A stretch of DNA of 45,512 nt from contig JAFZKP010000048.1 of assembly GCA_017553625.1 (NCBI GenBank), forward strand, positions 1 through 45,512. The letters run 5' to 3'. Positions within the stretch are counted from its first letter, which is position 1; each line of letters starts with the position of its first letter. The translations under genes and the position numbers were made by a program. Source of the stretch: Bacteroidales bacterium (lineage in GTDB: Bacteria > Bacteroidota > Bacteroidia > Bacteroidales > F082). The notes beneath the pieces were generated by a model. That model saw nothing but the letters and a program-made list of their open reading frames with translations, did not search any database and was not told the DNA's origin. Positions 1 to 45,512 of this stretch are shown here, in pieces.

Positions 1-1
1 G

Positions 2-439
2 CACTTCCCGCCACTCGACTGCTACTACGCGGTTCTCACGGTGACAGGCGAGGACGGCGATGCGATAAACTTCGGACTCGTCGACAGGATAGGCGGCGGC
101 ATGAACTTCAGCAGCGAGGAGAGCATGGTGTTCGAGAAGAATGCCGTGGCAGGCGACATCGAGAACCCATACGAGGTGAGGTTCAGCACAGCATCGAACG
201 CCCAGATGACGTTCAGCATGTACCCGAACCCTGTGGAGAAGGGCAGGACGACAACGCTTGACATCCCCGAGACCGAAACGGTGACGGAGGTCGTCATCAC
301 CGACATCCTTGGCACCGTCATCCGTCGCGACACCGATGGCGGCAGGGAAGTCAAGGGACTGACGACACGCGGCGTGTACGACATCCAAGTCTTCACCGCC
401 TCAGGCAACGTTTATCACAGCAGACTAATCGTAAAATAA
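2..439 (+). CDS. T9SS-secreted protein, C-terminal fragment (5' end outside window)
   Basis: The reading frame is open from base 2 and ends with TAA at 437-439, so only the last ~145 residues are seen. The C-terminal ~75 residues have the look of a type A T9SS sorting domain: a FSMYPNPVEKG start, a central VVITDILGTVIRR strand and a GVYDIQVFTASG...SRLIVK end. Such domains direct export through the type IX system and are removed at the cell surface. The visible part upstream (LVDRIGGGMNF) gives no family. Function of the mature protein is unknown. An 8-base tandem repeat follows directly after the stop. Confidence 0.8.
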   Translation, partial: HFPPLDCYYAVLTVTGEDGDAINFGLVDRIGGGMNFSSEESMVFEKNAVAGDIENPYEVRFSTASNAQMTFSMYPNPVEKGRTTTLDIPETETVTEVVITDILGTVIRRDTDGGREVKGLTTRGVYDIQVFTASGNVYHSRLIVK

Positions 440-440
440 A

Positions 441-503
441 AACTGACTAACTGATTAACTGATTAACTGACTAACTGACTAACTGACTAACTGGTTAACT
501 GAC
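441..503. repeat. 8-bp tandem repeat (AACTGAYT)n
   Basis: Seven full units and one partial unit of AACTGACT/AACTGATT (one unit AACTGGTT) fill the gap between the T9SS cargo gene and the convergent murB. The last unit supplies the final serine codon and the stop codon of murB (495-503 read on the minus strand). A related run lies upstream of htpG near 8512-8550. Confidence 0.9.
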
Positions 504-1637
504 AATATTGACTTCCGGTTTTATTTCAATACCGAACTTGTCTCTCACGGAATCTTGGATTTTCTTCATCAGATCCAAGATTTCTTTTGGTTTGCCGCCA
601 CCGTAATGCACCAGGACGAGCGCCTGCTTGTCCCACACTCCGATGTGGTTCTCGCGATAGCCTTTCCAACCCGCCTTGTCAATGAGCCAACCGCTGGGGA
701 TTTTTACTAATTCAGGAGATTTCTCCACTTCGCTTCGCTTCGTTGTATCGTTGTCATTCCGAGCGCAGCGAGGAATCTCGTTCTGTGTGGCAGATACTTG
801 ATAAGATGGCACATCTGGATATAATTCCTTGATTTCCAGATATTTGTCTTTTTCGACGATGGCGTTCTGGAAAAAACTCCCAACGCTCCCCACAACCCCG
901 ACTTCGGGCAGCTTCTCGGCACGTATCGCCTTCACGGTTGCAGCGACGTCATGAATTGTCGGGTTTGTTATGTTGTTTTTAATCAAATAATTGCGAATAT
1001 TGCCGTAATCCAATTTCAATTCACCATTTTTTTCCAAAATGAAATCGACGGCAAAAATCAAAATATATTTTAATTTTTTAAAAATGGAATTGCGGTATGA
1101 AAACCTGCATTCTTCATTGCTGAAAATCTTGGTTTCGCCTGTTGTTAAATCAATCGTATGAACCTTATAAATTGTATCTTTGACCTCGGCGCCGTATGCC
1201 CCGATATTTTGAACAGGGGCAGCTCCGACCTTTCCGGGAATGTCGGCAAGGTTTTCCAAACCGTAATAATTCTTCGAGACGGTGTAATCGACGAAATCTT
1301 TCCATACCTCGCCGCAATAACACCGAATCTTGACGTTTTCGTCGGTTTCATCAATGGTTTCGATGCCTTTCAGATTCGGATAAACCACAAAACCGTCGTA
1401 AAATTCATCGGAGAAAAGGACGTTACTGCCACCACTAAGTATCAATATCCGTTGTAATTCCTGGTGATGTATTTGGTCTTCGGTATAGACGCGATTCATT
1501 GTGTCTCTGCACTGCACAAATTCAGGATTACGTATTAAATCAAGAACATCATCCATTGTTTTCAATTCCTGAAAATATTTTGCTCTCACGTCGAAACCGA
1601 ATGTGTTTAATTCACGCAACGAAAAATTTTTCTCCAT
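495..1637 (-). CDS. murB: UDP-N-acetylenolpyruvoylglucosamine reductase MurB, with in-frame repeat insertion
   Basis: MurB uses NADPH and FAD to reduce UDP-GlcNAc-enolpyruvate to UDP-MurNAc, the second committed step of peptidoglycan synthesis in the cytoplasm. The N-terminal FAD-binding half contains ILSGGSNVLF and LADIPGKVGAAPVQNIGAYG. The catalytic-serine loop is GSVGSFFQN, and the C-terminal IKPEVNIVS carries the conserved glutamate. Start: the ATG at 1637 (MEKNFSLREL) is preferred over an upstream ATG at 1682, because a TAttTTTG promoter element lies between them at 1653-1660. At 380 residues it is longer than usual, because ~22-27 residues (about 285-310) between the YPDVPSYQV and VKIPSGWLID stretches are encoded by a dispersed palindromic repeat. 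The stop codon lies in an 8-bp tandem repeat. Function is probably intact, since every conserved block is present. Confidence 0.93.
   Translation of the reverse strand: MEKNFSLRELNTFGFDVRAKYFQELKTMDDVLDLIRNPEFVQCRDTMNRVYTEDQIHHQELQRILILSGGSNVLFSDEFYDGFVVYPNLKGIETIDETDENVKIRCYCGEVWKDFVDYTVSKNYYGLENLADIPGKVGAAPVQNIGAYGAEVKDTIYKVHTIDLTTGETKIFSNEECRFSYRNSIFKKLKYILIFAVDFILEKNGELKLDYGNIRNYLIKNNITNPTIHDVAATVKAIRAEKLPEVGVVGSVGSFFQNAIVEKDKYLEIKELYPDVPSYQVSATQNEIPRCARNDNDTTKRSEVEKSPELVKIPSGWLIDKAGWKGYRENHIGVWDKQALVLVHYGGGKPKEILDLMKKIQDSVRDKFGIEIKPEVNIVS
716..779. repeat. Dispersed palindromic element inside murB
   Basis: On the minus strand it runs from GAGATTCCTCGCTGCGCTC to a second half ending GTGGAGAAATCTC, so the ends form an imperfect inverted repeat (GAGATT...AATCTC). 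Related halves occur at 9823-9909 and 43291-43440. Here it is read in frame as EIPRCARND...RSEVEKSPE within MurB. Confidence 0.8.
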
Positions 1638-1652
1638 TTCCGAAATTTTTTT

Positions 1653-1682
1653 CAAAAATAAAGAAAAATTGTTAAACGACAA
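1653..1682 (-). promoter_or_regulatory. Bacteroidetes-type promoter for murB
   Basis: On the minus strand TATTTTTG (-7, 1653-1660) follows GTTG (-33, 1679-1682) with an 18-base spacer. This places the transcript start close to the ATG at 1637 and excludes the longer start. Confidence 0.6.
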
Positions 1683-1722
1683 CGGAAAATCTGTATTTTT
1701 ATAGGTTGAAATTTAATCTGAT

Positions 1723-2838
1723 TTGAAACGTGTTATAGTGTCGGTAATCAACGACTTAGTGACCGATCAAAGGGTCAACAAGTCGTGTCTCACCTTGCAG
1801 AAGGCGGGGTTTGAGGTGCTTCTTGTGGGTCGCCGGCAACGCAAATCGCCCCCGATGGATGAGCGTCCTTACAAATCGCACCGAATGAAACTGTTGTTTG
1901 AGAAAGGTCCGCTTTTCTATGCCGAATTCAATATCAGACTTTTTATTTTTTTACTTTTCCATCGCTGCAATTGCTTGTTGTCCAATGACTTGGATACTTT
2001 GCTGCCTAATTTCTGGATTTCAAAGCTGAAACGCGTCCCGTTGATTTACGACAGTCATGAGTATTTTACGGAAGTGCCAGAACTCGTGAGCCGCCCGAAG
2101 GTTCAGCGTGTTTGGAAACGTATCGAGGAATATGTTGTGCCGAAATTGCCCGAGATGATAACGGTTTGCCAATCGATAGCGAATCTTTTCAATGAAAAAT
2201 ACGGCATAAAAGTGCATGTCATCCGCAACATCCCGATGCGTAAGATGCTGCCGGCTCCGGCTTCCCGTGAAGAAGTCGGTCTCGACCCCCAAAAACATAT
2301 CCTTGTGCTTCAAGGCTCTGGGATAAACATCCATCGCGGCTCCGAAGAACTTGTCGATGCTATGACTTATCTCGATGATTGCCAATTGGTTATCATCGGT
2401 GGCGGTGACGTGTTACCTATCTTGAAAGAGAAGGTCGCGGCAAAACATCTCGAAGACAGAGTGAAGTTCATGCCACGTATGCCGTACCAGAAAATGATGG
2501 CGATAACGCAGCTCGCAGAGCTCGGATTCACCCTCGACAAAGACACGAATCTGAACTATAGGTTCAGCCTGCCGAACAAACTGTTCGATTATATCCAGGC
2601 GGGTGTCCCGATTGTCGCGTCGCATCTGACAGAGATTGAGAGAATCATAACTTATTATAACATAGGCACTTTCATCGAAAATCATGCTCCTGAAGCCATC
2701 GCCGAAACGGTCAAAAACGCGTTGCGTGATGAAAATAAGTTGGAATTATGGAAAAATAACCTTATCTTTGCAGCGCAAGAGCTTTGTTGGGAAAACGAAG
2801 AGGAGGTTTTGTTGAAGATTTATGAGAAATACGTCTGA
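1723..2838 (+). CDS. GT4-family glycosyltransferase
   Basis: A 371-residue GT-B fold glycosyltransferase of the GT4 type. The N-terminal domain begins KRVIVSVINDLVTDQRVNK and contains a YDSHEYFTE motif. The C-terminal nucleotide-sugar domain has HILVLQGSGINIHRGSEELV, LVIIGGGD and FSLPNKLFDYIQAGVPIVAS. The start is a TTG at 1723, chosen because the first strand of the fold begins there and no upstream in-frame ATG fits. It overlaps the next glycosyltransferase by 17 bases, so the two are probably co-translated, suggesting a shared surface polysaccharide or glycolipid pathway. The donor and acceptor cannot be read from the sequence. Confidence 0.85.
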   Translation: MKRVIVSVINDLVTDQRVNKSCLTLQKAGFEVLLVGRRQRKSPPMDERPYKSHRMKLLFEKGPLFYAEFNIRLFIFLLFHRCNCLLSNDLDTLLPNFWISKLKRVPLIYDSHEYFTEVPELVSRPKVQRVWKRIEEYVVPKLPEMITVCQSIANLFNEKYGIKVHVIRNIPMRKMLPAPASREEVGLDPQKHILVLQGSGINIHRGSEELVDAMTYLDDCQLVIIGGGDVLPILKEKVAAKHLEDRVKFMPRMPYQKMMAITQLAELGFTLDKDTNLNYRFSLPNKLFDYIQAGVPIVASHLTEIERIITYYNIGTFIENHAPEAIAETVKNALRDENKLELWKNNLIFAAQELCWENEEEVLLKIYEKYV

Positions 2839-3949
2839 TAATCATATACATATAGTGAGTTTTGACATTCCGTGCCCTGTAAATTACGGTGGTGTCATTG
2901 ATGTGTTTTTCAAGCTTCAGGCGCTTGTCGAGCGTGGTTTCAAAGTTCATTTCCATTGTTTTGAATACGGCAGGGAGCATTCCAAGCGTCTTGAATCGTT
3001 GTGCGTTTCCGTTGATTATTACAAACGCGACATGTCGTTCTGGAAATTCTTCAGTGGCAAGCCGTATATCGTAACTTCAAGAATGTCAGAGGCTTTGATT
3101 CGGGATTTGCTCAAAGACGACTATCCGGTTCTGCTTGAAGGTCTGCACACTTGCGGCGTTCTTCTCGATGAGAGGATGCGCGGACGTAAGATTTTTGTGA
3201 GGGCGCATAATATGGAACACGAGTATTATCGTTATCTTGCAAAGACCGAGAAAAATCTCAGGAAAAAGCTGTTTTTGCGAATCGAATCCTCGAAATTGAA
3301 GAGATTTGAGTCTGTCTTGGCGAAAGCTATAGGTATCCTTGCCATCTCCAACAAGGATTACGAGTATTTCAAAAAGTCATTCAATAACGTTTATCTGATT
3401 CCTGCGTATGCCGGTTTCGACAAGGTCGACGTGCTTGAAGGTCTCGGTGACTACGTGCTTTACCATGGAAAACTTGACATTTCGGAGAATTACAATGCAG
3501 CGGAGTTTCTGATAAAAGAGGTGTTTAAGGATTCTGGCATCAAGTTTAAGATTGCTGGCATGAACCCGCCACGTCATCTGCTCGCGTGCGCTGAAAAAGA
3601 GCCGAATGTCGAAATTGTTGAGAACCCTGATGACGAGACGTTGCAGGAGCTGATTCGCAACGCCCAGATAAACATCCTTGTCACGGCGCAGTCCACGGGC
3701 TTGAAGCTGAAATTGCTGAACGCCTTGTTCAATGGACGTTATTGTGTTGTCAATGATAAGATGGTTGAGGGCTTGGATGTCAATGACTTATGTTATGTGG
3801 CAAACGACGCTGTGGAGATTAAGACCATCGTCTCCGACCTGATGACGAAGCCTTTTGTCGAAGAGCAGGTAGCCATCCGAAAGAGTAGGATGGAAGCTTT
3901 CTATAATTCATCACATTCCACCGACCGTCTCGTGGAGTTACTTGGATGA
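2822..3949 (+). CDS. Glycosyltransferase (GT-B fold, GT4-like)
   Basis: A 375-residue protein starting inside the end of the preceding glycosyltransferase gene. The N-terminal part (HIVSFDIPCPVNYGGVIDVF) fits the first Rossmann strand and glycine loop of GT-B enzymes that handle sugar chains. Later stretches such as VLYHGKLDISENYNAAEFLI, KFKIAGMNPP and LKLKLLNALFNGRYCVVND match the nucleotide-sugar half. It is more divergent than its neighbour, and substrates are unknown. Its last 12 bases overlap the end of the convergent ftsE gene. Confidence 0.78.
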   Translation: MRNTSDNHIHIVSFDIPCPVNYGGVIDVFFKLQALVERGFKVHFHCFEYGREHSKRLESLCVSVDYYKRDMSFWKFFSGKPYIVTSRMSEALIRDLLKDDYPVLLEGLHTCGVLLDERMRGRKIFVRAHNMEHEYYRYLAKTEKNLRKKLFLRIESSKLKRFESVLAKAIGILAISNKDYEYFKKSFNNVYLIPAYAGFDKVDVLEGLGDYVLYHGKLDISENYNAAEFLIKEVFKDSGIKFKIAGMNPPRHLLACAEKEPNVEIVENPDDETLQELIRNAQINILVTAQSTGLKLKLLNALFNGRYCVVNDKMVEGLDVNDLCYVANDAVEIKTIVSDLMTKPFVEEQVAIRKSRMEAFYNSSHSTDRLVELLG

Positions 3950-4609
3950 TTCTTTTATCGTGCCGTCGGCGCAGCTTATCACGCGCGAAGGGTATTTCAA
4001 GATAAGGTTGTAGTTGTGTGTCGCCATCAGAATGGTGGTTTTGTTTTCACGAATCTTCATTATGAGTTTCATGATGTCGTTGGTGGTCTCTGGGTCAAGG
4101 TTTCCTGTCGGCTCGTCTGCCAATATGACACTCGGGTTGTTGAGCAAGGCACGCGCTATCGCCACGCTTTGCTGCTCGCCGCCTGAAAGCTGGTGTGGCA
4201 TTGATTTTATCTTCCCTTGAAGTCCAACGAGTTGCAGAACCTCGTCGATGCGTTTGCTGATGCCGCTCTCTTCTTCCCATCCTGTGGCTTTAAGCACGAA
4301 AGAGAGGTTTTGCTCGACGTTTCTGTCGTAAAGAAGCTGGAAATCCTGAAACACTATTCCGATTTTCCTTCTCAGGAAAGGTATTTCTTTTCTTTTAATC
4401 TCATTGAGATTATATCCGGCAATGTTGAAGCTGCCGCTTTTTGCCGGTATGTCGGCGTACAAGGTCTTGAGCAGTGATGACTTTCCGGAGCCGCTGCGCC
4501 CGATGAGGTACACGAACTCGCCCTCGTTGATTTCGAGGTTAATATCTTTTAATATCAGTCTGTCGTGTTGGAAGACAGAACCATTTGTGATAGAGATTAT
4601 TGGAGTCAT
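3938..4609 (-). CDS. ftsE: Cell-division ABC transporter ATPase FtsE
   Basis: A 223-residue ABC ATPase of the FtsE/LolD/MacB group. Walker A is GRSGSGKS (37-44), the Q-loop lies in [10 protein letters not shown], the ABC signature is LSGGEQQ, Walker B is [10 protein letters not shown] and the switch histidine is in MATHNY. FtsE works with the membrane partner FtsX to activate peptidoglycan hydrolases at the division site. The length and the [20 protein letters not shown] start favour FtsE. No ftsX lies beside it in this window, as is often seen when ftsE and ftsX are split. LolD-type ATPases are the main alternative. Confidence 0.78.
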
Positions 4610-4613
4610 TATT

Positions 4614-4675
4614 AAATGTGTTTAATGTGTTGCTTCGCAAAATGTGTTACTTCGTAAAATGTGTTATTTCGCAAA
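4614..4675. repeat. Left repeat array: AATGTGT spacers with micro-hairpins
   Basis: Four AATGTG(T) copies (4615, 4624, 4641, 4658) alternate with 11-base micro-palindromes TTGCTTCGCAA, TTACTTCGTAA and TTATTTCGCAA. The array fills the space between the ftsE start and the stop codon of the four-helix-bundle gene. It is in opposite orientation to the array at 5041-5134. Confidence 0.85.
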
Positions 4676-5020
4676 TTAATCTGTTGATGATTTATATATG
4701 ATATAACTCAATAGTTTTATTATATTTTTTAGTTTTTCTTGTAATTCTTTTGTTGATGGATAATTTTCAGATTTATCACATAATATCAACCAGTATTTTG
4801 TTTCAATAGATTCTTTATGTGCTATTTTCAATTTGTGAATAAAATCGTTTTTACTTTCAGGTGATTGGGCTTCATGAATATTGGCTCCAATTGATGTTCC
4901 TGAACGTAATAATTGTTTTGATATTACATATTTGTTTGATTTGTCTAATATTTCACAAAATTTTATTATCTCAACAGCAAATTCAATGCTCAAATTTAAC
5001 AATACATTTTCTTGTTTCAT
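4676..5020 (-). CDS. Four-helix bundle protein (S23/IVS type)
   Basis: A 114-residue, all-helical protein of the family once called S23, encoded in intervening sequences of some 23S rRNA genes and as stand-alone genes in many Bacteroidetes. Typical signatures are a FAVEIIKFCE helix, the QLLRSGTSIGANIHEAQ block and KLKIAHKESIETKYWL. Relatives include the accessory Avd protein of diversity-generating retroelements, but no reverse transcriptase is nearby. The gene is clearly AT-richer than its neighbours and is bracketed by two inverted arrays of short hairpin repeats, which suggests it moved in as a cassette. The molecular role is unknown. Confidence 0.88.
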   Translation of the reverse strand: MKQENVLLNLSIEFAVEIIKFCEILDKSNKYVISKQLLRSGTSIGANIHEAQSPESKNDFIHKLKIAHKESIETKYWLILCDKSENYPSTKELQEKLKNIIKLLSYIIYKSSTD

Positions 5021-5040
5021 ATTTTTTTTGGTTTTTAAAA

Positions 5041-5134
5041 CACATTATTACACATTGGCCGAAGGCCCGCATTCAGCCTTTAGGCTGCACATTCAGCCGA
5101 TAGGCTGACACATTCAGCCTTTAGGCTGCACATT
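5041..5134. repeat. Right repeat array: CACATT spacers with micro-hairpins
   Basis: CACATT copies (5041, 5051, 5088, 5109, 5129) alternate with small palindromes: GGCCGAAGGCC (5057-5067), CAGCCTTTAGGCTG (5074-5087 and 5115-5128) and CAGCCGATAGGCTG (5094-5107). Read on the minus strand the spacer is AATGTG, the same word as in the left array at 4614-4675. The array ends two bases before the stop codon of the TPM-domain gene. Confidence 0.88.
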
Positions 5135-5136
5135 AA

Positions 5137-5949
5137 TCACCACTTCCCGCTTGCGCCGCCGCCACCGAAGTGACCGCCGCCAAAGCCTCCGAATCCGCCG
5201 CTTGAGCTGCTTGAGCCGCCGCCCCAACTGCTTGAGCCACCGTATCCGCCGCCACGATAACTGCCGCTACCTCCACTTTTGCCTCCACCTCTGCCAGTGA
5301 AAACACTTATTATATTTAGGAGAATTGCGATGAGGAATATACCTGCGATGAGTATGAAAAGTGCCAAGCCAACATATGTCTTGGTAGTCCATTCCTCGTC
5401 ATCTTCAGTATATTGAGCCGCGGTAAATTTGCCGGTTGACAATGCGATGATGTCGTCGCAAGCCTTGACGATGCCGCCGTAATAGTCGTTTTCCTTGAAA
5501 GCCGGAATCAACACATCATATATAATATGGTGACAAACCGCGTCGGTGAGATATTCTTCCATGCCGTATCCGGTCTGGATGGAACAATCGCCGCTTTCTT
5601 CCTCGGTCTTAGGCTTCACGAGAATCACGACACCGTTGTCTTCCTTGTTTCCAACACCCCATTTCTCGCCGAGTTGCTGCGCGTAGTCGTTGGAAGTGGT
5701 GCCGTCGAGGCTGGTGATGGTAACAACACAAATCTGTGTCGATGTGGTGTCGTTGAATTGCACCAGTTTGTTTTCTAGCGTTTGCACTTGCTCGTCTGTC
5801 AAAATGTTGGCGAAATCGTTGACAAGACGAGGCGGGTTAGGTCTTGCAGGAATGTTCTGCGCGAGACCGATGTTTACAAATAACAATAAACCCGTCAGGA
5901 CAAGGCATACCTTGTCCCAACGGCTTGTTTTATGTTTGGTATTCATCAT
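5137..5949 (-). CDS. TPM-domain membrane protein (YgcG family)
   Basis: A 270-residue exported protein. A signal segment (residues ~12-30, ending GLAQ) is followed by a TPM domain (LVNDFANILT... to ~170), a membrane helix near residues 190-215 (ALFILIAGIFLIAILLNII) and a glycine/serine-rich tail ending FGGGGASGKW. TPM domains bind phosphate-like ligands or metal and are linked to quality control of envelope proteins; the exact role is unknown. Its start overlaps the lemA stop by one base (TAATG), the common lemA-TPM pairing. Oddity: the signal peptide contains a dispersed palindrome read in frame (5898-5918). Confidence 0.87.
   Translation of the reverse strand: MMNTKHKTSRWDKVCLVLTGLLLFVNIGLAQNIPARPNPPRLVNDFANILTDEQVQTLENKLVQFNDTTSTQICVVTITSLDGTTSNDYAQQLGEKWGVGNKEDNGVVILVKPKTEEESGDCSIQTGYGMEEYLTDAVCHHIIYDVLIPAFKENDYYGGIVKACDDIIALSTGKFTAAQYTEDDEEWTTKTYVGLALFILIAGIFLIAILLNIISVFTGRGGGKSGGSGSYRGGGYGGSSSWGGGSSSSSGGFGGFGGGHFGGGGASGKW
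5898..5918. repeat. Dispersed palindrome in the TPM gene signal peptide
   Basis: GGACAAGG-CATA-CCTTGTCC, a near-perfect palindrome of the same family as that at 14996-15016. It encodes WDKVCLVL of the signal sequence. Confidence 0.75.
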
Positions 5950-6530
5950 TAGAATTGGACTTTTGGAGCTGTTTCAGCACCGGCTTGTGCCTTGAAATAA
6001 GCTACTTTCTCGAAACCGAACATGTTCGCGATGATGTTACGAGGGAACATCCTGATGCTCTGGTTGTATTCCTGTGCAGTCTCGTTGAATTTCTTGCGTT
6101 CCACGGTGATGCGGTTCTCAGTGCCCTCGAGCTGTGACTGAAGAGCGAGGAAGTTCTCGTTTGCTTTCAAATCAGGATAAGCCTCTTTGACGGCAAGGAG
6201 TTTGCTCAATGCGCCTGACAACTGGTCTTGCGCGGCCTGGAACTGTTCAAGTTGTTCAGGAGTGATGTTGCTCGGATCAATTGTGATGCTTGTTGCTTTG
6301 GCACGAGCATCAACGACGGCAGTAAAAGTGCCTTCTTCGTGTGCCGCATAGCCTTTCACTGTTTCCACGAGGTTAGGGATGAGGTCTGCACGACGCTGAT
6401 ACACGTTCTCGACCTGTGCCCACTGTGACTCAACAGCTTCCTGTTTCTTGACCAATCCGTTGTACATGCCGAAAGTCAGCAATAATACTAACGCGATTAC
6501 TACAATTGTGATGATGGTTGACTTTTTCAT
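5949..6530 (-). CDS. lemA: LemA family protein
   Basis: A 193-residue protein with one N-terminal membrane helix (residues ~5-25, IITIVVIALVLLLTFGMYNG) and a helical extracytoplasmic domain. Family landmarks are VENVYQRRADLIPNLVETVKGYAAHE, the FLALQSQLEGTENRI block and a C-terminal FPRNIIANMFGFEKVAYF (cited here in parts of the family pattern). LemA proteins commonly sit beside TPM-domain genes, as here, and are thought to serve envelope protein quality control. Their biochemistry is unsettled. It lies 17 bases after htpG, so a stress-linked operon htpG-lemA-TPM is likely. Confidence 0.92.
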   Translation of the reverse strand: MKKSTIITIVVIALVLLLTFGMYNGLVKKQEAVESQWAQVENVYQRRADLIPNLVETVKGYAAHEEGTFTAVVDARAKATSITIDPSNITPEQLEQFQAAQDQLSGALSKLLAVKEAYPDLKANENFLALQSQLEGTENRITVERKKFNETAQEYNQSIRMFPRNIIANMFGFEKVAYFKAQAGAETAPKVQF

Positions 6531-6547
6531 TTGTTTATTGTTTAAAG

Positions 6548-8446
6548 TTAATACCTATTTAAATTCCTCTTGATAAATTCAATTAACTCTTTGCCTTTCA
6601 ACAAGTTCTTCGACAATCTCGCTAAGTCGTACAGCTGATTGATAACAGCCTTGCGTTCATCTTCAGTCTTGTCGAGAAGCGTTGCGATGGCTGCGTTGTT
6701 GGTGTTGAGCATCAGGGTGTAACTGTCTGGCATGTCGCCCCACATCGGCATTCCGCCCATCTGATTCATCTCCTTGTAACGGCGCATCCACTCGTTCTGG
6801 ATGATTTCCACAGGGTCGTCATCCTCGCCCAGAGTGCTGAACTCAACGTTGAAATGCGTCTTGTCAATCACCTCCTCAAAAGCTTTTTTCACATCTTCCT
6901 TCTGCTTGTCGTCGAGCTTCGATTCTTTCTTGACATCTTCTTTTTCAATGAGTTTATCAATGGTGTTTGAGTCAACTCTGGCAAATGAGGTGTGTTCAAA
7001 CTTCTGCTCAAATGTGCTGATGAAGTGCGAGTCAAGCATTCCGTCAAGCATCAAAACGTTGTAGCCGCGTTCCTTCGCCTTCTCAATATTCGCATATTGC
7101 TCATCGAGATTTGTCGCGTACAAATATACAACATTTCCGTCTTTGTTCTTCTGATTTTCTTCAATTAATTTTTTATACTCCTCAATGGTGTAATATTTCC
7201 CTTCCGTGTCTTTGAAAAGCATGAATTTTTCTGCTCTTTCGAAGAATTTCGGGTCGGCGATCATGCCGTAAACGATGAAAATCTTGATGTCGTCCCATTT
7301 CTTTTCGTAGTCCTCGCGGTCTTTTTTGAATAGCTCCTCAAGTTTTTCAGCCACTTTCTTCGTGATGTAACTCGAGATTTTCTTGACGTTTTGGTCATTC
7401 TGTAAAAATGAACGGCTCACGTTCAAAGGAATATCCGGTGAGTCGATGACACCGTGCAGCAAGCTCAAAAAGTCTGGCAAAATGCCCTCGACGGAATCGG
7501 TCACGAACACCTCGTTGCAATAGAGCTGAATCTTGTTGCGCTGGAACTCGTAACGGTTGGAAATCTTAGGGAAATAAAGGATTCCCGTGAGGTTGAACGG
7601 GTAGTCGACATTCAGATGGATGTGGAACATCGGCTCGGTGAAATTCATCGGGTACAATGTGTGATAGAACTCGTTGTATTCCTTGTCCTCGATTGTCGAA
7701 GGGGCTTTCTTCCAAAGTGGAGCCACATCGTTGATAATCCAAGGTTTTTCAACCTCTTTGGTCTTCTGTTTGCCGTCTTTGTCAGTCTCGCCTTCGATTG
7801 GTTCTTGCACCTTTTTCGTCCCAAACTGGATCGGCACCGACATGAATTTGCAATATTTGTTGAGCAATTCACGAATCTTGCCTTCTTCAAGGAAATCGGC
7901 GCAGTCGTCTGAGACATAAAGTATTACGTCCGTTCCGCGGCTGCCTTTTGCGATAGGGTTCATCGTGTACTCAGGCGAGCCGTCGCACTCCCATATCACG
8001 CCTTTTTCGTCAGCGCCCTGTGTGTAAGATTTTGTGATGAGTGACACTTTCGACGACACCATGAAGGCGGAGTAGAAGCCCAAGCCGAAATGTCCGATGA
8101 TGTTGGCTGCCTCGGCCTCGCTGTTGGTCTTGAATTTCTCGACAAATTCAGTCGCGCCCGAGAAAGCGATCTGGTTGATGTATTTGTCGACCTCTTCTTC
8201 TGTCATTCCGATGCCGTTGTCGCGCACCATGATGGTCTTTTTCTTCTTGTCGACCTCCACTTTGATTGTCAAGTCGCCGAGTTCGCCGTTGAATTCGCCT
8301 GCGCTTGCCAATGTTTTCAGCTTCTGTGTCGCATCGACGGCGTTGCTGATTATCTCACGTAAAAATATCTCGTTTTCCGAGTATAAAAACTTTTTGATTA
8401 CAGGAAAAATGTTTTCCGTTTTAACTCCAATAGAACCGTTTGACAT
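6548..8446 (-). CDS. htpG: Molecular chaperone HtpG (Hsp90)
   Basis: A 632-residue bacterial Hsp90, close to the usual length. The N-terminal GHKL ATPase has LREIISNAVDA (catalytic Glu, Mg-binding Asn), VRDNGIGM and IGHFGLGFYSAFMV. The middle domain contains YFPKISNRYEFQRNKIQLY and the conserved LNVSRSFLQND arginine segment. The C-terminal dimerisation part follows without an MEEVD tail, as expected in bacteria. It folds and remodels client proteins in the cytosol under stress. It heads an operon with lemA and the TPM gene. No clear -33/-7 promoter was found upstream, only a run of AACTGA-type repeats. Confidence 0.96.
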   Translation of the reverse strand: MSNGSIGVKTENIFPVIKKFLYSENEIFLREIISNAVDATQKLKTLASAGEFNGELGDLTIKVEVDKKKKTIMVRDNGIGMTEEEVDKYINQIAFSGATEFVEKFKTNSEAEAANIIGHFGLGFYSAFMVSSKVSLITKSYTQGADEKGVIWECDGSPEYTMNPIAKGSRGTDVILYVSDDCADFLEEGKIRELLNKYCKFMSVPIQFGTKKVQEPIEGETDKDGKQKTKEVEKPWIINDVAPLWKKAPSTIEDKEYNEFYHTLYPMNFTEPMFHIHLNVDYPFNLTGILYFPKISNRYEFQRNKIQLYCNEVFVTDSVEGILPDFLSLLHGVIDSPDIPLNVSRSFLQNDQNVKKISSYITKKVAEKLEELFKKDREDYEKKWDDIKIFIVYGMIADPKFFERAEKFMLFKDTEGKYYTIEEYKKLIEENQKNKDGNVVYLYATNLDEQYANIEKAKERGYNVLMLDGMLDSHFISTFEQKFEHTSFARVDSNTIDKLIEKEDVKKESKLDDKQKEDVKKAFEEVIDKTHFNVEFSTLGEDDDPVEIIQNEWMRRYKEMNQMGGMPMWGDMPDSYTLMLNTNNAAIATLLDKTEDERKAVINQLYDLARLSKNLLKGKELIEFIKRNLNRY

Positions 8447-8462
8447 ATCTTTAATCTTTTAA

Positions 8463-8550
8463 ATTATTCAGTTGTTAAGTTAATCAGTTATTCAGTTTTT
8501 TAATGCCAGGTTTAACTGAACAACTGACTAACTGATTAACTGACTAACTA
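8463..8550. repeat. Imperfect inverted repeat built from CAGTTA/TAACTG words
   Basis: The left half (8463-8500) is a run of CAGTT-type words and the right half (8512-8550) a run of AACTGACT/AACTGATT units. The halves are roughly complementary, so the segment between htpG and the divergent methyltransferase gene could fold into a long hairpin. It is made of the same unit as the tandem repeat at 441-503. Confidence 0.65.
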
Positions 8551-8609
8551 ATCAAAAACCATTCCGAAATATTTCATTCTGCCAAAATGTCACTTGTAAA
8601 GAAAATTTG

Positions 8610-8617
8610 TATTTTTG
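8610..8617 (+). promoter_or_regulatory. -7 promoter element for the methyltransferase gene
   Basis: TATTTTTG followed by CA, the Bacteroidetes -7 consensus TAnnTTTG. No convincing -33 partner is seen. Its position implies that translation starts at the ATG at 8634 and not at an upstream ATG at 8607. Confidence 0.5.
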
Positions 8618-8633
8618 CAAAAATGAAATTCTG

Positions 8634-9848
8634 ATGGAGAGATTCTTTGAGAAGCTTGAAAATTCGTTAAAGGAAGGCACAATAATTAAAATGACGCTTT
8701 CAAAGCCTGTTATTAAAAATAACGAGTTACGAAACGTTTATATAAAACCTATTTTATTGAAAAATAATAAGATGTGCCAATTCGTCTTTCGTTATGAGCG
8801 TCGCGACGAGACGAAGAATTTCGACGCTGCCCAGACGATGGGGCAGGTGAGGAGTCTTGTTCCGGAAGTGTTTCAGAACGTGTCACTTTTCACCTTGACG
8901 GAAGACGTGACGCTGCTTGTCAGCAAGAAAGGCAAGCCCACATTTATGTGCAAGCCTGTGAAGGAACAGCGCGCCCAGGATTTGAGTCACGACCACGAGA
9001 AACAACGTCTCATCGACCCGTCGAAGCCTTGGTGGTACCTGCTCGGTCTGACCACGCGCGAGGGCAAGGTCATAGCCGACATGCAGCACAAGTTCAAACA
9101 GATATGCAAATACGTTGAAATCGTCGACGGCGTGATGCGCCAGACCAAGTTCGACGACGAGATTCACATCGCCGACATGGGCGCGGGCAAGGGTTACCTG
9201 ACGTTCGCCCTGTACGAATACCTGACATCGCATTACGACAAGAAAATCGTGATGGAAGGGGTCGAAATCCGCCACGAATTGGTGCAGAAAATAAATGATA
9301 TAATACGTGACTGCGGTATTGACACCCGTAGAGACGCGATGAATCGCATCTCTACGGCAGAATCAACAATACGTTTTGTGCAGAATTCAATTGCGGATTA
9401 CAAACCATCAAATCTCGATGTCCTCATCGCCCTCCACGCCTGCGACACCGCCACCGACGACGCAATATTAAAAGGTATACGCAACAATGCGAAATTGATT
9501 ATTTGCGCCCCGTGCTGCCACAAGCAGATTCGCCGCGAGATGGAGAAATCTGGCAAGACGGACACGATGACGCGTTTCGGCATATTCCTTGAACGTCAGG
9601 CGGTTATGATAACGGATGCCGTTCGCGCATTGGTGTTGGAATATTGCGGCTACAAGACCCAGGTCATGGAGTTCATCGAAATAGACAACACCCCGAAAAA
9701 CGTGCTTCTCGTCGGAAGAAAATCCGACAAACCCGTTGACAAAGAATCAATTGCGAAACAAATCAAGGATTTGCTCGACCAATACGGAATCGGGGAGCAT
9801 TATCTGTGGAAGCACTTGTTTAGAGAACCCTCGCTTCGTTCTAAATGA
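8634..9848 (+). CDS. SAM-dependent methyltransferase, with in-frame palindrome
   Basis: A 404-residue predicted class I methyltransferase. The N-terminal ~150 residues are family-specific (KPWWYLLGLTTREGKV). The SAM-binding motif I is HIADMGAGKGYLTFALYEYL, motif II ends MEGVEIR, and further conserved blocks are LDVLIALHACDTATDDAI and ICAPCCHKQIRREM. The HACD and CAPCCHKQ signatures resemble a broad RNA-methyltransferase-like family (Methyltransf_32 type); the substrate is unknown. Residues ~231-242 (RRDAMNRISTA) are encoded by a dispersed palindrome at 9326-9357. The C-terminal REPSLRSK and the stop codon come from another repeat element starting at 9823. Start chosen as ATG 8634, downstream of the promoter element. 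Confidence 0.85.
   Translation: MERFFEKLENSLKEGTIIKMTLSKPVIKNNELRNVYIKPILLKNNKMCQFVFRYERRDETKNFDAAQTMGQVRSLVPEVFQNVSLFTLTEDVTLLVSKKGKPTFMCKPVKEQRAQDLSHDHEKQRLIDPSKPWWYLLGLTTREGKVIADMQHKFKQICKYVEIVDGVMRQTKFDDEIHIADMGAGKGYLTFALYEYLTSHYDKKIVMEGVEIRHELVQKINDIIRDCGIDTRRDAMNRISTAESTIRFVQNSIADYKPSNLDVLIALHACDTATDDAILKGIRNNAKLIICAPCCHKQIRREMEKSGKTDTMTRFGIFLERQAVMITDAVRALVLEYCGYKTQVMEFIEIDNTPKNVLLVGRKSDKPVDKESIAKQIKDLLDQYGIGEHYLWKHLFREPSLRSK
9326..9357. repeat. GTAGAGACG-type palindrome inside the methyltransferase gene
   Basis: Arms CCGTAGAGACGCGAT (9326-9340) and ATCGCATCTCTACGG (9343-9357) with a GA loop and one mismatch. It belongs to the family also seen at 10800, 24449, 31071 and 33801. Confidence 0.88.
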
Positions 9849-9909
9849 CACCTATCCTTCGTCATTTCGACTGAAGCGGAATGAAATGAAGCGTAGTGGA
9901 GAAATCTTC
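9823..9909. repeat. Dispersed two-part palindromic element
   Basis: The left part, GAGAACCCTCGCTTCG followed by AATGACA, provides the last codons of the methyltransferase gene. The right part starts near CGTCATTTCGACTGAAGCGG and ends GTGGAGAAATCTTC, just before the ion-channel gene. The halves correspond to the two halves of the element inside murB (716-779), in degenerate form. Confidence 0.7.
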
Positions 9910-9914
9910 TAAAA

Positions 9915-10727
9915 ATGAATAAACGAAAAATTGAAATAAAAAATATGAACTCTTTGAAAAAGATTTTTCTCAATGACAAGATAATCACCGCGGTGATTGT
10001 GCTGTATGCCATTGTGACGTTTTTGCTTGAATCGAATTATAAAGACAACGCCTTGGTTTTCCTGGACATCACCTGCACGTTGTTTTTCGCTGTCGAGATG
10101 GCGGTCAAACTCCTTGAATACGGATGGCACGAGTATTGGCACGACCCTTGGAACAAGCTTGATGGATTACTCGTCGTCCTGTCGATTCCAACGATAGTGA
10201 TGCTGTTCGTCGACTTGGACATGTACGATTTGTCAATATTGCTGGTGCTGCGACTGTTCCGTGTGGTGAGGTTTTTCAGGCTTTTTCATTTTATTAGCAA
10301 TATCGACAAGCTCTGGCGCGGTCTTATCCGTGCGATACACCAGTCGTGGGCTGTGATACTTCTGTTCCTTCTTCTGATATTGATTTTCGGACTGATAAAC
10401 TGCAGCTTGTATAAGAATGTCGTGCCGCAGTATTTCGGCTCTCCGCTTGAATCGGTCTATACAGTGTTCAGGATTATCACTGTTGAAGGATGGTATGAGA
10501 TCCCGGATTCTATCAGCATGGCGACCTCGCCGGGAATTGCCGCGTTGTCGAGGCTGTATTTCTGTTTCCAGCTGTTTTGTATCGGTATTCTCGGCCTGTC
10601 GTTGATAAACTCTGTTTTTGTCGATGCCATGGTCGAGGATAACAACGATGATGTCAAGAAACAGCTCCGCGAGATTGAGAGGAAGTTGGATGAGCTGATG
10701 AAGAAACAAGGTGCTGATGAGAATTGA
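9915..10727 (+). CDS. Voltage-gated-type ion channel (NaChBac-like)
   Basis: A 270-residue six-helix channel subunit of the Ion_trans family, expected to form a tetramer in the inner membrane. S1-S3 lie in the first ~110 residues. S4 is an arginine ladder (LRLFRVVRFFRLFHF) with charges every third residue. The pore loop reads TVEGW (189-193), and S6 is FCIGILGLSLINSVFVDAM. A C-terminal acidic coiled coil (KKQLREIERKLDELMKKQ) follows, as in bacterial sodium channels. The filter differs from the TLESW of NaChBac, so ion preference (Na or Ca) is open. The start may be 9915 or the ATG at 9945. A dispersed repeat ends six bases upstream. Confidence 0.85.
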   Translation: MNKRKIEIKNMNSLKKIFLNDKIITAVIVLYAIVTFLLESNYKDNALVFLDITCTLFFAVEMAVKLLEYGWHEYWHDPWNKLDGLLVVLSIPTIVMLFVDLDMYDLSILLVLRLFRVVRFFRLFHFISNIDKLWRGLIRAIHQSWAVILLFLLLILIFGLINCSLYKNVVPQYFGSPLESVYTVFRIITVEGWYEIPDSISMATSPGIAALSRLYFCFQLFCIGILGLSLINSVFVDAMVEDNNDDVKKQLREIERKLDELMKKQGADEN

Positions 10728-10761
10728 ATTCACACATTTCAACAAAAATTAACAAAATTTT

Positions 10762-10789
10762 TTTGATATAATAAAAATTTGTATCTTTG
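10762..10789 (+). promoter_or_regulatory. Bacteroidetes-type promoter for ilvE
   Basis: TTTG (10762-10765) and TATCTTTG (10782-10789) with a 16-base spacer, followed by CA. The predicted leader to the ATG at 10871 is about 75 bases and contains a palindromic repeat. Confidence 0.7.
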
Positions 10790-10799
10790 CAATCCAAAC

Positions 10800-10829
10800 G
10801 TAGTAGACATCATATTATGGCGTCTCTAC
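10800..10829. repeat. Degenerate GTAGAGACG-type palindrome in the ilvE leader
   Basis: GTAGTAGACATCATA pairs imperfectly with ATGGCGTCTCTAC. It is a member of the palindrome family seen at 9326, 24449, 31071 and 33801, here within the predicted 5' leader of ilvE. Confidence 0.65.
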
Positions 10830-10870
10830 AAAAACGAACTGAACAATATTAACATTAAATAAAAAGTATC

Positions 10871-11893
10871 ATGCAAAACATCGATTGGGGATCACTCCCA
10901 TTTGGTTACTATCCAACAAATTACAACGTCCGTTGCTATTACAAGAACGGCGAATGGGGCGAGTTAGAGTACTGCTCAGAGACAACAATCAACATTCACA
11001 TGGCTGCTACATGCTTGCACTATGGTCAAGAGGCTTTCGAAGGCTTGAAGGCTCACCGCGGTGCTGACGGCAAAGTGCGTATCTTCCGTCTCGACGAGAA
11101 CGCAAAACGTTTGCAGTCGTCATGCGACGGCATCTGCATGCCTCGTTTCCCAATGGAGAAATTTGAGGAAGCCATGATAAAATGTGTGCAGCTCAACAAG
11201 GAATTCATCCCTACATACGAGAGCGGCGCTTCATTGTATCTCCGTCCGTTGATTATCGGTACAGGCGCACGCGTTGGTGTTAAACCAGCTGACGAATATC
11301 TGTTCATCGTGTTCGCAACACCTGTTGGACCATACTTCAAAGGCGGCTTCCAGGCTAACCCATACGTCATCACACGTAAATACGACCGTTCGGCTCCTCT
11401 CGGAACCGGTGTCTACAAGGTCGGCGGCAACTATGCGGCATCATTGCGCGCTCACACCGAGGCTTGCCATGGCGGCCAGTACGCTTGCGAGTTCTATCTC
11501 GACGCTAAAGAGAAGAAATATATCGATGAGGCTGGCGCAGCTAACTTCTTCGCAGTGAAGAACGACACATACATCACTCCACAGTCAACATCAATCCTTC
11601 CTTCAATCACCAACAAGAGCTTGATGCAGATTGCTGAAACTCTCGGCATGAAGGTTGAACGTCGTCCAGTGGCAGAAGAGGAACTCGCTACATTCGAAGA
11701 GGCAGGCGCATGCGGCACAGCAGCTGTCATCAGCCCTATCTCACGCATCGACGACCCTGAAACAGGCAAATCATACACATTCGGTGATGGCAAACCAGGT
11801 CCATGGAGCCAGAAATTGTACAACAAACTCCGTGGCATCCAGACAGGTCTTGAAAAAGACGAGTTCGGCTGGAACACCATCGTTGAGATATAA
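10871..11893 (+). CDS. ilvE: Branched-chain amino acid aminotransferase
   Basis: A 340-residue PLP-dependent fold-type IV enzyme. It transfers the amino group between glutamate and the 2-oxo acids of leucine, isoleucine and valine, the last step of their synthesis. Signatures are LHYGQEAFEGLKAHR, the LYLRPLIIGTGARVGVKPA block, the Schiff-base lysine in GTGVYKVGGNYAASL, YIDEAGAANFF, and GTAAVISPIS near the end. The length fits the type II (eukaryote-like, ~340-360) group. It has its own promoter and is followed by a strong terminator, so it is probably transcribed alone. Codon use is clean and GC-balanced, as for a highly expressed gene. Confidence 0.96.
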   Translation: MQNIDWGSLPFGYYPTNYNVRCYYKNGEWGELEYCSETTINIHMAATCLHYGQEAFEGLKAHRGADGKVRIFRLDENAKRLQSSCDGICMPRFPMEKFEEAMIKCVQLNKEFIPTYESGASLYLRPLIIGTGARVGVKPADEYLFIVFATPVGPYFKGGFQANPYVITRKYDRSAPLGTGVYKVGGNYAASLRAHTEACHGGQYACEFYLDAKEKKYIDEAGAANFFAVKNDTYITPQSTSILPSITNKSLMQIAETLGMKVERRPVAEEELATFEEAGACGTAAVISPISRIDDPETGKSYTFGDGKPGPWSQKLYNKLRGIQTGLEKDEFGWNTIVEI

Positions 11894-11915
11894 ACTTTGA
11901 TGAAATAGTTTTTTT

Positions 11916-11959
11916 GAGAAACACGTCATTTTTTTAGTGGCGTGTTTCTCGTTTTTTTT
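11916..11959 (+). terminator. Rho-independent terminator after ilvE
   Basis: Perfect 10-base arms GAGAAACACG (11916-11925) and CGTGTTTCTC (11941-11950), then a run of T residues (11952-11959). The promoter of the next gene begins immediately after the T-run. Confidence 0.85.
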
Positions 11960-11960
11960 A

Positions 11961-11968
11961 TATCTTTG
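11961..11968 (+). promoter_or_regulatory. -7 promoter element for the Omp28-like gene
   Basis: TATCTTTG plus CA directly after the ilvE terminator. Any -33 box would lie within the terminator stem. Confidence 0.6.
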
Positions 11969-12005
11969 CAAGGTTGAAATTTATTATTAACTAAAAATAG
12001 CACTT

Positions 12006-13760
12006 ATGAAAAAATTTACATTCGCTTTGATTTCATTGCTGGCTTTGTCAATTACAGTAAAAGCACAGCAATATGTATCAACGGAACCGGCCAACAGAAA
12101 TGTTATCCTTGAGGAATTCACAGGCCGTAACTGTGGCTACTGCACCGACGGTCACCGTATCGCCAACCAGATTATGGCAGCCAATCCTGGCCGTGTCTGG
12201 GCTATCAACGTGCATTCAGGCGGTTATGCCCCAACATCGTATCCTAACTTCAACACCTCAGTCTCTGCTTCAATTTTGGGCGGTTTCTCGGTTGATGGCT
12301 TCCCGTCTGGAGTGGTGAACCGTTCAACGTCTGCGGGACAGAACCGTAGCGCATGGTCAGGCCTTGCAACTCAGCAGTTGGCTCAAGCATCAGAATGCAA
12401 TGTCGCAGGTGTCGCAAGAATCAACCCTGAAACAAGAGTGGCAACAATCACTGTTGAGGTATATTATACAGGAAACAGCACCGCTAACGAGAATTATCTG
12501 ACAGTTGCGATGCTTCAGGATAGTATCCTCGGCTCACAGTCTGACTACGGCAACTACAACCCGACACAATGGCTTAATGGTCAGTATGTGCACATGCACA
12601 TCCTTCGTGACATCGTCACACCAACATGGGGCGAGGCTATTTCTCCAACAACGGCAGGCACTTTGGTTACTAAGACTTATGAATATCAGATTCCGGAAGT
12701 CATAGGCAACCCTAACGGTGTCGACGTCGTCCTTGACCATATCATCTTCCTCGCATGGGTCGCTGAAAGGTATCAGGGAACACCTACACGTCCTATCTTG
12801 ACAGCATGCGAACTCGAAAAGACTACAGTTACAGACCAGCCTATCTATCCTTCAATCATGGCTACAGAACAGGTCATGAATGCGTCATGCAGCCACATGA
12901 AATCATTCAGATATGAACTTGCTAACCTTGGAACTGAGACTATCACCTCTATTAAATATACCGCTGAAGTTGAAGGCTCAAGCCAGGATTTTGAATGGAC
13001 AGGCGAACTCGCCTCGGGTGATAAGACCAAGCTCGAGTTTGATATGGAGATTCCTTTCGGAACATTTGTGGGAACCATCAACATCACTGAAGTCAATGGC
13101 GAGGCATACGAACGTTCTTTTGAATTCGACGCAGAATGCTCTGAATGGGCGGAAGTGGAAATAGAAGAGGAGACAACAAATGTTAAGCTTTATATCATTC
13201 AGGATCAGTTTGGAGAGCAGATTACATGGAATATCATCAACTCGACAGGTGCTGTAGTGGCTTCAGGAGGTCCTTATCAGCATCTTATGGGTTCGGGTTC
13301 AACACAGCCTAATGTGGAGATTATCAACGACTTGCCTGCTGACGAATGCTATCTTTTCAGAATCTTTGACTCTAACGGAAACGGCATCTGCTGCAACTAT
13401 GGCGAAGGTTATTATTACATCAAAGACGCTGCTGGAAACAGAATCATCGAGGGTGACGGCGCTTTCGGCTCAATGGCATCACATCTCTTCTCTATAAACA
13501 AGAAACCTGATGTAGTAGGCGAAAATCCAGTCGCGGGTCTCATTATTTATCCAAACCCGGCAAACAACAAGATTTGTGTTGACGGTGAGGATGTGAGCGT
13601 CGTTGAGATTTACAACTCATTGGGACAGAGAGTCTTGATGGTTGAAGGCTCAGACAAGACTTCGGTTGACGTCGCTGCATTTGGCAATGGCGTTTATGTG
13701 GTGAGAGCCATCACAAACGAAGGAAATGTTACAACAAAGAAAGTGACTATAGCGCACTAA
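12006..13760 (+). CDS. Omp28-like thioredoxin-fold T9SS cargo protein
   Basis: A 584-residue exported protein. A signal peptide covers residues 1-20 (MKKFTFALISLLALSITVKA). The Omp28-like domain begins NVILEEFTGRNCGYCTDGH, with a thioredoxin-type CGYC pair at 43-46, and extends to about residue 260. A middle β-rich region (~270-500) includes a stretch with NGNGICCNYGEGYYYI. The C-terminal ~75 residues form a T9SS sorting domain (IIYPNPANNKIC ... GNGVYVVRAITNEG ... KVTIAH). It is probably displayed on the cell surface or released by the type IX system. Redox or adhesive roles have been proposed for Omp28 relatives, but none is shown by the sequence. A thioesterase gene follows after 3 bases. 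Confidence 0.86.
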   Translation: MKKFTFALISLLALSITVKAQQYVSTEPANRNVILEEFTGRNCGYCTDGHRIANQIMAANPGRVWAINVHSGGYAPTSYPNFNTSVSASILGGFSVDGFPSGVVNRSTSAGQNRSAWSGLATQQLAQASECNVAGVARINPETRVATITVEVYYTGNSTANENYLTVAMLQDSILGSQSDYGNYNPTQWLNGQYVHMHILRDIVTPTWGEAISPTTAGTLVTKTYEYQIPEVIGNPNGVDVVLDHIIFLAWVAERYQGTPTRPILTACELEKTTVTDQPIYPSIMATEQVMNASCSHMKSFRYELANLGTETITSIKYTAEVEGSSQDFEWTGELASGDKTKLEFDMEIPFGTFVGTINITEVNGEAYERSFEFDAECSEWAEVEIEEETTNVKLYIIQDQFGEQITWNIINSTGAVVASGGPYQHLMGSGSTQPNVEIINDLPADECYLFRIFDSNGNGICCNYGEGYYYIKDAAGNRIIEGDGAFGSMASHLFSINKKPDVVGENPVAGLIIYPNPANNKICVDGEDVSVVEIYNSLGQRVLMVEGSDKTSVDVAAFGNGVYVVRAITNEGNVTTKKVTIAH

Positions 13761-13763
13761 TAT

Positions 13764-14159
13764 ATGTTCTCGTGCCCTATACAGATAAGAATGAGCGACC
13801 TCGACCCGTTTGACCATGTCAACAACGGAGCGCAGTGCAACCTCTTTGACTATGGCCGCAGCCAGTATTTTGAAAATCATTTCAAAAAGGAAATCAACTG
13901 GCTCACGTTCGACTTCGTGCTCGTTCATGTCGAACTCGACTTTAAGAAGCCTGTAAAGATTCACGATAAAATTGTTTGTGAGACAGAGGCTTACGAGGTG
14001 GGGCACACGAGTTTCAAAATGCGTCAATATCTGAAAAACGCTGTGACAGACGAGATTTTAACCGTTTGTCACAGCGTTATTGTTTGTATCGACCGCGAGA
14101 AAAATATCCCTAAGGAAATTTCAGACGATCAGAAGCTTATGTTTGGCTTCAACTCCTAA
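13764..14159 (+). CDS. Acyl-CoA thioesterase, hotdog fold (4HBT type)
   Basis: A 131-residue single-domain hotdog protein, predicted to hydrolyse acyl thioesters in the cytoplasm. The catalytic-loop signature [20 protein letters not shown] near the N-terminus fits the 4-hydroxybenzoyl-CoA thioesterase/YbgC type, where the aspartate acts in catalysis. The [20 protein letters not shown] strands complete the fold. It starts 3 bases after the Omp28-like gene and is probably co-transcribed with it. It overlaps the stop of the convergent pyrF gene by 4 bases. The physiological acyl substrate is unknown. Confidence 0.88.
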
Positions 14160-14965
14160 AAGAACGCTTCCATCTGTTTTTGAAGCTTCATGGCTTCTTC
14201 AGCGGCTCTCTCCGCGAAGTCTTCTCCGTTTGAAGCATAAATTATTCCTCTTGACGAGTTTACTAACAATCCGACTTGGCTGTTAAGTCCGTATTTTGCA
14301 ACGGCTTGTAAGTCGCCACCTTGTGCGCCCACGCCTGGAACAAGCAAGAAATGGTCAGGCAGCATCTTGCGAATCTCACCGAGTTCTTCAGGATGTGTCG
14401 CGCCAACCACGTACATCATCTTATTATCATCCGCCCATTCCTTCGACTTCATGATGACGTTTTTGTACATCTCCATGCCGTCAGCATTGAGATATTGGAA
14501 GTCTTTCGAGCCTTTGTTAGATGTCAGAGCCAGCAAGATGACCCATTTGTCTTCAAAACCGAGGAAGGGCTCCACCGAATCGATGCCCATGTAAGGCGCC
14601 ACCGTGATGGCATCGGCTTTCAAAGTCTCGAAGAATGCGCGTGCGTAGTTGGCAGAAGTGTTCCCGATGTCGCCGCGTTTTGCGTCAGCGATGACGAACA
14701 TCTCAGGATAGTTCTCCTTTATGTAAGAGATGGTCTTTTCGAGACTTGCCCATCCTTTTGCTCCGTAAACCTCATAGAAAGCCGTGTTAGGCTTGTATGC
14801 GACCGCATACTTCGCTGTGGCATTGATGATAGCCTTGTTGAAAGCAAAAATCGGGTCTTCCTCCTTCAGCAGATGCTGAGGAATCTTCTTGATATCAGTG
14901 TCAAGACCCACACAAAGAAATGATTTCTTCGCTTTAATCTGATTAATAATATCTTGTTTATTCAT
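14156..14965 (-). CDS. pyrF: Orotidine 5'-phosphate decarboxylase
   Basis: PyrF converts OMP to UMP, the last step of de novo pyrimidine synthesis. The product is 269 residues from [11 protein letters not shown]. Landmarks are [10 protein letters not shown], the catalytic motif [28 protein letters not shown], and the phosphate-binding [10 protein letters not shown]. This is the longer, type 2 OMP decarboxylase common in Bacteroidetes. The ATG at 14965 is preferred to one at 15004, because the extra residues (MPCSFGT) are translated from a palindromic repeat. It is last in a minus-strand block porE-purM-prfA-pyrF. Confidence 0.95.
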
Positions 14966-14995
14966 AATATTCATAATAATTAATGTCCCGAACGA

Positions 14996-15016
14996 ACAAG
15001 GCATGCCTTGTCCCTA
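14996..15016. repeat. ACAAGGCATGCCTTGT palindrome between prfA and pyrF
   Basis: Perfect 16-base palindrome (14996-15011) continued by CCCTAC. The prfA stop codon (15014-15016) is inside the element. A sister copy lies in the TPM gene at 5898-5918. Confidence 0.8.
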
Positions 15017-16096
15017 CTCTTCTAATCCCTCTTTGAGACGTTCAGCATTTTCTGCCATTTGCAGGTTTTCGATGAACGCTGTCAAATCGCCATCCATCAC
15101 CGATGTCAGGTTATAAACCGTGAATCCGATGCGGTGGTCGGTGACGCGACCCTGCGGATAGTTGTATGTACGGATTTTCGCTGAGCGGTCGCCTGTCGAA
15201 ACCATGGTCTTACGTTTCGAGCACACTTCCTCCATGTATTTGTTGTATTCAGCCTCGTAGATACGAGTACGCAGGATTTTCATTGCCTTTGCCATGTTCT
15301 TCGCCTGTGAACGCTCGTCGATGCAGCTCACCACCACGCCTGTAGGGATGTGGGTGAGACGTACCGCACTGTACGTCGTGTTGACACATTGTCCGCCAGG
15401 TCCTGACGCCGCGCAATAAACCTCTTTCTTGATATCTTTGTCAAGGAGTTCAACGTCGAATTCTTCTGCTTCAGGCAAAACAACGACTGATGCTGCCGAA
15501 GTGTGGATACGACCCTGTGTCTCGGTCTTCGGCACACGCTGCACGCGATGCACGCCTGATTCGAATTTCAGGATTCCGTAGGCGCCGTCGCCGATGACAT
15601 TGAAAACTATCTCCTTGAAACCTCCGGCTGTTCCTTCGTTGGCATCGACGGTCTCGACCTTCCAGTTTTTCGCTTCACAGAACTTCAGATACATTCTGTA
15701 GAGGTCGCCCGCGAAGATTGCAGCCTCGTCGCCACCTGTTCCTGCACGGATTTCCATCACGGCGTTCTTGCCGTCGGTCGGGTCTTTCGGGATGAGCATC
15801 AGGCGGATGTCCTCTTCGAGCTTCGCCACTTTTTCAGTCGCCTCGTCAAGCTCTTCCTGCGCCATCTCGCGCATGTCCTCGTCTTTCTCACTCTTCAGCA
15901 ATTCCTTGGCCTCGCTGATGTTTGCGAGATATGTCTTGTATTGGTTGAAAGCGTCTATCACTGGCTCAAGGTCTTTATAATCCTTGTTCACCTTGACGTA
16001 ACGCTTCATGTCGTTCATCAATTCCGGGTCATTGAGTTGCTCACGCAACGCTTCCCAACGTTCTTTAATCGCTTCTAATTTTTCAATTATTTCCAT
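15014..16096 (-). CDS. prfA: Peptide chain release factor 1
   Basis: RF1 recognises UAA and UAG stop codons and triggers release of the finished protein on the ribosome. The 360-residue product has the coiled N-terminal domain, [20 protein letters not shown], the codon-recognition segment [15 protein letters not shown] (tripeptide PKT in the PxT position, RF1 type) and the catalytic GGQ in [17 protein letters not shown]. The start overlaps the purM stop by one base (TGATG), so translation is probably coupled. Confidence 0.97.
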
Positions 16097-17262
16097 CAGT
16101 ATTCAAAAATTCCGTATTTACTCTTTATTGTGAGTTGTTTCTTGTCGGATGCTTCCACATGTCCGATGATTTGTGCCTTGATATTGAATGAGTTGGCTAT
16201 CTTAATCATCTCTTCTGCCGATTTCTCGTCGGTGTAGATTTCAAGACGCGAGCCCATGTTGAACACCTTGTACATCTCTTGCCAGTCTGTGCCTGACGAT
16301 TCCTGAATCATCTCGAACAAAGGTGGCAATTCAATCATGTTATCCTTGATAATGTGTAACTTATCAATGAAATGTGTCACCTTGGTCTGTGCGCCGCCGC
16401 TGCAATGTATGATTCCGTTGATTTTTGGTCTCAAATTCTCCAAAATCGGCACCATCATTGGCAGATAGGTGCGGGTAGGGGCAAGGATGAGCTTTCCTAC
16501 GTCGACGCCGGGTACTTTTGTCGCCTCTGTAAGCGTATGATTGCCAGAGTAAACTAACTCCTCAGGTATCGAATGGTCGTAGCTTTCAGTATATTTCTCT
16601 GCCAGATAATGTCCCAACACGTCATGACGCGCGGAGGTCAGACCGTTTGAGCCCATACCGCCGTTGTAACAATCTTCGTATGTCGCCTGTCCGTGTGATG
16701 CGAATCCAACGATGACATCGCCAGGCTGTATGTGATTTTCAATGACTTCCGAGCGTTTCATCCTCGTCGTCACGGTGCTGTCCACGATGATGGTTCTCAC
16801 CAAATCACCAACGTCGGCTGTCTCGCCGCCAGTAAGATAAATGCCAACACCAAGTGTACGCAGTTTTGCCAAAAAGTCCTCGGTTCCGTTGATGATTGCG
16901 GAAATCACCTCGCCAGGAATGAGGTTTTTGTTGCGCCCGATAGTGGAGGAGAGGAGCATCTTGTCGGTCGCGCCCACGCACATAAGGTCGTCGGTGTTCA
17001 TCACGACGGCGTCCTGTGCGATGCCAGACCACACTGACAAATCGCCGGTCTCTTTCCAATAAAGGTATGCCAACGACGACTTCGTGCCTGCTCCGTCAGC
17101 ATGCATGATGTTGCAATATTCGTCATCACCGCCTAAAATGTCCGGGATAATCTTACAGAAAGCATTGGGATATAAGCCCTTGTCAAGGTTTTTGATGGCA
17201 TTGTGTATGTCTTCTTTCTCCGCGGAAACACCACGGAGCTGGTATCTTTTTTCTACTGGCAT
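16096..17262 (-). CDS. purM: Phosphoribosylformylglycinamidine cyclo-ligase (AIR synthase)
   Basis: PurM closes FGAM to aminoimidazole ribonucleotide with ATP, the fifth step of purine synthesis. The 388-residue product carries the N-terminal ATP/glycine loop region IMHADGAGTKSSLAYLYW, DAVVMNTDDLMCVGATDKML, GGETADVGDLVRTIIVDSTV and the C-terminal NMGSRLEIYTDE block of the PurM/SelD/ThiL superfamily. It is somewhat longer than the enterobacterial protein (~345), as is usual in Bacteroidetes. It begins one base before the end of the porE gene block and overlaps prfA by one base. Confidence 0.93.
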   Translation of the reverse strand: MPVEKRYQLRGVSAEKEDIHNAIKNLDKGLYPNAFCKIIPDILGGDDEYCNIMHADGAGTKSSLAYLYWKETGDLSVWSGIAQDAVVMNTDDLMCVGATDKMLLSSTIGRNKNLIPGEVISAIINGTEDFLAKLRTLGVGIYLTGGETADVGDLVRTIIVDSTVTTRMKRSEVIENHIQPGDVIVGFASHGQATYEDCYNGGMGSNGLTSARHDVLGHYLAEKYTESYDHSIPEELVYSGNHTLTEATKVPGVDVGKLILAPTRTYLPMMVPILENLRPKINGIIHCSGGAQTKVTHFIDKLHIIKDNMIELPPLFEMIQESSGTDWQEMYKVFNMGSRLEIYTDEKSAEEMIKIANSFNIKAQIIGHVEASDKKQLTIKSKYGIFEY

Positions 17263-17263
17263 T

Positions 17264-19687
17264 TTATTTAAAAATCAATTTGTGTTCGTCGGTGTTAAAT
17301 TCAAAATTACCAAATTTCTTCAGTGCTCTCGTACCAATAACCCAGTCGTATTTCTGGTTGTTGTATACTGTCACCTGGATGTTTTCAACAGTGCGGTCGG
17401 CAATACGCATCTCTTTTATAATGAACACTGCACGATCTTTCACAGCACCCGCGGTGATAATCCTGTCGATGTTGTCGCCAACAAAATCGTTCTTCGTGAT
17501 GATGCCGTTGGTGAGAAGCTCCATCACCTTCTTCTGTGACACGCCGAAGTCATAGCTCTTGTCGTATGTCACGTTTTCAGTGTAAGTGTTGATGTAACAT
17601 TTGAACGAGAACAATCCAGTCTTGTCTTGTACAAACGGCACCTTGTTGTCTTCCGGATTCATCTTGATTTTTGCCATCTGGTCGTCGTCAATCGACTCTC
17701 GCGGCTTGTAATCCCTGCTCAACACCCTGAATTCCGTTCTACGGTTAAGCTGATGGGCTCGTTCCTTCATCTCCTCAGTAGGCAACGAGTTGATGTATTC
17801 CTCGGTGAGCTTTTTGCCATCGACAATTCTTGGAACGCGTTCGCCGTAGCCTTTTGCGGTAAGTCTCAACGGGTCGATACCTCTGATAACCAGATAGTCG
17901 CACACTGCCTGCGCACGTTTCTGCGACAGCATGTCGTTGCTCGCTTCTGAACCGCGAAGGTCGGTGTGTGAGCCTAACTCAATGGTAATGTTCGGGTTGA
18001 CTTGCAGAATCTCAATCAAACCCTGCAATGAGTCTTCAAACTGTGGCTGCAAATCCCATTTCCCGAGTTCATACTGGATTTCAGGCAAAACGATTGAGCC
18101 TGTAGGAATCATCGACATCTCATAAAATGGAGTGAAATCTTTGCTGAATTCAAGACCTACGGTGCTGATGGTGTCCGTCAGACTGAAATAGTTGTTTTTC
18201 TCAATGGTGAGAACGTAGATGTTTCCCACTTTGAATAAATCCTTGTTGAACTGGAATGTTCCCTTGTCGCTCGACAATGTCGTGGATCTTGTTCCGTCAG
18301 TTCCGGCGATGCTGACATTGGCGCCGTTGACAAACTGCAAGCTGTTGATGTCTTTGATTGTTCCGTTGATGGTGATGTCAATAGGCGGCTCCTCAAAATA
18401 ATAGATGTCGTCGTCCATGCCGTTGCGGCTGTCTCTGTTCGACGCCAGAAATCCCTTTTCCTCAGTAGGGTGGAAAATGATGCTGAAATCGTTTCCTATA
18501 GAGTTTATTGGTGATTTCATGTTGACGGGCTCTGACCAGTAGCCTGCAGTGTCTATCGTCGTCATGAAGATGTCAAGACCGCCCATGCCGCCGTGACCGT
18601 CTGACGAGAAATACAGCGTCGAGTCGTTGCGCATAAACGGAAACATCTCGTCACCTGCAGTGTTTATCACGTCGCCAAGGTTAAACGGGCGACCGAACTT
18701 ACCGTCCTCGCCTTTGATTGTTACCCATATATCCTTGCCGCCGAAGCCACCAGAGCGTTCTGCGGCGAAATACATGATGCTCTCGTCGGAATTGAGCGTC
18801 GGATGCCCCACAATGTCAATAGAGTCTACACCTGCAATCTCCACGACGGTAGGCTCGCTGAATGAGTTGCCTGTGCGTCTCGACTTCATTATCATACATC
18901 CCGACTGACGTTTCTTGTCGTTAGGACAACGTGTGAAATAAACATCCGAGAACGATTTCGTGAAAAATGGCATGCCTTCGCTGCCTTTGCTGTTGAGGCC
19001 GCCTTCCTCGTCAACGAGTTCCGGCTTGTCCCAAACGCCTTTCTTGTCTTGTCTCGTATAGTAAAAGTCCGAGAAATGCTGTCCGGTGATGCCGTCTTTT
19101 TCCTTTGCGATACCGCCTTCACGAGTAGATGTGAAGATGATGTCGTTGAAGCTGTTTGAAATCCATGCCACGCCGAAGTCGGAAGCCTTTGAATTCAAGG
19201 CTTTGACACGTGTGACCTCATATTTTGAAGGGTTTTCAATCCATTCTTTAATTTTGTCGATGTCGTCAGCTGCCCGCTGTCCGCGCGGGTCATCGGGGAC
19301 GGCTTCGGTGTAAAGATTGTAGTTCTCAATCGCTTCGTCATATTTCTCAAGGCGTTTCAAGACATCGGCGTAATGCAGGTAGAAAATAGGTGTGCTTTTC
19401 GGGAAGTCAGTCTTTAAAACTCTTTTGTACTGCGCTGCAGCCTGTTTCATGTTTTCGGTAAGACGATAGCATTCTCCCATCTGGTAAGTGACACGCGTTT
19501 TCTCTGCCTCGAATTTCTTGTTGCGCAGCTTCTTGTAGGCCTTCTTGTATCTCTCAACCGCCAGATTATACTGCCCTCTCTCAAATGCGATGTCAGCATT
19601 CTTCGCGGGGTTACGTCTCTGTGCGTTGACAGGCAACGTTGCTCCGAAAACAATTATAAGAAGTGCAAATAACAGTTTCTTAACCAT
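17264..19687 (-). CDS. porE: PorE-like T9SS envelope protein: TPR, β-propeller, CRD, OmpA, and a retropepsin-like C-terminus
   Basis: An 807-residue exported protein from the ATG at 19687, which gives the signal peptide MVKKLLFALLIIVFGATLPV followed by NAQ. The domain order is: TPR repeats (~30-150), PD40-type β-propeller (~165-435), a carboxypeptidase regulatory-like domain (~436-530) and an OmpA peptidoglycan-binding domain (~535-655, ELGSHTDLRGSEASNDMLSQ). This is the architecture of PorE, which anchors the T9SS to peptidoglycan in Porphyromonas. An additional C-terminal domain (~690-807) resembles clan AA aspartic proteases. DFGVS (713-717) stands where DTGAS is expected, and the end VIGTRALKKFGNFEFNTDEH matches the hydrophobic-hydrophobic-glycine end of retropepsins. 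Catalysis is doubtful. It fits the T9SS cargo genes in this window. Confidence 0.8.
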   Translation of the reverse strand: MVKKLLFALLIIVFGATLPVNAQRRNPAKNADIAFERGQYNLAVERYKKAYKKLRNKKFEAEKTRVTYQMGECYRLTENMKQAAAQYKRVLKTDFPKSTPIFYLHYADVLKRLEKYDEAIENYNLYTEAVPDDPRGQRAADDIDKIKEWIENPSKYEVTRVKALNSKASDFGVAWISNSFNDIIFTSTREGGIAKEKDGITGQHFSDFYYTRQDKKGVWDKPELVDEEGGLNSKGSEGMPFFTKSFSDVYFTRCPNDKKRQSGCMIMKSRRTGNSFSEPTVVEIAGVDSIDIVGHPTLNSDESIMYFAAERSGGFGGKDIWVTIKGEDGKFGRPFNLGDVINTAGDEMFPFMRNDSTLYFSSDGHGGMGGLDIFMTTIDTAGYWSEPVNMKSPINSIGNDFSIIFHPTEEKGFLASNRDSRNGMDDDIYYFEEPPIDITINGTIKDINSLQFVNGANVSIAGTDGTRSTTLSSDKGTFQFNKDLFKVGNIYVLTIEKNNYFSLTDTISTVGLEFSKDFTPFYEMSMIPTGSIVLPEIQYELGKWDLQPQFEDSLQGLIEILQVNPNITIELGSHTDLRGSEASNDMLSQKRAQAVCDYLVIRGIDPLRLTAKGYGERVPRIVDGKKLTEEYINSLPTEEMKERAHQLNRRTEFRVLSRDYKPRESIDDDQMAKIKMNPEDNKVPFVQDKTGLFSFKCYINTYTENVTYDKSYDFGVSQKKVMELLTNGIITKNDFVGDNIDRIITAGAVKDRAVFIIKEMRIADRTVENIQVTVYNNQKYDWVIGTRALKKFGNFEFNTDEHKLIFK

Positions 19688-19749
19688 AAAAATCCTTTTT
19701 AAGATATAACGATAAGATCGTACATCTATTATATTAATAGTCAAAAGAG

Positions 19750-22700
19750 TTAGTCAATGACTATCTTTCTGAATGTTGTTCCCGATGGTGTGATGACACG
19801 CATCAGATAAACGCCTGACTTGTCAAAACAATCGAGTTTCTCTTCGTTGTTGAATGTCTTCTCGTAGATTTTGACACCTATGGCATTGTATATTTCGACT
19901 TTTGAATCTTCATTGTCTGTCGTCAGAATCAGCTTGTCGCCGATGTGCGCAGGGTTAGGGTAGATGCCGATGCTGATATTGTTGTCACTAACATTGTCGA
20001 TGTCGTTGTATGAAATCTCAAAGCTGTTTATCGCTGAGCCGACAACCGAATTGTTATTGAAGCTTAACACATTGGCAGCCTGAACCGACACTATTTCTTC
20101 CTGCTCGTAGTCATAAAGCTTGAATGAAATCTCATCGCCTTGCTCTCCGTAAACTATGAGATACATGATGTATTCGTCGAGATGTTCAACGTAAACAGGT
20201 CTTGCGCTGCCGCGGCATTCACCGTCACAGAAAGCGCCGATTTCATAGCCCATGTTTCTTGGTCTTTCACCGTTGATGACAATCGTAGATGTTATGCACA
20301 TGCTGTTGGCGTATTTGTGAATGTCCGGATGCCAGTAGTTGTTTTCAGTTGTGATGTTGCCGTCAGGATCTTCCTTGGCTGAGCTTTGGTAGACAAATGT
20401 CTTGTTGCCGCTTCCAACATTGTTGTACATGTAACCCTGTCCTGGGACTAATGTGTTGAGTGAGCCGATCCAGCCTGCGCCGTCAATGTATTCGGCATAG
20501 CTGTTCAACGACCTGATGACATCGCCGTTTGTGGCGTTGAGTCCTGCCAATGCTGTGTTGACAGCCACTCTGCTTGTCATAGGATAACCAATCCAGTTCC
20601 AATCTGGATTGACCGTTATCGGATGGCTGCTCGGATTGGCTATATTTCCATATATTCTAAGGGTATGATAACCATTCATGTAGATGCGGTACATCTGCTC
20701 GTTCACTACCGTTTCGAGAGATCCATCCCAAGCGCCGCCATTGTAAACAACACTTTGTGTCTGTGACATAATCGTAGTGCTTGACGTTCCAAGACCGTTC
20801 TCAATCATTGTAAGACCGTCTATGCCGTTCATCTCAACGAATGTTGAATACCAGTTCCAACCATTTGACAGACTGGTTTTCTGACCATTGGAGAAGTTGG
20901 CAGTGAATGTCAGTGATTCTGTGGCTGTGAATGAGAAAGTTGGGCTGGTCGACACAACGTTGCCGCCGCTTGTCCAGTTTACAAACACGTTGTTACCTTT
21001 TCCTGAGGCGGTCAAAGTAACTGTGCTTCCGTAAGGATAAATGCCGCTGCCTGTTGTGTTTCCTGCATTTGCGGGATATGCCAAAGTCTCAATTGTAACA
21101 GAAGGCTCCATGTTGATGACATACGGGCTTGTCGGGTTTCCGATGACACTGTTCGCCGAGAATGTCAATGACGTTGCTGAAACGTAGTCATATTCGATTT
21201 CATTTTCGTGGTCATACAATTTGAAGACGATATGGTCGCCGTTTGAGCCGTAAATCTGCAAGAAGAACAAGTACTTGTCGACAGATGCGATGTATGTTGG
21301 CATTGTGCTGCCTCTCACGACGTCGTTGCAGAAAGCGCCAACCTCAAAGGATGTGTTGCTCTGTTCCTCTCCTGAAATCTGCAGTAATGCAATGACATTC
21401 ATGCTGTTGTTATACAACGCCGGATTTGGATTCCAGTGGTTTCCTGGCACGAAGTTGGCGGTCAGCACTCTGTTGGACATTGCTGTAAATGTATATGTTG
21501 CGTTTGTCGTGACAACGGTGTCGTTTTCCATCCAGTTGTTGAATGAGAAACCATCTGCCGGTGTCGCCACGAGTGTCACTTCGCTTCCTTCGGTGTATGC
21601 GCCGCCACCAGTCACGGTGCCGCTGTTTTCAGGATTCACGTTGACGGTGATAAACAACGCTGAAATGAAGTTCATGACCTGTGGATTAGCTGTCGAACCG
21701 ATTATCTGGTCGGTCGTGAATGTCAGGTCTGTAAGGCATTTCAGTGAAAGTATCGAATCGTTTTCGTGGTCGTAGAGCCTGAATGTGATTTGGTCGTCGT
21801 CGTTGCCGTAAATTGTCATGTAGAACAGGTATCTTCCTGTCGCTTCAACGAGCTGTGGCTTCTGGCTTCCTCTGACTTCCTCGTTGCAGAACGCTCCGAT
21901 TTCAAGCATGTCGGTGCTTTGCTCAACTCCTTCGATTTGAATTACACCAGTGAGCAACATTGTGCTCGATGCCGTTGTGTTTGGAACCCAGTAGTTGGTG
22001 TTCTGTGGGTGGTAGTTCGCCACAAGGTTTCTGTTGCTGTTGATGACGAAACTGAAAGCTGAGCTTGATGAAACAATCTCGTCGCCTTCTGTCCAGTTGT
22101 CAAATACGTAGAAACTGTTGGCGTATGTTGACATTGTAACGGTGTCGCCATGTGTGTAGATGCCGTCACCGCTGATTATCGCGGCGTCACCGAGGTTTGA
22201 TGTGGCGGTAACGATGTAGTTGTTAAGTCCGAATACCGCAACGAGGTCTCTGTTGCTGTTGACGATAAAGCTGTAAGTCGGGTTTGTGTTGACTATTGTT
22301 CCGTTTTCTTCCCATCCGAGGAAAGTGTAGCTGTAGTTGTTCGTCGCTACCAATGTTGCTGTTTCGTTATAGCTGTAAATACCGGTTCCTTCAACGGTTC
22401 CTGCGCCTTCAATGTTCACGGTCGCATTGATTTCATAGTCATCAGGAGTGAACACTGCCGTCAGATTTCTTGGATTGTTGATGGTGAAGGTGTATTCTGC
22501 ATTTGTTGACACCACTACGCCTTTTTCCTTCCAGCATGTGAAAGTGTAGTGCTCGTTGGCTGATGCTGTAACAGTGACTGAGGTGTTGAATGTGTAAACG
22601 CCGTCACCTGTTGTCGTTCCTGCACCAGGGATATTCACCAAAGTGGTGACGTTGTAGTTTGAAGGGGCGAAATGCGCCACGAGGTTTCTGTCGTAAGGCA

Positions 22701-24345
22701 CTGTGAATCTGTACATCGCTTCTGTAGAGACCACGCTGTCGCCTTCTGTCCAGTAGTAAAAGTCATAATTCGGGTTAGGGAAGGCCTCGAGACGAGCCAC
22801 TGCGCTGTATTCATACATGCCGCCGCCTGTCACTGTGCCGTATGCCGATGGCTCTGCGGAAACGGTGATGTTGTGTGTGCTGTATGTGAAATGCGCAACG
22901 ATGTGTCTGTTTTCTGTCGCGATGAATGTGTAGCTTGGATTTGTTGAAATCACAACGTCGTTTTCTGTCCAGTTGACGAAAACATAATGGTTCTTTGGAA
23001 CTGCGACGAGATTGACGGTCTCGTCTGTTGTATATAATCCTTCTCCGAAAATATTGCCGCTGTCGAATGGGATGGTACCTGTTGTGATGTTGATGTCAGG
23101 TGCGCAGATGACATTGAATGCCTCCCATGGTATGTTGGCTTTGTATGCGTTTACAGAAGGGCAGGGGACTATGACGTCCATTGCCGGATTGACGCCGTCG
23201 AAACAGTTGGCTGGTGCTGACGGCGGGACTTTAGCGAAACATTTCAACGTTGTGATACTTGAGCAGTTCAGGAATGCTTGTGCACCGACACCTGTAATGG
23301 TGCTCGGCAACAACGCGCTGGTAAGGCTTGCACATCCTGCAAATGCCAAATCTCCGATTGTCGTCATCGACTTTGGAAGTACTATTTGGCTTATTGCGCT
23401 GTTTTTGAATGAGTTCTGACCGATGAACGTCAAAACATTCGAGAACACGACATTGGTGAGGCTGGTGCAGTTTTCAAAAGCGTTGTTGTCGATGTAGTTG
23501 ATTGCTGATTCGCTCATGTCGACGCTTGCCAGGCTTGTGCATCCGTAGAACGCCTCGATGCCGATTCTTGTCATTGATGCAGGGAAGTTGATGGTTGTAA
23601 GGTTGGCGCAGTCACGGAAAGCACGCACTTTTATTTCAGCGATGGTGCTTGGAAGGTTCACGGTGACAAGGTTGCTGCAGCCTTTGAAGGTGTCGTTGTC
23701 AACCTTCGACACGCCATTCGGGATTGTCACACTGGTGAGTCCTGTGCAGCCTTTGAAAGCGCCGTAGCCGATATACACCACGGTGCTCGGGATGCTGAAA
23801 GTGTCTGATGTCAATGAGACACAGCCTTCAAACGCTCCCCATGCGATGTTCATCAGTGAGTTTGTGTATGTGATTGTGGTTAAACTTGAGCAGTTTTTGA
23901 AGAACGCCTCGGGGATGTAGGCCATGTGGCGAGGAACGTCGAAGGTCTCAAGGCTGGAGCATCCTTCAAGGATATTGGTGCCATAGCTGATTGACACGTC
24001 CGGGATTGTTATCGAGACCAATGCGCTGCATCCTTTGAATGCCTCGTTGCCAATGTTGTTTATCGTCGATGGCATTGTCACTGCTGTCAATCCGTCGCAG
24101 CCCTCGAAAGCGTTGCCGCTGATTCCTGTCACGGTATATGTGGTTTCGTCGTATGTCACCACCTGAGGAATGTTCACCACACCTGAATAGCTGTTGACAC
24201 CATCGTTTGTGACGTGTACTTTATTTGAAGGTTTAATGCTGTAGTAAATGGTTACACCGTCGCCGTTTTCCGCTTGAAAATCAAAGGCGTATGCGTTAAA
24301 AACACAGCAAATCAATGCAAATAGTACCAAAAAACTCTTTCTCAT
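19750..24345 (-). CDS. Giant T9SS surface protein with BspA-type LRRs and InlB B-repeats
   Basis: A 1531-residue exported protein with signal peptide 1-20 (MRKSFLVLFALICCVFNAYA). Residues ~70-395 hold about 13 BspA-type leucine-rich repeats (AFKGCTGLTSVTIPNGV pattern). Seven InlB B-type repeats (GTVTGGG...VFVNWTENDVV...AHF pattern) follow, five of them consecutive (~415-775) and two interspersed. Three copies of a ~105-residue module (GAFCNEEVRGS...KLYDHE pattern) lie near 785-895, 970-1070 and 1335-1435. A GWNWYS-type module spans ~1160-1310. A T9SS sorting domain (IGIYPNPAHIGD ... KSGVYLMRVITPSG ... KIVID) ends the protein. LRR/BspA proteins act as adhesins in related bacteria; that role is inferred. 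porE follows 62 bases downstream. Confidence 0.88.
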   Translation of the reverse strand: MRKSFLVLFALICCVFNAYAFDFQAENGDGVTIYYSIKPSNKVHVTNDGVNSYSGVVNIPQVVTYDETTYTVTGISGNAFEGCDGLTAVTMPSTINNIGNEAFKGCSALVSITIPDVSISYGTNILEGCSSLETFDVPRHMAYIPEAFFKNCSSLTTITYTNSLMNIAWGAFEGCVSLTSDTFSIPSTVVYIGYGAFKGCTGLTSVTIPNGVSKVDNDTFKGCSNLVTVNLPSTIAEIKVRAFRDCANLTTINFPASMTRIGIEAFYGCTSLASVDMSESAINYIDNNAFENCTSLTNVVFSNVLTFIGQNSFKNSAISQIVLPKSMTTIGDLAFAGCASLTSALLPSTITGVGAQAFLNCSSITTLKCFAKVPPSAPANCFDGVNPAMDVIVPCPSVNAYKANIPWEAFNVICAPDINITTGTIPFDSGNIFGEGLYTTDETVNLVAVPKNHYVFVNWTENDVVISTNPSYTFIATENRHIVAHFTYSTHNITVSAEPSAYGTVTGGGMYEYSAVARLEAFPNPNYDFYYWTEGDSVVSTEAMYRFTVPYDRNLVAHFAPSNYNVTTLVNIPGAGTTTGDGVYTFNTSVTVTASANEHYTFTCWKEKGVVVSTNAEYTFTINNPRNLTAVFTPDDYEINATVNIEGAGTVEGTGIYSYNETATLVATNNYSYTFLGWEENGTIVNTNPTYSFIVNSNRDLVAVFGLNNYIVTATSNLGDAAIISGDGIYTHGDTVTMSTYANSFYVFDNWTEGDEIVSSSSAFSFVINSNRNLVANYHPQNTNYWVPNTTASSTMLLTGVIQIEGVEQSTDMLEIGAFCNEEVRGSQKPQLVEATGRYLFYMTIYGNDDDQITFRLYDHENDSILSLKCLTDLTFTTDQIIGSTANPQVMNFISALFITVNVNPENSGTVTGGGAYTEGSEVTLVATPADGFSFNNWMENDTVVTTNATYTFTAMSNRVLTANFVPGNHWNPNPALYNNSMNVIALLQISGEEQSNTSFEVGAFCNDVVRGSTMPTYIASVDKYLFFLQIYGSNGDHIVFKLYDHENEIEYDYVSATSLTFSANSVIGNPTSPYVINMEPSVTIETLAYPANAGNTTGSGIYPYGSTVTLTASGKGNNVFVNWTSGGNVVSTSPTFSFTATESLTFTANFSNGQKTSLSNGWNWYSTFVEMNGIDGLTMIENGLGTSSTTIMSQTQSVVYNGGAWDGSLETVVNEQMYRIYMNGYHTLRIYGNIANPSSHPITVNPDWNWIGYPMTSRVAVNTALAGLNATNGDVIRSLNSYAEYIDGAGWIGSLNTLVPGQGYMYNNVGSGNKTFVYQSSAKEDPDGNITTENNYWHPDIHKYANSMCITSTIVINGERPRNMGYEIGAFCDGECRGSARPVYVEHLDEYIMYLIVYGEQGDEISFKLYDYEQEEIVSVQAANVLSFNNNSVVGSAINSFEISYNDIDNVSDNNISIGIYPNPAHIGDKLILTTDNEDSKVEIYNAIGVKIYEKTFNNEEKLDCFDKSGVYLMRVITPSGTTFRKIVID

Positions 24346-24389
24346 AAGAAATATTTTTTATCAAGTTTATACACAATTATTCAAGATAG

Positions 24390-24420
24390 CAAAAATACAA
24401 AAAAAATAAATATAAACAAT
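24390..24420 (-). promoter_or_regulatory. Bacteroidetes-type promoter for the LRR/InlB gene
   Basis: On the minus strand ATTG (24417-24420), 19 bases, then TATTTTTG (24390-24397). The leader to the ATG at 24345 is ~40 bases. Confidence 0.65.
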
Positions 24421-24448
24421 ATTTATTTATATTTTTAAATAAAAAAAC

Positions 24449-24475
24449 GTAGAGACGCCATTATGACGTCTCTAC
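24449..24475. repeat. GTAGAGACG-type palindrome after secDF
   Basis: GTAGAGACGCCA, loop TTA, TGACGTCTCTAC; one mismatched pair. It lies between the end of secDF and the promoter of the LRR/InlB gene and could weakly terminate secDF, but no T-run follows in that direction. Confidence 0.85.
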
Positions 24476-24509
24476 AGATTTTAAATGACGTTATATGTTA
24501 AATAACAAA

Positions 24510-27500
24510 TTATTTTCTCTTCTTGTCGGCTTCTTCAAGCATATTGGCATCGACTTTCTTGCCTCTGAAGAATATGTAAGCTATCGGAGAGGCGATGAAC
24601 AGTGATGAGAATGTACCTGCGAAGATACCCACGAGCAATGCGAACACGAAGCCGCGGATGGTCTCACCGCCGAAGATGAAGATGGCGAGCAACACCACCA
24701 ATGTTGAACCTGATGTGTTGATTGAACGGAGCAATGTGCTGTTGACACCGTCGTTCATTCTCTCATACCAGCTTCTCTTTGGATAGAGTGTAACATTCTC
24801 ACGAATACGGTCGAAGATAACCACTGTGTTGTTGATAGAGTAACCGATGATGGTCAGAACAGCGGCGATGAACGACTGGTCAACCTCCATTGAGAATGGT
24901 AAGACATTGTAGAACAACGAGTACATACCAATCACGATGATTGTATCGTGTGTCAATGCCACGATTGAAGAGGCACCATACTGCCATCTCTTGAAACGGA
25001 TAGCGATGTACACGAAGATTACAATCAATGAGATGATGACCGCCCAGATAGCCTTGCGTGTCACGTCGTCGGCGATGGTTGCGCCCACCTTCTGAGATGA
25101 CATGATACCGAGCATCATATCGCTCTTCTCGCTGTCTGATGTGAACTGGTCGTATGTCATATCCTTGCTGTAGAAGCCTTTCAATCCTTCATAGAGCATG
25201 CCTTGGATCTTGGCGTCAATATCAGGATCGTTGCTGTTGATTTCGTATTTTGTAGTGATTTTCACCTGACGGCTTGGACCGAATGTCTTCACTTCCGGAG
25301 CGTCTGCCTTGAACTCGGGAACATTGGCGAGAGCCTCACGTACTTGGACAACAGACACTTCCTTGTCGAAACGTACAACGTAGTTGCGACCACCCTGGAA
25401 GTCGATGCCGAGGTTGAGACCGCGGACTGCCAATGAACCGAAGCTGATGACAATCATGATACCACCGATGATGAATGCTGTCTTACCGAACTTGATGAAG
25501 TTGAACTTGGTGTTCTTCAAGAAGTTACGTGTCATATTGGTTGAGAATGCAATCTCTTTGTTTCTGTTGAGCCAACCTTCAAGGATAAGTCTTGTGATGA
25601 AGATTGAGGTGAACAATGAGGTGCAGATACCGATCATCAATGTTGTTGCGAAACCTTGAACAGGACCTGTACCGAACTCGAACAGGATGAAACCTGTCAA
25701 GAACGTGGTGATCTGACCGTCGAGGATAGCTGAGTAAGCTGCCTTGAAACCGTCGGCGATGGCGAGACGGATGCCTTTGCCGGCAGCAATCTCTTCCTTG
25801 ATACGTTCGAAGATGATGACGTTCGAGTCAACAGCCATACCCAAGGTGAGGACGATACCTGCGATACCAGGCAGTGTCAACACTGTGCCGAACGATGCGA
25901 TGACACCGAAGAAGAACAGGATGTTCACGAGCAATGCGATGTCGGCTGCTATACCGGCTTTGCTGTAGAAGAACACCATGTAGATGAGCACGAGGCAGAA
26001 TGCGATGATGAATGACCAGAAACCTGATGTGATAGCTTCCTGACCGAGTGAAGGACCTACGACGTTCTCTTCGAGGATACGTGCTGGGGCTGGTAACTTA
26101 CCTGCTTTCAAGATGTTGGCCAAGTCCTGAGCCTCTTCCACTGTCATGTTGCCTCCAGTAATCTGTGAGCGACCGCCTGGGATTTCATCGTTGACGTTAG
26201 GGTAGGAGTACACGTAGTTGTCGAGGACGATGGCGACCTGACGGCCGATGTTGTCGCCTGTCAAGCGTTTCCATGCCTTTGCGCCTTCTGAGTTCATCTG
26301 CATTGTCACCTCGACGCGACCGTTCTGGTCGTAGTCCTGACGTGCATCTGTTACGACTTCGCCTCCGAGTGAGCATTTGTTGTCGCGGTTGGCTTTCAAT
26401 GCCACGAGGTCGATGACTTCTTTGTCACTGTTTTCAAGTTTGTGTGGCTTTACTGACCATGCGAACTTTAAGTTGCGAGGGAAGATTGATGCTGTCAACT
26501 TCAACATTCTGTTGATGTTTGCAGTGTCTTTTTCCATAGCAACACCAACGCATGCAGTCTCGACTGGAACTATCTGACCTGCGTTGTTCCTGGCGTATGA
26601 TGGTGAAAGGACCATGTACAACGGGTTGTTCTCCTGGTATGCCTCGAGTGCTTTGTCCTGTGCTTTCTTCAATGAGTCTTCAGCTGTCATCTGGTTGAGA
26701 AGAGCCACATCGCTTTCTTCGGTTTCTTCTTCAACTTTCTCTGGCTTGCCAGCTTTCTCGATTTCGGCTAAACGTGCGTTGGCCTCGTCGAAATGCTGAT
26801 AAATCTCGTTGAATTTGTATGTCTCCCAGAACTCGAGTTGGGCTGTGCCTTGCAACAGTTTGCGGACACGCTTCGGGTCTTTGATACCTGGAAGCTCGAC
26901 GAGGATACGGCCTGAGCCTTCCAACTTCTGGATGTTAGGCTGTGCCACACCGAAACGGTCGATACGTGTTCTCAAAATCTGATATGAACGGTCGATGGCG
27001 CTGCTTGTCTCATCCTTGATGGTCTTCAAAACTTCTTCGTTCGATGAGTTGACAGTGATGCCTTTGTCTTTGAATTCATATAAGAAAATTGATGCGAGAC
27101 GTGCATTTGGATCGAGCTTTGCGTATGCTTCGCCGAAAAGGTCAACGAAATCTTTCTGGCTGTTGAGATGCTGCTCATTGGCGATGCGCATGGCCTCTTT
27201 GAATGTTTCGTCATTGCTGTTGCCGGCGAGAGCGTAGATGATGTCCGGAACTGACACTTCCAACATAACGTTCATACCGCCCTTGAGGTCAAGACCGAGG
27301 TTTAACTCCTGCTCCTTGCACTTGCGGTAGTCTTGCCACATGTAAACTTTAATTGTGCCGATTGAGTCGAGATAATAAGTCTCTTTTGCTGTCTTGATTG
27401 AGTCAAGATAGTACTCGTAAGCATTCTGGTCGCCTTTAGCCATCTCTGTAGCTAAAGCGACAGTCTTCGGACTTTCAGCATAGGCTTTTGCTTTACTTTC

Positions 27501-27593
27501 CATGTGCCTTGTCACGAACGTGAATGACAACTGATACACTGTGAAAAGAGCCAATAAAAATGCCAAAAGCTTAATAACTCCTTTGTTCTGCAT
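24510..27593 (-). CDS. secDF: Fused protein translocase subunit SecDF
   Basis: A 1027-residue fusion of SecD and SecF, proton-motive-force-driven helpers of SecYEG export in the inner membrane. TM1 is at residues ~7-28. The large periplasmic P1 domain begins with the CKEQELNLGLDLKGGMNVML motif. SecD TM2-6 lie at ~520-690 and include the DSNVIIFERIKEE motif near 588. The SecF part starts around 700 with LNLGIDFQGGRNYVV, and its conserved NNTVVIFDRIREN is near 926. SecDF fusions are usual in Bacteroidetes. The C-terminal tail is lysine-rich (ADKKRK). It is the export partner for the many signal-peptide proteins encoded around it. Confidence 0.96.
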   Translation of the reverse strand: MQNKGVIKLLAFLLALFTVYQLSFTFVTRHMESKAKAYAESPKTVALATEMAKGDQNAYEYYLDSIKTAKETYYLDSIGTIKVYMWQDYRKCKEQELNLGLDLKGGMNVMLEVSVPDIIYALAGNSNDETFKEAMRIANEQHLNSQKDFVDLFGEAYAKLDPNARLASIFLYEFKDKGITVNSSNEEVLKTIKDETSSAIDRSYQILRTRIDRFGVAQPNIQKLEGSGRILVELPGIKDPKRVRKLLQGTAQLEFWETYKFNEIYQHFDEANARLAEIEKAGKPEKVEEETEESDVALLNQMTAEDSLKKAQDKALEAYQENNPLYMVLSPSYARNNAGQIVPVETACVGVAMEKDTANINRMLKLTASIFPRNLKFAWSVKPHKLENSDKEVIDLVALKANRDNKCSLGGEVVTDARQDYDQNGRVEVTMQMNSEGAKAWKRLTGDNIGRQVAIVLDNYVYSYPNVNDEIPGGRSQITGGNMTVEEAQDLANILKAGKLPAPARILEENVVGPSLGQEAITSGFWSFIIAFCLVLIYMVFFYSKAGIAADIALLVNILFFFGVIASFGTVLTLPGIAGIVLTLGMAVDSNVIIFERIKEEIAAGKGIRLAIADGFKAAYSAILDGQITTFLTGFILFEFGTGPVQGFATTLMIGICTSLFTSIFITRLILEGWLNRNKEIAFSTNMTRNFLKNTKFNFIKFGKTAFIIGGIMIVISFGSLAVRGLNLGIDFQGGRNYVVRFDKEVSVVQVREALANVPEFKADAPEVKTFGPSRQVKITTKYEINSNDPDIDAKIQGMLYEGLKGFYSKDMTYDQFTSDSEKSDMMLGIMSSQKVGATIADDVTRKAIWAVIISLIVIFVYIAIRFKRWQYGASSIVALTHDTIIVIGMYSLFYNVLPFSMEVDQSFIAAVLTIIGYSINNTVVIFDRIRENVTLYPKRSWYERMNDGVNSTLLRSINTSGSTLVVLLAIFIFGGETIRGFVFALLVGIFAGTFSSLFIASPIAYIFFRGKKVDANMLEEADKKRK

Positions 27594-27666
27594 TGTAAAT
27601 CAATTTTTTATAATATTAAACTTTTTAATTAATTTCAACAAATTAATCACTAAAATTTTTAGCGTG

Positions 27667-27697
27667 CAAAGATACGATATTTTTCAATGCCGACAAA
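27667..27697 (-). promoter_or_regulatory. Consensus Bacteroidetes promoter for secDF
   Basis: On the minus strand TTTG (27694-27697), exactly 19 bases, then TATCTTTG (27667-27674). It starts ten bases after the stop of the ABC permease gene and gives a leader of ~65 bases. Confidence 0.85.
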
Positions 27698-27706
27698 ATA
27701 TTTTTT

Positions 27707-29020
27707 TTAATATTTTATCCACTTGAAAATCTCCTTCCAGGAAACCTTTTTGCCGTACATCAGTATGCCTGTTCGGTACACCTTGCTCGCAAGCCATGTG
27801 AAAACGATAAATGTGGCGAAGAGCAGTGCCACTGACAGCACGACCTGCCATATTGGCACGCCGAAAGGTATCCTCAGCATCATTCCGACAGGGGAGGTGA
27901 ACGGTATCATTGACATCCAAAGGGCGAAAGAGCTGTCAGGCGCTGTGGCGATGATGGATGAACATACCATCGGTATCACCAAAAGCAATGAAATCGGCGT
28001 CACAAACTGCTGGGTGTCGGTCTCGTTGTCGACGGCGGCGCCGATGGCTGCAAACATCGCTGAATACAGAAAATAACCTCCGATGAAGTAGAGGAGGAAG
28101 CACCATAAAATGTCCTTGAAATTGATGGAATGGATGATTTCAAAAACTTCTGTCAATGTGTCGGGGTCAGTAGTATTTACTCCAGTTTCCGCGATTTGTT
28201 CGCTCATTACTGTGCCTCCTGAGAAAACATCCTGTGTTGGCAGGAACGTTGACGCGATGCCTGTGATTGCCAGTGTCAGCACGCCCCAAAGCAAAAACTG
28301 CGTCAGACCAACCAAGGCGATGCCGATAATCTTTCCCATCATAAGCTCGAAAGGCTTGACGGAACTGACAATCACCTCGATGATACGGTTTGTCTTTTCT
28401 TCAATGACGCCACGCATCACCTGGTTGCCGAAGATGAAAATCACGAAATAGATTATCAGGGCGAGAAACAGACCGAGAAAGAACTCGAATTCGCTGAAAC
28501 TCTTCTGTTCTCCACCTTCCTTTTCGCTCATTTTTATCTGCTGCACGTTGATGGTCGTAGCCGATGCTTTCACAATGGCTGGGTCTATGCCTGACGACAT
28601 AAGCTTCTGATGCTCAACTATTTGTTTCATCGACGACCTGATGTGGGAGGTGAGCGTCATGGGTTGTTGTTTGATGCTGTAGAGCTCGGCATTAGTCGGC
28701 ACAGTAAGTTTTGTGCCTGGGATATACAACACCCCGTCGTAAACTCCGTCTTTCACGAGTTGCTTCGCCTCGTCAATGCTTTTGTCTATATATATAAAGG
28801 TGTTGATGTCGGTGTTTTCCAACTTCCCGTTAAACAATGTGGATTCGTCGCAGACGGCTATGACTTTCTTGTTCTCGAATTTCTCTGAGTTGGTCATGAG
28901 AATTGCGGGCAGGAACATCAAAGCGGCGAAAAACAAAGGTGCAAGGAATGTTATGATTAAAAATGAGCGTTTCTTCACTCGTGTGAGATATTCTCTTTCA
29001 ATAATGATGCCTATTTTCAT
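27707..29020 (-). CDS. ABC-2 type transporter permease (NatB-like)
   Basis: A 437-residue membrane protein. TM1 (SFLIITFLAPLFFAALMFLP) lies near residues 20-40 and is followed by a ~150-residue extracytoplasmic domain. A C-terminal group of about five to six helices includes the conserved VMRGVIEEKTNRIIEVIVSS and PFELMMGKIIGIALVGL segments of ABC-2 exporters of the NatB type. It pairs with the ATPase encoded 4 bases upstream. Substrates may be Na+, drugs or peptides and cannot be decided. The ATG at 29020 (MKIGIIIEREYL) is preferred to one at 29047, which would overlap the ATPase gene by 23 bases and give a poor N-terminus. Confidence 0.87.
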   Translation of the reverse strand: MKIGIIIEREYLTRVKKRSFLIITFLAPLFFAALMFLPAILMTNSEKFENKKVIAVCDESTLFNGKLENTDINTFIYIDKSIDEAKQLVKDGVYDGVLYIPGTKLTVPTNAELYSIKQQPMTLTSHIRSSMKQIVEHQKLMSSGIDPAIVKASATTINVQQIKMSEKEGGEQKSFSEFEFFLGLFLALIIYFVIFIFGNQVMRGVIEEKTNRIIEVIVSSVKPFELMMGKIIGIALVGLTQFLLWGVLTLAITGIASTFLPTQDVFSGGTVMSEQIAETGVNTTDPDTLTEVFEIIHSINFKDILWCFLLYFIGGYFLYSAMFAAIGAAVDNETDTQQFVTPISLLLVIPMVCSSIIATAPDSSFALWMSMIPFTSPVGMMLRIPFGVPIWQVVLSVALLFATFIVFTWLASKVYRTGILMYGKKVSWKEIFKWIKY

Positions 29021-29024
29021 GGGA

Positions 29025-29882
29025 TTATTTGTTTGACGATGATACAAGGTTGATGAATATTTCGTTCATCGATGGCAGAATTTCGTTAAATGACACGAGT
29101 TCGCCTTTGTCGATAATGTCGCGAATCAGCTCGTTCGGATTCGTTGAGTTGGCTGTGAATCGTGTCTCGCCGCTGCCGTCGAAAGGCTTGTATACGACAT
29201 CGTAGCTGTGGTTTTTGAAACGCTGTTTGATATCGTAAACGCTGCCCTCGAGAATCTTCTCACCTTTATTAATAAGCATTATGTTATCGCAAAGCTCTTC
29301 CACCGACGACATGTTGTGTGTGGAGAAAAGTATCGTCGAGCCTTTGTCGCGCAACTCAAGAATCTCATTTTTCAGAAGGTTCACGTTTATCGGGTCAAAG
29401 CCTGAGAACGGCTCGTCGAAGATGAGCAGCTTCGGCTCGTGTATCACCGTGACGATGAACTGCACCTTCTGCTGCATGCCTTTGCTCAACTCCTCGACCT
29501 TCTTGTCCCACCAGTTCGCGATGCCGAATTTCACAAACCATTGGCGGAGGCGCTTGTCCGCCTCTTTGCGGTCCATGCCTTTAAGTTGCGCAAGGTAAAT
29601 GGCTTGTTCGCCGACTTTCATCTTCTTGTAAAGGCCGCGTTCTTCGGGAAGATAGCCGATTTGTGCAATGTCATTGGGACTCAACGGATTGCCGTCGAGC
29701 AACACTTGCCCCGAGTCGGGCATTGTGATTTGGTTGAGAATCCTAATCAGGGTGGTTTTTCCGGCGCCGTTCGGTCCGAGGAGACCGTAGATGCTTTGTT
29801 TCGGCACCTTTATGGAAATGTCATTGAGCACTTTTTTAGTGCCGTATGACTTGGAAACGTTGTTTATTTCGAGATAGTTCAT
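29025..29882 (-). CDS. ABC transporter ATP-binding protein (NatA-like)
   Basis: A 285-residue ABC ATPase. Walker A is GPNGAGKT (36-43), followed by a YLPEERGLYKKM Q-loop region characteristic of the NatA group. The signature is LSKGMQQKVQ, Walker B is LLIFDEPFSGFDP, and the switch histidine is in FSTHNM. The C-terminal DUF4162-like extension runs from about residue 215. It powers the permease encoded directly downstream. It starts 5 bases after dnaJ ends, so the exporter appears to be co-transcribed with the chaperone genes grpE-dnaJ. Confidence 0.92.
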   Translation of the reverse strand: MNYLEINNVSKSYGTKKVLNDISIKVPKQSIYGLLGPNGAGKTTLIRILNQITMPDSGQVLLDGNPLSPNDIAQIGYLPEERGLYKKMKVGEQAIYLAQLKGMDRKEADKRLRQWFVKFGIANWWDKKVEELSKGMQQKVQFIVTVIHEPKLLIFDEPFSGFDPINVNLLKNEILELRDKGSTILFSTHNMSSVEELCDNIMLINKGEKILEGSVYDIKQRFKNHSYDVVYKPFDGSGETRFTANSTNPNELIRDIIDKGELVSFNEILPSMNEIFINLVSSSNK

Positions 29883-29887
29883 AGTCT

Positions 29888-31030
29888 TTAGCTGAAGAAG
29901 TCTCTGATTTTATCGAACACGCCTTTGTCGTTGGCGCCTGGTTTGGGTTTGAAGTTCTCGCTTTCGAGGAGGTCTTTCATTATCTTTTCCTCTTCTTTCG
30001 AAAGCTTTTTCGGAGTCCACACGTTCACGTTGACGATCAGGTCGCCTCTTCCGTAGCCGTTGATTTCCGGAAGTCCTTTGCCTTTCACGCGGATTATGTC
30101 GCCGCTTTGCACTCCTGCAGGGATTTTGATGTTCACCGTCCCTCCGATGCATGGAGCTTCGAGATTGCAGCCGAGTGCCGCCTGTGGCACGCTGATGAAT
30201 AGGTTGTGGATGAGGTTGTTTCCGTCGCGTTCAAGTTGCGGGTGTTTCTCTTCTTCTATGAGGATGAGCAGGTCGCCTGGCACGCCGTTATGTGCGCCCG
30301 CGTTGCCTTTGCCGCGCACCGACAGCTGCATGCCTTCCGCCACGCCGGCAGGGATGTCAAGCTCAATGACTTCCTCTCCCTTGATGATGCCGTCTCCGTT
30401 GCATGACGTGCATTTCTTCTTTATCACACGACCCTCGCCGCCGCAGGTTGGGCAGGTGCTTACCTGCGTGAAGAAGCCTGAGCGCATCACACGCTGCCCC
30501 TTGCCGCCGCAGGTCTTGCAGGTCTCAAACGTGCCGTCTTCCGAGCCGCTGCCCTTGCATTTTTGGCATGTCACGTATTTGTTGACTTTTATCTTTTTCT
30601 TGACCCCGGTGCTGATTTCGTCGAGCGTGAGCTTCACCCTGACACGCAGGTTGGAGCCTCTGTACACCGGACGCTGTCCGTTGCCGCCTCCGAAACCGCC
30701 GAAATTGAAGCCGAAGCCGCCTCCGCCACCGAACAGGTCGCTGAAGATGTCGCCAAACTGGCTGAAGATGTCGTTCATTGACGCACCACTGAAATCCTGG
30801 CCGCTCACGCCGGCATGACCGTAACGGTCGTAGCGCGCGCGTTTGTTCTCATCGCTCAAAACACCGTAAGCCTCCGCCGCCTCCTTGAATTTCTCCTCGG
30901 CTTCCTTGTCGCCGGGGTTCCTGTCAGGATGGTATTGCAGGGCTTTCTTCCTGTATGCTTTCTTTATCTCATCGGCTGTGGCGTTCTTTGCAACCTCCAG
31001 CACCTCGTAGTAATCACGTTTTTCTGCCAT
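29888..31030 (-). CDS. dnaJ: Chaperone protein DnaJ
   Basis: A 380-residue type I J-protein that activates the DnaK ATPase and hands over unfolded clients. The J domain (1-70) has the HPD tripeptide at 34-36. A Gly/Phe-rich region follows ([16 protein letters not shown]). Four zinc-binding CxxCxGxG motifs ([32 protein letters not shown]) lie near 150-220, and then come the β-sandwich client-binding domains. It is preceded by grpE with an 86-base gap that holds a palindrome and followed closely by an ABC exporter. dnaK is not in this window. Confidence 0.97.
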
Positions 31031-31070
31031 TTTGTTCTTTTTGATTTAAGTAAATCATCATTGATTATGA

Positions 31071-31098
31071 GTACAGACGCGATTAATCGCGTCTCTAC
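31071..31098. repeat. GTAGAGACG-type palindrome between grpE and dnaJ
   Basis: GTACAGACGCGATT and AATCGCGTCTCTAC, 14-base arms with one mismatch and no loop. It lies in the grpE-dnaJ gap, so the mRNA would carry a strong hairpin there. Confidence 0.9.
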
Positions 31099-31115
31099 AA
31101 GCATCAATTAATGTT

Positions 31116-31655
31116 TCAGCAACCAACAACGACTCTTGCATATCTTATGACCTTGCCATTCAATTTGTAACCTTTCTGAACCACGTCGATGACCTTGTCC
31201 TTCATCTCCTCTGATGGTGCAGGAATCTGTGTCAGCGCCTCATGCTCGTCGGTGTTGAACGGCTCGCCGACAGCCTTGATTTCTTCAAGACCTTTCTGCT
31301 CTAATGTCCGTTTCAACTTGTTGTAAATCAGCATGACACCTTCGTAATGTGTCTTGTCTTCGTCTTTCTCCATCGTTGGCAAGGCTCTCTCAAAATCGTC
31401 GAGGATAGGAAGAAGCGTCAGAATCGTGCTTTCAGCTGCGGTCTTAATCAGTTCGATTTTCTCGTTGGCAGTGCGCTTGCGGTAATTGTCATATTCCGAG
31501 TACAAACGGAGGTATTTGTCATTCAATTCGTTGAATTTCTCCTCGAAATTTTCTGCATTTTCCTCCTGTTTTTCCTCTTTTACCTCAATGTTGCCTTCTG
31601 CCTCGATTTTCTCGTCTTCGCCTTTAATCTCAGGTTCTTTCTTGTGTTTGCTCAT
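31116..31655 (-). CDS. grpE: Nucleotide exchange factor GrpE
   Basis: A 179-residue GrpE. It has an acidic, low-complexity N-terminal tail (~1-40), a long dimer-forming helix (FNELNDKYLRLYSEYDNYRK ... RTANEK) and the C-terminal β-domain with LPILDDFERAL, GEPFNTDEHEALTQIP and the terminal VIDVVQKGYKLNGKVIRYARV. It releases ADP from DnaK in the DnaK-DnaJ-GrpE cycle. It is the first gene of the probable operon grpE-dnaJ-ABC ATPase-permease. A perfect inverted repeat (31708-31741) sits upstream. Confidence 0.95.
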   Translation of the reverse strand: MSKHKKEPEIKGEDEKIEAEGNIEVKEEKQEENAENFEEKFNELNDKYLRLYSEYDNYRKRTANEKIELIKTAAESTILTLLPILDDFERALPTMEKDEDKTHYEGVMLIYNKLKRTLEQKGLEEIKAVGEPFNTDEHEALTQIPAPSEEMKDKVIDVVQKGYKLNGKVIRYARVVVGC

Positions 31656-31707
31656 GATATGTTTTGTTTACTTATTCTCAAAAGATTAATAAGGTATAAT
31701 CAAAATA

Positions 31708-31741
31708 CATGCCAAAACGGGCATTGTGTCATTTTGGCATG
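31708..31741. promoter_or_regulatory. Inverted repeat upstream of grpE (possible operator)
   Basis: Perfect 10-base arms CATGCCAAAA (31708-31717) and TTTTGGCATG (31732-31741) with a 14-base centre, located 50-85 bases upstream of the grpE start and just after the end of murA. There is no T-run, so a terminator is less likely than a protein-binding site. It is not a CIRCE element. A half-site, TGCCAAAATGTCAC, lies at 8580-8593 in the htpG upstream region. Confidence 0.5.
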
Positions 31742-31760
31742 AAATCATTTTATGATGTCG

Positions 31761-33071
31761 TTACATTCGTTCTATCTGCGCTCCGAGCTGCCTCAGTCGT
31801 CCGTCGATGTCCTGATAGCCTCTGTCAATCTGGTCGATGTTGTCGATTATCGATGTGCCTTCGGCTGACAGTGCGGCGATGAGTAGCGCGACACCCGCGC
31901 GGATGTCAGGTGAAGCCATTCTGACAGCTTTGAGTTGGTGGCTTCTGTCAAGTCCGATGATGTTGGCGCGGTGCGGGTCGCAAAGTATTATCTGCGCGCC
32001 CATGTCGATGAGCTTGTCGACGAAGAACAGACGGCTCTCGAACATCTTCTGATGTATTAGCACGGTGCCTTTGGCTTGTGTCGCCACCACGAGCACGATA
32101 CTGATGAGGTCGGGCGTGAATCCCGGCCATGGCGCGTCGGCGATGGTGAGGATGCTGCCGTCCAAAAACGTCTCAACTTGATAATGTTCCTGTGCCGGGA
32201 TGTGTATGTCGTCGCCGATGAACTCCATCTTGATGCCGAGCTTCTTGAAAGTGTTCGGTATGATGCCCAAGTCTTTTATTCCTGCGTCTTTGATTGTGAT
32301 GTCGGAGCCAGTCATGGCGGCGAGACCGATGAACGAACCGACTTCAATCATATCGGCGAGAAGGCGGTGCGTGGTGCCGTGAAGCTTCTCGACACCTTTT
32401 ATTTTCAAAAGGTTGGAGCCTATGCCTTCAATTTTTGCGCCCATGGCGGTGAGCATGCGGCAGAGCTGTACCAAATACGGCTCACATGCCGCGTTGAATA
32501 TCGTCGTCTCGCCTTTTGCCATCACAGCGGCCATCACGATGTTGGCGGTACCTGTCACTGACGCTTCGTCAAGGAGCATGTAAGTGCCTTTGAGTCCGTC
32601 TTTAGGTGCCACGAGACGGTAGACGTGCTCCATCCCGACAGTCTCCATCGTCGCGCCGAGGTTCATCAAGCCTATGAGATGGGTGTCGAGACGGCGGCGT
32701 CCTATCTTGTCGCCTCCTGGACGTGGCATGTAACCCATGCCGAAGCGGGCGAGGAGCGGACCGAGAATCATCACGCTTCCGCGAAGTTTGGTGGCTCTCT
32801 CGTGGAAGTCCTTGGTGTCGAAATAATCATGGTTGATGTCTTTGGCGTGCAATGTAACCTCGCTCTTGCTCTTCCTGTCGACGACAACGCCCATGCCTTT
32901 CAACAAGTCGATGAGGTTGTTGATGTCGAGGATGTCGGAAAGATTCGTTATCGTGACGGGCTCGTCGGTGAGAAGTGCGGCGCATATCACCTGCATTGCT
33001 TCGTTCTTGGCGCCCTGTGGGATGATGGTGCCGGCGAGTTTGTTGCCTCCTGTAACTTTAAATGATGCCAT
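31761..33071 (-). CDS. murA: UDP-N-acetylglucosamine 1-carboxyvinyltransferase, Asp-type active site
   Basis: MurA adds enolpyruvate from PEP to UDP-GlcNAc, the first committed step of peptidoglycan synthesis. The 436-residue EPSP-synthase-like protein contains the UDP-GlcNAc loop GGNKLAGTIIPQGAKNEAM, SVMILGPLLARFG, and the active-site loop RPGGDKIGRRRLDTH. The residue aligned with the usual catalytic cysteine (PGGCxIG) is aspartate, a change known to make MurA insensitive to fosfomycin. The end DNIDQIDRGYQDIDGRLRQL is family-typical. The DUF4290 gene precedes it with a 4-base gap. It supplies the substrate path to murB at the other end of the window. Confidence 0.95.
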   Translation of the reverse strand: MASFKVTGGNKLAGTIIPQGAKNEAMQVICAALLTDEPVTITNLSDILDINNLIDLLKGMGVVVDRKSKSEVTLHAKDINHDYFDTKDFHERATKLRGSVMILGPLLARFGMGYMPRPGGDKIGRRRLDTHLIGLMNLGATMETVGMEHVYRLVAPKDGLKGTYMLLDEASVTGTANIVMAAVMAKGETTIFNAACEPYLVQLCRMLTAMGAKIEGIGSNLLKIKGVEKLHGTTHRLLADMIEVGSFIGLAAMTGSDITIKDAGIKDLGIIPNTFKKLGIKMEFIGDDIHIPAQEHYQVETFLDGSILTIADAPWPGFTPDLISIVLVVATQAKGTVLIHQKMFESRLFFVDKLIDMGAQIILCDPHRANIIGLDRSHQLKAVRMASPDIRAGVALLIAALSAEGTSIIDNIDQIDRGYQDIDGRLRQLGAQIERM

Positions 33072-33075
33072 GATG

Positions 33076-33750
33076 TCAGTTTTTCTTGTTTGGACGGTTA
33101 GGGTTGCCTTGTTTGGCCTGCTGCTGATTCTTGTTGTTATTGTTGCTTTTCTTGTTGTTCTGTTTCTTCTTCTGCTGTTGCTGCTGCTGAGGCTGCTTGT
33201 TCAGAATCTCGTTGGTGGGCGTTAGCTTGGTGTCCATCGGGAGTGTCACTTCCTCGCCGGAAATCTTGTAAAGGTCGTCGAGGATGAGCAGGTCGTTGAC
33301 GGTGTCGCGGTTCCAGTTGAGATAGTCGCGTTTCATCTGGTTCGCGATGTTGACGAGAATCGCCTGTTTCTTCGGACCGTCTTCCATCTCCTTCACTTTC
33401 TTCACAACGTCATAGATGTACTGCCCGTAATGGCCGTATTTGATGTTGTTCTTCTGGTATCCGACGTGCTCGGGCTTCTTCTTCTGCATCTCAGGTGTAG
33501 GCGGGTCGTAAGGGCCGTCCACGTCAAGCTTGTAATCCGAGATTATATAAAGGTGATCCCAAAGCTTGTGCATGAAGTCGTTTGACTCCTTGACCTGGGG
33601 GTTCATCTGCGCCATCACGTTGACGATGAAATATGCCGCTTCGGTGCGTTGCTTGCGGTCTTCAATCTCCATGAGATGACGAATCATCACCTGAATGTTT
33701 CGGCCGTATTCCGAAATCACTATCTTCTCCCGTTCTGTATTGTATTCCAT
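33076..33750 (-). CDS. DUF4290 protein
   Basis: A 224-residue protein of the Bacteroidetes-specific DUF4290 family. The first ~180 residues are helical (EYGRNIQVMIRHLMEIEDRK; DFMHKLWDHLYIISDYKLDV; YGHYGQYIYDVVKKV). The last ~40 are a low-complexity Q/N/K-rich tail, likely disordered and basic. No signal peptide or membrane helix is seen, so it is probably cytoplasmic. The function is unknown. The tight, conserved pairing with murA suggests a link to cell wall synthesis, which is inference only. Confidence 0.85.
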   Translation of the reverse strand: MEYNTEREKIVISEYGRNIQVMIRHLMEIEDRKQRTEAAYFIVNVMAQMNPQVKESNDFMHKLWDHLYIISDYKLDVDGPYDPPTPEMQKKKPEHVGYQKNNIKYGHYGQYIYDVVKKVKEMEDGPKKQAILVNIANQMKRDYLNWNRDTVNDLLILDDLYKISGEEVTLPMDTKLTPTNEILNKQPQQQQQQKKKQNNKKSNNNNKNQQQAKQGNPNRPNKKN

Positions 33751-33798
33751 AATTGAAAATTATCTAAATATTAACGTTGTTTAATCTGTTTTATTATT

Positions 33799-33822
33799 TA
33801 GACGGTCGACCGACCGTCTCTA
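33799..33822. repeat. GACGGTCG palindrome after pcrA
   Basis: GACGGTCG (33801-33808), AC, CGACCGTC (33811-33818), followed by TCTAC: a variant of the GTAGAGACG family between the helicase gene and the DUF4290 gene. Confidence 0.8.
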
Positions 33823-33828
33823 CAACCT

Positions 33829-36168
33829 TTATTGTCTCAATATGCTCAATTTCGCGAATTTCAGCATGAGCATCTTGTTTCCGTTCTCGTCGAAATCGAC
33901 GGATGCTTTTTTGTTCGGTCCTGCTCCCTCTACGCGCACCACCGTACCCTGACCGAACTTCTGATGCAGGACGCGCATTCCGGCTTGGATTTCGTCGGCG
34001 TCAACAGGAATGAAGTCTGAAGCTGACGCTTTTGGATAAGACGCTTTCGGTGCTACCTGAGCGCTTTGAGGTCTCTGTACGTTCTGAGAACTCTGATAAC
34101 GCTTGTCTCCACTGAACGTCCAGCCACCCTTGTTCGAACTGAACGGGTTAAATCCGTGCTCTTCTTTTATTGCGGTGCCTCTGAACGACGCTTTCTTTGT
34201 GCGTTCGATGAGGCTCGGGTCTATTTCGTCGATGAAGCGTGACGGCTCGCTGAGCGTCATGTTGCCCCAACGGTAACGGCTCTCGGCATAGCTGAGGATT
34301 AGCTTCGTCTCGGCTCTCGTCAACGCGACGTAGAACAGACGGCGTTCCTCTTCCAAATCTTCGCGAGTGCTTAAAGATTGTATTCCTGGGAAGAGATTTT
34401 CTTCAAGACCGACGATGTAAACGTAAGGAAACTCAAGGCCTTTAGCGCTGTGAATCGTCATCAGAGTGACGTAGTCGGAGCCTTCTTCCTCTTTCTGGTC
34501 CTGGTCGGTGAGAAGCGCCACGTCCTCCATGAATTTCGGCAGGTTAACAGCCATCTGCTCGCCAGTGACCTCGTCGACCTGCTTGTCGGAAAACTCCATG
34601 ATGGCGTTGAGCAATTCCTCGATGTTCTGCACGCGCATCACGCCTTCTGGCGTCTCGTCTTCCTTCAAAACCTTGATGATTCCGACGGTCTCGGTGATAT
34701 GCTTCGCCAACTCGAAGGCGTTCATTTTGTCAATTTGCGTCTGGAAGCTCTGAATCATGGTGACAAAGTTGCTAAGCTTGTTGACTGTGCCCATGTTGAA
34801 CTCCGTCGACTGCTCGTTGAGCGATGTCAGGACGTCCCAGATGGTGCATTTGCGCTCGTCGGCTATAACTTGCAGCTTCTGTTTCGTGGTGTCGCCGATG
34901 CCGCGTGCCGGATAATTTACGATTCTCAACAGCGCCTGTTCGTCATGCGGGTTGATGACGACGCGGAAGTAGGCGAGGAGGTCCTTCACCTCTTTGCGGT
35001 CGTAGAATGAGAGACCGCCATATATTTTATAAGGTATGTCCTGTTTGCGCAAAGCTTCCTCAAGCGAACGTGACTGTGCATTTGTTCGATAAAGAATCAC
35101 GAAGTCTTTGTTGGAGAGCTGTCGCGACATCTTGTAGCCGAAAATCGAATTTGCCACAAGCGTGCCTTCCTCGTTGTCGGAAGTGGCTCTCAAGAGCGTT
35201 ATGAGTTCGCCTTCTTCCTTGTCCGACCAGACGTTTTTCTTGATTTGGTCTTTATTATTTGCGATGACGCTATTCGCAGCCTTTACAATGGTTTTTGTCG
35301 AACGGTAATTTTGCTCGAGACGGATGAGTTTCTGCTCCGGGTAGTCTATTTTGAAATTGAGAATATTCTGGATGTTAGCGCCGCGGAAGCCGTAAATCGA
35401 CTGTGCGTCGTCGCCCACCACGCAGATGTTTTCGCGCATTGCCGCGATACGTTTTATAATAAGGTATTGCGCATAGTTTGTGTCCTGATACTCGTCGACA
35501 AGAATGTACTCGAAATGCCGTTGATATTTATATAAAATATCCGGGAAGTCGCGCAGCAAAACGTTTGTGTTAAATAAAATATCGTCGAAATCCATTGCGT
35601 TGGCGCGTTTCAGGCGTGCGTTATATGTCTTGAAGATTTCTCCGATGAGCGGCTTGTTTGCTCGGTGGTCCTGCTCCTGAATCTCGGCGTTTTCGCAATA
35701 ATCTTCAGGGGTATAGAGCGCTGATTTTGCCATCGAGATACGATGCAAAATATATTTCGCCGGATACGCTTTCGTGTCGATTTCCCTTTCTTTCAGAATG
35801 GCGTTGATGAGTGTCTTGGAGTCGTCGGTGTCGTAGATTGTGAATTCGGAGGTGTAGCCGAGGTTTGCCGCCTCGATTCTCAGAATCCTCGCGAAGATGG
35901 AGTGGAAGGTGCCCATCCACACATTGCGTGCGGCACCCGGCTCGACGAGCTGCATGATGCGTTCTTTCATCTCCTTGGCGGCTTTGTTGGTGAACGTCAG
36001 CGCCATAATCGAGAACGGGTTGATGCCCTGCTCAATCATATAGGCGATGCGGTGGGTGAGGGCACGGGTCTTGCCCGAGCCGGCTCCCGCGATGACCATC
36101 ACCGGACCTTCAATTGTCGTAACCGCCTCTCTCTGCGGCTCATTCAAATGTTCGAGTATTCCTGACAC
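33829..36168 (-). CDS. ATP-dependent DNA helicase, UvrD/PcrA family
   Basis: A 779-residue superfamily 1A helicase that unwinds DNA 3'-5' in repair and replication restart. Motif I is AGAGSGKT (27-34), the Q motif LNEPQREAV precedes it, motif II is VDEYQDTN, motif III VVGDDAQSIYGFRGA, motif IV RLEQNYRSTKTIV, motif V TIHSAKGLEFPYVYIVGLEE and motif VI VALTRAETKLIL. The C-terminal ~50 residues (VLHQKFGQGTVVRVEGAG) are the Tudor-like domain of PcrA/UvrD that contacts RNA polymerase. The length and domain order fit PcrA/UvrD rather than Rep or RecB. Confidence 0.95.
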   Translation of the reverse strand: MSGILEHLNEPQREAVTTIEGPVMVIAGAGSGKTRALTHRIAYMIEQGINPFSIMALTFTNKAAKEMKERIMQLVEPGAARNVWMGTFHSIFARILRIEAANLGYTSEFTIYDTDDSKTLINAILKEREIDTKAYPAKYILHRISMAKSALYTPEDYCENAEIQEQDHRANKPLIGEIFKTYNARLKRANAMDFDDILFNTNVLLRDFPDILYKYQRHFEYILVDEYQDTNYAQYLIIKRIAAMRENICVVGDDAQSIYGFRGANIQNILNFKIDYPEQKLIRLEQNYRSTKTIVKAANSVIANNKDQIKKNVWSDKEEGELITLLRATSDNEEGTLVANSIFGYKMSRQLSNKDFVILYRTNAQSRSLEEALRKQDIPYKIYGGLSFYDRKEVKDLLAYFRVVINPHDEQALLRIVNYPARGIGDTTKQKLQVIADERKCTIWDVLTSLNEQSTEFNMGTVNKLSNFVTMIQSFQTQIDKMNAFELAKHITETVGIIKVLKEDETPEGVMRVQNIEELLNAIMEFSDKQVDEVTGEQMAVNLPKFMEDVALLTDQDQKEEEGSDYVTLMTIHSAKGLEFPYVYIVGLEENLFPGIQSLSTREDLEEERRLFYVALTRAETKLILSYAESRYRWGNMTLSEPSRFIDEIDPSLIERTKKASFRGTAIKEEHGFNPFSSNKGGWTFSGDKRYQSSQNVQRPQSAQVAPKASYPKASASDFIPVDADEIQAGMRVLHQKFGQGTVVRVEGAGPNKKASVDFDENGNKMLMLKFAKLSILRQ

Positions 36169-36186
36169 GTTTCAAAATTTTCGGTG

Positions 36187-36194
36187 CAAAGATA
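36187..36194 (-). promoter_or_regulatory. -7 promoter element for the helicase gene
   Basis: TATCTTTG on the minus strand, about 20 bases upstream of the helicase start. No clear -33 box is seen; the upstream DNA is a direct-repeat-like stretch of GAAGTTTG words (36201-36235). Confidence 0.55.
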
Positions 36195-36257
36195 CAAAAT
36201 AGTTTGAAGTTTGGAGTGTGAAGTTTGAAGTTTTTATAAAAATATTTCCCCAAACCT

Positions 36258-36288
36258 ATTGACAAAAGACAAAAAATGTTTATATTTG
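36258..36288 (+). promoter_or_regulatory. Bacteroidetes-type promoter for the first DUF4160-DUF2442 pair
   Basis: ATTG (36258-36261), 19 bases, TATATTTG (36281-36288), followed by CA. The leader to the ATG is ~50 bases. Confidence 0.65.
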
Positions 36289-36333
36289 CAGTGTTGTTTT
36301 GATTGTTTTAGATTATTTGAAGTAGGTTAAAAG

Positions 36334-36339
36334 AGGAGG
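36334..36339 (+). promoter_or_regulatory. Strong Shine-Dalgarno site before the DUF4160 gene
   Basis: AGGAGG four to five bases before the ATG at 36344. Genes of this phylum rarely use such sites, and the other starts in this window lack one. Confidence 0.7.
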
Positions 36340-36343
36340 ATTT

Positions 36344-36634
36344 ATGCCAAAAGTCTTAATTTATGCAACCGCAAAGGTTATTTGGACATTTTTGTTTTAC
36401 GGATCAGATAGTAACAAAAACAGAGCGCATGTCCATGTGGGGAAAGCCGGAAACAAGAAATTGTGCAAAATATGGCTCGAACCGGAAGTGTCAGTGGCGG
36501 ATAATGGAGAACTGACTGACAAACAAGTTAACCAAGTTGTGGCTATTGCCAAAAAGTATCAAGAAAAGTTCTTGGATCAATGGCAAAAGTTCCAAAATGG
36601 TGATAAAGTTAGAATTATTAAAGTGAATGAATAA
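36344..36634 (+). CDS. DUF4160 protein (cassette 1)
   Basis: A 96-residue protein. The signature FYGSDSNKNRAHVHVG, a GNKKLCKIWLEPEV strand pair and a C-terminal helix QVNQVVAIAKKYQEKFLDQW are typical of DUF4160 (compare the HPPHVHV core in the family). DUF4160 genes usually precede a DUF2442 gene, as here with an 8-base overlap. The arrangement resembles toxin-antitoxin modules, but no activity is established. It has a consensus promoter and an unusually strong ribosome binding site. A second pair is at 43569-44137. Confidence 0.8.
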   Translation: MPKVLIYATAKVIWTFLFYGSDSNKNRAHVHVGKAGNKKLCKIWLEPEVSVADNGELTDKQVNQVVAIAKKYQEKFLDQWQKFQNGDKVRIIKVNE

Positions 36635-36902
36635 AATGTATAAAATTGAAGGATATTGGGACGTAATCCCGCAGATTAAAAATGTGTCTTTCCCTGCGAG
36701 AGGGAAGATGCAGGTTTTATTGGAGGATGGGAGAATTATCATTGTTTCAGTTTCCAAATTTCCTAGTGTCAAGAAATTAAGCATGGCGCAGCGTAAGAAA
36801 TGGTACATTTTAGGAAACGGCTTCTCGTTTGAAGATTCTGATGAAGTAATTCACATCGAGCAGATTCTTGGAAATTTTAAGAATTATGCTCATGAATCAT
36901 AA
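36627..36902 (+). CDS. DUF2442-like protein (cassette 1)
   Basis: A 91-residue protein overlapping the DUF4160 gene by 8 bases. It has the short β-rich pattern of DUF2442: a strand with a WDVIPQIKNVSF stretch, VLLEDGRIIIVSVSKFPSVK, a helix around LSMAQRKKWYILGNG, and an acidic FEDSDEVIHIEQILG end corresponding to the IxWPxLDEDI-like end of the family. Here the end is degenerate. The partner is presumed to be the upstream DUF4160 protein. Function is unknown. Confidence 0.75.
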   Translation: MNKMYKIEGYWDVIPQIKNVSFPARGKMQVLLEDGRIIIVSVSKFPSVKKLSMAQRKKWYILGNGFSFEDSDEVIHIEQILGNFKNYAHES

Positions 36903-36928
36903 TGATTAGTGCGATTTTATTAAAACAT

Positions 36929-36985
36929 AACCGCCTTTGTAGTAGAGTAGCACCGTAATCTGGTTTGCAAACTACAAAGGTGGTT
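36929..36985. terminator. Long hairpin after DUF4160-DUF2442 cassette 1
   Basis: AACCGCCTTTGTAGT (36929-36943) pairs with ACTACAAAGGTGGTT (36971-36985), one G·U pair, with a 27-base loop. The position just after the operon suggests a terminator, although the following T-run (36996-37001) is ten bases away. The rest of 36903-37030 holds nothing else recognisable. Confidence 0.5.
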
Positions 36986-37030
36986 GGATTATGTGTTTTT
37001 TCAAATTGTCAGCCACTTTTTCACATTTTT

Positions 37031-37061
37031 TTTGTTTTTCTCAAAAAAATCCTTATCTTTG
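37031..37061 (+). promoter_or_regulatory. Perfect Bacteroidetes promoter upstream of the structured RNA
   Basis: TTTG (37031-37034), exactly 19 bases, TATCTTTG (37054-37061), then CA. Start of transcription is predicted near 37068. Confidence 0.85.
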
Positions 37062-37067
37062 CAATGT

Positions 37068-37286
37068 CAAATTAAACAATTATATGAAGAAACAGACAGT
37101 TAAATAAAGTATAAAGACATATTAAAAAGGCGTTTTCGCTTTTCTTAGTTAAACCGAAATCTGGGAAATTTCAGTAATACCACTCAAGAAAGTAGAAACG
37201 CTTGCGGTGATTACCGTGAGCTTTCTTGTTAGTGGTATAGGTTATTCCCAGAACCTCGGCTTAAAACAGAAGTTCGCGGTTTTTTT
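37068..37286 (+). ncRNA. 6S-like structured RNA candidate
   Basis: After a perfect promoter, the segment 37148-37264 folds on paper into one long rod. The closing stem is TTAAA/CCGA plus TCTGGGA (37149-37166) with TCCCAGA plus TCGG/TTAA (37246-37264). Next is an open internal bubble (37167-37176 against 37239-37245). A 16-bp terminal stem follows, ATACCACTCAAGAAAG (37177-37192) with CTTTCTTG (37221-37228) and AGTGGTAT (37231-37238). The apex carries a CGGT/ACCG hairpin. A T-run at 37280-37286 could end the transcript. A closing stem, central bubble and terminal stem are the hallmark of 6S RNA, which binds the housekeeping RNA polymerase. Identity with known Bacteroidetes 6S or Bacteroidales-1 RNAs was not tested. 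The alternative is a leader of the downstream surface-protein gene. Confidence 0.55.
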
Positions 37287-37419
37287 ATGCTTCGACAAAT
37301 CGGACTAACAAGGACTAACAAGGACTTCTAGACAATAGAAAAACAAAGTTTATTTGCAGAGAAAAAGAAAATATAAATATAAATAAAAGTTGTGCCCGAC
37401 ACGAATTAGGGAAAACACC

Positions 37420-40400
37420 ATGAAAAAGCAATTTATTTTATCACTTTTGTTGATGTTCTCATTTTTAATGTCAGCCCAAGAAACAGTAACATTAAAATTT
37501 ACATCAAATTACCGTAATGCCTCCAATATGCCATTTGATTATGTGCTTGTTAAGGATATTACGCGGAATTGGCTTGAATGGTTAACACCTCCTGACACAA
37601 CAATAACTTTGACTGTTTATGATGGTATTTATGAACTGGATAATGATGGTGGCACTTTATCCGAAGCATTCCCAAATCCTTTTTCGGGTAAAACAAATCT
37701 GATGTATATCATAGAGATGCCGCAAACGGTTAAAGCACAATTGTTTTCGTTCAACGGACAATTAATCAGCGAGTTTAGAGGATCTCTTGATGCGGGCACT
37801 CACATGTTTACCATTGAAATGGATAGACCACAAATGGCGTTTTTTGCTGTCACGTCGGGCAATAATAAATGTTATAAAAAGGTCTTGAATATTGGGGGCG
37901 GAAATAATAATAAGATAGAAGTTGATAAAATCTCCGGTCATAATCAGCCAAGAGATGTTAGAGTGGGTGATTTTGTTGTTGGAGATTTAATGGAATATGA
38001 AGCAGTAATATATGATAATGGCAATGATATTAGTAGAGTAATAACGCAAAACCAGTATGGTGACGAGGTTATTTCATTTACTTTTGATTTACATATACCG
38101 ACTGTAACAACCTATGCCGTTGGAAACATCAGCCAAACTACAGGAATGAGTGGTGGAATTGTCACATCAAATGGAGGCGCAATTGTTACAGAACGTGGTA
38201 TTTGTTGGAGCACAAGTCATAATCCGACCATTAATGACAACCATGCAAATAATGGTTCTGGGAATGGCGACTATATAATTACAATGACTAATCTTGTACC
38301 AGGTACTACTTATTATGTAAGAGCTTATGCCATAAATAATGTTGGGATAGCATATGGGAATGAAGTGAGTTTTACAACATCACAAAACAACACTGCTCCG
38401 ACTGTGACAACAAATCAGGTGACAGATATTACACAAACTACAGCTATATCAGGTGGCAATGTTACATCAGATGGTGGTGCTGCAGTAACAGCTCGTGGTG
38501 TATGTTGGAGTACGAGTCATAATCCAACAACAAGCGACAGCCATGCAAGCAGTGGAACAGGAAACGGTTCATATACAGTAAACGTTACAGGATTGACAGC
38601 TAATACAACATACTATGTTAGAGCCTATGCAACAAATAATGTTGGAACGGCCTATGGTAATGAAATGAGTTTTACAACCGAATCCGAACAAATTTGGCCT
38701 AATGGTGTTCTGCCTGGATTGTTTTCTGTTAGTTCAACGCAGCAAGTCAATTTTTCACAGGGAAATTTACAATACCAAGCATCAACAAATACATGGCGAT
38801 TCGCGGATAATCAATATGATTATATAGGTAATAATAACAGTAATATTTCATCAACATATAGCGGATGGATAGATTTGTTTGGTTGGGGAACAAGTGGATA
38901 CAATCATGGTGCAGTGTGTTATCAACCATGGAGTACAAGTCTATCTAATAGCGATTATTATGCCTATGGTGATGTAACTTACAACCTGTACGACCAAACT
39001 GGAAAAGCAGACTGGGGATACAATGCTATTTCCAATGGAGGAAGTGCGGAAAATATGTGGCGTACATTAACTATGAATGAATGGGGTTATGTTTTACTTT
39101 CTAGAAATACAAACAGCGGAATAAGATATGCGAAGGCACAGGTTAACGGAATAAATGGAATTATCCTACTCCCTGACAATTGGAATAGTAGTACATACAG
39201 TTTAAATAATACCAATACAATTGACGCTTCATATACAACAAATATCATCAATTCAACAGACTGGAGTTCTATAGAAATGGCTGGCGCAGTTTTCATTCCT
39301 GCTGCAGGTTTTCGCTATGGTTTGACAGTTAATGTTAGCAGTTTGGGGGCATATTGGTCTTCTGGCGGATACCTAACTATCACTATAGCACCTTGCTTAA
39401 GCTTTTACGATAACAATTTGGTTGCTACTGATGGTGATAATCGAAGAAACGGTTTAAGTGTACGTCTTGTTTCGTGTGAAAGTGTTGATACTCCTACCGT
39501 TACGACAAATAATATCACAAATATTACACAAACTACAGCAACAGGCGGCGGAATTGTAACTTCAAGCGGCAGTACAACAGTAACCGCTCGTGGTATTTGC
39601 TGGAGTACAAATCATAATCCGACGACGAGTGGAAACCATACTACAAATGGAACTGGAACAGGAAGTTTCACGGCTGATATTTCAGGATTGACAGCAAATA
39701 CCACATATTATGTAAGAGCTTATGCAACAAATAGTGTTGGGACATCGTATGGAAGTGAAGTCAGTTTCACTACATCTCAAAATGTAACTGCACCAATAGT
39801 TACGACAAGTAGTATAACCAACATTACTCAAACAACAGCAACAGGTGGAGGCAATGTAACATCAGATGGTGGAGCCACAGTAACAAGCCGAGGCATCTGC
39901 TGGAGTACAAGTCATAATCCTACGATTAGCAGTAATCACACTACGAATGGTTCAGGAACTGGAAGTTTTACAGCTAATATAACAGGACTAACAGCAAATA
40001 CTACTTATTATGTAAGAGCATACGCAACAAATAGTGTGGGAACATCGTATGGAAGTGAAGTCAGTTTCACTACATCTCAAAATGTAACTGCACCAATAGT
40101 TACGACAAGTAGTATAACCAACATTACTCAAACAACAGCAACAGGCGGAGGTAATGTAACATCAGATGGCGGTGCAACAGTTACAGCTCGTGGTATTTGC
40201 TGGAGTACAAGTCATAATCCAACAATAAATGGTAACCATACTACAAATGGAACTGGAACTGGAAGTTTTACGGCTAATATGACAGGACTAACAGCAAATA
40301 CTACTTATTATGTAAGAGCGTACGCTACCAATAGTGTTGGAACATCATACGGAAATGAGGTGAGTTTTACGACATTACAAAATGCCACTGTTCCTACTGT

Positions 40401-41694
40401 TTCGACAAACTATAGTGTTACAAACATTACTTCAACAACAGCGACATGTGGCGGTAATGTGACATCAGATGGCGGAGCAACAGTAACAGAACGTGGTATT
40501 TGTTGGAGTACAAGTCACAATCCTACTAATAGTAACTACCATGCATCAAATGGTACAGGTACAGGAAGCTTTACCGCTAATATGACTGGACTTAATGCAA
40601 ATACAACATATTATGTTAGAGCATACGCTACCAATAGCGTGGGAACTTCTTATGGAGGTGAAATAAGTTTTACAACCCAATCATTGTCAACTTATACGAT
40701 TAGTGTTTCAGCAAATCCAAGTTTTGGAGGATACGTAACTGGTGGTGGAAACTATAGTTATGGACAAACATGTACGGTTCATGCTATTCCATATGATGGA
40801 TACGTTTTTGCTTATTGGACTATGAATGGTGTATATGCTTGGGATCAAGCTGACTTTACTATTATAGTATATGGGAATGAAACATTAGTGGCTCATTTTA
40901 CAGGTCCAACTATTCCAACAGGCGCAATAAACGGGTTATTCTCTGTTAGTGCGACAAAACAAGTTTATTTTTCGAGAGGGAATTTACAATACCAAGCATC
41001 AACAAACACATGGCGTTTTGCTAACAATCAATATGATTATGTTGGAGAAGATAATAGTAATATCTCTTCAACATATAATGGTTGGATAGATTTGTTTGGT
41101 TGGGGTACTAGTGGTAATGATCATGGCGCAGTGTGTTATCAGCCATATGGCATAAGTACAACAAATAGTGATTATTACGCATATGGTTCAGCATCATATA
41201 ATCTAAATAACCAGACAGGACAAGCTGATTGGGGCTATAACTTGGGTGGTAACATTGTTAATTTGTGGAGAACAATGACTGCTCAAGAATGGATATACGT
41301 ATTGAACACAAGAAATACCGTATCTGGTATACGTTATGCCAAAGCGAGAGTGAATAATGTGAATGGTGTTGTTTTATTACCTGATAATTGGAGTACAAGC
41401 ACTTACACTTTAAGCAATACAAATACGGGTAATGCGAATTATGACAGTAACATAATCTCGGCTTCTCAATGGATTACTTTACAAAATGCAGGCGCAGTAT
41501 TTCTGCCTGCGGCAGGCGAACGTGGTGGAAATTCTGTCGGATGGGTCGGCTCAGAGGGTAACTATTGGTCAGCTACTCACTTTGATAACTACCAATCATA
41601 TTCCGTTTCTATTGGCGGAAATGGATTCGCTCCTAATCAGAAAAGAAGTCGTGGTTATGGTCAAAGTGTTCGTTTAGTCATTAATGCTCAATAA
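37420..41694 (+). CDS. Repeat-rich surface protein with Fn3-like repeats and two copies of a ~240-residue module
   Basis: A 1424-residue exported protein. The ATG at 37420 gives the signal peptide MKKQFILSLLLMFSFLMSAQ; an in-frame ATG at 37390 gives no better start. Residues ~80-158 look like a T9SS sorting domain (EAFPNPFSGKTNLMY ... KKVLNIGG), unusually placed at the N-terminal side. Six fibronectin-III-like repeats (~95-100 residues, ARGICWSTSHNPT ... TTYYVRAYATNSVGTSYG pattern) and one InlB B-repeat follow, together with two copies of a ~240-residue module (LFSVS...GNLQYQASTNTWRF to SVRLV). Repeats 4 and 5 share 104 identical bases. The gene is AT-rich and has no C-terminal sorting domain. 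A role as surface adhesin or binding protein is a guess from the architecture. Confidence 0.8.
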   Translation: MKKQFILSLLLMFSFLMSAQETVTLKFTSNYRNASNMPFDYVLVKDITRNWLEWLTPPDTTITLTVYDGIYELDNDGGTLSEAFPNPFSGKTNLMYIIEMPQTVKAQLFSFNGQLISEFRGSLDAGTHMFTIEMDRPQMAFFAVTSGNNKCYKKVLNIGGGNNNKIEVDKISGHNQPRDVRVGDFVVGDLMEYEAVIYDNGNDISRVITQNQYGDEVISFTFDLHIPTVTTYAVGNISQTTGMSGGIVTSNGGAIVTERGICWSTSHNPTINDNHANNGSGNGDYIITMTNLVPGTTYYVRAYAINNVGIAYGNEVSFTTSQNNTAPTVTTNQVTDITQTTAISGGNVTSDGGAAVTARGVCWSTSHNPTTSDSHASSGTGNGSYTVNVTGLTANTTYYVRAYATNNVGTAYGNEMSFTTESEQIWPNGVLPGLFSVSSTQQVNFSQGNLQYQASTNTWRFADNQYDYIGNNNSNISSTYSGWIDLFGWGTSGYNHGAVCYQPWSTSLSNSDYYAYGDVTYNLYDQTGKADWGYNAISNGGSAENMWRTLTMNEWGYVLLSRNTNSGIRYAKAQVNGINGIILLPDNWNSSTYSLNNTNTIDASYTTNIINSTDWSSIEMAGAVFIPAAGFRYGLTVNVSSLGAYWSSGGYLTITIAPCLSFYDNNLVATDGDNRRNGLSVRLVSCESVDTPTVTTNNITNITQTTATGGGIVTSSGSTTVTARGICWSTNHNPTTSGNHTTNGTGTGSFTADISGLTANTTYYVRAYATNSVGTSYGSEVSFTTSQNVTAPIVTTSSITNITQTTATGGGNVTSDGGATVTSRGICWSTSHNPTISSNHTTNGSGTGSFTANITGLTANTTYYVRAYATNSVGTSYGSEVSFTTSQNVTAPIVTTSSITNITQTTATGGGNVTSDGGATVTARGICWSTSHNPTINGNHTTNGTGTGSFTANMTGLTANTTYYVRAYATNSVGTSYGNEVSFTTLQNATVPTVSTNYSVTNITSTTATCGGNVTSDGGATVTERGICWSTSHNPTNSNYHASNGTGTGSFTANMTGLNANTTYYVRAYATNSVGTSYGGEISFTTQSLSTYTISVSANPSFGGYVTGGGNYSYGQTCTVHAIPYDGYVFAYWTMNGVYAWDQADFTIIVYGNETLVAHFTGPTIPTGAINGLFSVSATKQVYFSRGNLQYQASTNTWRFANNQYDYVGEDNSNISSTYNGWIDLFGWGTSGNDHGAVCYQPYGISTTNSDYYAYGSASYNLNNQTGQADWGYNLGGNIVNLWRTMTAQEWIYVLNTRNTVSGIRYAKARVNNVNGVVLLPDNWSTSTYTLSNTNTGNANYDSNIISASQWITLQNAGAVFLPAAGERGGNSVGWVGSEGNYWSATHFDNYQSYSVSIGGNGFAPNQKRSRGYGQSVRLVINAQ

Positions 41695-41727
41695 ATAATG
41701 ATTGTTTATTAAATATTACAAATAACC

Positions 41728-42201
41728 ATGAATGTCAAAGTAATACTTCCAACTAATCAGCCAGGAGATAGTTATATTAAAGATGACAAAATGTTTTTGA
41801 AAGACATATCAACTATTTCCGAGGCAGATGGTGACGCTGTCTTCCAAAGCAGTACTTATTCTGAAATATTTGGATTTACAAGAAAAAGGTCAAAAATTGG
41901 CAAAAAAAGGCTATCAATCGTAAAGATTTCAGCAAATGGAGAATCCATACATAGAGCCTTTAAATCCGAAGCTGTAAATGGCATAAAGAAAGATATGGTC
42001 GGCTTAAGCCCAAGTTCCATCAGGTTGTTGAGTGATAGGGATGGCAAAAATCCAACAGTAGTGGAAGTGGAAATAGGCGGGATGTTTCCTTTTTATTGGG
42101 AACATCCTGACAAAGCAATCCGCATTTCATTTAAATTAGGGCTATTGAGCTTGTTGTTAGGAGTGCTGTCTTTTGCTATATCTATCATAACATGGATGTA
42201 A
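41728..42201 (+). CDS. Unrecognised 157-residue protein with C-terminal membrane helix
   Basis: No family is recognised. The first ~120 residues look soluble and mixed α/β, with a basic stretch FTRKRSKIGKKRLSIVKI and a segment SIHRAFKSEAVNGIKKDMVG. The C-terminus has a charged entry (WEHPDKAIRISFK) followed by one hydrophobic helix, LGLLSLLLGVLSFAISI (~135-152). This gives a tail-anchored look with the body in the cytoplasm. It lies 33 bases after the large surface protein gene and 49 bases before the nuclease-like gene, on the same strand and with the same AT-rich composition. A two-gene unit with the next gene is plausible. Confidence 0.65.
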   Translation: MNVKVILPTNQPGDSYIKDDKMFLKDISTISEADGDAVFQSSTYSEIFGFTRKRSKIGKKRLSIVKISANGESIHRAFKSEAVNGIKKDMVGLSPSSIRLLSDRDGKNPTVVEVEIGGMFPFYWEHPDKAIRISFKLGLLSLLLGVLSFAISIITWM

Positions 42202-42250
42202 TAAACTATAATCACTTATATATTAATGAATTTCAATAAATAACGAAGAA

Positions 42251-43153
42251 ATGTATTTAAGCAAAAGTAGAGTCTCAAATTATGGGTGTGATGATTTTGT
42301 TAATAACGTTATCGCAATAAAAGACATCAACAGAAACATCCATAAAGCTGTTAATACAGTAAGATCAAAAGTTAAAAAAGATCTACAAGAACCTGATTAC
42401 ACCGCCGCTTTGGCTATTGAATTTCCAAAGCTTATGAATGCAAGTGGTAAATATCCAACAATAAAATTTGGTGGCTGTTTTATACATCAATCACCAAGAG
42501 TTAAGTTTATGGGACGACAAAAGCAAGAATCTTGTGAATTGGGAGATTTATTAGTGCTTGTCCGTAAACAAACAATGGATGGGGAAAGATACAATGCAGC
42601 TTTACTCCAATTTAAAATGTCAGATAAAAGCCCAGAAGAATTAAAGAAAGATGGTGATTTTAAGCAGCTTTTCTTATATGAAAATTGGCCGGAGTTTGAA
42701 ATAGGTAAATTAAAATCAAAATACGACATTCGACCTAAAGTCGTTAATCAGGGAGCGTTATATTGTATGATACAAGAAACGATACCACAGTTTTATATGG
42801 CAGAACCAATGAAAACAATGTCTTATTGTCACAATAATACATTCGGAAGGTTTTTGGTTAATATGATAAACAGGCAGGCAGGTCGCGCTATATCAGAAGA
42901 ACCAGCTAGAAAAGATGACGAATGGTCCAAGCTTATATGGGATTTAATAGAAAATTCATTGAATACAAAGTTTAATAGGGAAAATGTTGACTATAAAAAT
43001 GTAACAAGACTAAGTGATGGTTTTTTAATGCTTATTAATAAATTACCAGATATTGATTCTATTATTAATGGGAATGATTATAATGGCGTTAATGATGACG
43101 ATAGCTCAGGAATATCTATACTATTCATCGATATTGATGATAGAGAGAAATAA
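42251..43153 (+). CDS. Unrecognised 300-residue protein with PD-(D/E)XK-like motifs
   Basis: No family is named with confidence. Residues 57-122 hold spaced acidic and basic residues that fit a PD-(D/E)XK nuclease core: E57 in ALAIEFPKL, D99 in CELGDLLVLV, then a hairpin and Q120-F-K122 in ALLQFKMSDKS. The motif variant D-x20-QxK occurs in several nuclease groups. The C-terminal half is helical without recognised motifs and ends with an acidic tail (NGVNDDDSSG). There is no signal peptide. It is preceded by the tail-anchored small protein and followed by a strong hairpin. A defence-type effector is possible but is an inference. Confidence 0.65.
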   Translation: MYLSKSRVSNYGCDDFVNNVIAIKDINRNIHKAVNTVRSKVKKDLQEPDYTAALAIEFPKLMNASGKYPTIKFGGCFIHQSPRVKFMGRQKQESCELGDLLVLVRKQTMDGERYNAALLQFKMSDKSPEELKKDGDFKQLFLYENWPEFEIGKLKSKYDIRPKVVNQGALYCMIQETIPQFYMAEPMKTMSYCHNNTFGRFLVNMINRQAGRAISEEPARKDDEWSKLIWDLIENSLNTKFNRENVDYKNVTRLSDGFLMLINKLPDIDSIINGNDYNGVNDDDSSGISILFIDIDDREK

Positions 43154-43172
43154 TACCATGTAAAATTTTATT

Positions 43173-43244
43173 GCGTGCCACTTCCCGCATTCTGTCTCTA
43201 AGGTCCCGCAAACACCTCGATAAGGGAATGCGGAAGTGGCACGC
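43173..43244. terminator. Long hairpin after the nuclease-like gene
   Basis: GCGTGCCACTTCCCGCATTC (43173-43192) is complementary to GAATGCGGAAGTGGCACGC (43226-43244) but for one missing base. It starts 20 bases after the stop and is followed by TTTT, so it may act as a terminator. It could also be a small inverted-repeat element. Confidence 0.6.
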
Positions 43245-43290
43245 TTTTGGATTGTTTATCAGTACGGTTGAGTTTCCTCACCCTTTCAGG

Positions 43291-43440
43291 GTTCGGAATG
43301 ACAAATCATAATCAATAATCATCCAGGCGCGGCATGTGGGTTCATATTCTTTTGTATGCTCCTTCATGCCGCGCTTGTTAGTGCCTCACAATGACTCTGT
43401 CATTCCGAACCGATAGGCGAGGAATCTCACCTTCGCTCCC
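43291..43440. repeat. Composite inverted repeat with nested hairpin
   Basis: Perfect outer arms GTTCGGAATGACA (43291-43303) and TGTCATTCCGAAC (43398-43410) enclose an inner hairpin GCGCGGCATG (43327-43336) / CATGCCGCGC (43365-43374). The outer right arm continues into CGAGGAATCTC, the same sequence as in the murB insertion. This is most of the 415-base gap 43154-43568; no gene is visible in it. Confidence 0.75.
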
Positions 43441-43538
43441 TCAGGTTTTACAGCTCAGGCCTCTTGAAGTGCAATTTTTGCACATCAAAATTTTCTGAAA
43501 TTTTTTAACAAAAAGGCTGTACTTTTGAAAAATAATTG

Positions 43539-43546
43539 TAATTTTG
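43539..43546 (+). promoter_or_regulatory. -7 promoter element for the second DUF4160-DUF2442 pair
   Basis: TAATTTTG followed by CC, 22 bases before the ATG at 43569. A TTTG at 43524-43527 is too close to be a standard -33 box. Confidence 0.5.
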
Positions 43547-43568
43547 CCTGTTCTTAAATGATAAAAAT

Positions 43569-43829
43569 ATGCCAGAAATTTCAAGATTCTATGGAATCGC
43601 AATTTACATGTTTATTGGTGATCATAATCCACCACATTTTCATGTTTACTATGATGGTTCGTCTGCTTTGGTATCAATACAAGACGGGGCCATTTTAAAA
43701 GGCTCATTGCCACCCCAGGCTAAACGACTTGTAAAACAATGGCTTGGACTGCATAAAGATGAATTGTTGGATAATTGGAATCGTTTGTCAAGCAGCGAAT
43801 CCGCATTTAATATAAAACCATTAAGATGA
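43569..43829 (+). CDS. DUF4160 protein (cassette 2)
   Basis: An 86-residue DUF4160 protein. It has the classic N-terminus with MPEISRFYGIAIYMFIGDHN, the PPHFHVYYDG core and a C-terminal helix LVKQWLGLHKDELLDNW. The DUF2442 partner starts inside its stop region (ATGA-type overlap of 4 bases), so the two are translationally coupled. It is closer to the family consensus than cassette 1 (36344-36634), so the two cassettes are diverged and not a recent duplication. Function unknown. Confidence 0.88.
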   Translation: MPEISRFYGIAIYMFIGDHNPPHFHVYYDGSSALVSIQDGAILKGSLPPQAKRLVKQWLGLHKDELLDNWNRLSSSESAFNIKPLR

Positions 43830-44137
43830 TGAAAAACAATGAAGTTTTGGCTGTTACAGCTGCTGAATATATTGAAGATTACAAACTTCGCCTTACTTTC
43901 AATAATGGCGCGGTTCGTATGGTGGATTTTGTACCTCTGATGCAAAAGGGAATTTGCAAAAAATTGCAGAATAAAGACTATTTCCGTTCGTTTACACTCG
44001 ACCCTTTTACCGTTGACTGGAACAACGAAATAGGTTTTGCTCCTGAATATCTTTATGAAATCGGAGCATATCCTGAAAGTGGGGAAACAACTCCATTAAT
44101 TGCAGCCGAAGAACAAGCCGAATATGGTAAAAAATAA
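43826..44137 (+). CDS. DUF2442 protein (cassette 2)
   Basis: A 103-residue DUF2442 protein. The core YKLRLTFNNGAVRMVDFVPLM and the segment FRSFTLDPFTVDWNNEIGFA, followed by PEYLYEIG, match the family pattern. An acidic tail follows. It is coupled with the DUF4160 gene upstream. Pairs of this kind are widespread in bacteria and resemble small toxin-antitoxin operons in layout; a biochemical role is not established. Confidence 0.88.
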   Translation: MMKNNEVLAVTAAEYIEDYKLRLTFNNGAVRMVDFVPLMQKGICKKLQNKDYFRSFTLDPFTVDWNNEIGFAPEYLYEIGAYPESGETTPLIAAEEQAEYGKK

Positions 44138-44146
44138 ATTGACACT

Positions 44147-45040
44147 ATGAAAAGGTTTTACACGATAATTGTTGCAGCGGCGCTGTTGCTGAGCGTGAGC
44201 CAGTGCAAGAAAGACAAGGAATCGCAGACATCGAATAACGATAACAACGATCATCCGATTATCACTAACTCGGTCGGTTTCTCTGTGAGCGATAGCGTCC
44301 AGGTGATGTTCGCGCCGGGTAACCTCAATGCCACGTCGTCGGACGGCTACACGTGGAGCTGGTCGTTTGCTTCGTCGCAGGATGCATTTATAGGAGACCA
44401 TTACTCGAACAATTGTGTCAGTGGCGCACTTACCAGTTGCCCGGGCACTGTCGATCTTTTCGGCTGGGTTGGAGCCTCGGCGTTATGGGATACATACGGC
44501 ATCAACAACAGCCAGGATTATCACCAATACGGCTTGTATTCGTACGACACGCTCAAAACCGAATGGGGCACTCTCGCCAACGAGGCCGCGCTCTGCGGCT
44601 ACAATAACTGGCGTACCTTGTCGGATGGCGAATGGGCATATGTGTTCTATGGCAGAGCCGATGCGGGAAAGAAGCACGCTCATGGCAATGTCAACGGCAA
44701 AAATGGCATGATATTGCTGCCCGATGTGTGGACACTTCCCAGTGGTTTGGATTTTTATACCGATACAATTTGGAACGGAAATATATATAATGCCGACCAA
44801 TGGGCGCAGATGGAGAACAACGGCGCAGTGTTTCTTCCTGCCGCCGGATACCGTGAGAACGCCGATGTCGAGGCTGTCGGCGAACAAGGATATTACTGGT
44901 CGAAGAGTGCCGACTACGCCGATCAGGCCAATACGATTCTTTTCGATGTGGTGTTTGATGAAGGGCAGTTGTTTACATGTATCAGCTCGTACAGATACAA
45001 CGGATATTCGGTCCGCCTGGTCCGAAATATAGATGATTAA
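44147..45040 (+). CDS. Lipoprotein with one copy of the ~240-residue module
   Basis: A 297-residue lipoprotein. A type II signal peptide ends at C20 (LLLSVSQC), followed by a charged KKDKES stretch compatible with outer-membrane or surface sorting in this phylum. The rest is one copy of the module seen twice in the 37420-41694 protein. Shared landmarks are APGNLNATSSDG, a VDLFGW turn, NNWRTLSDGEWAYVFYGR, NGKNGMILLPD, GAVFLPAAGYRE, YYWS and SVRLV at the end. The layout is reminiscent of FISUMP- or FGE-like folds, which is unproven. Its base composition is GC-balanced like the core genes, unlike the AT-rich copies, so exchange between them is not recent. Confidence 0.82.
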   Translation: MKRFYTIIVAAALLLSVSQCKKDKESQTSNNDNNDHPIITNSVGFSVSDSVQVMFAPGNLNATSSDGYTWSWSFASSQDAFIGDHYSNNCVSGALTSCPGTVDLFGWVGASALWDTYGINNSQDYHQYGLYSYDTLKTEWGTLANEAALCGYNNWRTLSDGEWAYVFYGRADAGKKHAHGNVNGKNGMILLPDVWTLPSGLDFYTDTIWNGNIYNADQWAQMENNGAVFLPAAGYRENADVEAVGEQGYYWSKSADYADQANTILFDVVFDEGQLFTCISSYRYNGYSVRLVRNIDD

Positions 45041-45115
45041 TCGGCGTCATTTCCATTGTTGAAAAAATATTTGAAAAAATTTTAAAAAAAATGTCGGGTG
45101 TATTGAAAAATGTAG

Positions 45116-45123
45116 TAATTTTG
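45116..45123 (+). promoter_or_regulatory. -7 promoter element for the rpsL operon
   Basis: TAATTTTG followed by CA. No convincing -33 box is seen. It predicts a leader of about 260 bases before rpsL. The preceding stretch 45041-45115 is AT-rich and shows nothing else. Confidence 0.6.
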
Positions 45124-45129
45124 CACCCG

Positions 45130-45388
45130 CAAAAAAGGTAGTAAATGTTGCCTCATTTACAATAGAAAGGGACCTGATAAGTAAAACGTTAGAGGTCCGT
45201 TCGCCGTAAGTCATTGGGACTCAAAAGATAGGACTTCGGTGTGTTTTGATACAAAAGTCGGTACCATGACTTGTCAAATCCCCTTCTATGTGTAGTTTCA
45301 GCATCGAAAATTATCTTTTTTATGGCAAAAAAAAGAAAGAAATTTCTGTATATAACAAAATAAAAAATTAATTAAACGCAATTAAAGA
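45130..45388 (+). promoter_or_regulatory. Structured leader RNA of the rpsL (str) operon
   Basis: The leader contains hairpin 1, GTAAATG (45141-45147) / CATTTAC (45154-45160). A larger domain follows, closed by ATAGAAAGGG (45162-45171) with CCCCTTCTAT (45280-45289). Inside it are GGACCT (45170-45175) / AGGTCC (45193-45198) and AAGTCAT (45208-45214) / ATGACTT (45266-45272). The closing stem and the first inner stem share two bases, so they may compete. A ribosomal-protein-binding autoregulatory leader is the natural reading. A separate small RNA is the alternative. A 13-codon ORF (45322-45363) near its end is probably not meaningful. Confidence 0.5.
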
Positions 45389-45512
45389 ATGCCAACGATT
45401 CAACAGTTAGTCCGCAAAGGACGTCAGAAATTGGAAGACAAGAGTAAATCTCCTGCCTTGGATTCTTGCCCACAGCGCCGCGGCGTTTGTGTTCGTGTTT
45501 ATACGACCACAC
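45389..45512 (+). CDS. rpsL: 30S ribosomal protein S12 (5' part; runs off the window)
   Basis: The first 41 codons of S12 are present: [19 protein letters not shown], then [20 protein letters not shown]. The match to S12 N-termini is clear. S12 sits in the decoding centre of the small subunit and heads the str operon (usually with rpsG and fusA downstream, outside this window). The conserved PNSALRK loop, where streptomycin resistance changes occur, lies beyond the end. The start is the only ATG consistent with the family. Confidence 0.95.

Follow-up and report, generated by a model that had tools for sequence, protein, structure and literature searches.

The stretch of DNA analysed here, the window, is a 45,512-nt contig of a Bacteroidales bacterium. 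Between the genes for an ftsE-like ABC ATPase and a TPM-domain protein it carries a small gene of the S23 (23S_rRNA_IVP) four-helix-bundle family, enclosed by two arrays of short words in opposite orientation (Table 1). A preliminary description of the locus had reported a left arm of AATGTG and a right arm of CACATT words alternating with micro-palindromes, an S23-type gene between them, and a block fitting between the start of ftsE and the stop of the TPM gene, and all of this is borne out. The left arm comprises four AATGTG words and three micro-hairpins lying between or after them (TTGCTTCGCAA, TTACTTCGTAA and the imperfect TTATTTCGCAA), and the right arm five CACATT words and four hairpins, namely GGCCGAAGGCC and three of the form CAGCC...GGCTG. 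The stop codon of the S23 gene immediately adjoins the left arm. Both arms exceed chance (TRF scores of 83 and 107), with array periods of 17 and 20 nt. The two sides do have different hairpins, as had been described, but this is no special property of the locus, as hairpins vary within arrays elsewhere in the same genome. The gene lies outside 23S rRNA and its locus (L001) has no rRNA match. Rfam gave no match to the arrays in L027, L066 or L001, and defence-system models gave no matches.

Table 1. Features of the S23 locus and its neighbours (window coordinates)
Feature	Position	Strand	Details
ftsE-like ABC ATPase	3938..4609	-	downstream neighbour; start at 4609
Left arm	4615..4675	+	AATGTG words at 4615, 4624, 4641, 4658
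Left-arm micro-hairpins	4630-4640, 4647-4657, 4664-4674		last one imperfect
S23 / 23S_rRNA_IVP four-helix-bundle gene	4676..5020	-	114 aa; PF05635 E=3.4e-24, TIGR02436 E=5.3e-28
Right arm	5041..5134	-	CACATT words at 5041, 5051, 5088, 5109, 5129
Right-arm hairpins	5057-5067, 5074-5087, 5094-5108, 5115-5128
Degenerate right-arm word	5068		CGCATT
TPM-domain protein	5137..5949	-	upstream neighbour; stop at 5137

An AlphaFold2 model of the S23 protein (mean pLDDT of 96.2) has its best PDB match in BT_0352 of Bacteroides thetaiotaomicron (2rld, E=7.5e-7), followed by XCC0516 (2gsc, E=1.4e-3). The predicted fold also resembles, more weakly than it does BT_0352, that of Avd of the diversity-generating retroelements (DGRs), with a TM-score of 0.69 for 4dwl (E=0.2) and of 0.66-0.69 for the DGR RNP structures 8ub8 and 8ube, all Avd/DGR matches having E above 0.1. 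Homology between PF05635 and Avd has been suggested (PMC10053308), and the structure of a Xanthomonas S23 protein has been described as a homopentameric ring (PMC4990558).

Two further repeat types were observed in the window. Arrays of AACTGA octamers lie at 441-503 and 8459-8549, one direct and one inverted; the family is also dispersed in a sample of genome G122 and is close to the published TAACTGA repeats, and no S23 gene was found beside the copies examined in the window and in G122. Positions 39499-40670 are occupied by a tandem repeat (period 300, 3.9 copies, 82% matches).

Arrays in the window's genome and genus

The words are dispersed through the genome from which the window comes (2.47 Mb in 52 contigs, 87% complete), where AATGTG-N4-18-AATGTG pairs number 185 against 7 for a reversed-pattern control and AATGTG-N16-46-CACATT matches number 67 against 1. 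Nearly all of these dispersed AATGTG/micro-hairpin arrays are without an S23 gene. A gene-less copy typically has the form AATGTG[hp]AATGTG[hp]AATGTG-hairpin-ATT-hairpin-CACATT[hp]CACATT, where [hp] stands for a hairpin, and its middle is a short hairpin pair in place of the gene. Among 40 clusters of at least four words, taken from loci fetched from five array-bearing genomes, 27 point inward, none outward, 12 run one way and 1 is mixed; 8 lie mostly within an open reading frame of at least 120 aa and 32 do not. Weak PF05635 matches on three contigs of the window's genome (C21, C1 and C8) were considered as additional gene-bearing copies and rejected, having no surrounding AATGTG arrays. A Y1 transposase was likewise rejected as a partner: the sole Y1_Tnp match in this 87% complete genome (C13:849-1190) has no array nearby, and the 2.7-kb locus around it holds one AATGTG and no arrays.

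Segments running from one AATGTG to the next at the fetched array loci (n=160) have a terminal stem of at least 4 bp in 61.9% of cases, compared with 2.5% when shuffled. The element folds better as RNA than its shuffles do (z -3.44), and array stretches taken as single-stranded DNA reach z below -4 in three cases of four. Between close relatives the stems covary only weakly, with 13 changes that break them against 4 that are compensated, and covariation was therefore dropped as proof of structure. Three-base loops are TNC on the AATGTG strand, which is GNA on the opposite strand, in 54 of 63 instances, tandem copies being counted. Hairpins of the d(GCGAAGC) type are stable, and the GNA and GNNA loops on the CACATT strand, again with tandem copies counted, are no more than suggestive of a single-stranded DNA form.

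A scan of a named genome collection, which may omit the window's own genome, turned up 30 stretches with the array unit; their titles give Parabacteroides (two species), Bacteroidales or Bacteroidia, and some mention goat omasum or water-buffalo rumen. A scan of viral contigs found the unit in none. Across 99 genomes of the genus, a strict array pattern has 75, 50, 15, 12 and 11 matches in five, a single match in each of two, and none in 92. The window's S23 gene (84-100% identity) is present in exactly the five dense-array genomes (at least 11 strict matches), and the only other matches in the genus at E up to 1e-20 are 50% and 45% identical. Two gene trees, one of ftsE with 23 rows (5 of them array-bearing) and one of a neighbouring glycosyltransferase with 17 rows (4 of them array-bearing), place these genomes in three lineages. 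Both trees need three label changes, and 0% of 200 bootstrap trees unite the array group; well-supported branches force at least two changes, and thus the S23 gene and dense arrays were gained or lost jointly at least twice. The S23 gene is under purifying selection, with dN/dS of 0.09-0.15 between lineages (ftsE, 0.06-0.08). Its dS between lineages (0.51-0.94) is below that of ftsE (1.16-1.30). A more recent lateral transfer could account for this, but a gene of 114 AT-rich codons is too short to press the point.

The co-occurrence is not strict, since sparse arrays occur in at least three genomes where the window's S23 was not found. One of these, G006 (62% complete; L127 and L371), has, between TPM and ftsE as in the window, a small gene-less array made up of three AATGTG words and a single CACATT, and a pair elsewhere on the same contig. 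In the second, G015 (99% complete), short arrays with CAGCCTGCGGCTG hairpins occur at two sites, and the third, G086, has one pair at one site. These sparse arrays may be relics, or else copies for which the gene is dispensable.

Between TPM and ftsE, five genomes carry the S23 gene flanked left and right by arrays. Empty sites in relatives, for which the preliminary description had suggested looking, exist: in 7 of 30 ftsE loci only about 12-14 nt separate ftsE from the TPM gene, and neither an S23 gene nor any word is present. The remaining ftsE loci have other neighbours or longer spacers and are array-free except in G006. The earlier picture of a small transposase-free cassette therefore holds in so far as gene and arms are found together in five genomes and are both absent from seven relatives, but it is too narrow for a family with dispersed gene-less arrays. 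Arrays widespread without the gene had been named as evidence against that picture; they are found inside array-bearing genomes, and in G006 at the very same site, yet dense arrays remain linked to this S23 subfamily. By flank matching, some gene-less array sites are common to several lineages and others are absent from genome G084. For a single gene-less site a clean alignment to an empty site was obtained across both edges; it shows no evident target-site duplication, and the edges are AT-rich and changed.

Flanks and words of other S23 genes

Inverted flanks were scored by comparing the 150 nt to the left of a gene with the reverse complement of the 150 nt to its right, with a cut-off of 14. 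Scores of at least 14 were obtained at 85 of 97 Bacteroidales S23 loci, which are not independent, many lying at a common site. Among the controls, such scores were reached by 5 of 321 genes and by 5.9% of 765 swapped pairs; when the flanks of the S23 loci were compared in direct orientation, 24.7% reached them. Of the five control genes, one is itself an S23 gene and another a PDDEXK_3 nuclease gene with its own repeats. The 97 loci were taken from a ranked S23 list from the top down, with a few skipped, together with loci of other searches; L095 (no ORF found), L146 (wrong ORF chosen) and one locus with a short flank were left out of the counts. The window's own arms score only 11.5, below the cut-off. 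The arms at these S23 loci are short-word arrays whose word varies from locus to locus. The preliminary description had named S23-type genes lacking such flanks as evidence against it; S23 genes across the order do have inverted array flanks, and relatives of the window's S23, described below, have words similar to AATGTG (RATKTG). In a sample of G084 from which S23 loci were excluded, GTTTAC/GACTAA arrays are inverted in 3 of 6 cases, oriented as around the S23 genes of that genome, and one-way in the other 3.

Ten S23 loci lie at one common site as judged by neighbours (L082-L087, L091, L093, L094 and L148, with L085 matching on one side only), and the orientation of the S23 gene is reversed in L082 and L148. 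The words at this site (GTCTTTAG, GCCATTAG and GACCTTAG) differ by species, yet the arms match within each locus, with scores of 19.5 to 30; a homogenising process or repeated insertion is needed for words to differ by species and still match between arms.

Inverted arms are found at 12 of 20 plasmid S23 loci, compared with 3.7% of 380 swapped pairs, in a set covering 20 of 31 records (17 cyanobacterial and one each from Gemmatimonadota, Alphaproteobacteria and Flavobacteriia); L310 and L318 are unannotated, and their gene ends were guessed. The S23 gene of L318, on an Azospirillum plasmid, is an insert within 23S rRNA (Rfam LSU match of 1107.7 bits) with inverted GGACAGA-type arms. At three plasmid loci (L304, L306 and L314) the S23 gene lies among cas genes: on two plasmids it has cas6 and cas4 as its neighbours, and on the third it has cas10 on one side and a cmr3-family gene on the other. 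Inverted arms scoring at least 14 occur at L306 and L314, and at L304 the arrays to either side run in the same direction. S23 genes of this setting have been reported as functions associated with CRISPR-Cas (PMC3936711), and the flanking arrays at these three loci permit the alternative reading that they are inserted elements. On a Nostoc plasmid (L303) two ribonucleotide reductase genes enclose an S23 gene whose arrays are inverted and of the GGGAGTA type.

The word follows the protein subfamily. Twenty-seven relatives of the window's S23 protein (51-63% identity) from other families of the order were taken as the first 27 new places of another ranked list. In their left flanks RATKTG occurs 104 times forward and 6 times reverse, and in their right flanks 9 times forward and 101 times reverse. 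At least two RATKTG words on each side in the correct orientation are present at 20 of the 27, with 7 failing, compared with 0 of 95 other S23 loci (the window and L155 having been removed from this group) and 0 of 400 random positions. Together with the window and with L155, the latter having the same neighbours as L335 and L347, the relatives make up 29 loci in 17 distinct neighbourhoods. More generally, 847 S23 pairs of at least 110 bits at non-homologous sites have a word in common in 33.9% of cases, against a permuted mean of 8.9% and a permuted maximum of 13.0% (0 of 2000 permutations as high); a reversed-word control gives 0.5% to 6.4% across all similarity bins. Many of the RATKTG relatives have the word at a period of 8-10 nt and no hairpins, which suggests that spacers in the form of hairpins are new to the lineage of the window. 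AATGTG with micro-hairpins is a special form of a wider rule, by which related S23 proteins go with related words.

Dispersal of the words varies. In 334 kb of G398, from another family, with S23 loci masked, RATKTG pairs at 8-nt spacing number 9 versus 0, and at two other spacings 0 versus 0 and 2 versus 1. Of 12 S23 words counted over four genome samples, only 5 exceed their reversed control twofold or more. Words are commoner in their own genome, with a mean of 33.6 over 12 own comparisons and of 16.4 over 328 foreign ones (reversed controls, 13.9 and 14.6; Mann-Whitney p=0.0045, on data that are not independent). For two Nostoc plasmid S23 words dispersal was not found, with 0 or 1 matches in 100 kb of each plasmid.

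Relation to known systems

S23/IVP proteins are widespread and have solved structures, but to our knowledge no known function; equally, we know of no maker of the short intergenic repeat arrays found in Cyanobacteria, Bacteroidota and elsewhere. These two old loose ends may be one thing. In REPIN-RAYT systems a single-copy gene lies beside its own repeat family, inverted pairs are dispersed outside genes, and several gene-repeat pairs with different words may occur in one genome (PMC3116915); a GTAG or CGTC tag stands beside the palindrome (PMC3733652). The S23 element likewise has a gene beside its own repeats, and inverted pairs scattered mostly between genes, with 27 of 40 clusters pointing inward. 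It differs in that its gene encodes a PF05635 Avd-like four-helix bundle, whereas RAYT is a Y1 (HUH) tyrosine transposase, and in that the constant word AATGTG is the unit of an array with varying hairpins and without a GTAG/CGTC-tagged palindrome. The element is thus REPIN-RAYT-like in layout and not a member of that group, with no transposase.

Among the intervening sequences (IVS) of 23S rRNA that carry an S23 ORF, that of Coxiella has tandem heptamers ahead of its ORF and a 28-bp terminal inverted repeat (PMC4990558). The window copy belongs to the same gene family, S23 (PF05635), and also has its ORF between complementary arms, which have the word in common in inverted orientation, though their whole-arm score is only 11.5. 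Unlike the IVS, it lies between protein genes and its word is dispersed genome-wide. Published heptamers in intergenic arrays include TAACTGA in Beggiatoaceae, Cyanobacteria and Bacteroidetes (PMC4679880), and GGGAATC in Xanthomonas and GGGGA(C/T)T in Nostoc (PMC4679880, PMC4692102). The window arrays share with these the short words and intergenic position, but differ from direct arrays of 7 nt in their unit of 17-21 nt with hairpins. MacGregor speculated that a repeat-binding protein might be the mobile element behind the TAACTGA arrays, with the S1, Csp and Csr families as candidates in the abstract (PMC4679880); the term S23 has no match in the main text of PMC4679880 or PMC4692102. In the largely open-access literature covered, no link between S23 genes and dispersed arrays was found. 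S23 resembles DGR Avd in predicted fold, but its gene neighbourhood differs from a DGR, with neither a reverse transcriptase nor a TR/VR pair noted there. On the features tested, no known kind fits this family of elements made up of a gene and its cognate repeats.

Candidate explanations

The best explanation is that the window holds a gene-bearing copy of a dispersed element family, and that S23 genes in general head such elements. In such an element an S23 gene would be enclosed by two arrays that point inward and repeat a short word, which in the window is AATGTG with micro-hairpin spacers. We lean, by little more than an even chance, to the fuller statement that S23 genes and their cognate inverted arrays form one element family with gene-bearing and gene-less copies, in which S23 recognises the word and maintains or spreads the arrays. 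The restriction of dense arrays to genomes with this S23 subfamily is the reason for reading gene-less arrays as further copies of one element. The S23 protein, as an Avd-like bundle with a pentameric solved relative, would most likely bind nucleic acid carrying the cognate word; we infer that it probably recognises its own word and that, with enzymes supplied in trans, it could maintain or spread the arrays. As a speculative route, spread might proceed through single-stranded DNA at replication or, by analogy with Avd-dependent retrohoming, through an RNA/cDNA intermediate. The arms, their dispersal, the co-occurrence of dense arrays with the gene, the empty sites, the correlation of subfamily with word and the purifying selection are observed and support this explanation, to which the predicted fold is added. 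Against it stand the sparse arrays of G006, G015 and G086, the single clean empty-site alignment with no target-site duplication seen, the limited dispersal of S23 words in the genome samples and on the Nostoc plasmids, the AACTGA family with no S23 found beside it, the weak stem covariation, the score of 11.5 for the window's own arms and the 7 of 27 relatives that fail on RATKTG. Moreover, gene and arms descending together could produce the link between word and subfamily without recognition.

Carried further, that objection gives an account in which S23 genes are selfish insertions whose ends happen to be arrays, gene-less arrays are decayed copies and the protein is inert on the arrays. 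The presence of gene and arms together at the site in five genomes and the absence of both from seven relatives favour descent alone, as do the gene-less array of G006 at the same site, which looks like a remnant, the correlation of word with protein, as expected from co-descent, several S23 words that are not dispersed, and the use of the same sites in different genera. It is nevertheless unlikely, since strong purifying selection on S23 and the dense-array pairing in three lineages suggest that the protein matters, and the ten-locus site, where species differ in word and arms agree, calls for homogenisation or repeated insertion.

The arrays might instead be structured RNA or DNA in leaders and intergenic regions, with solo arrays as the targets of S23, which would be a regulator that binds RNA or a guide for RNase III. 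The mainly intergenic position of the arrays (8 of 40 clusters lie mostly within an ORF of at least 120 aa and 32 do not) and the folding scores (z -3.44 for element RNA, below -4 for three of four single-stranded DNA stretches) agree with regulation, as do the excision of 23S inserts by RNase III (PMC4990558) and the translational regulation that MacGregor proposed for TAACTGA arrays (PMC4679880). A ribonucleoprotein of this kind is improbable, however, given that array sites vary between relatives and that 92 of 99 genus genomes have no strict array match, which is unusual for a core regulator. Arrays of hairpins between genes are common in bacteria, and the locus could in principle be no more than ordinary terminators or REP-like repeats beside an unrelated small gene; the inverted flanks at 85 of 97 S23 loci as opposed to 5 of 321 control genes, the tracking of subfamily by word and the lack of Rfam matches to arrays in L027, L066 and L001 make such a coincidence hard to credit.

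Returning to the element family, its layout points to a gene-plus-repeat system that may spread without any known transposase. A wider proposal, offered tentatively and with more doubt than belief, is that the S23 (IVP) family is the common driver of many short-repeat array families and of the 23S IVS, each subfamily having its own word and spreading without a transposase, perhaps by an Avd-like RNA/cDNA route with a reverse transcriptase encoded elsewhere.

A different gene was also seen beside repeats in G084 (L226:10761-11192), where a PDDEXK_3 (GxxExxY) nuclease gene is flanked by inverted repeat copies holding GGCTCAAAATCTT. The 12-mers of this repeat are among the most repeated in a 400-kb sample of that genome, and this may be another case of a gene family that has a dispersed repeat to itself.
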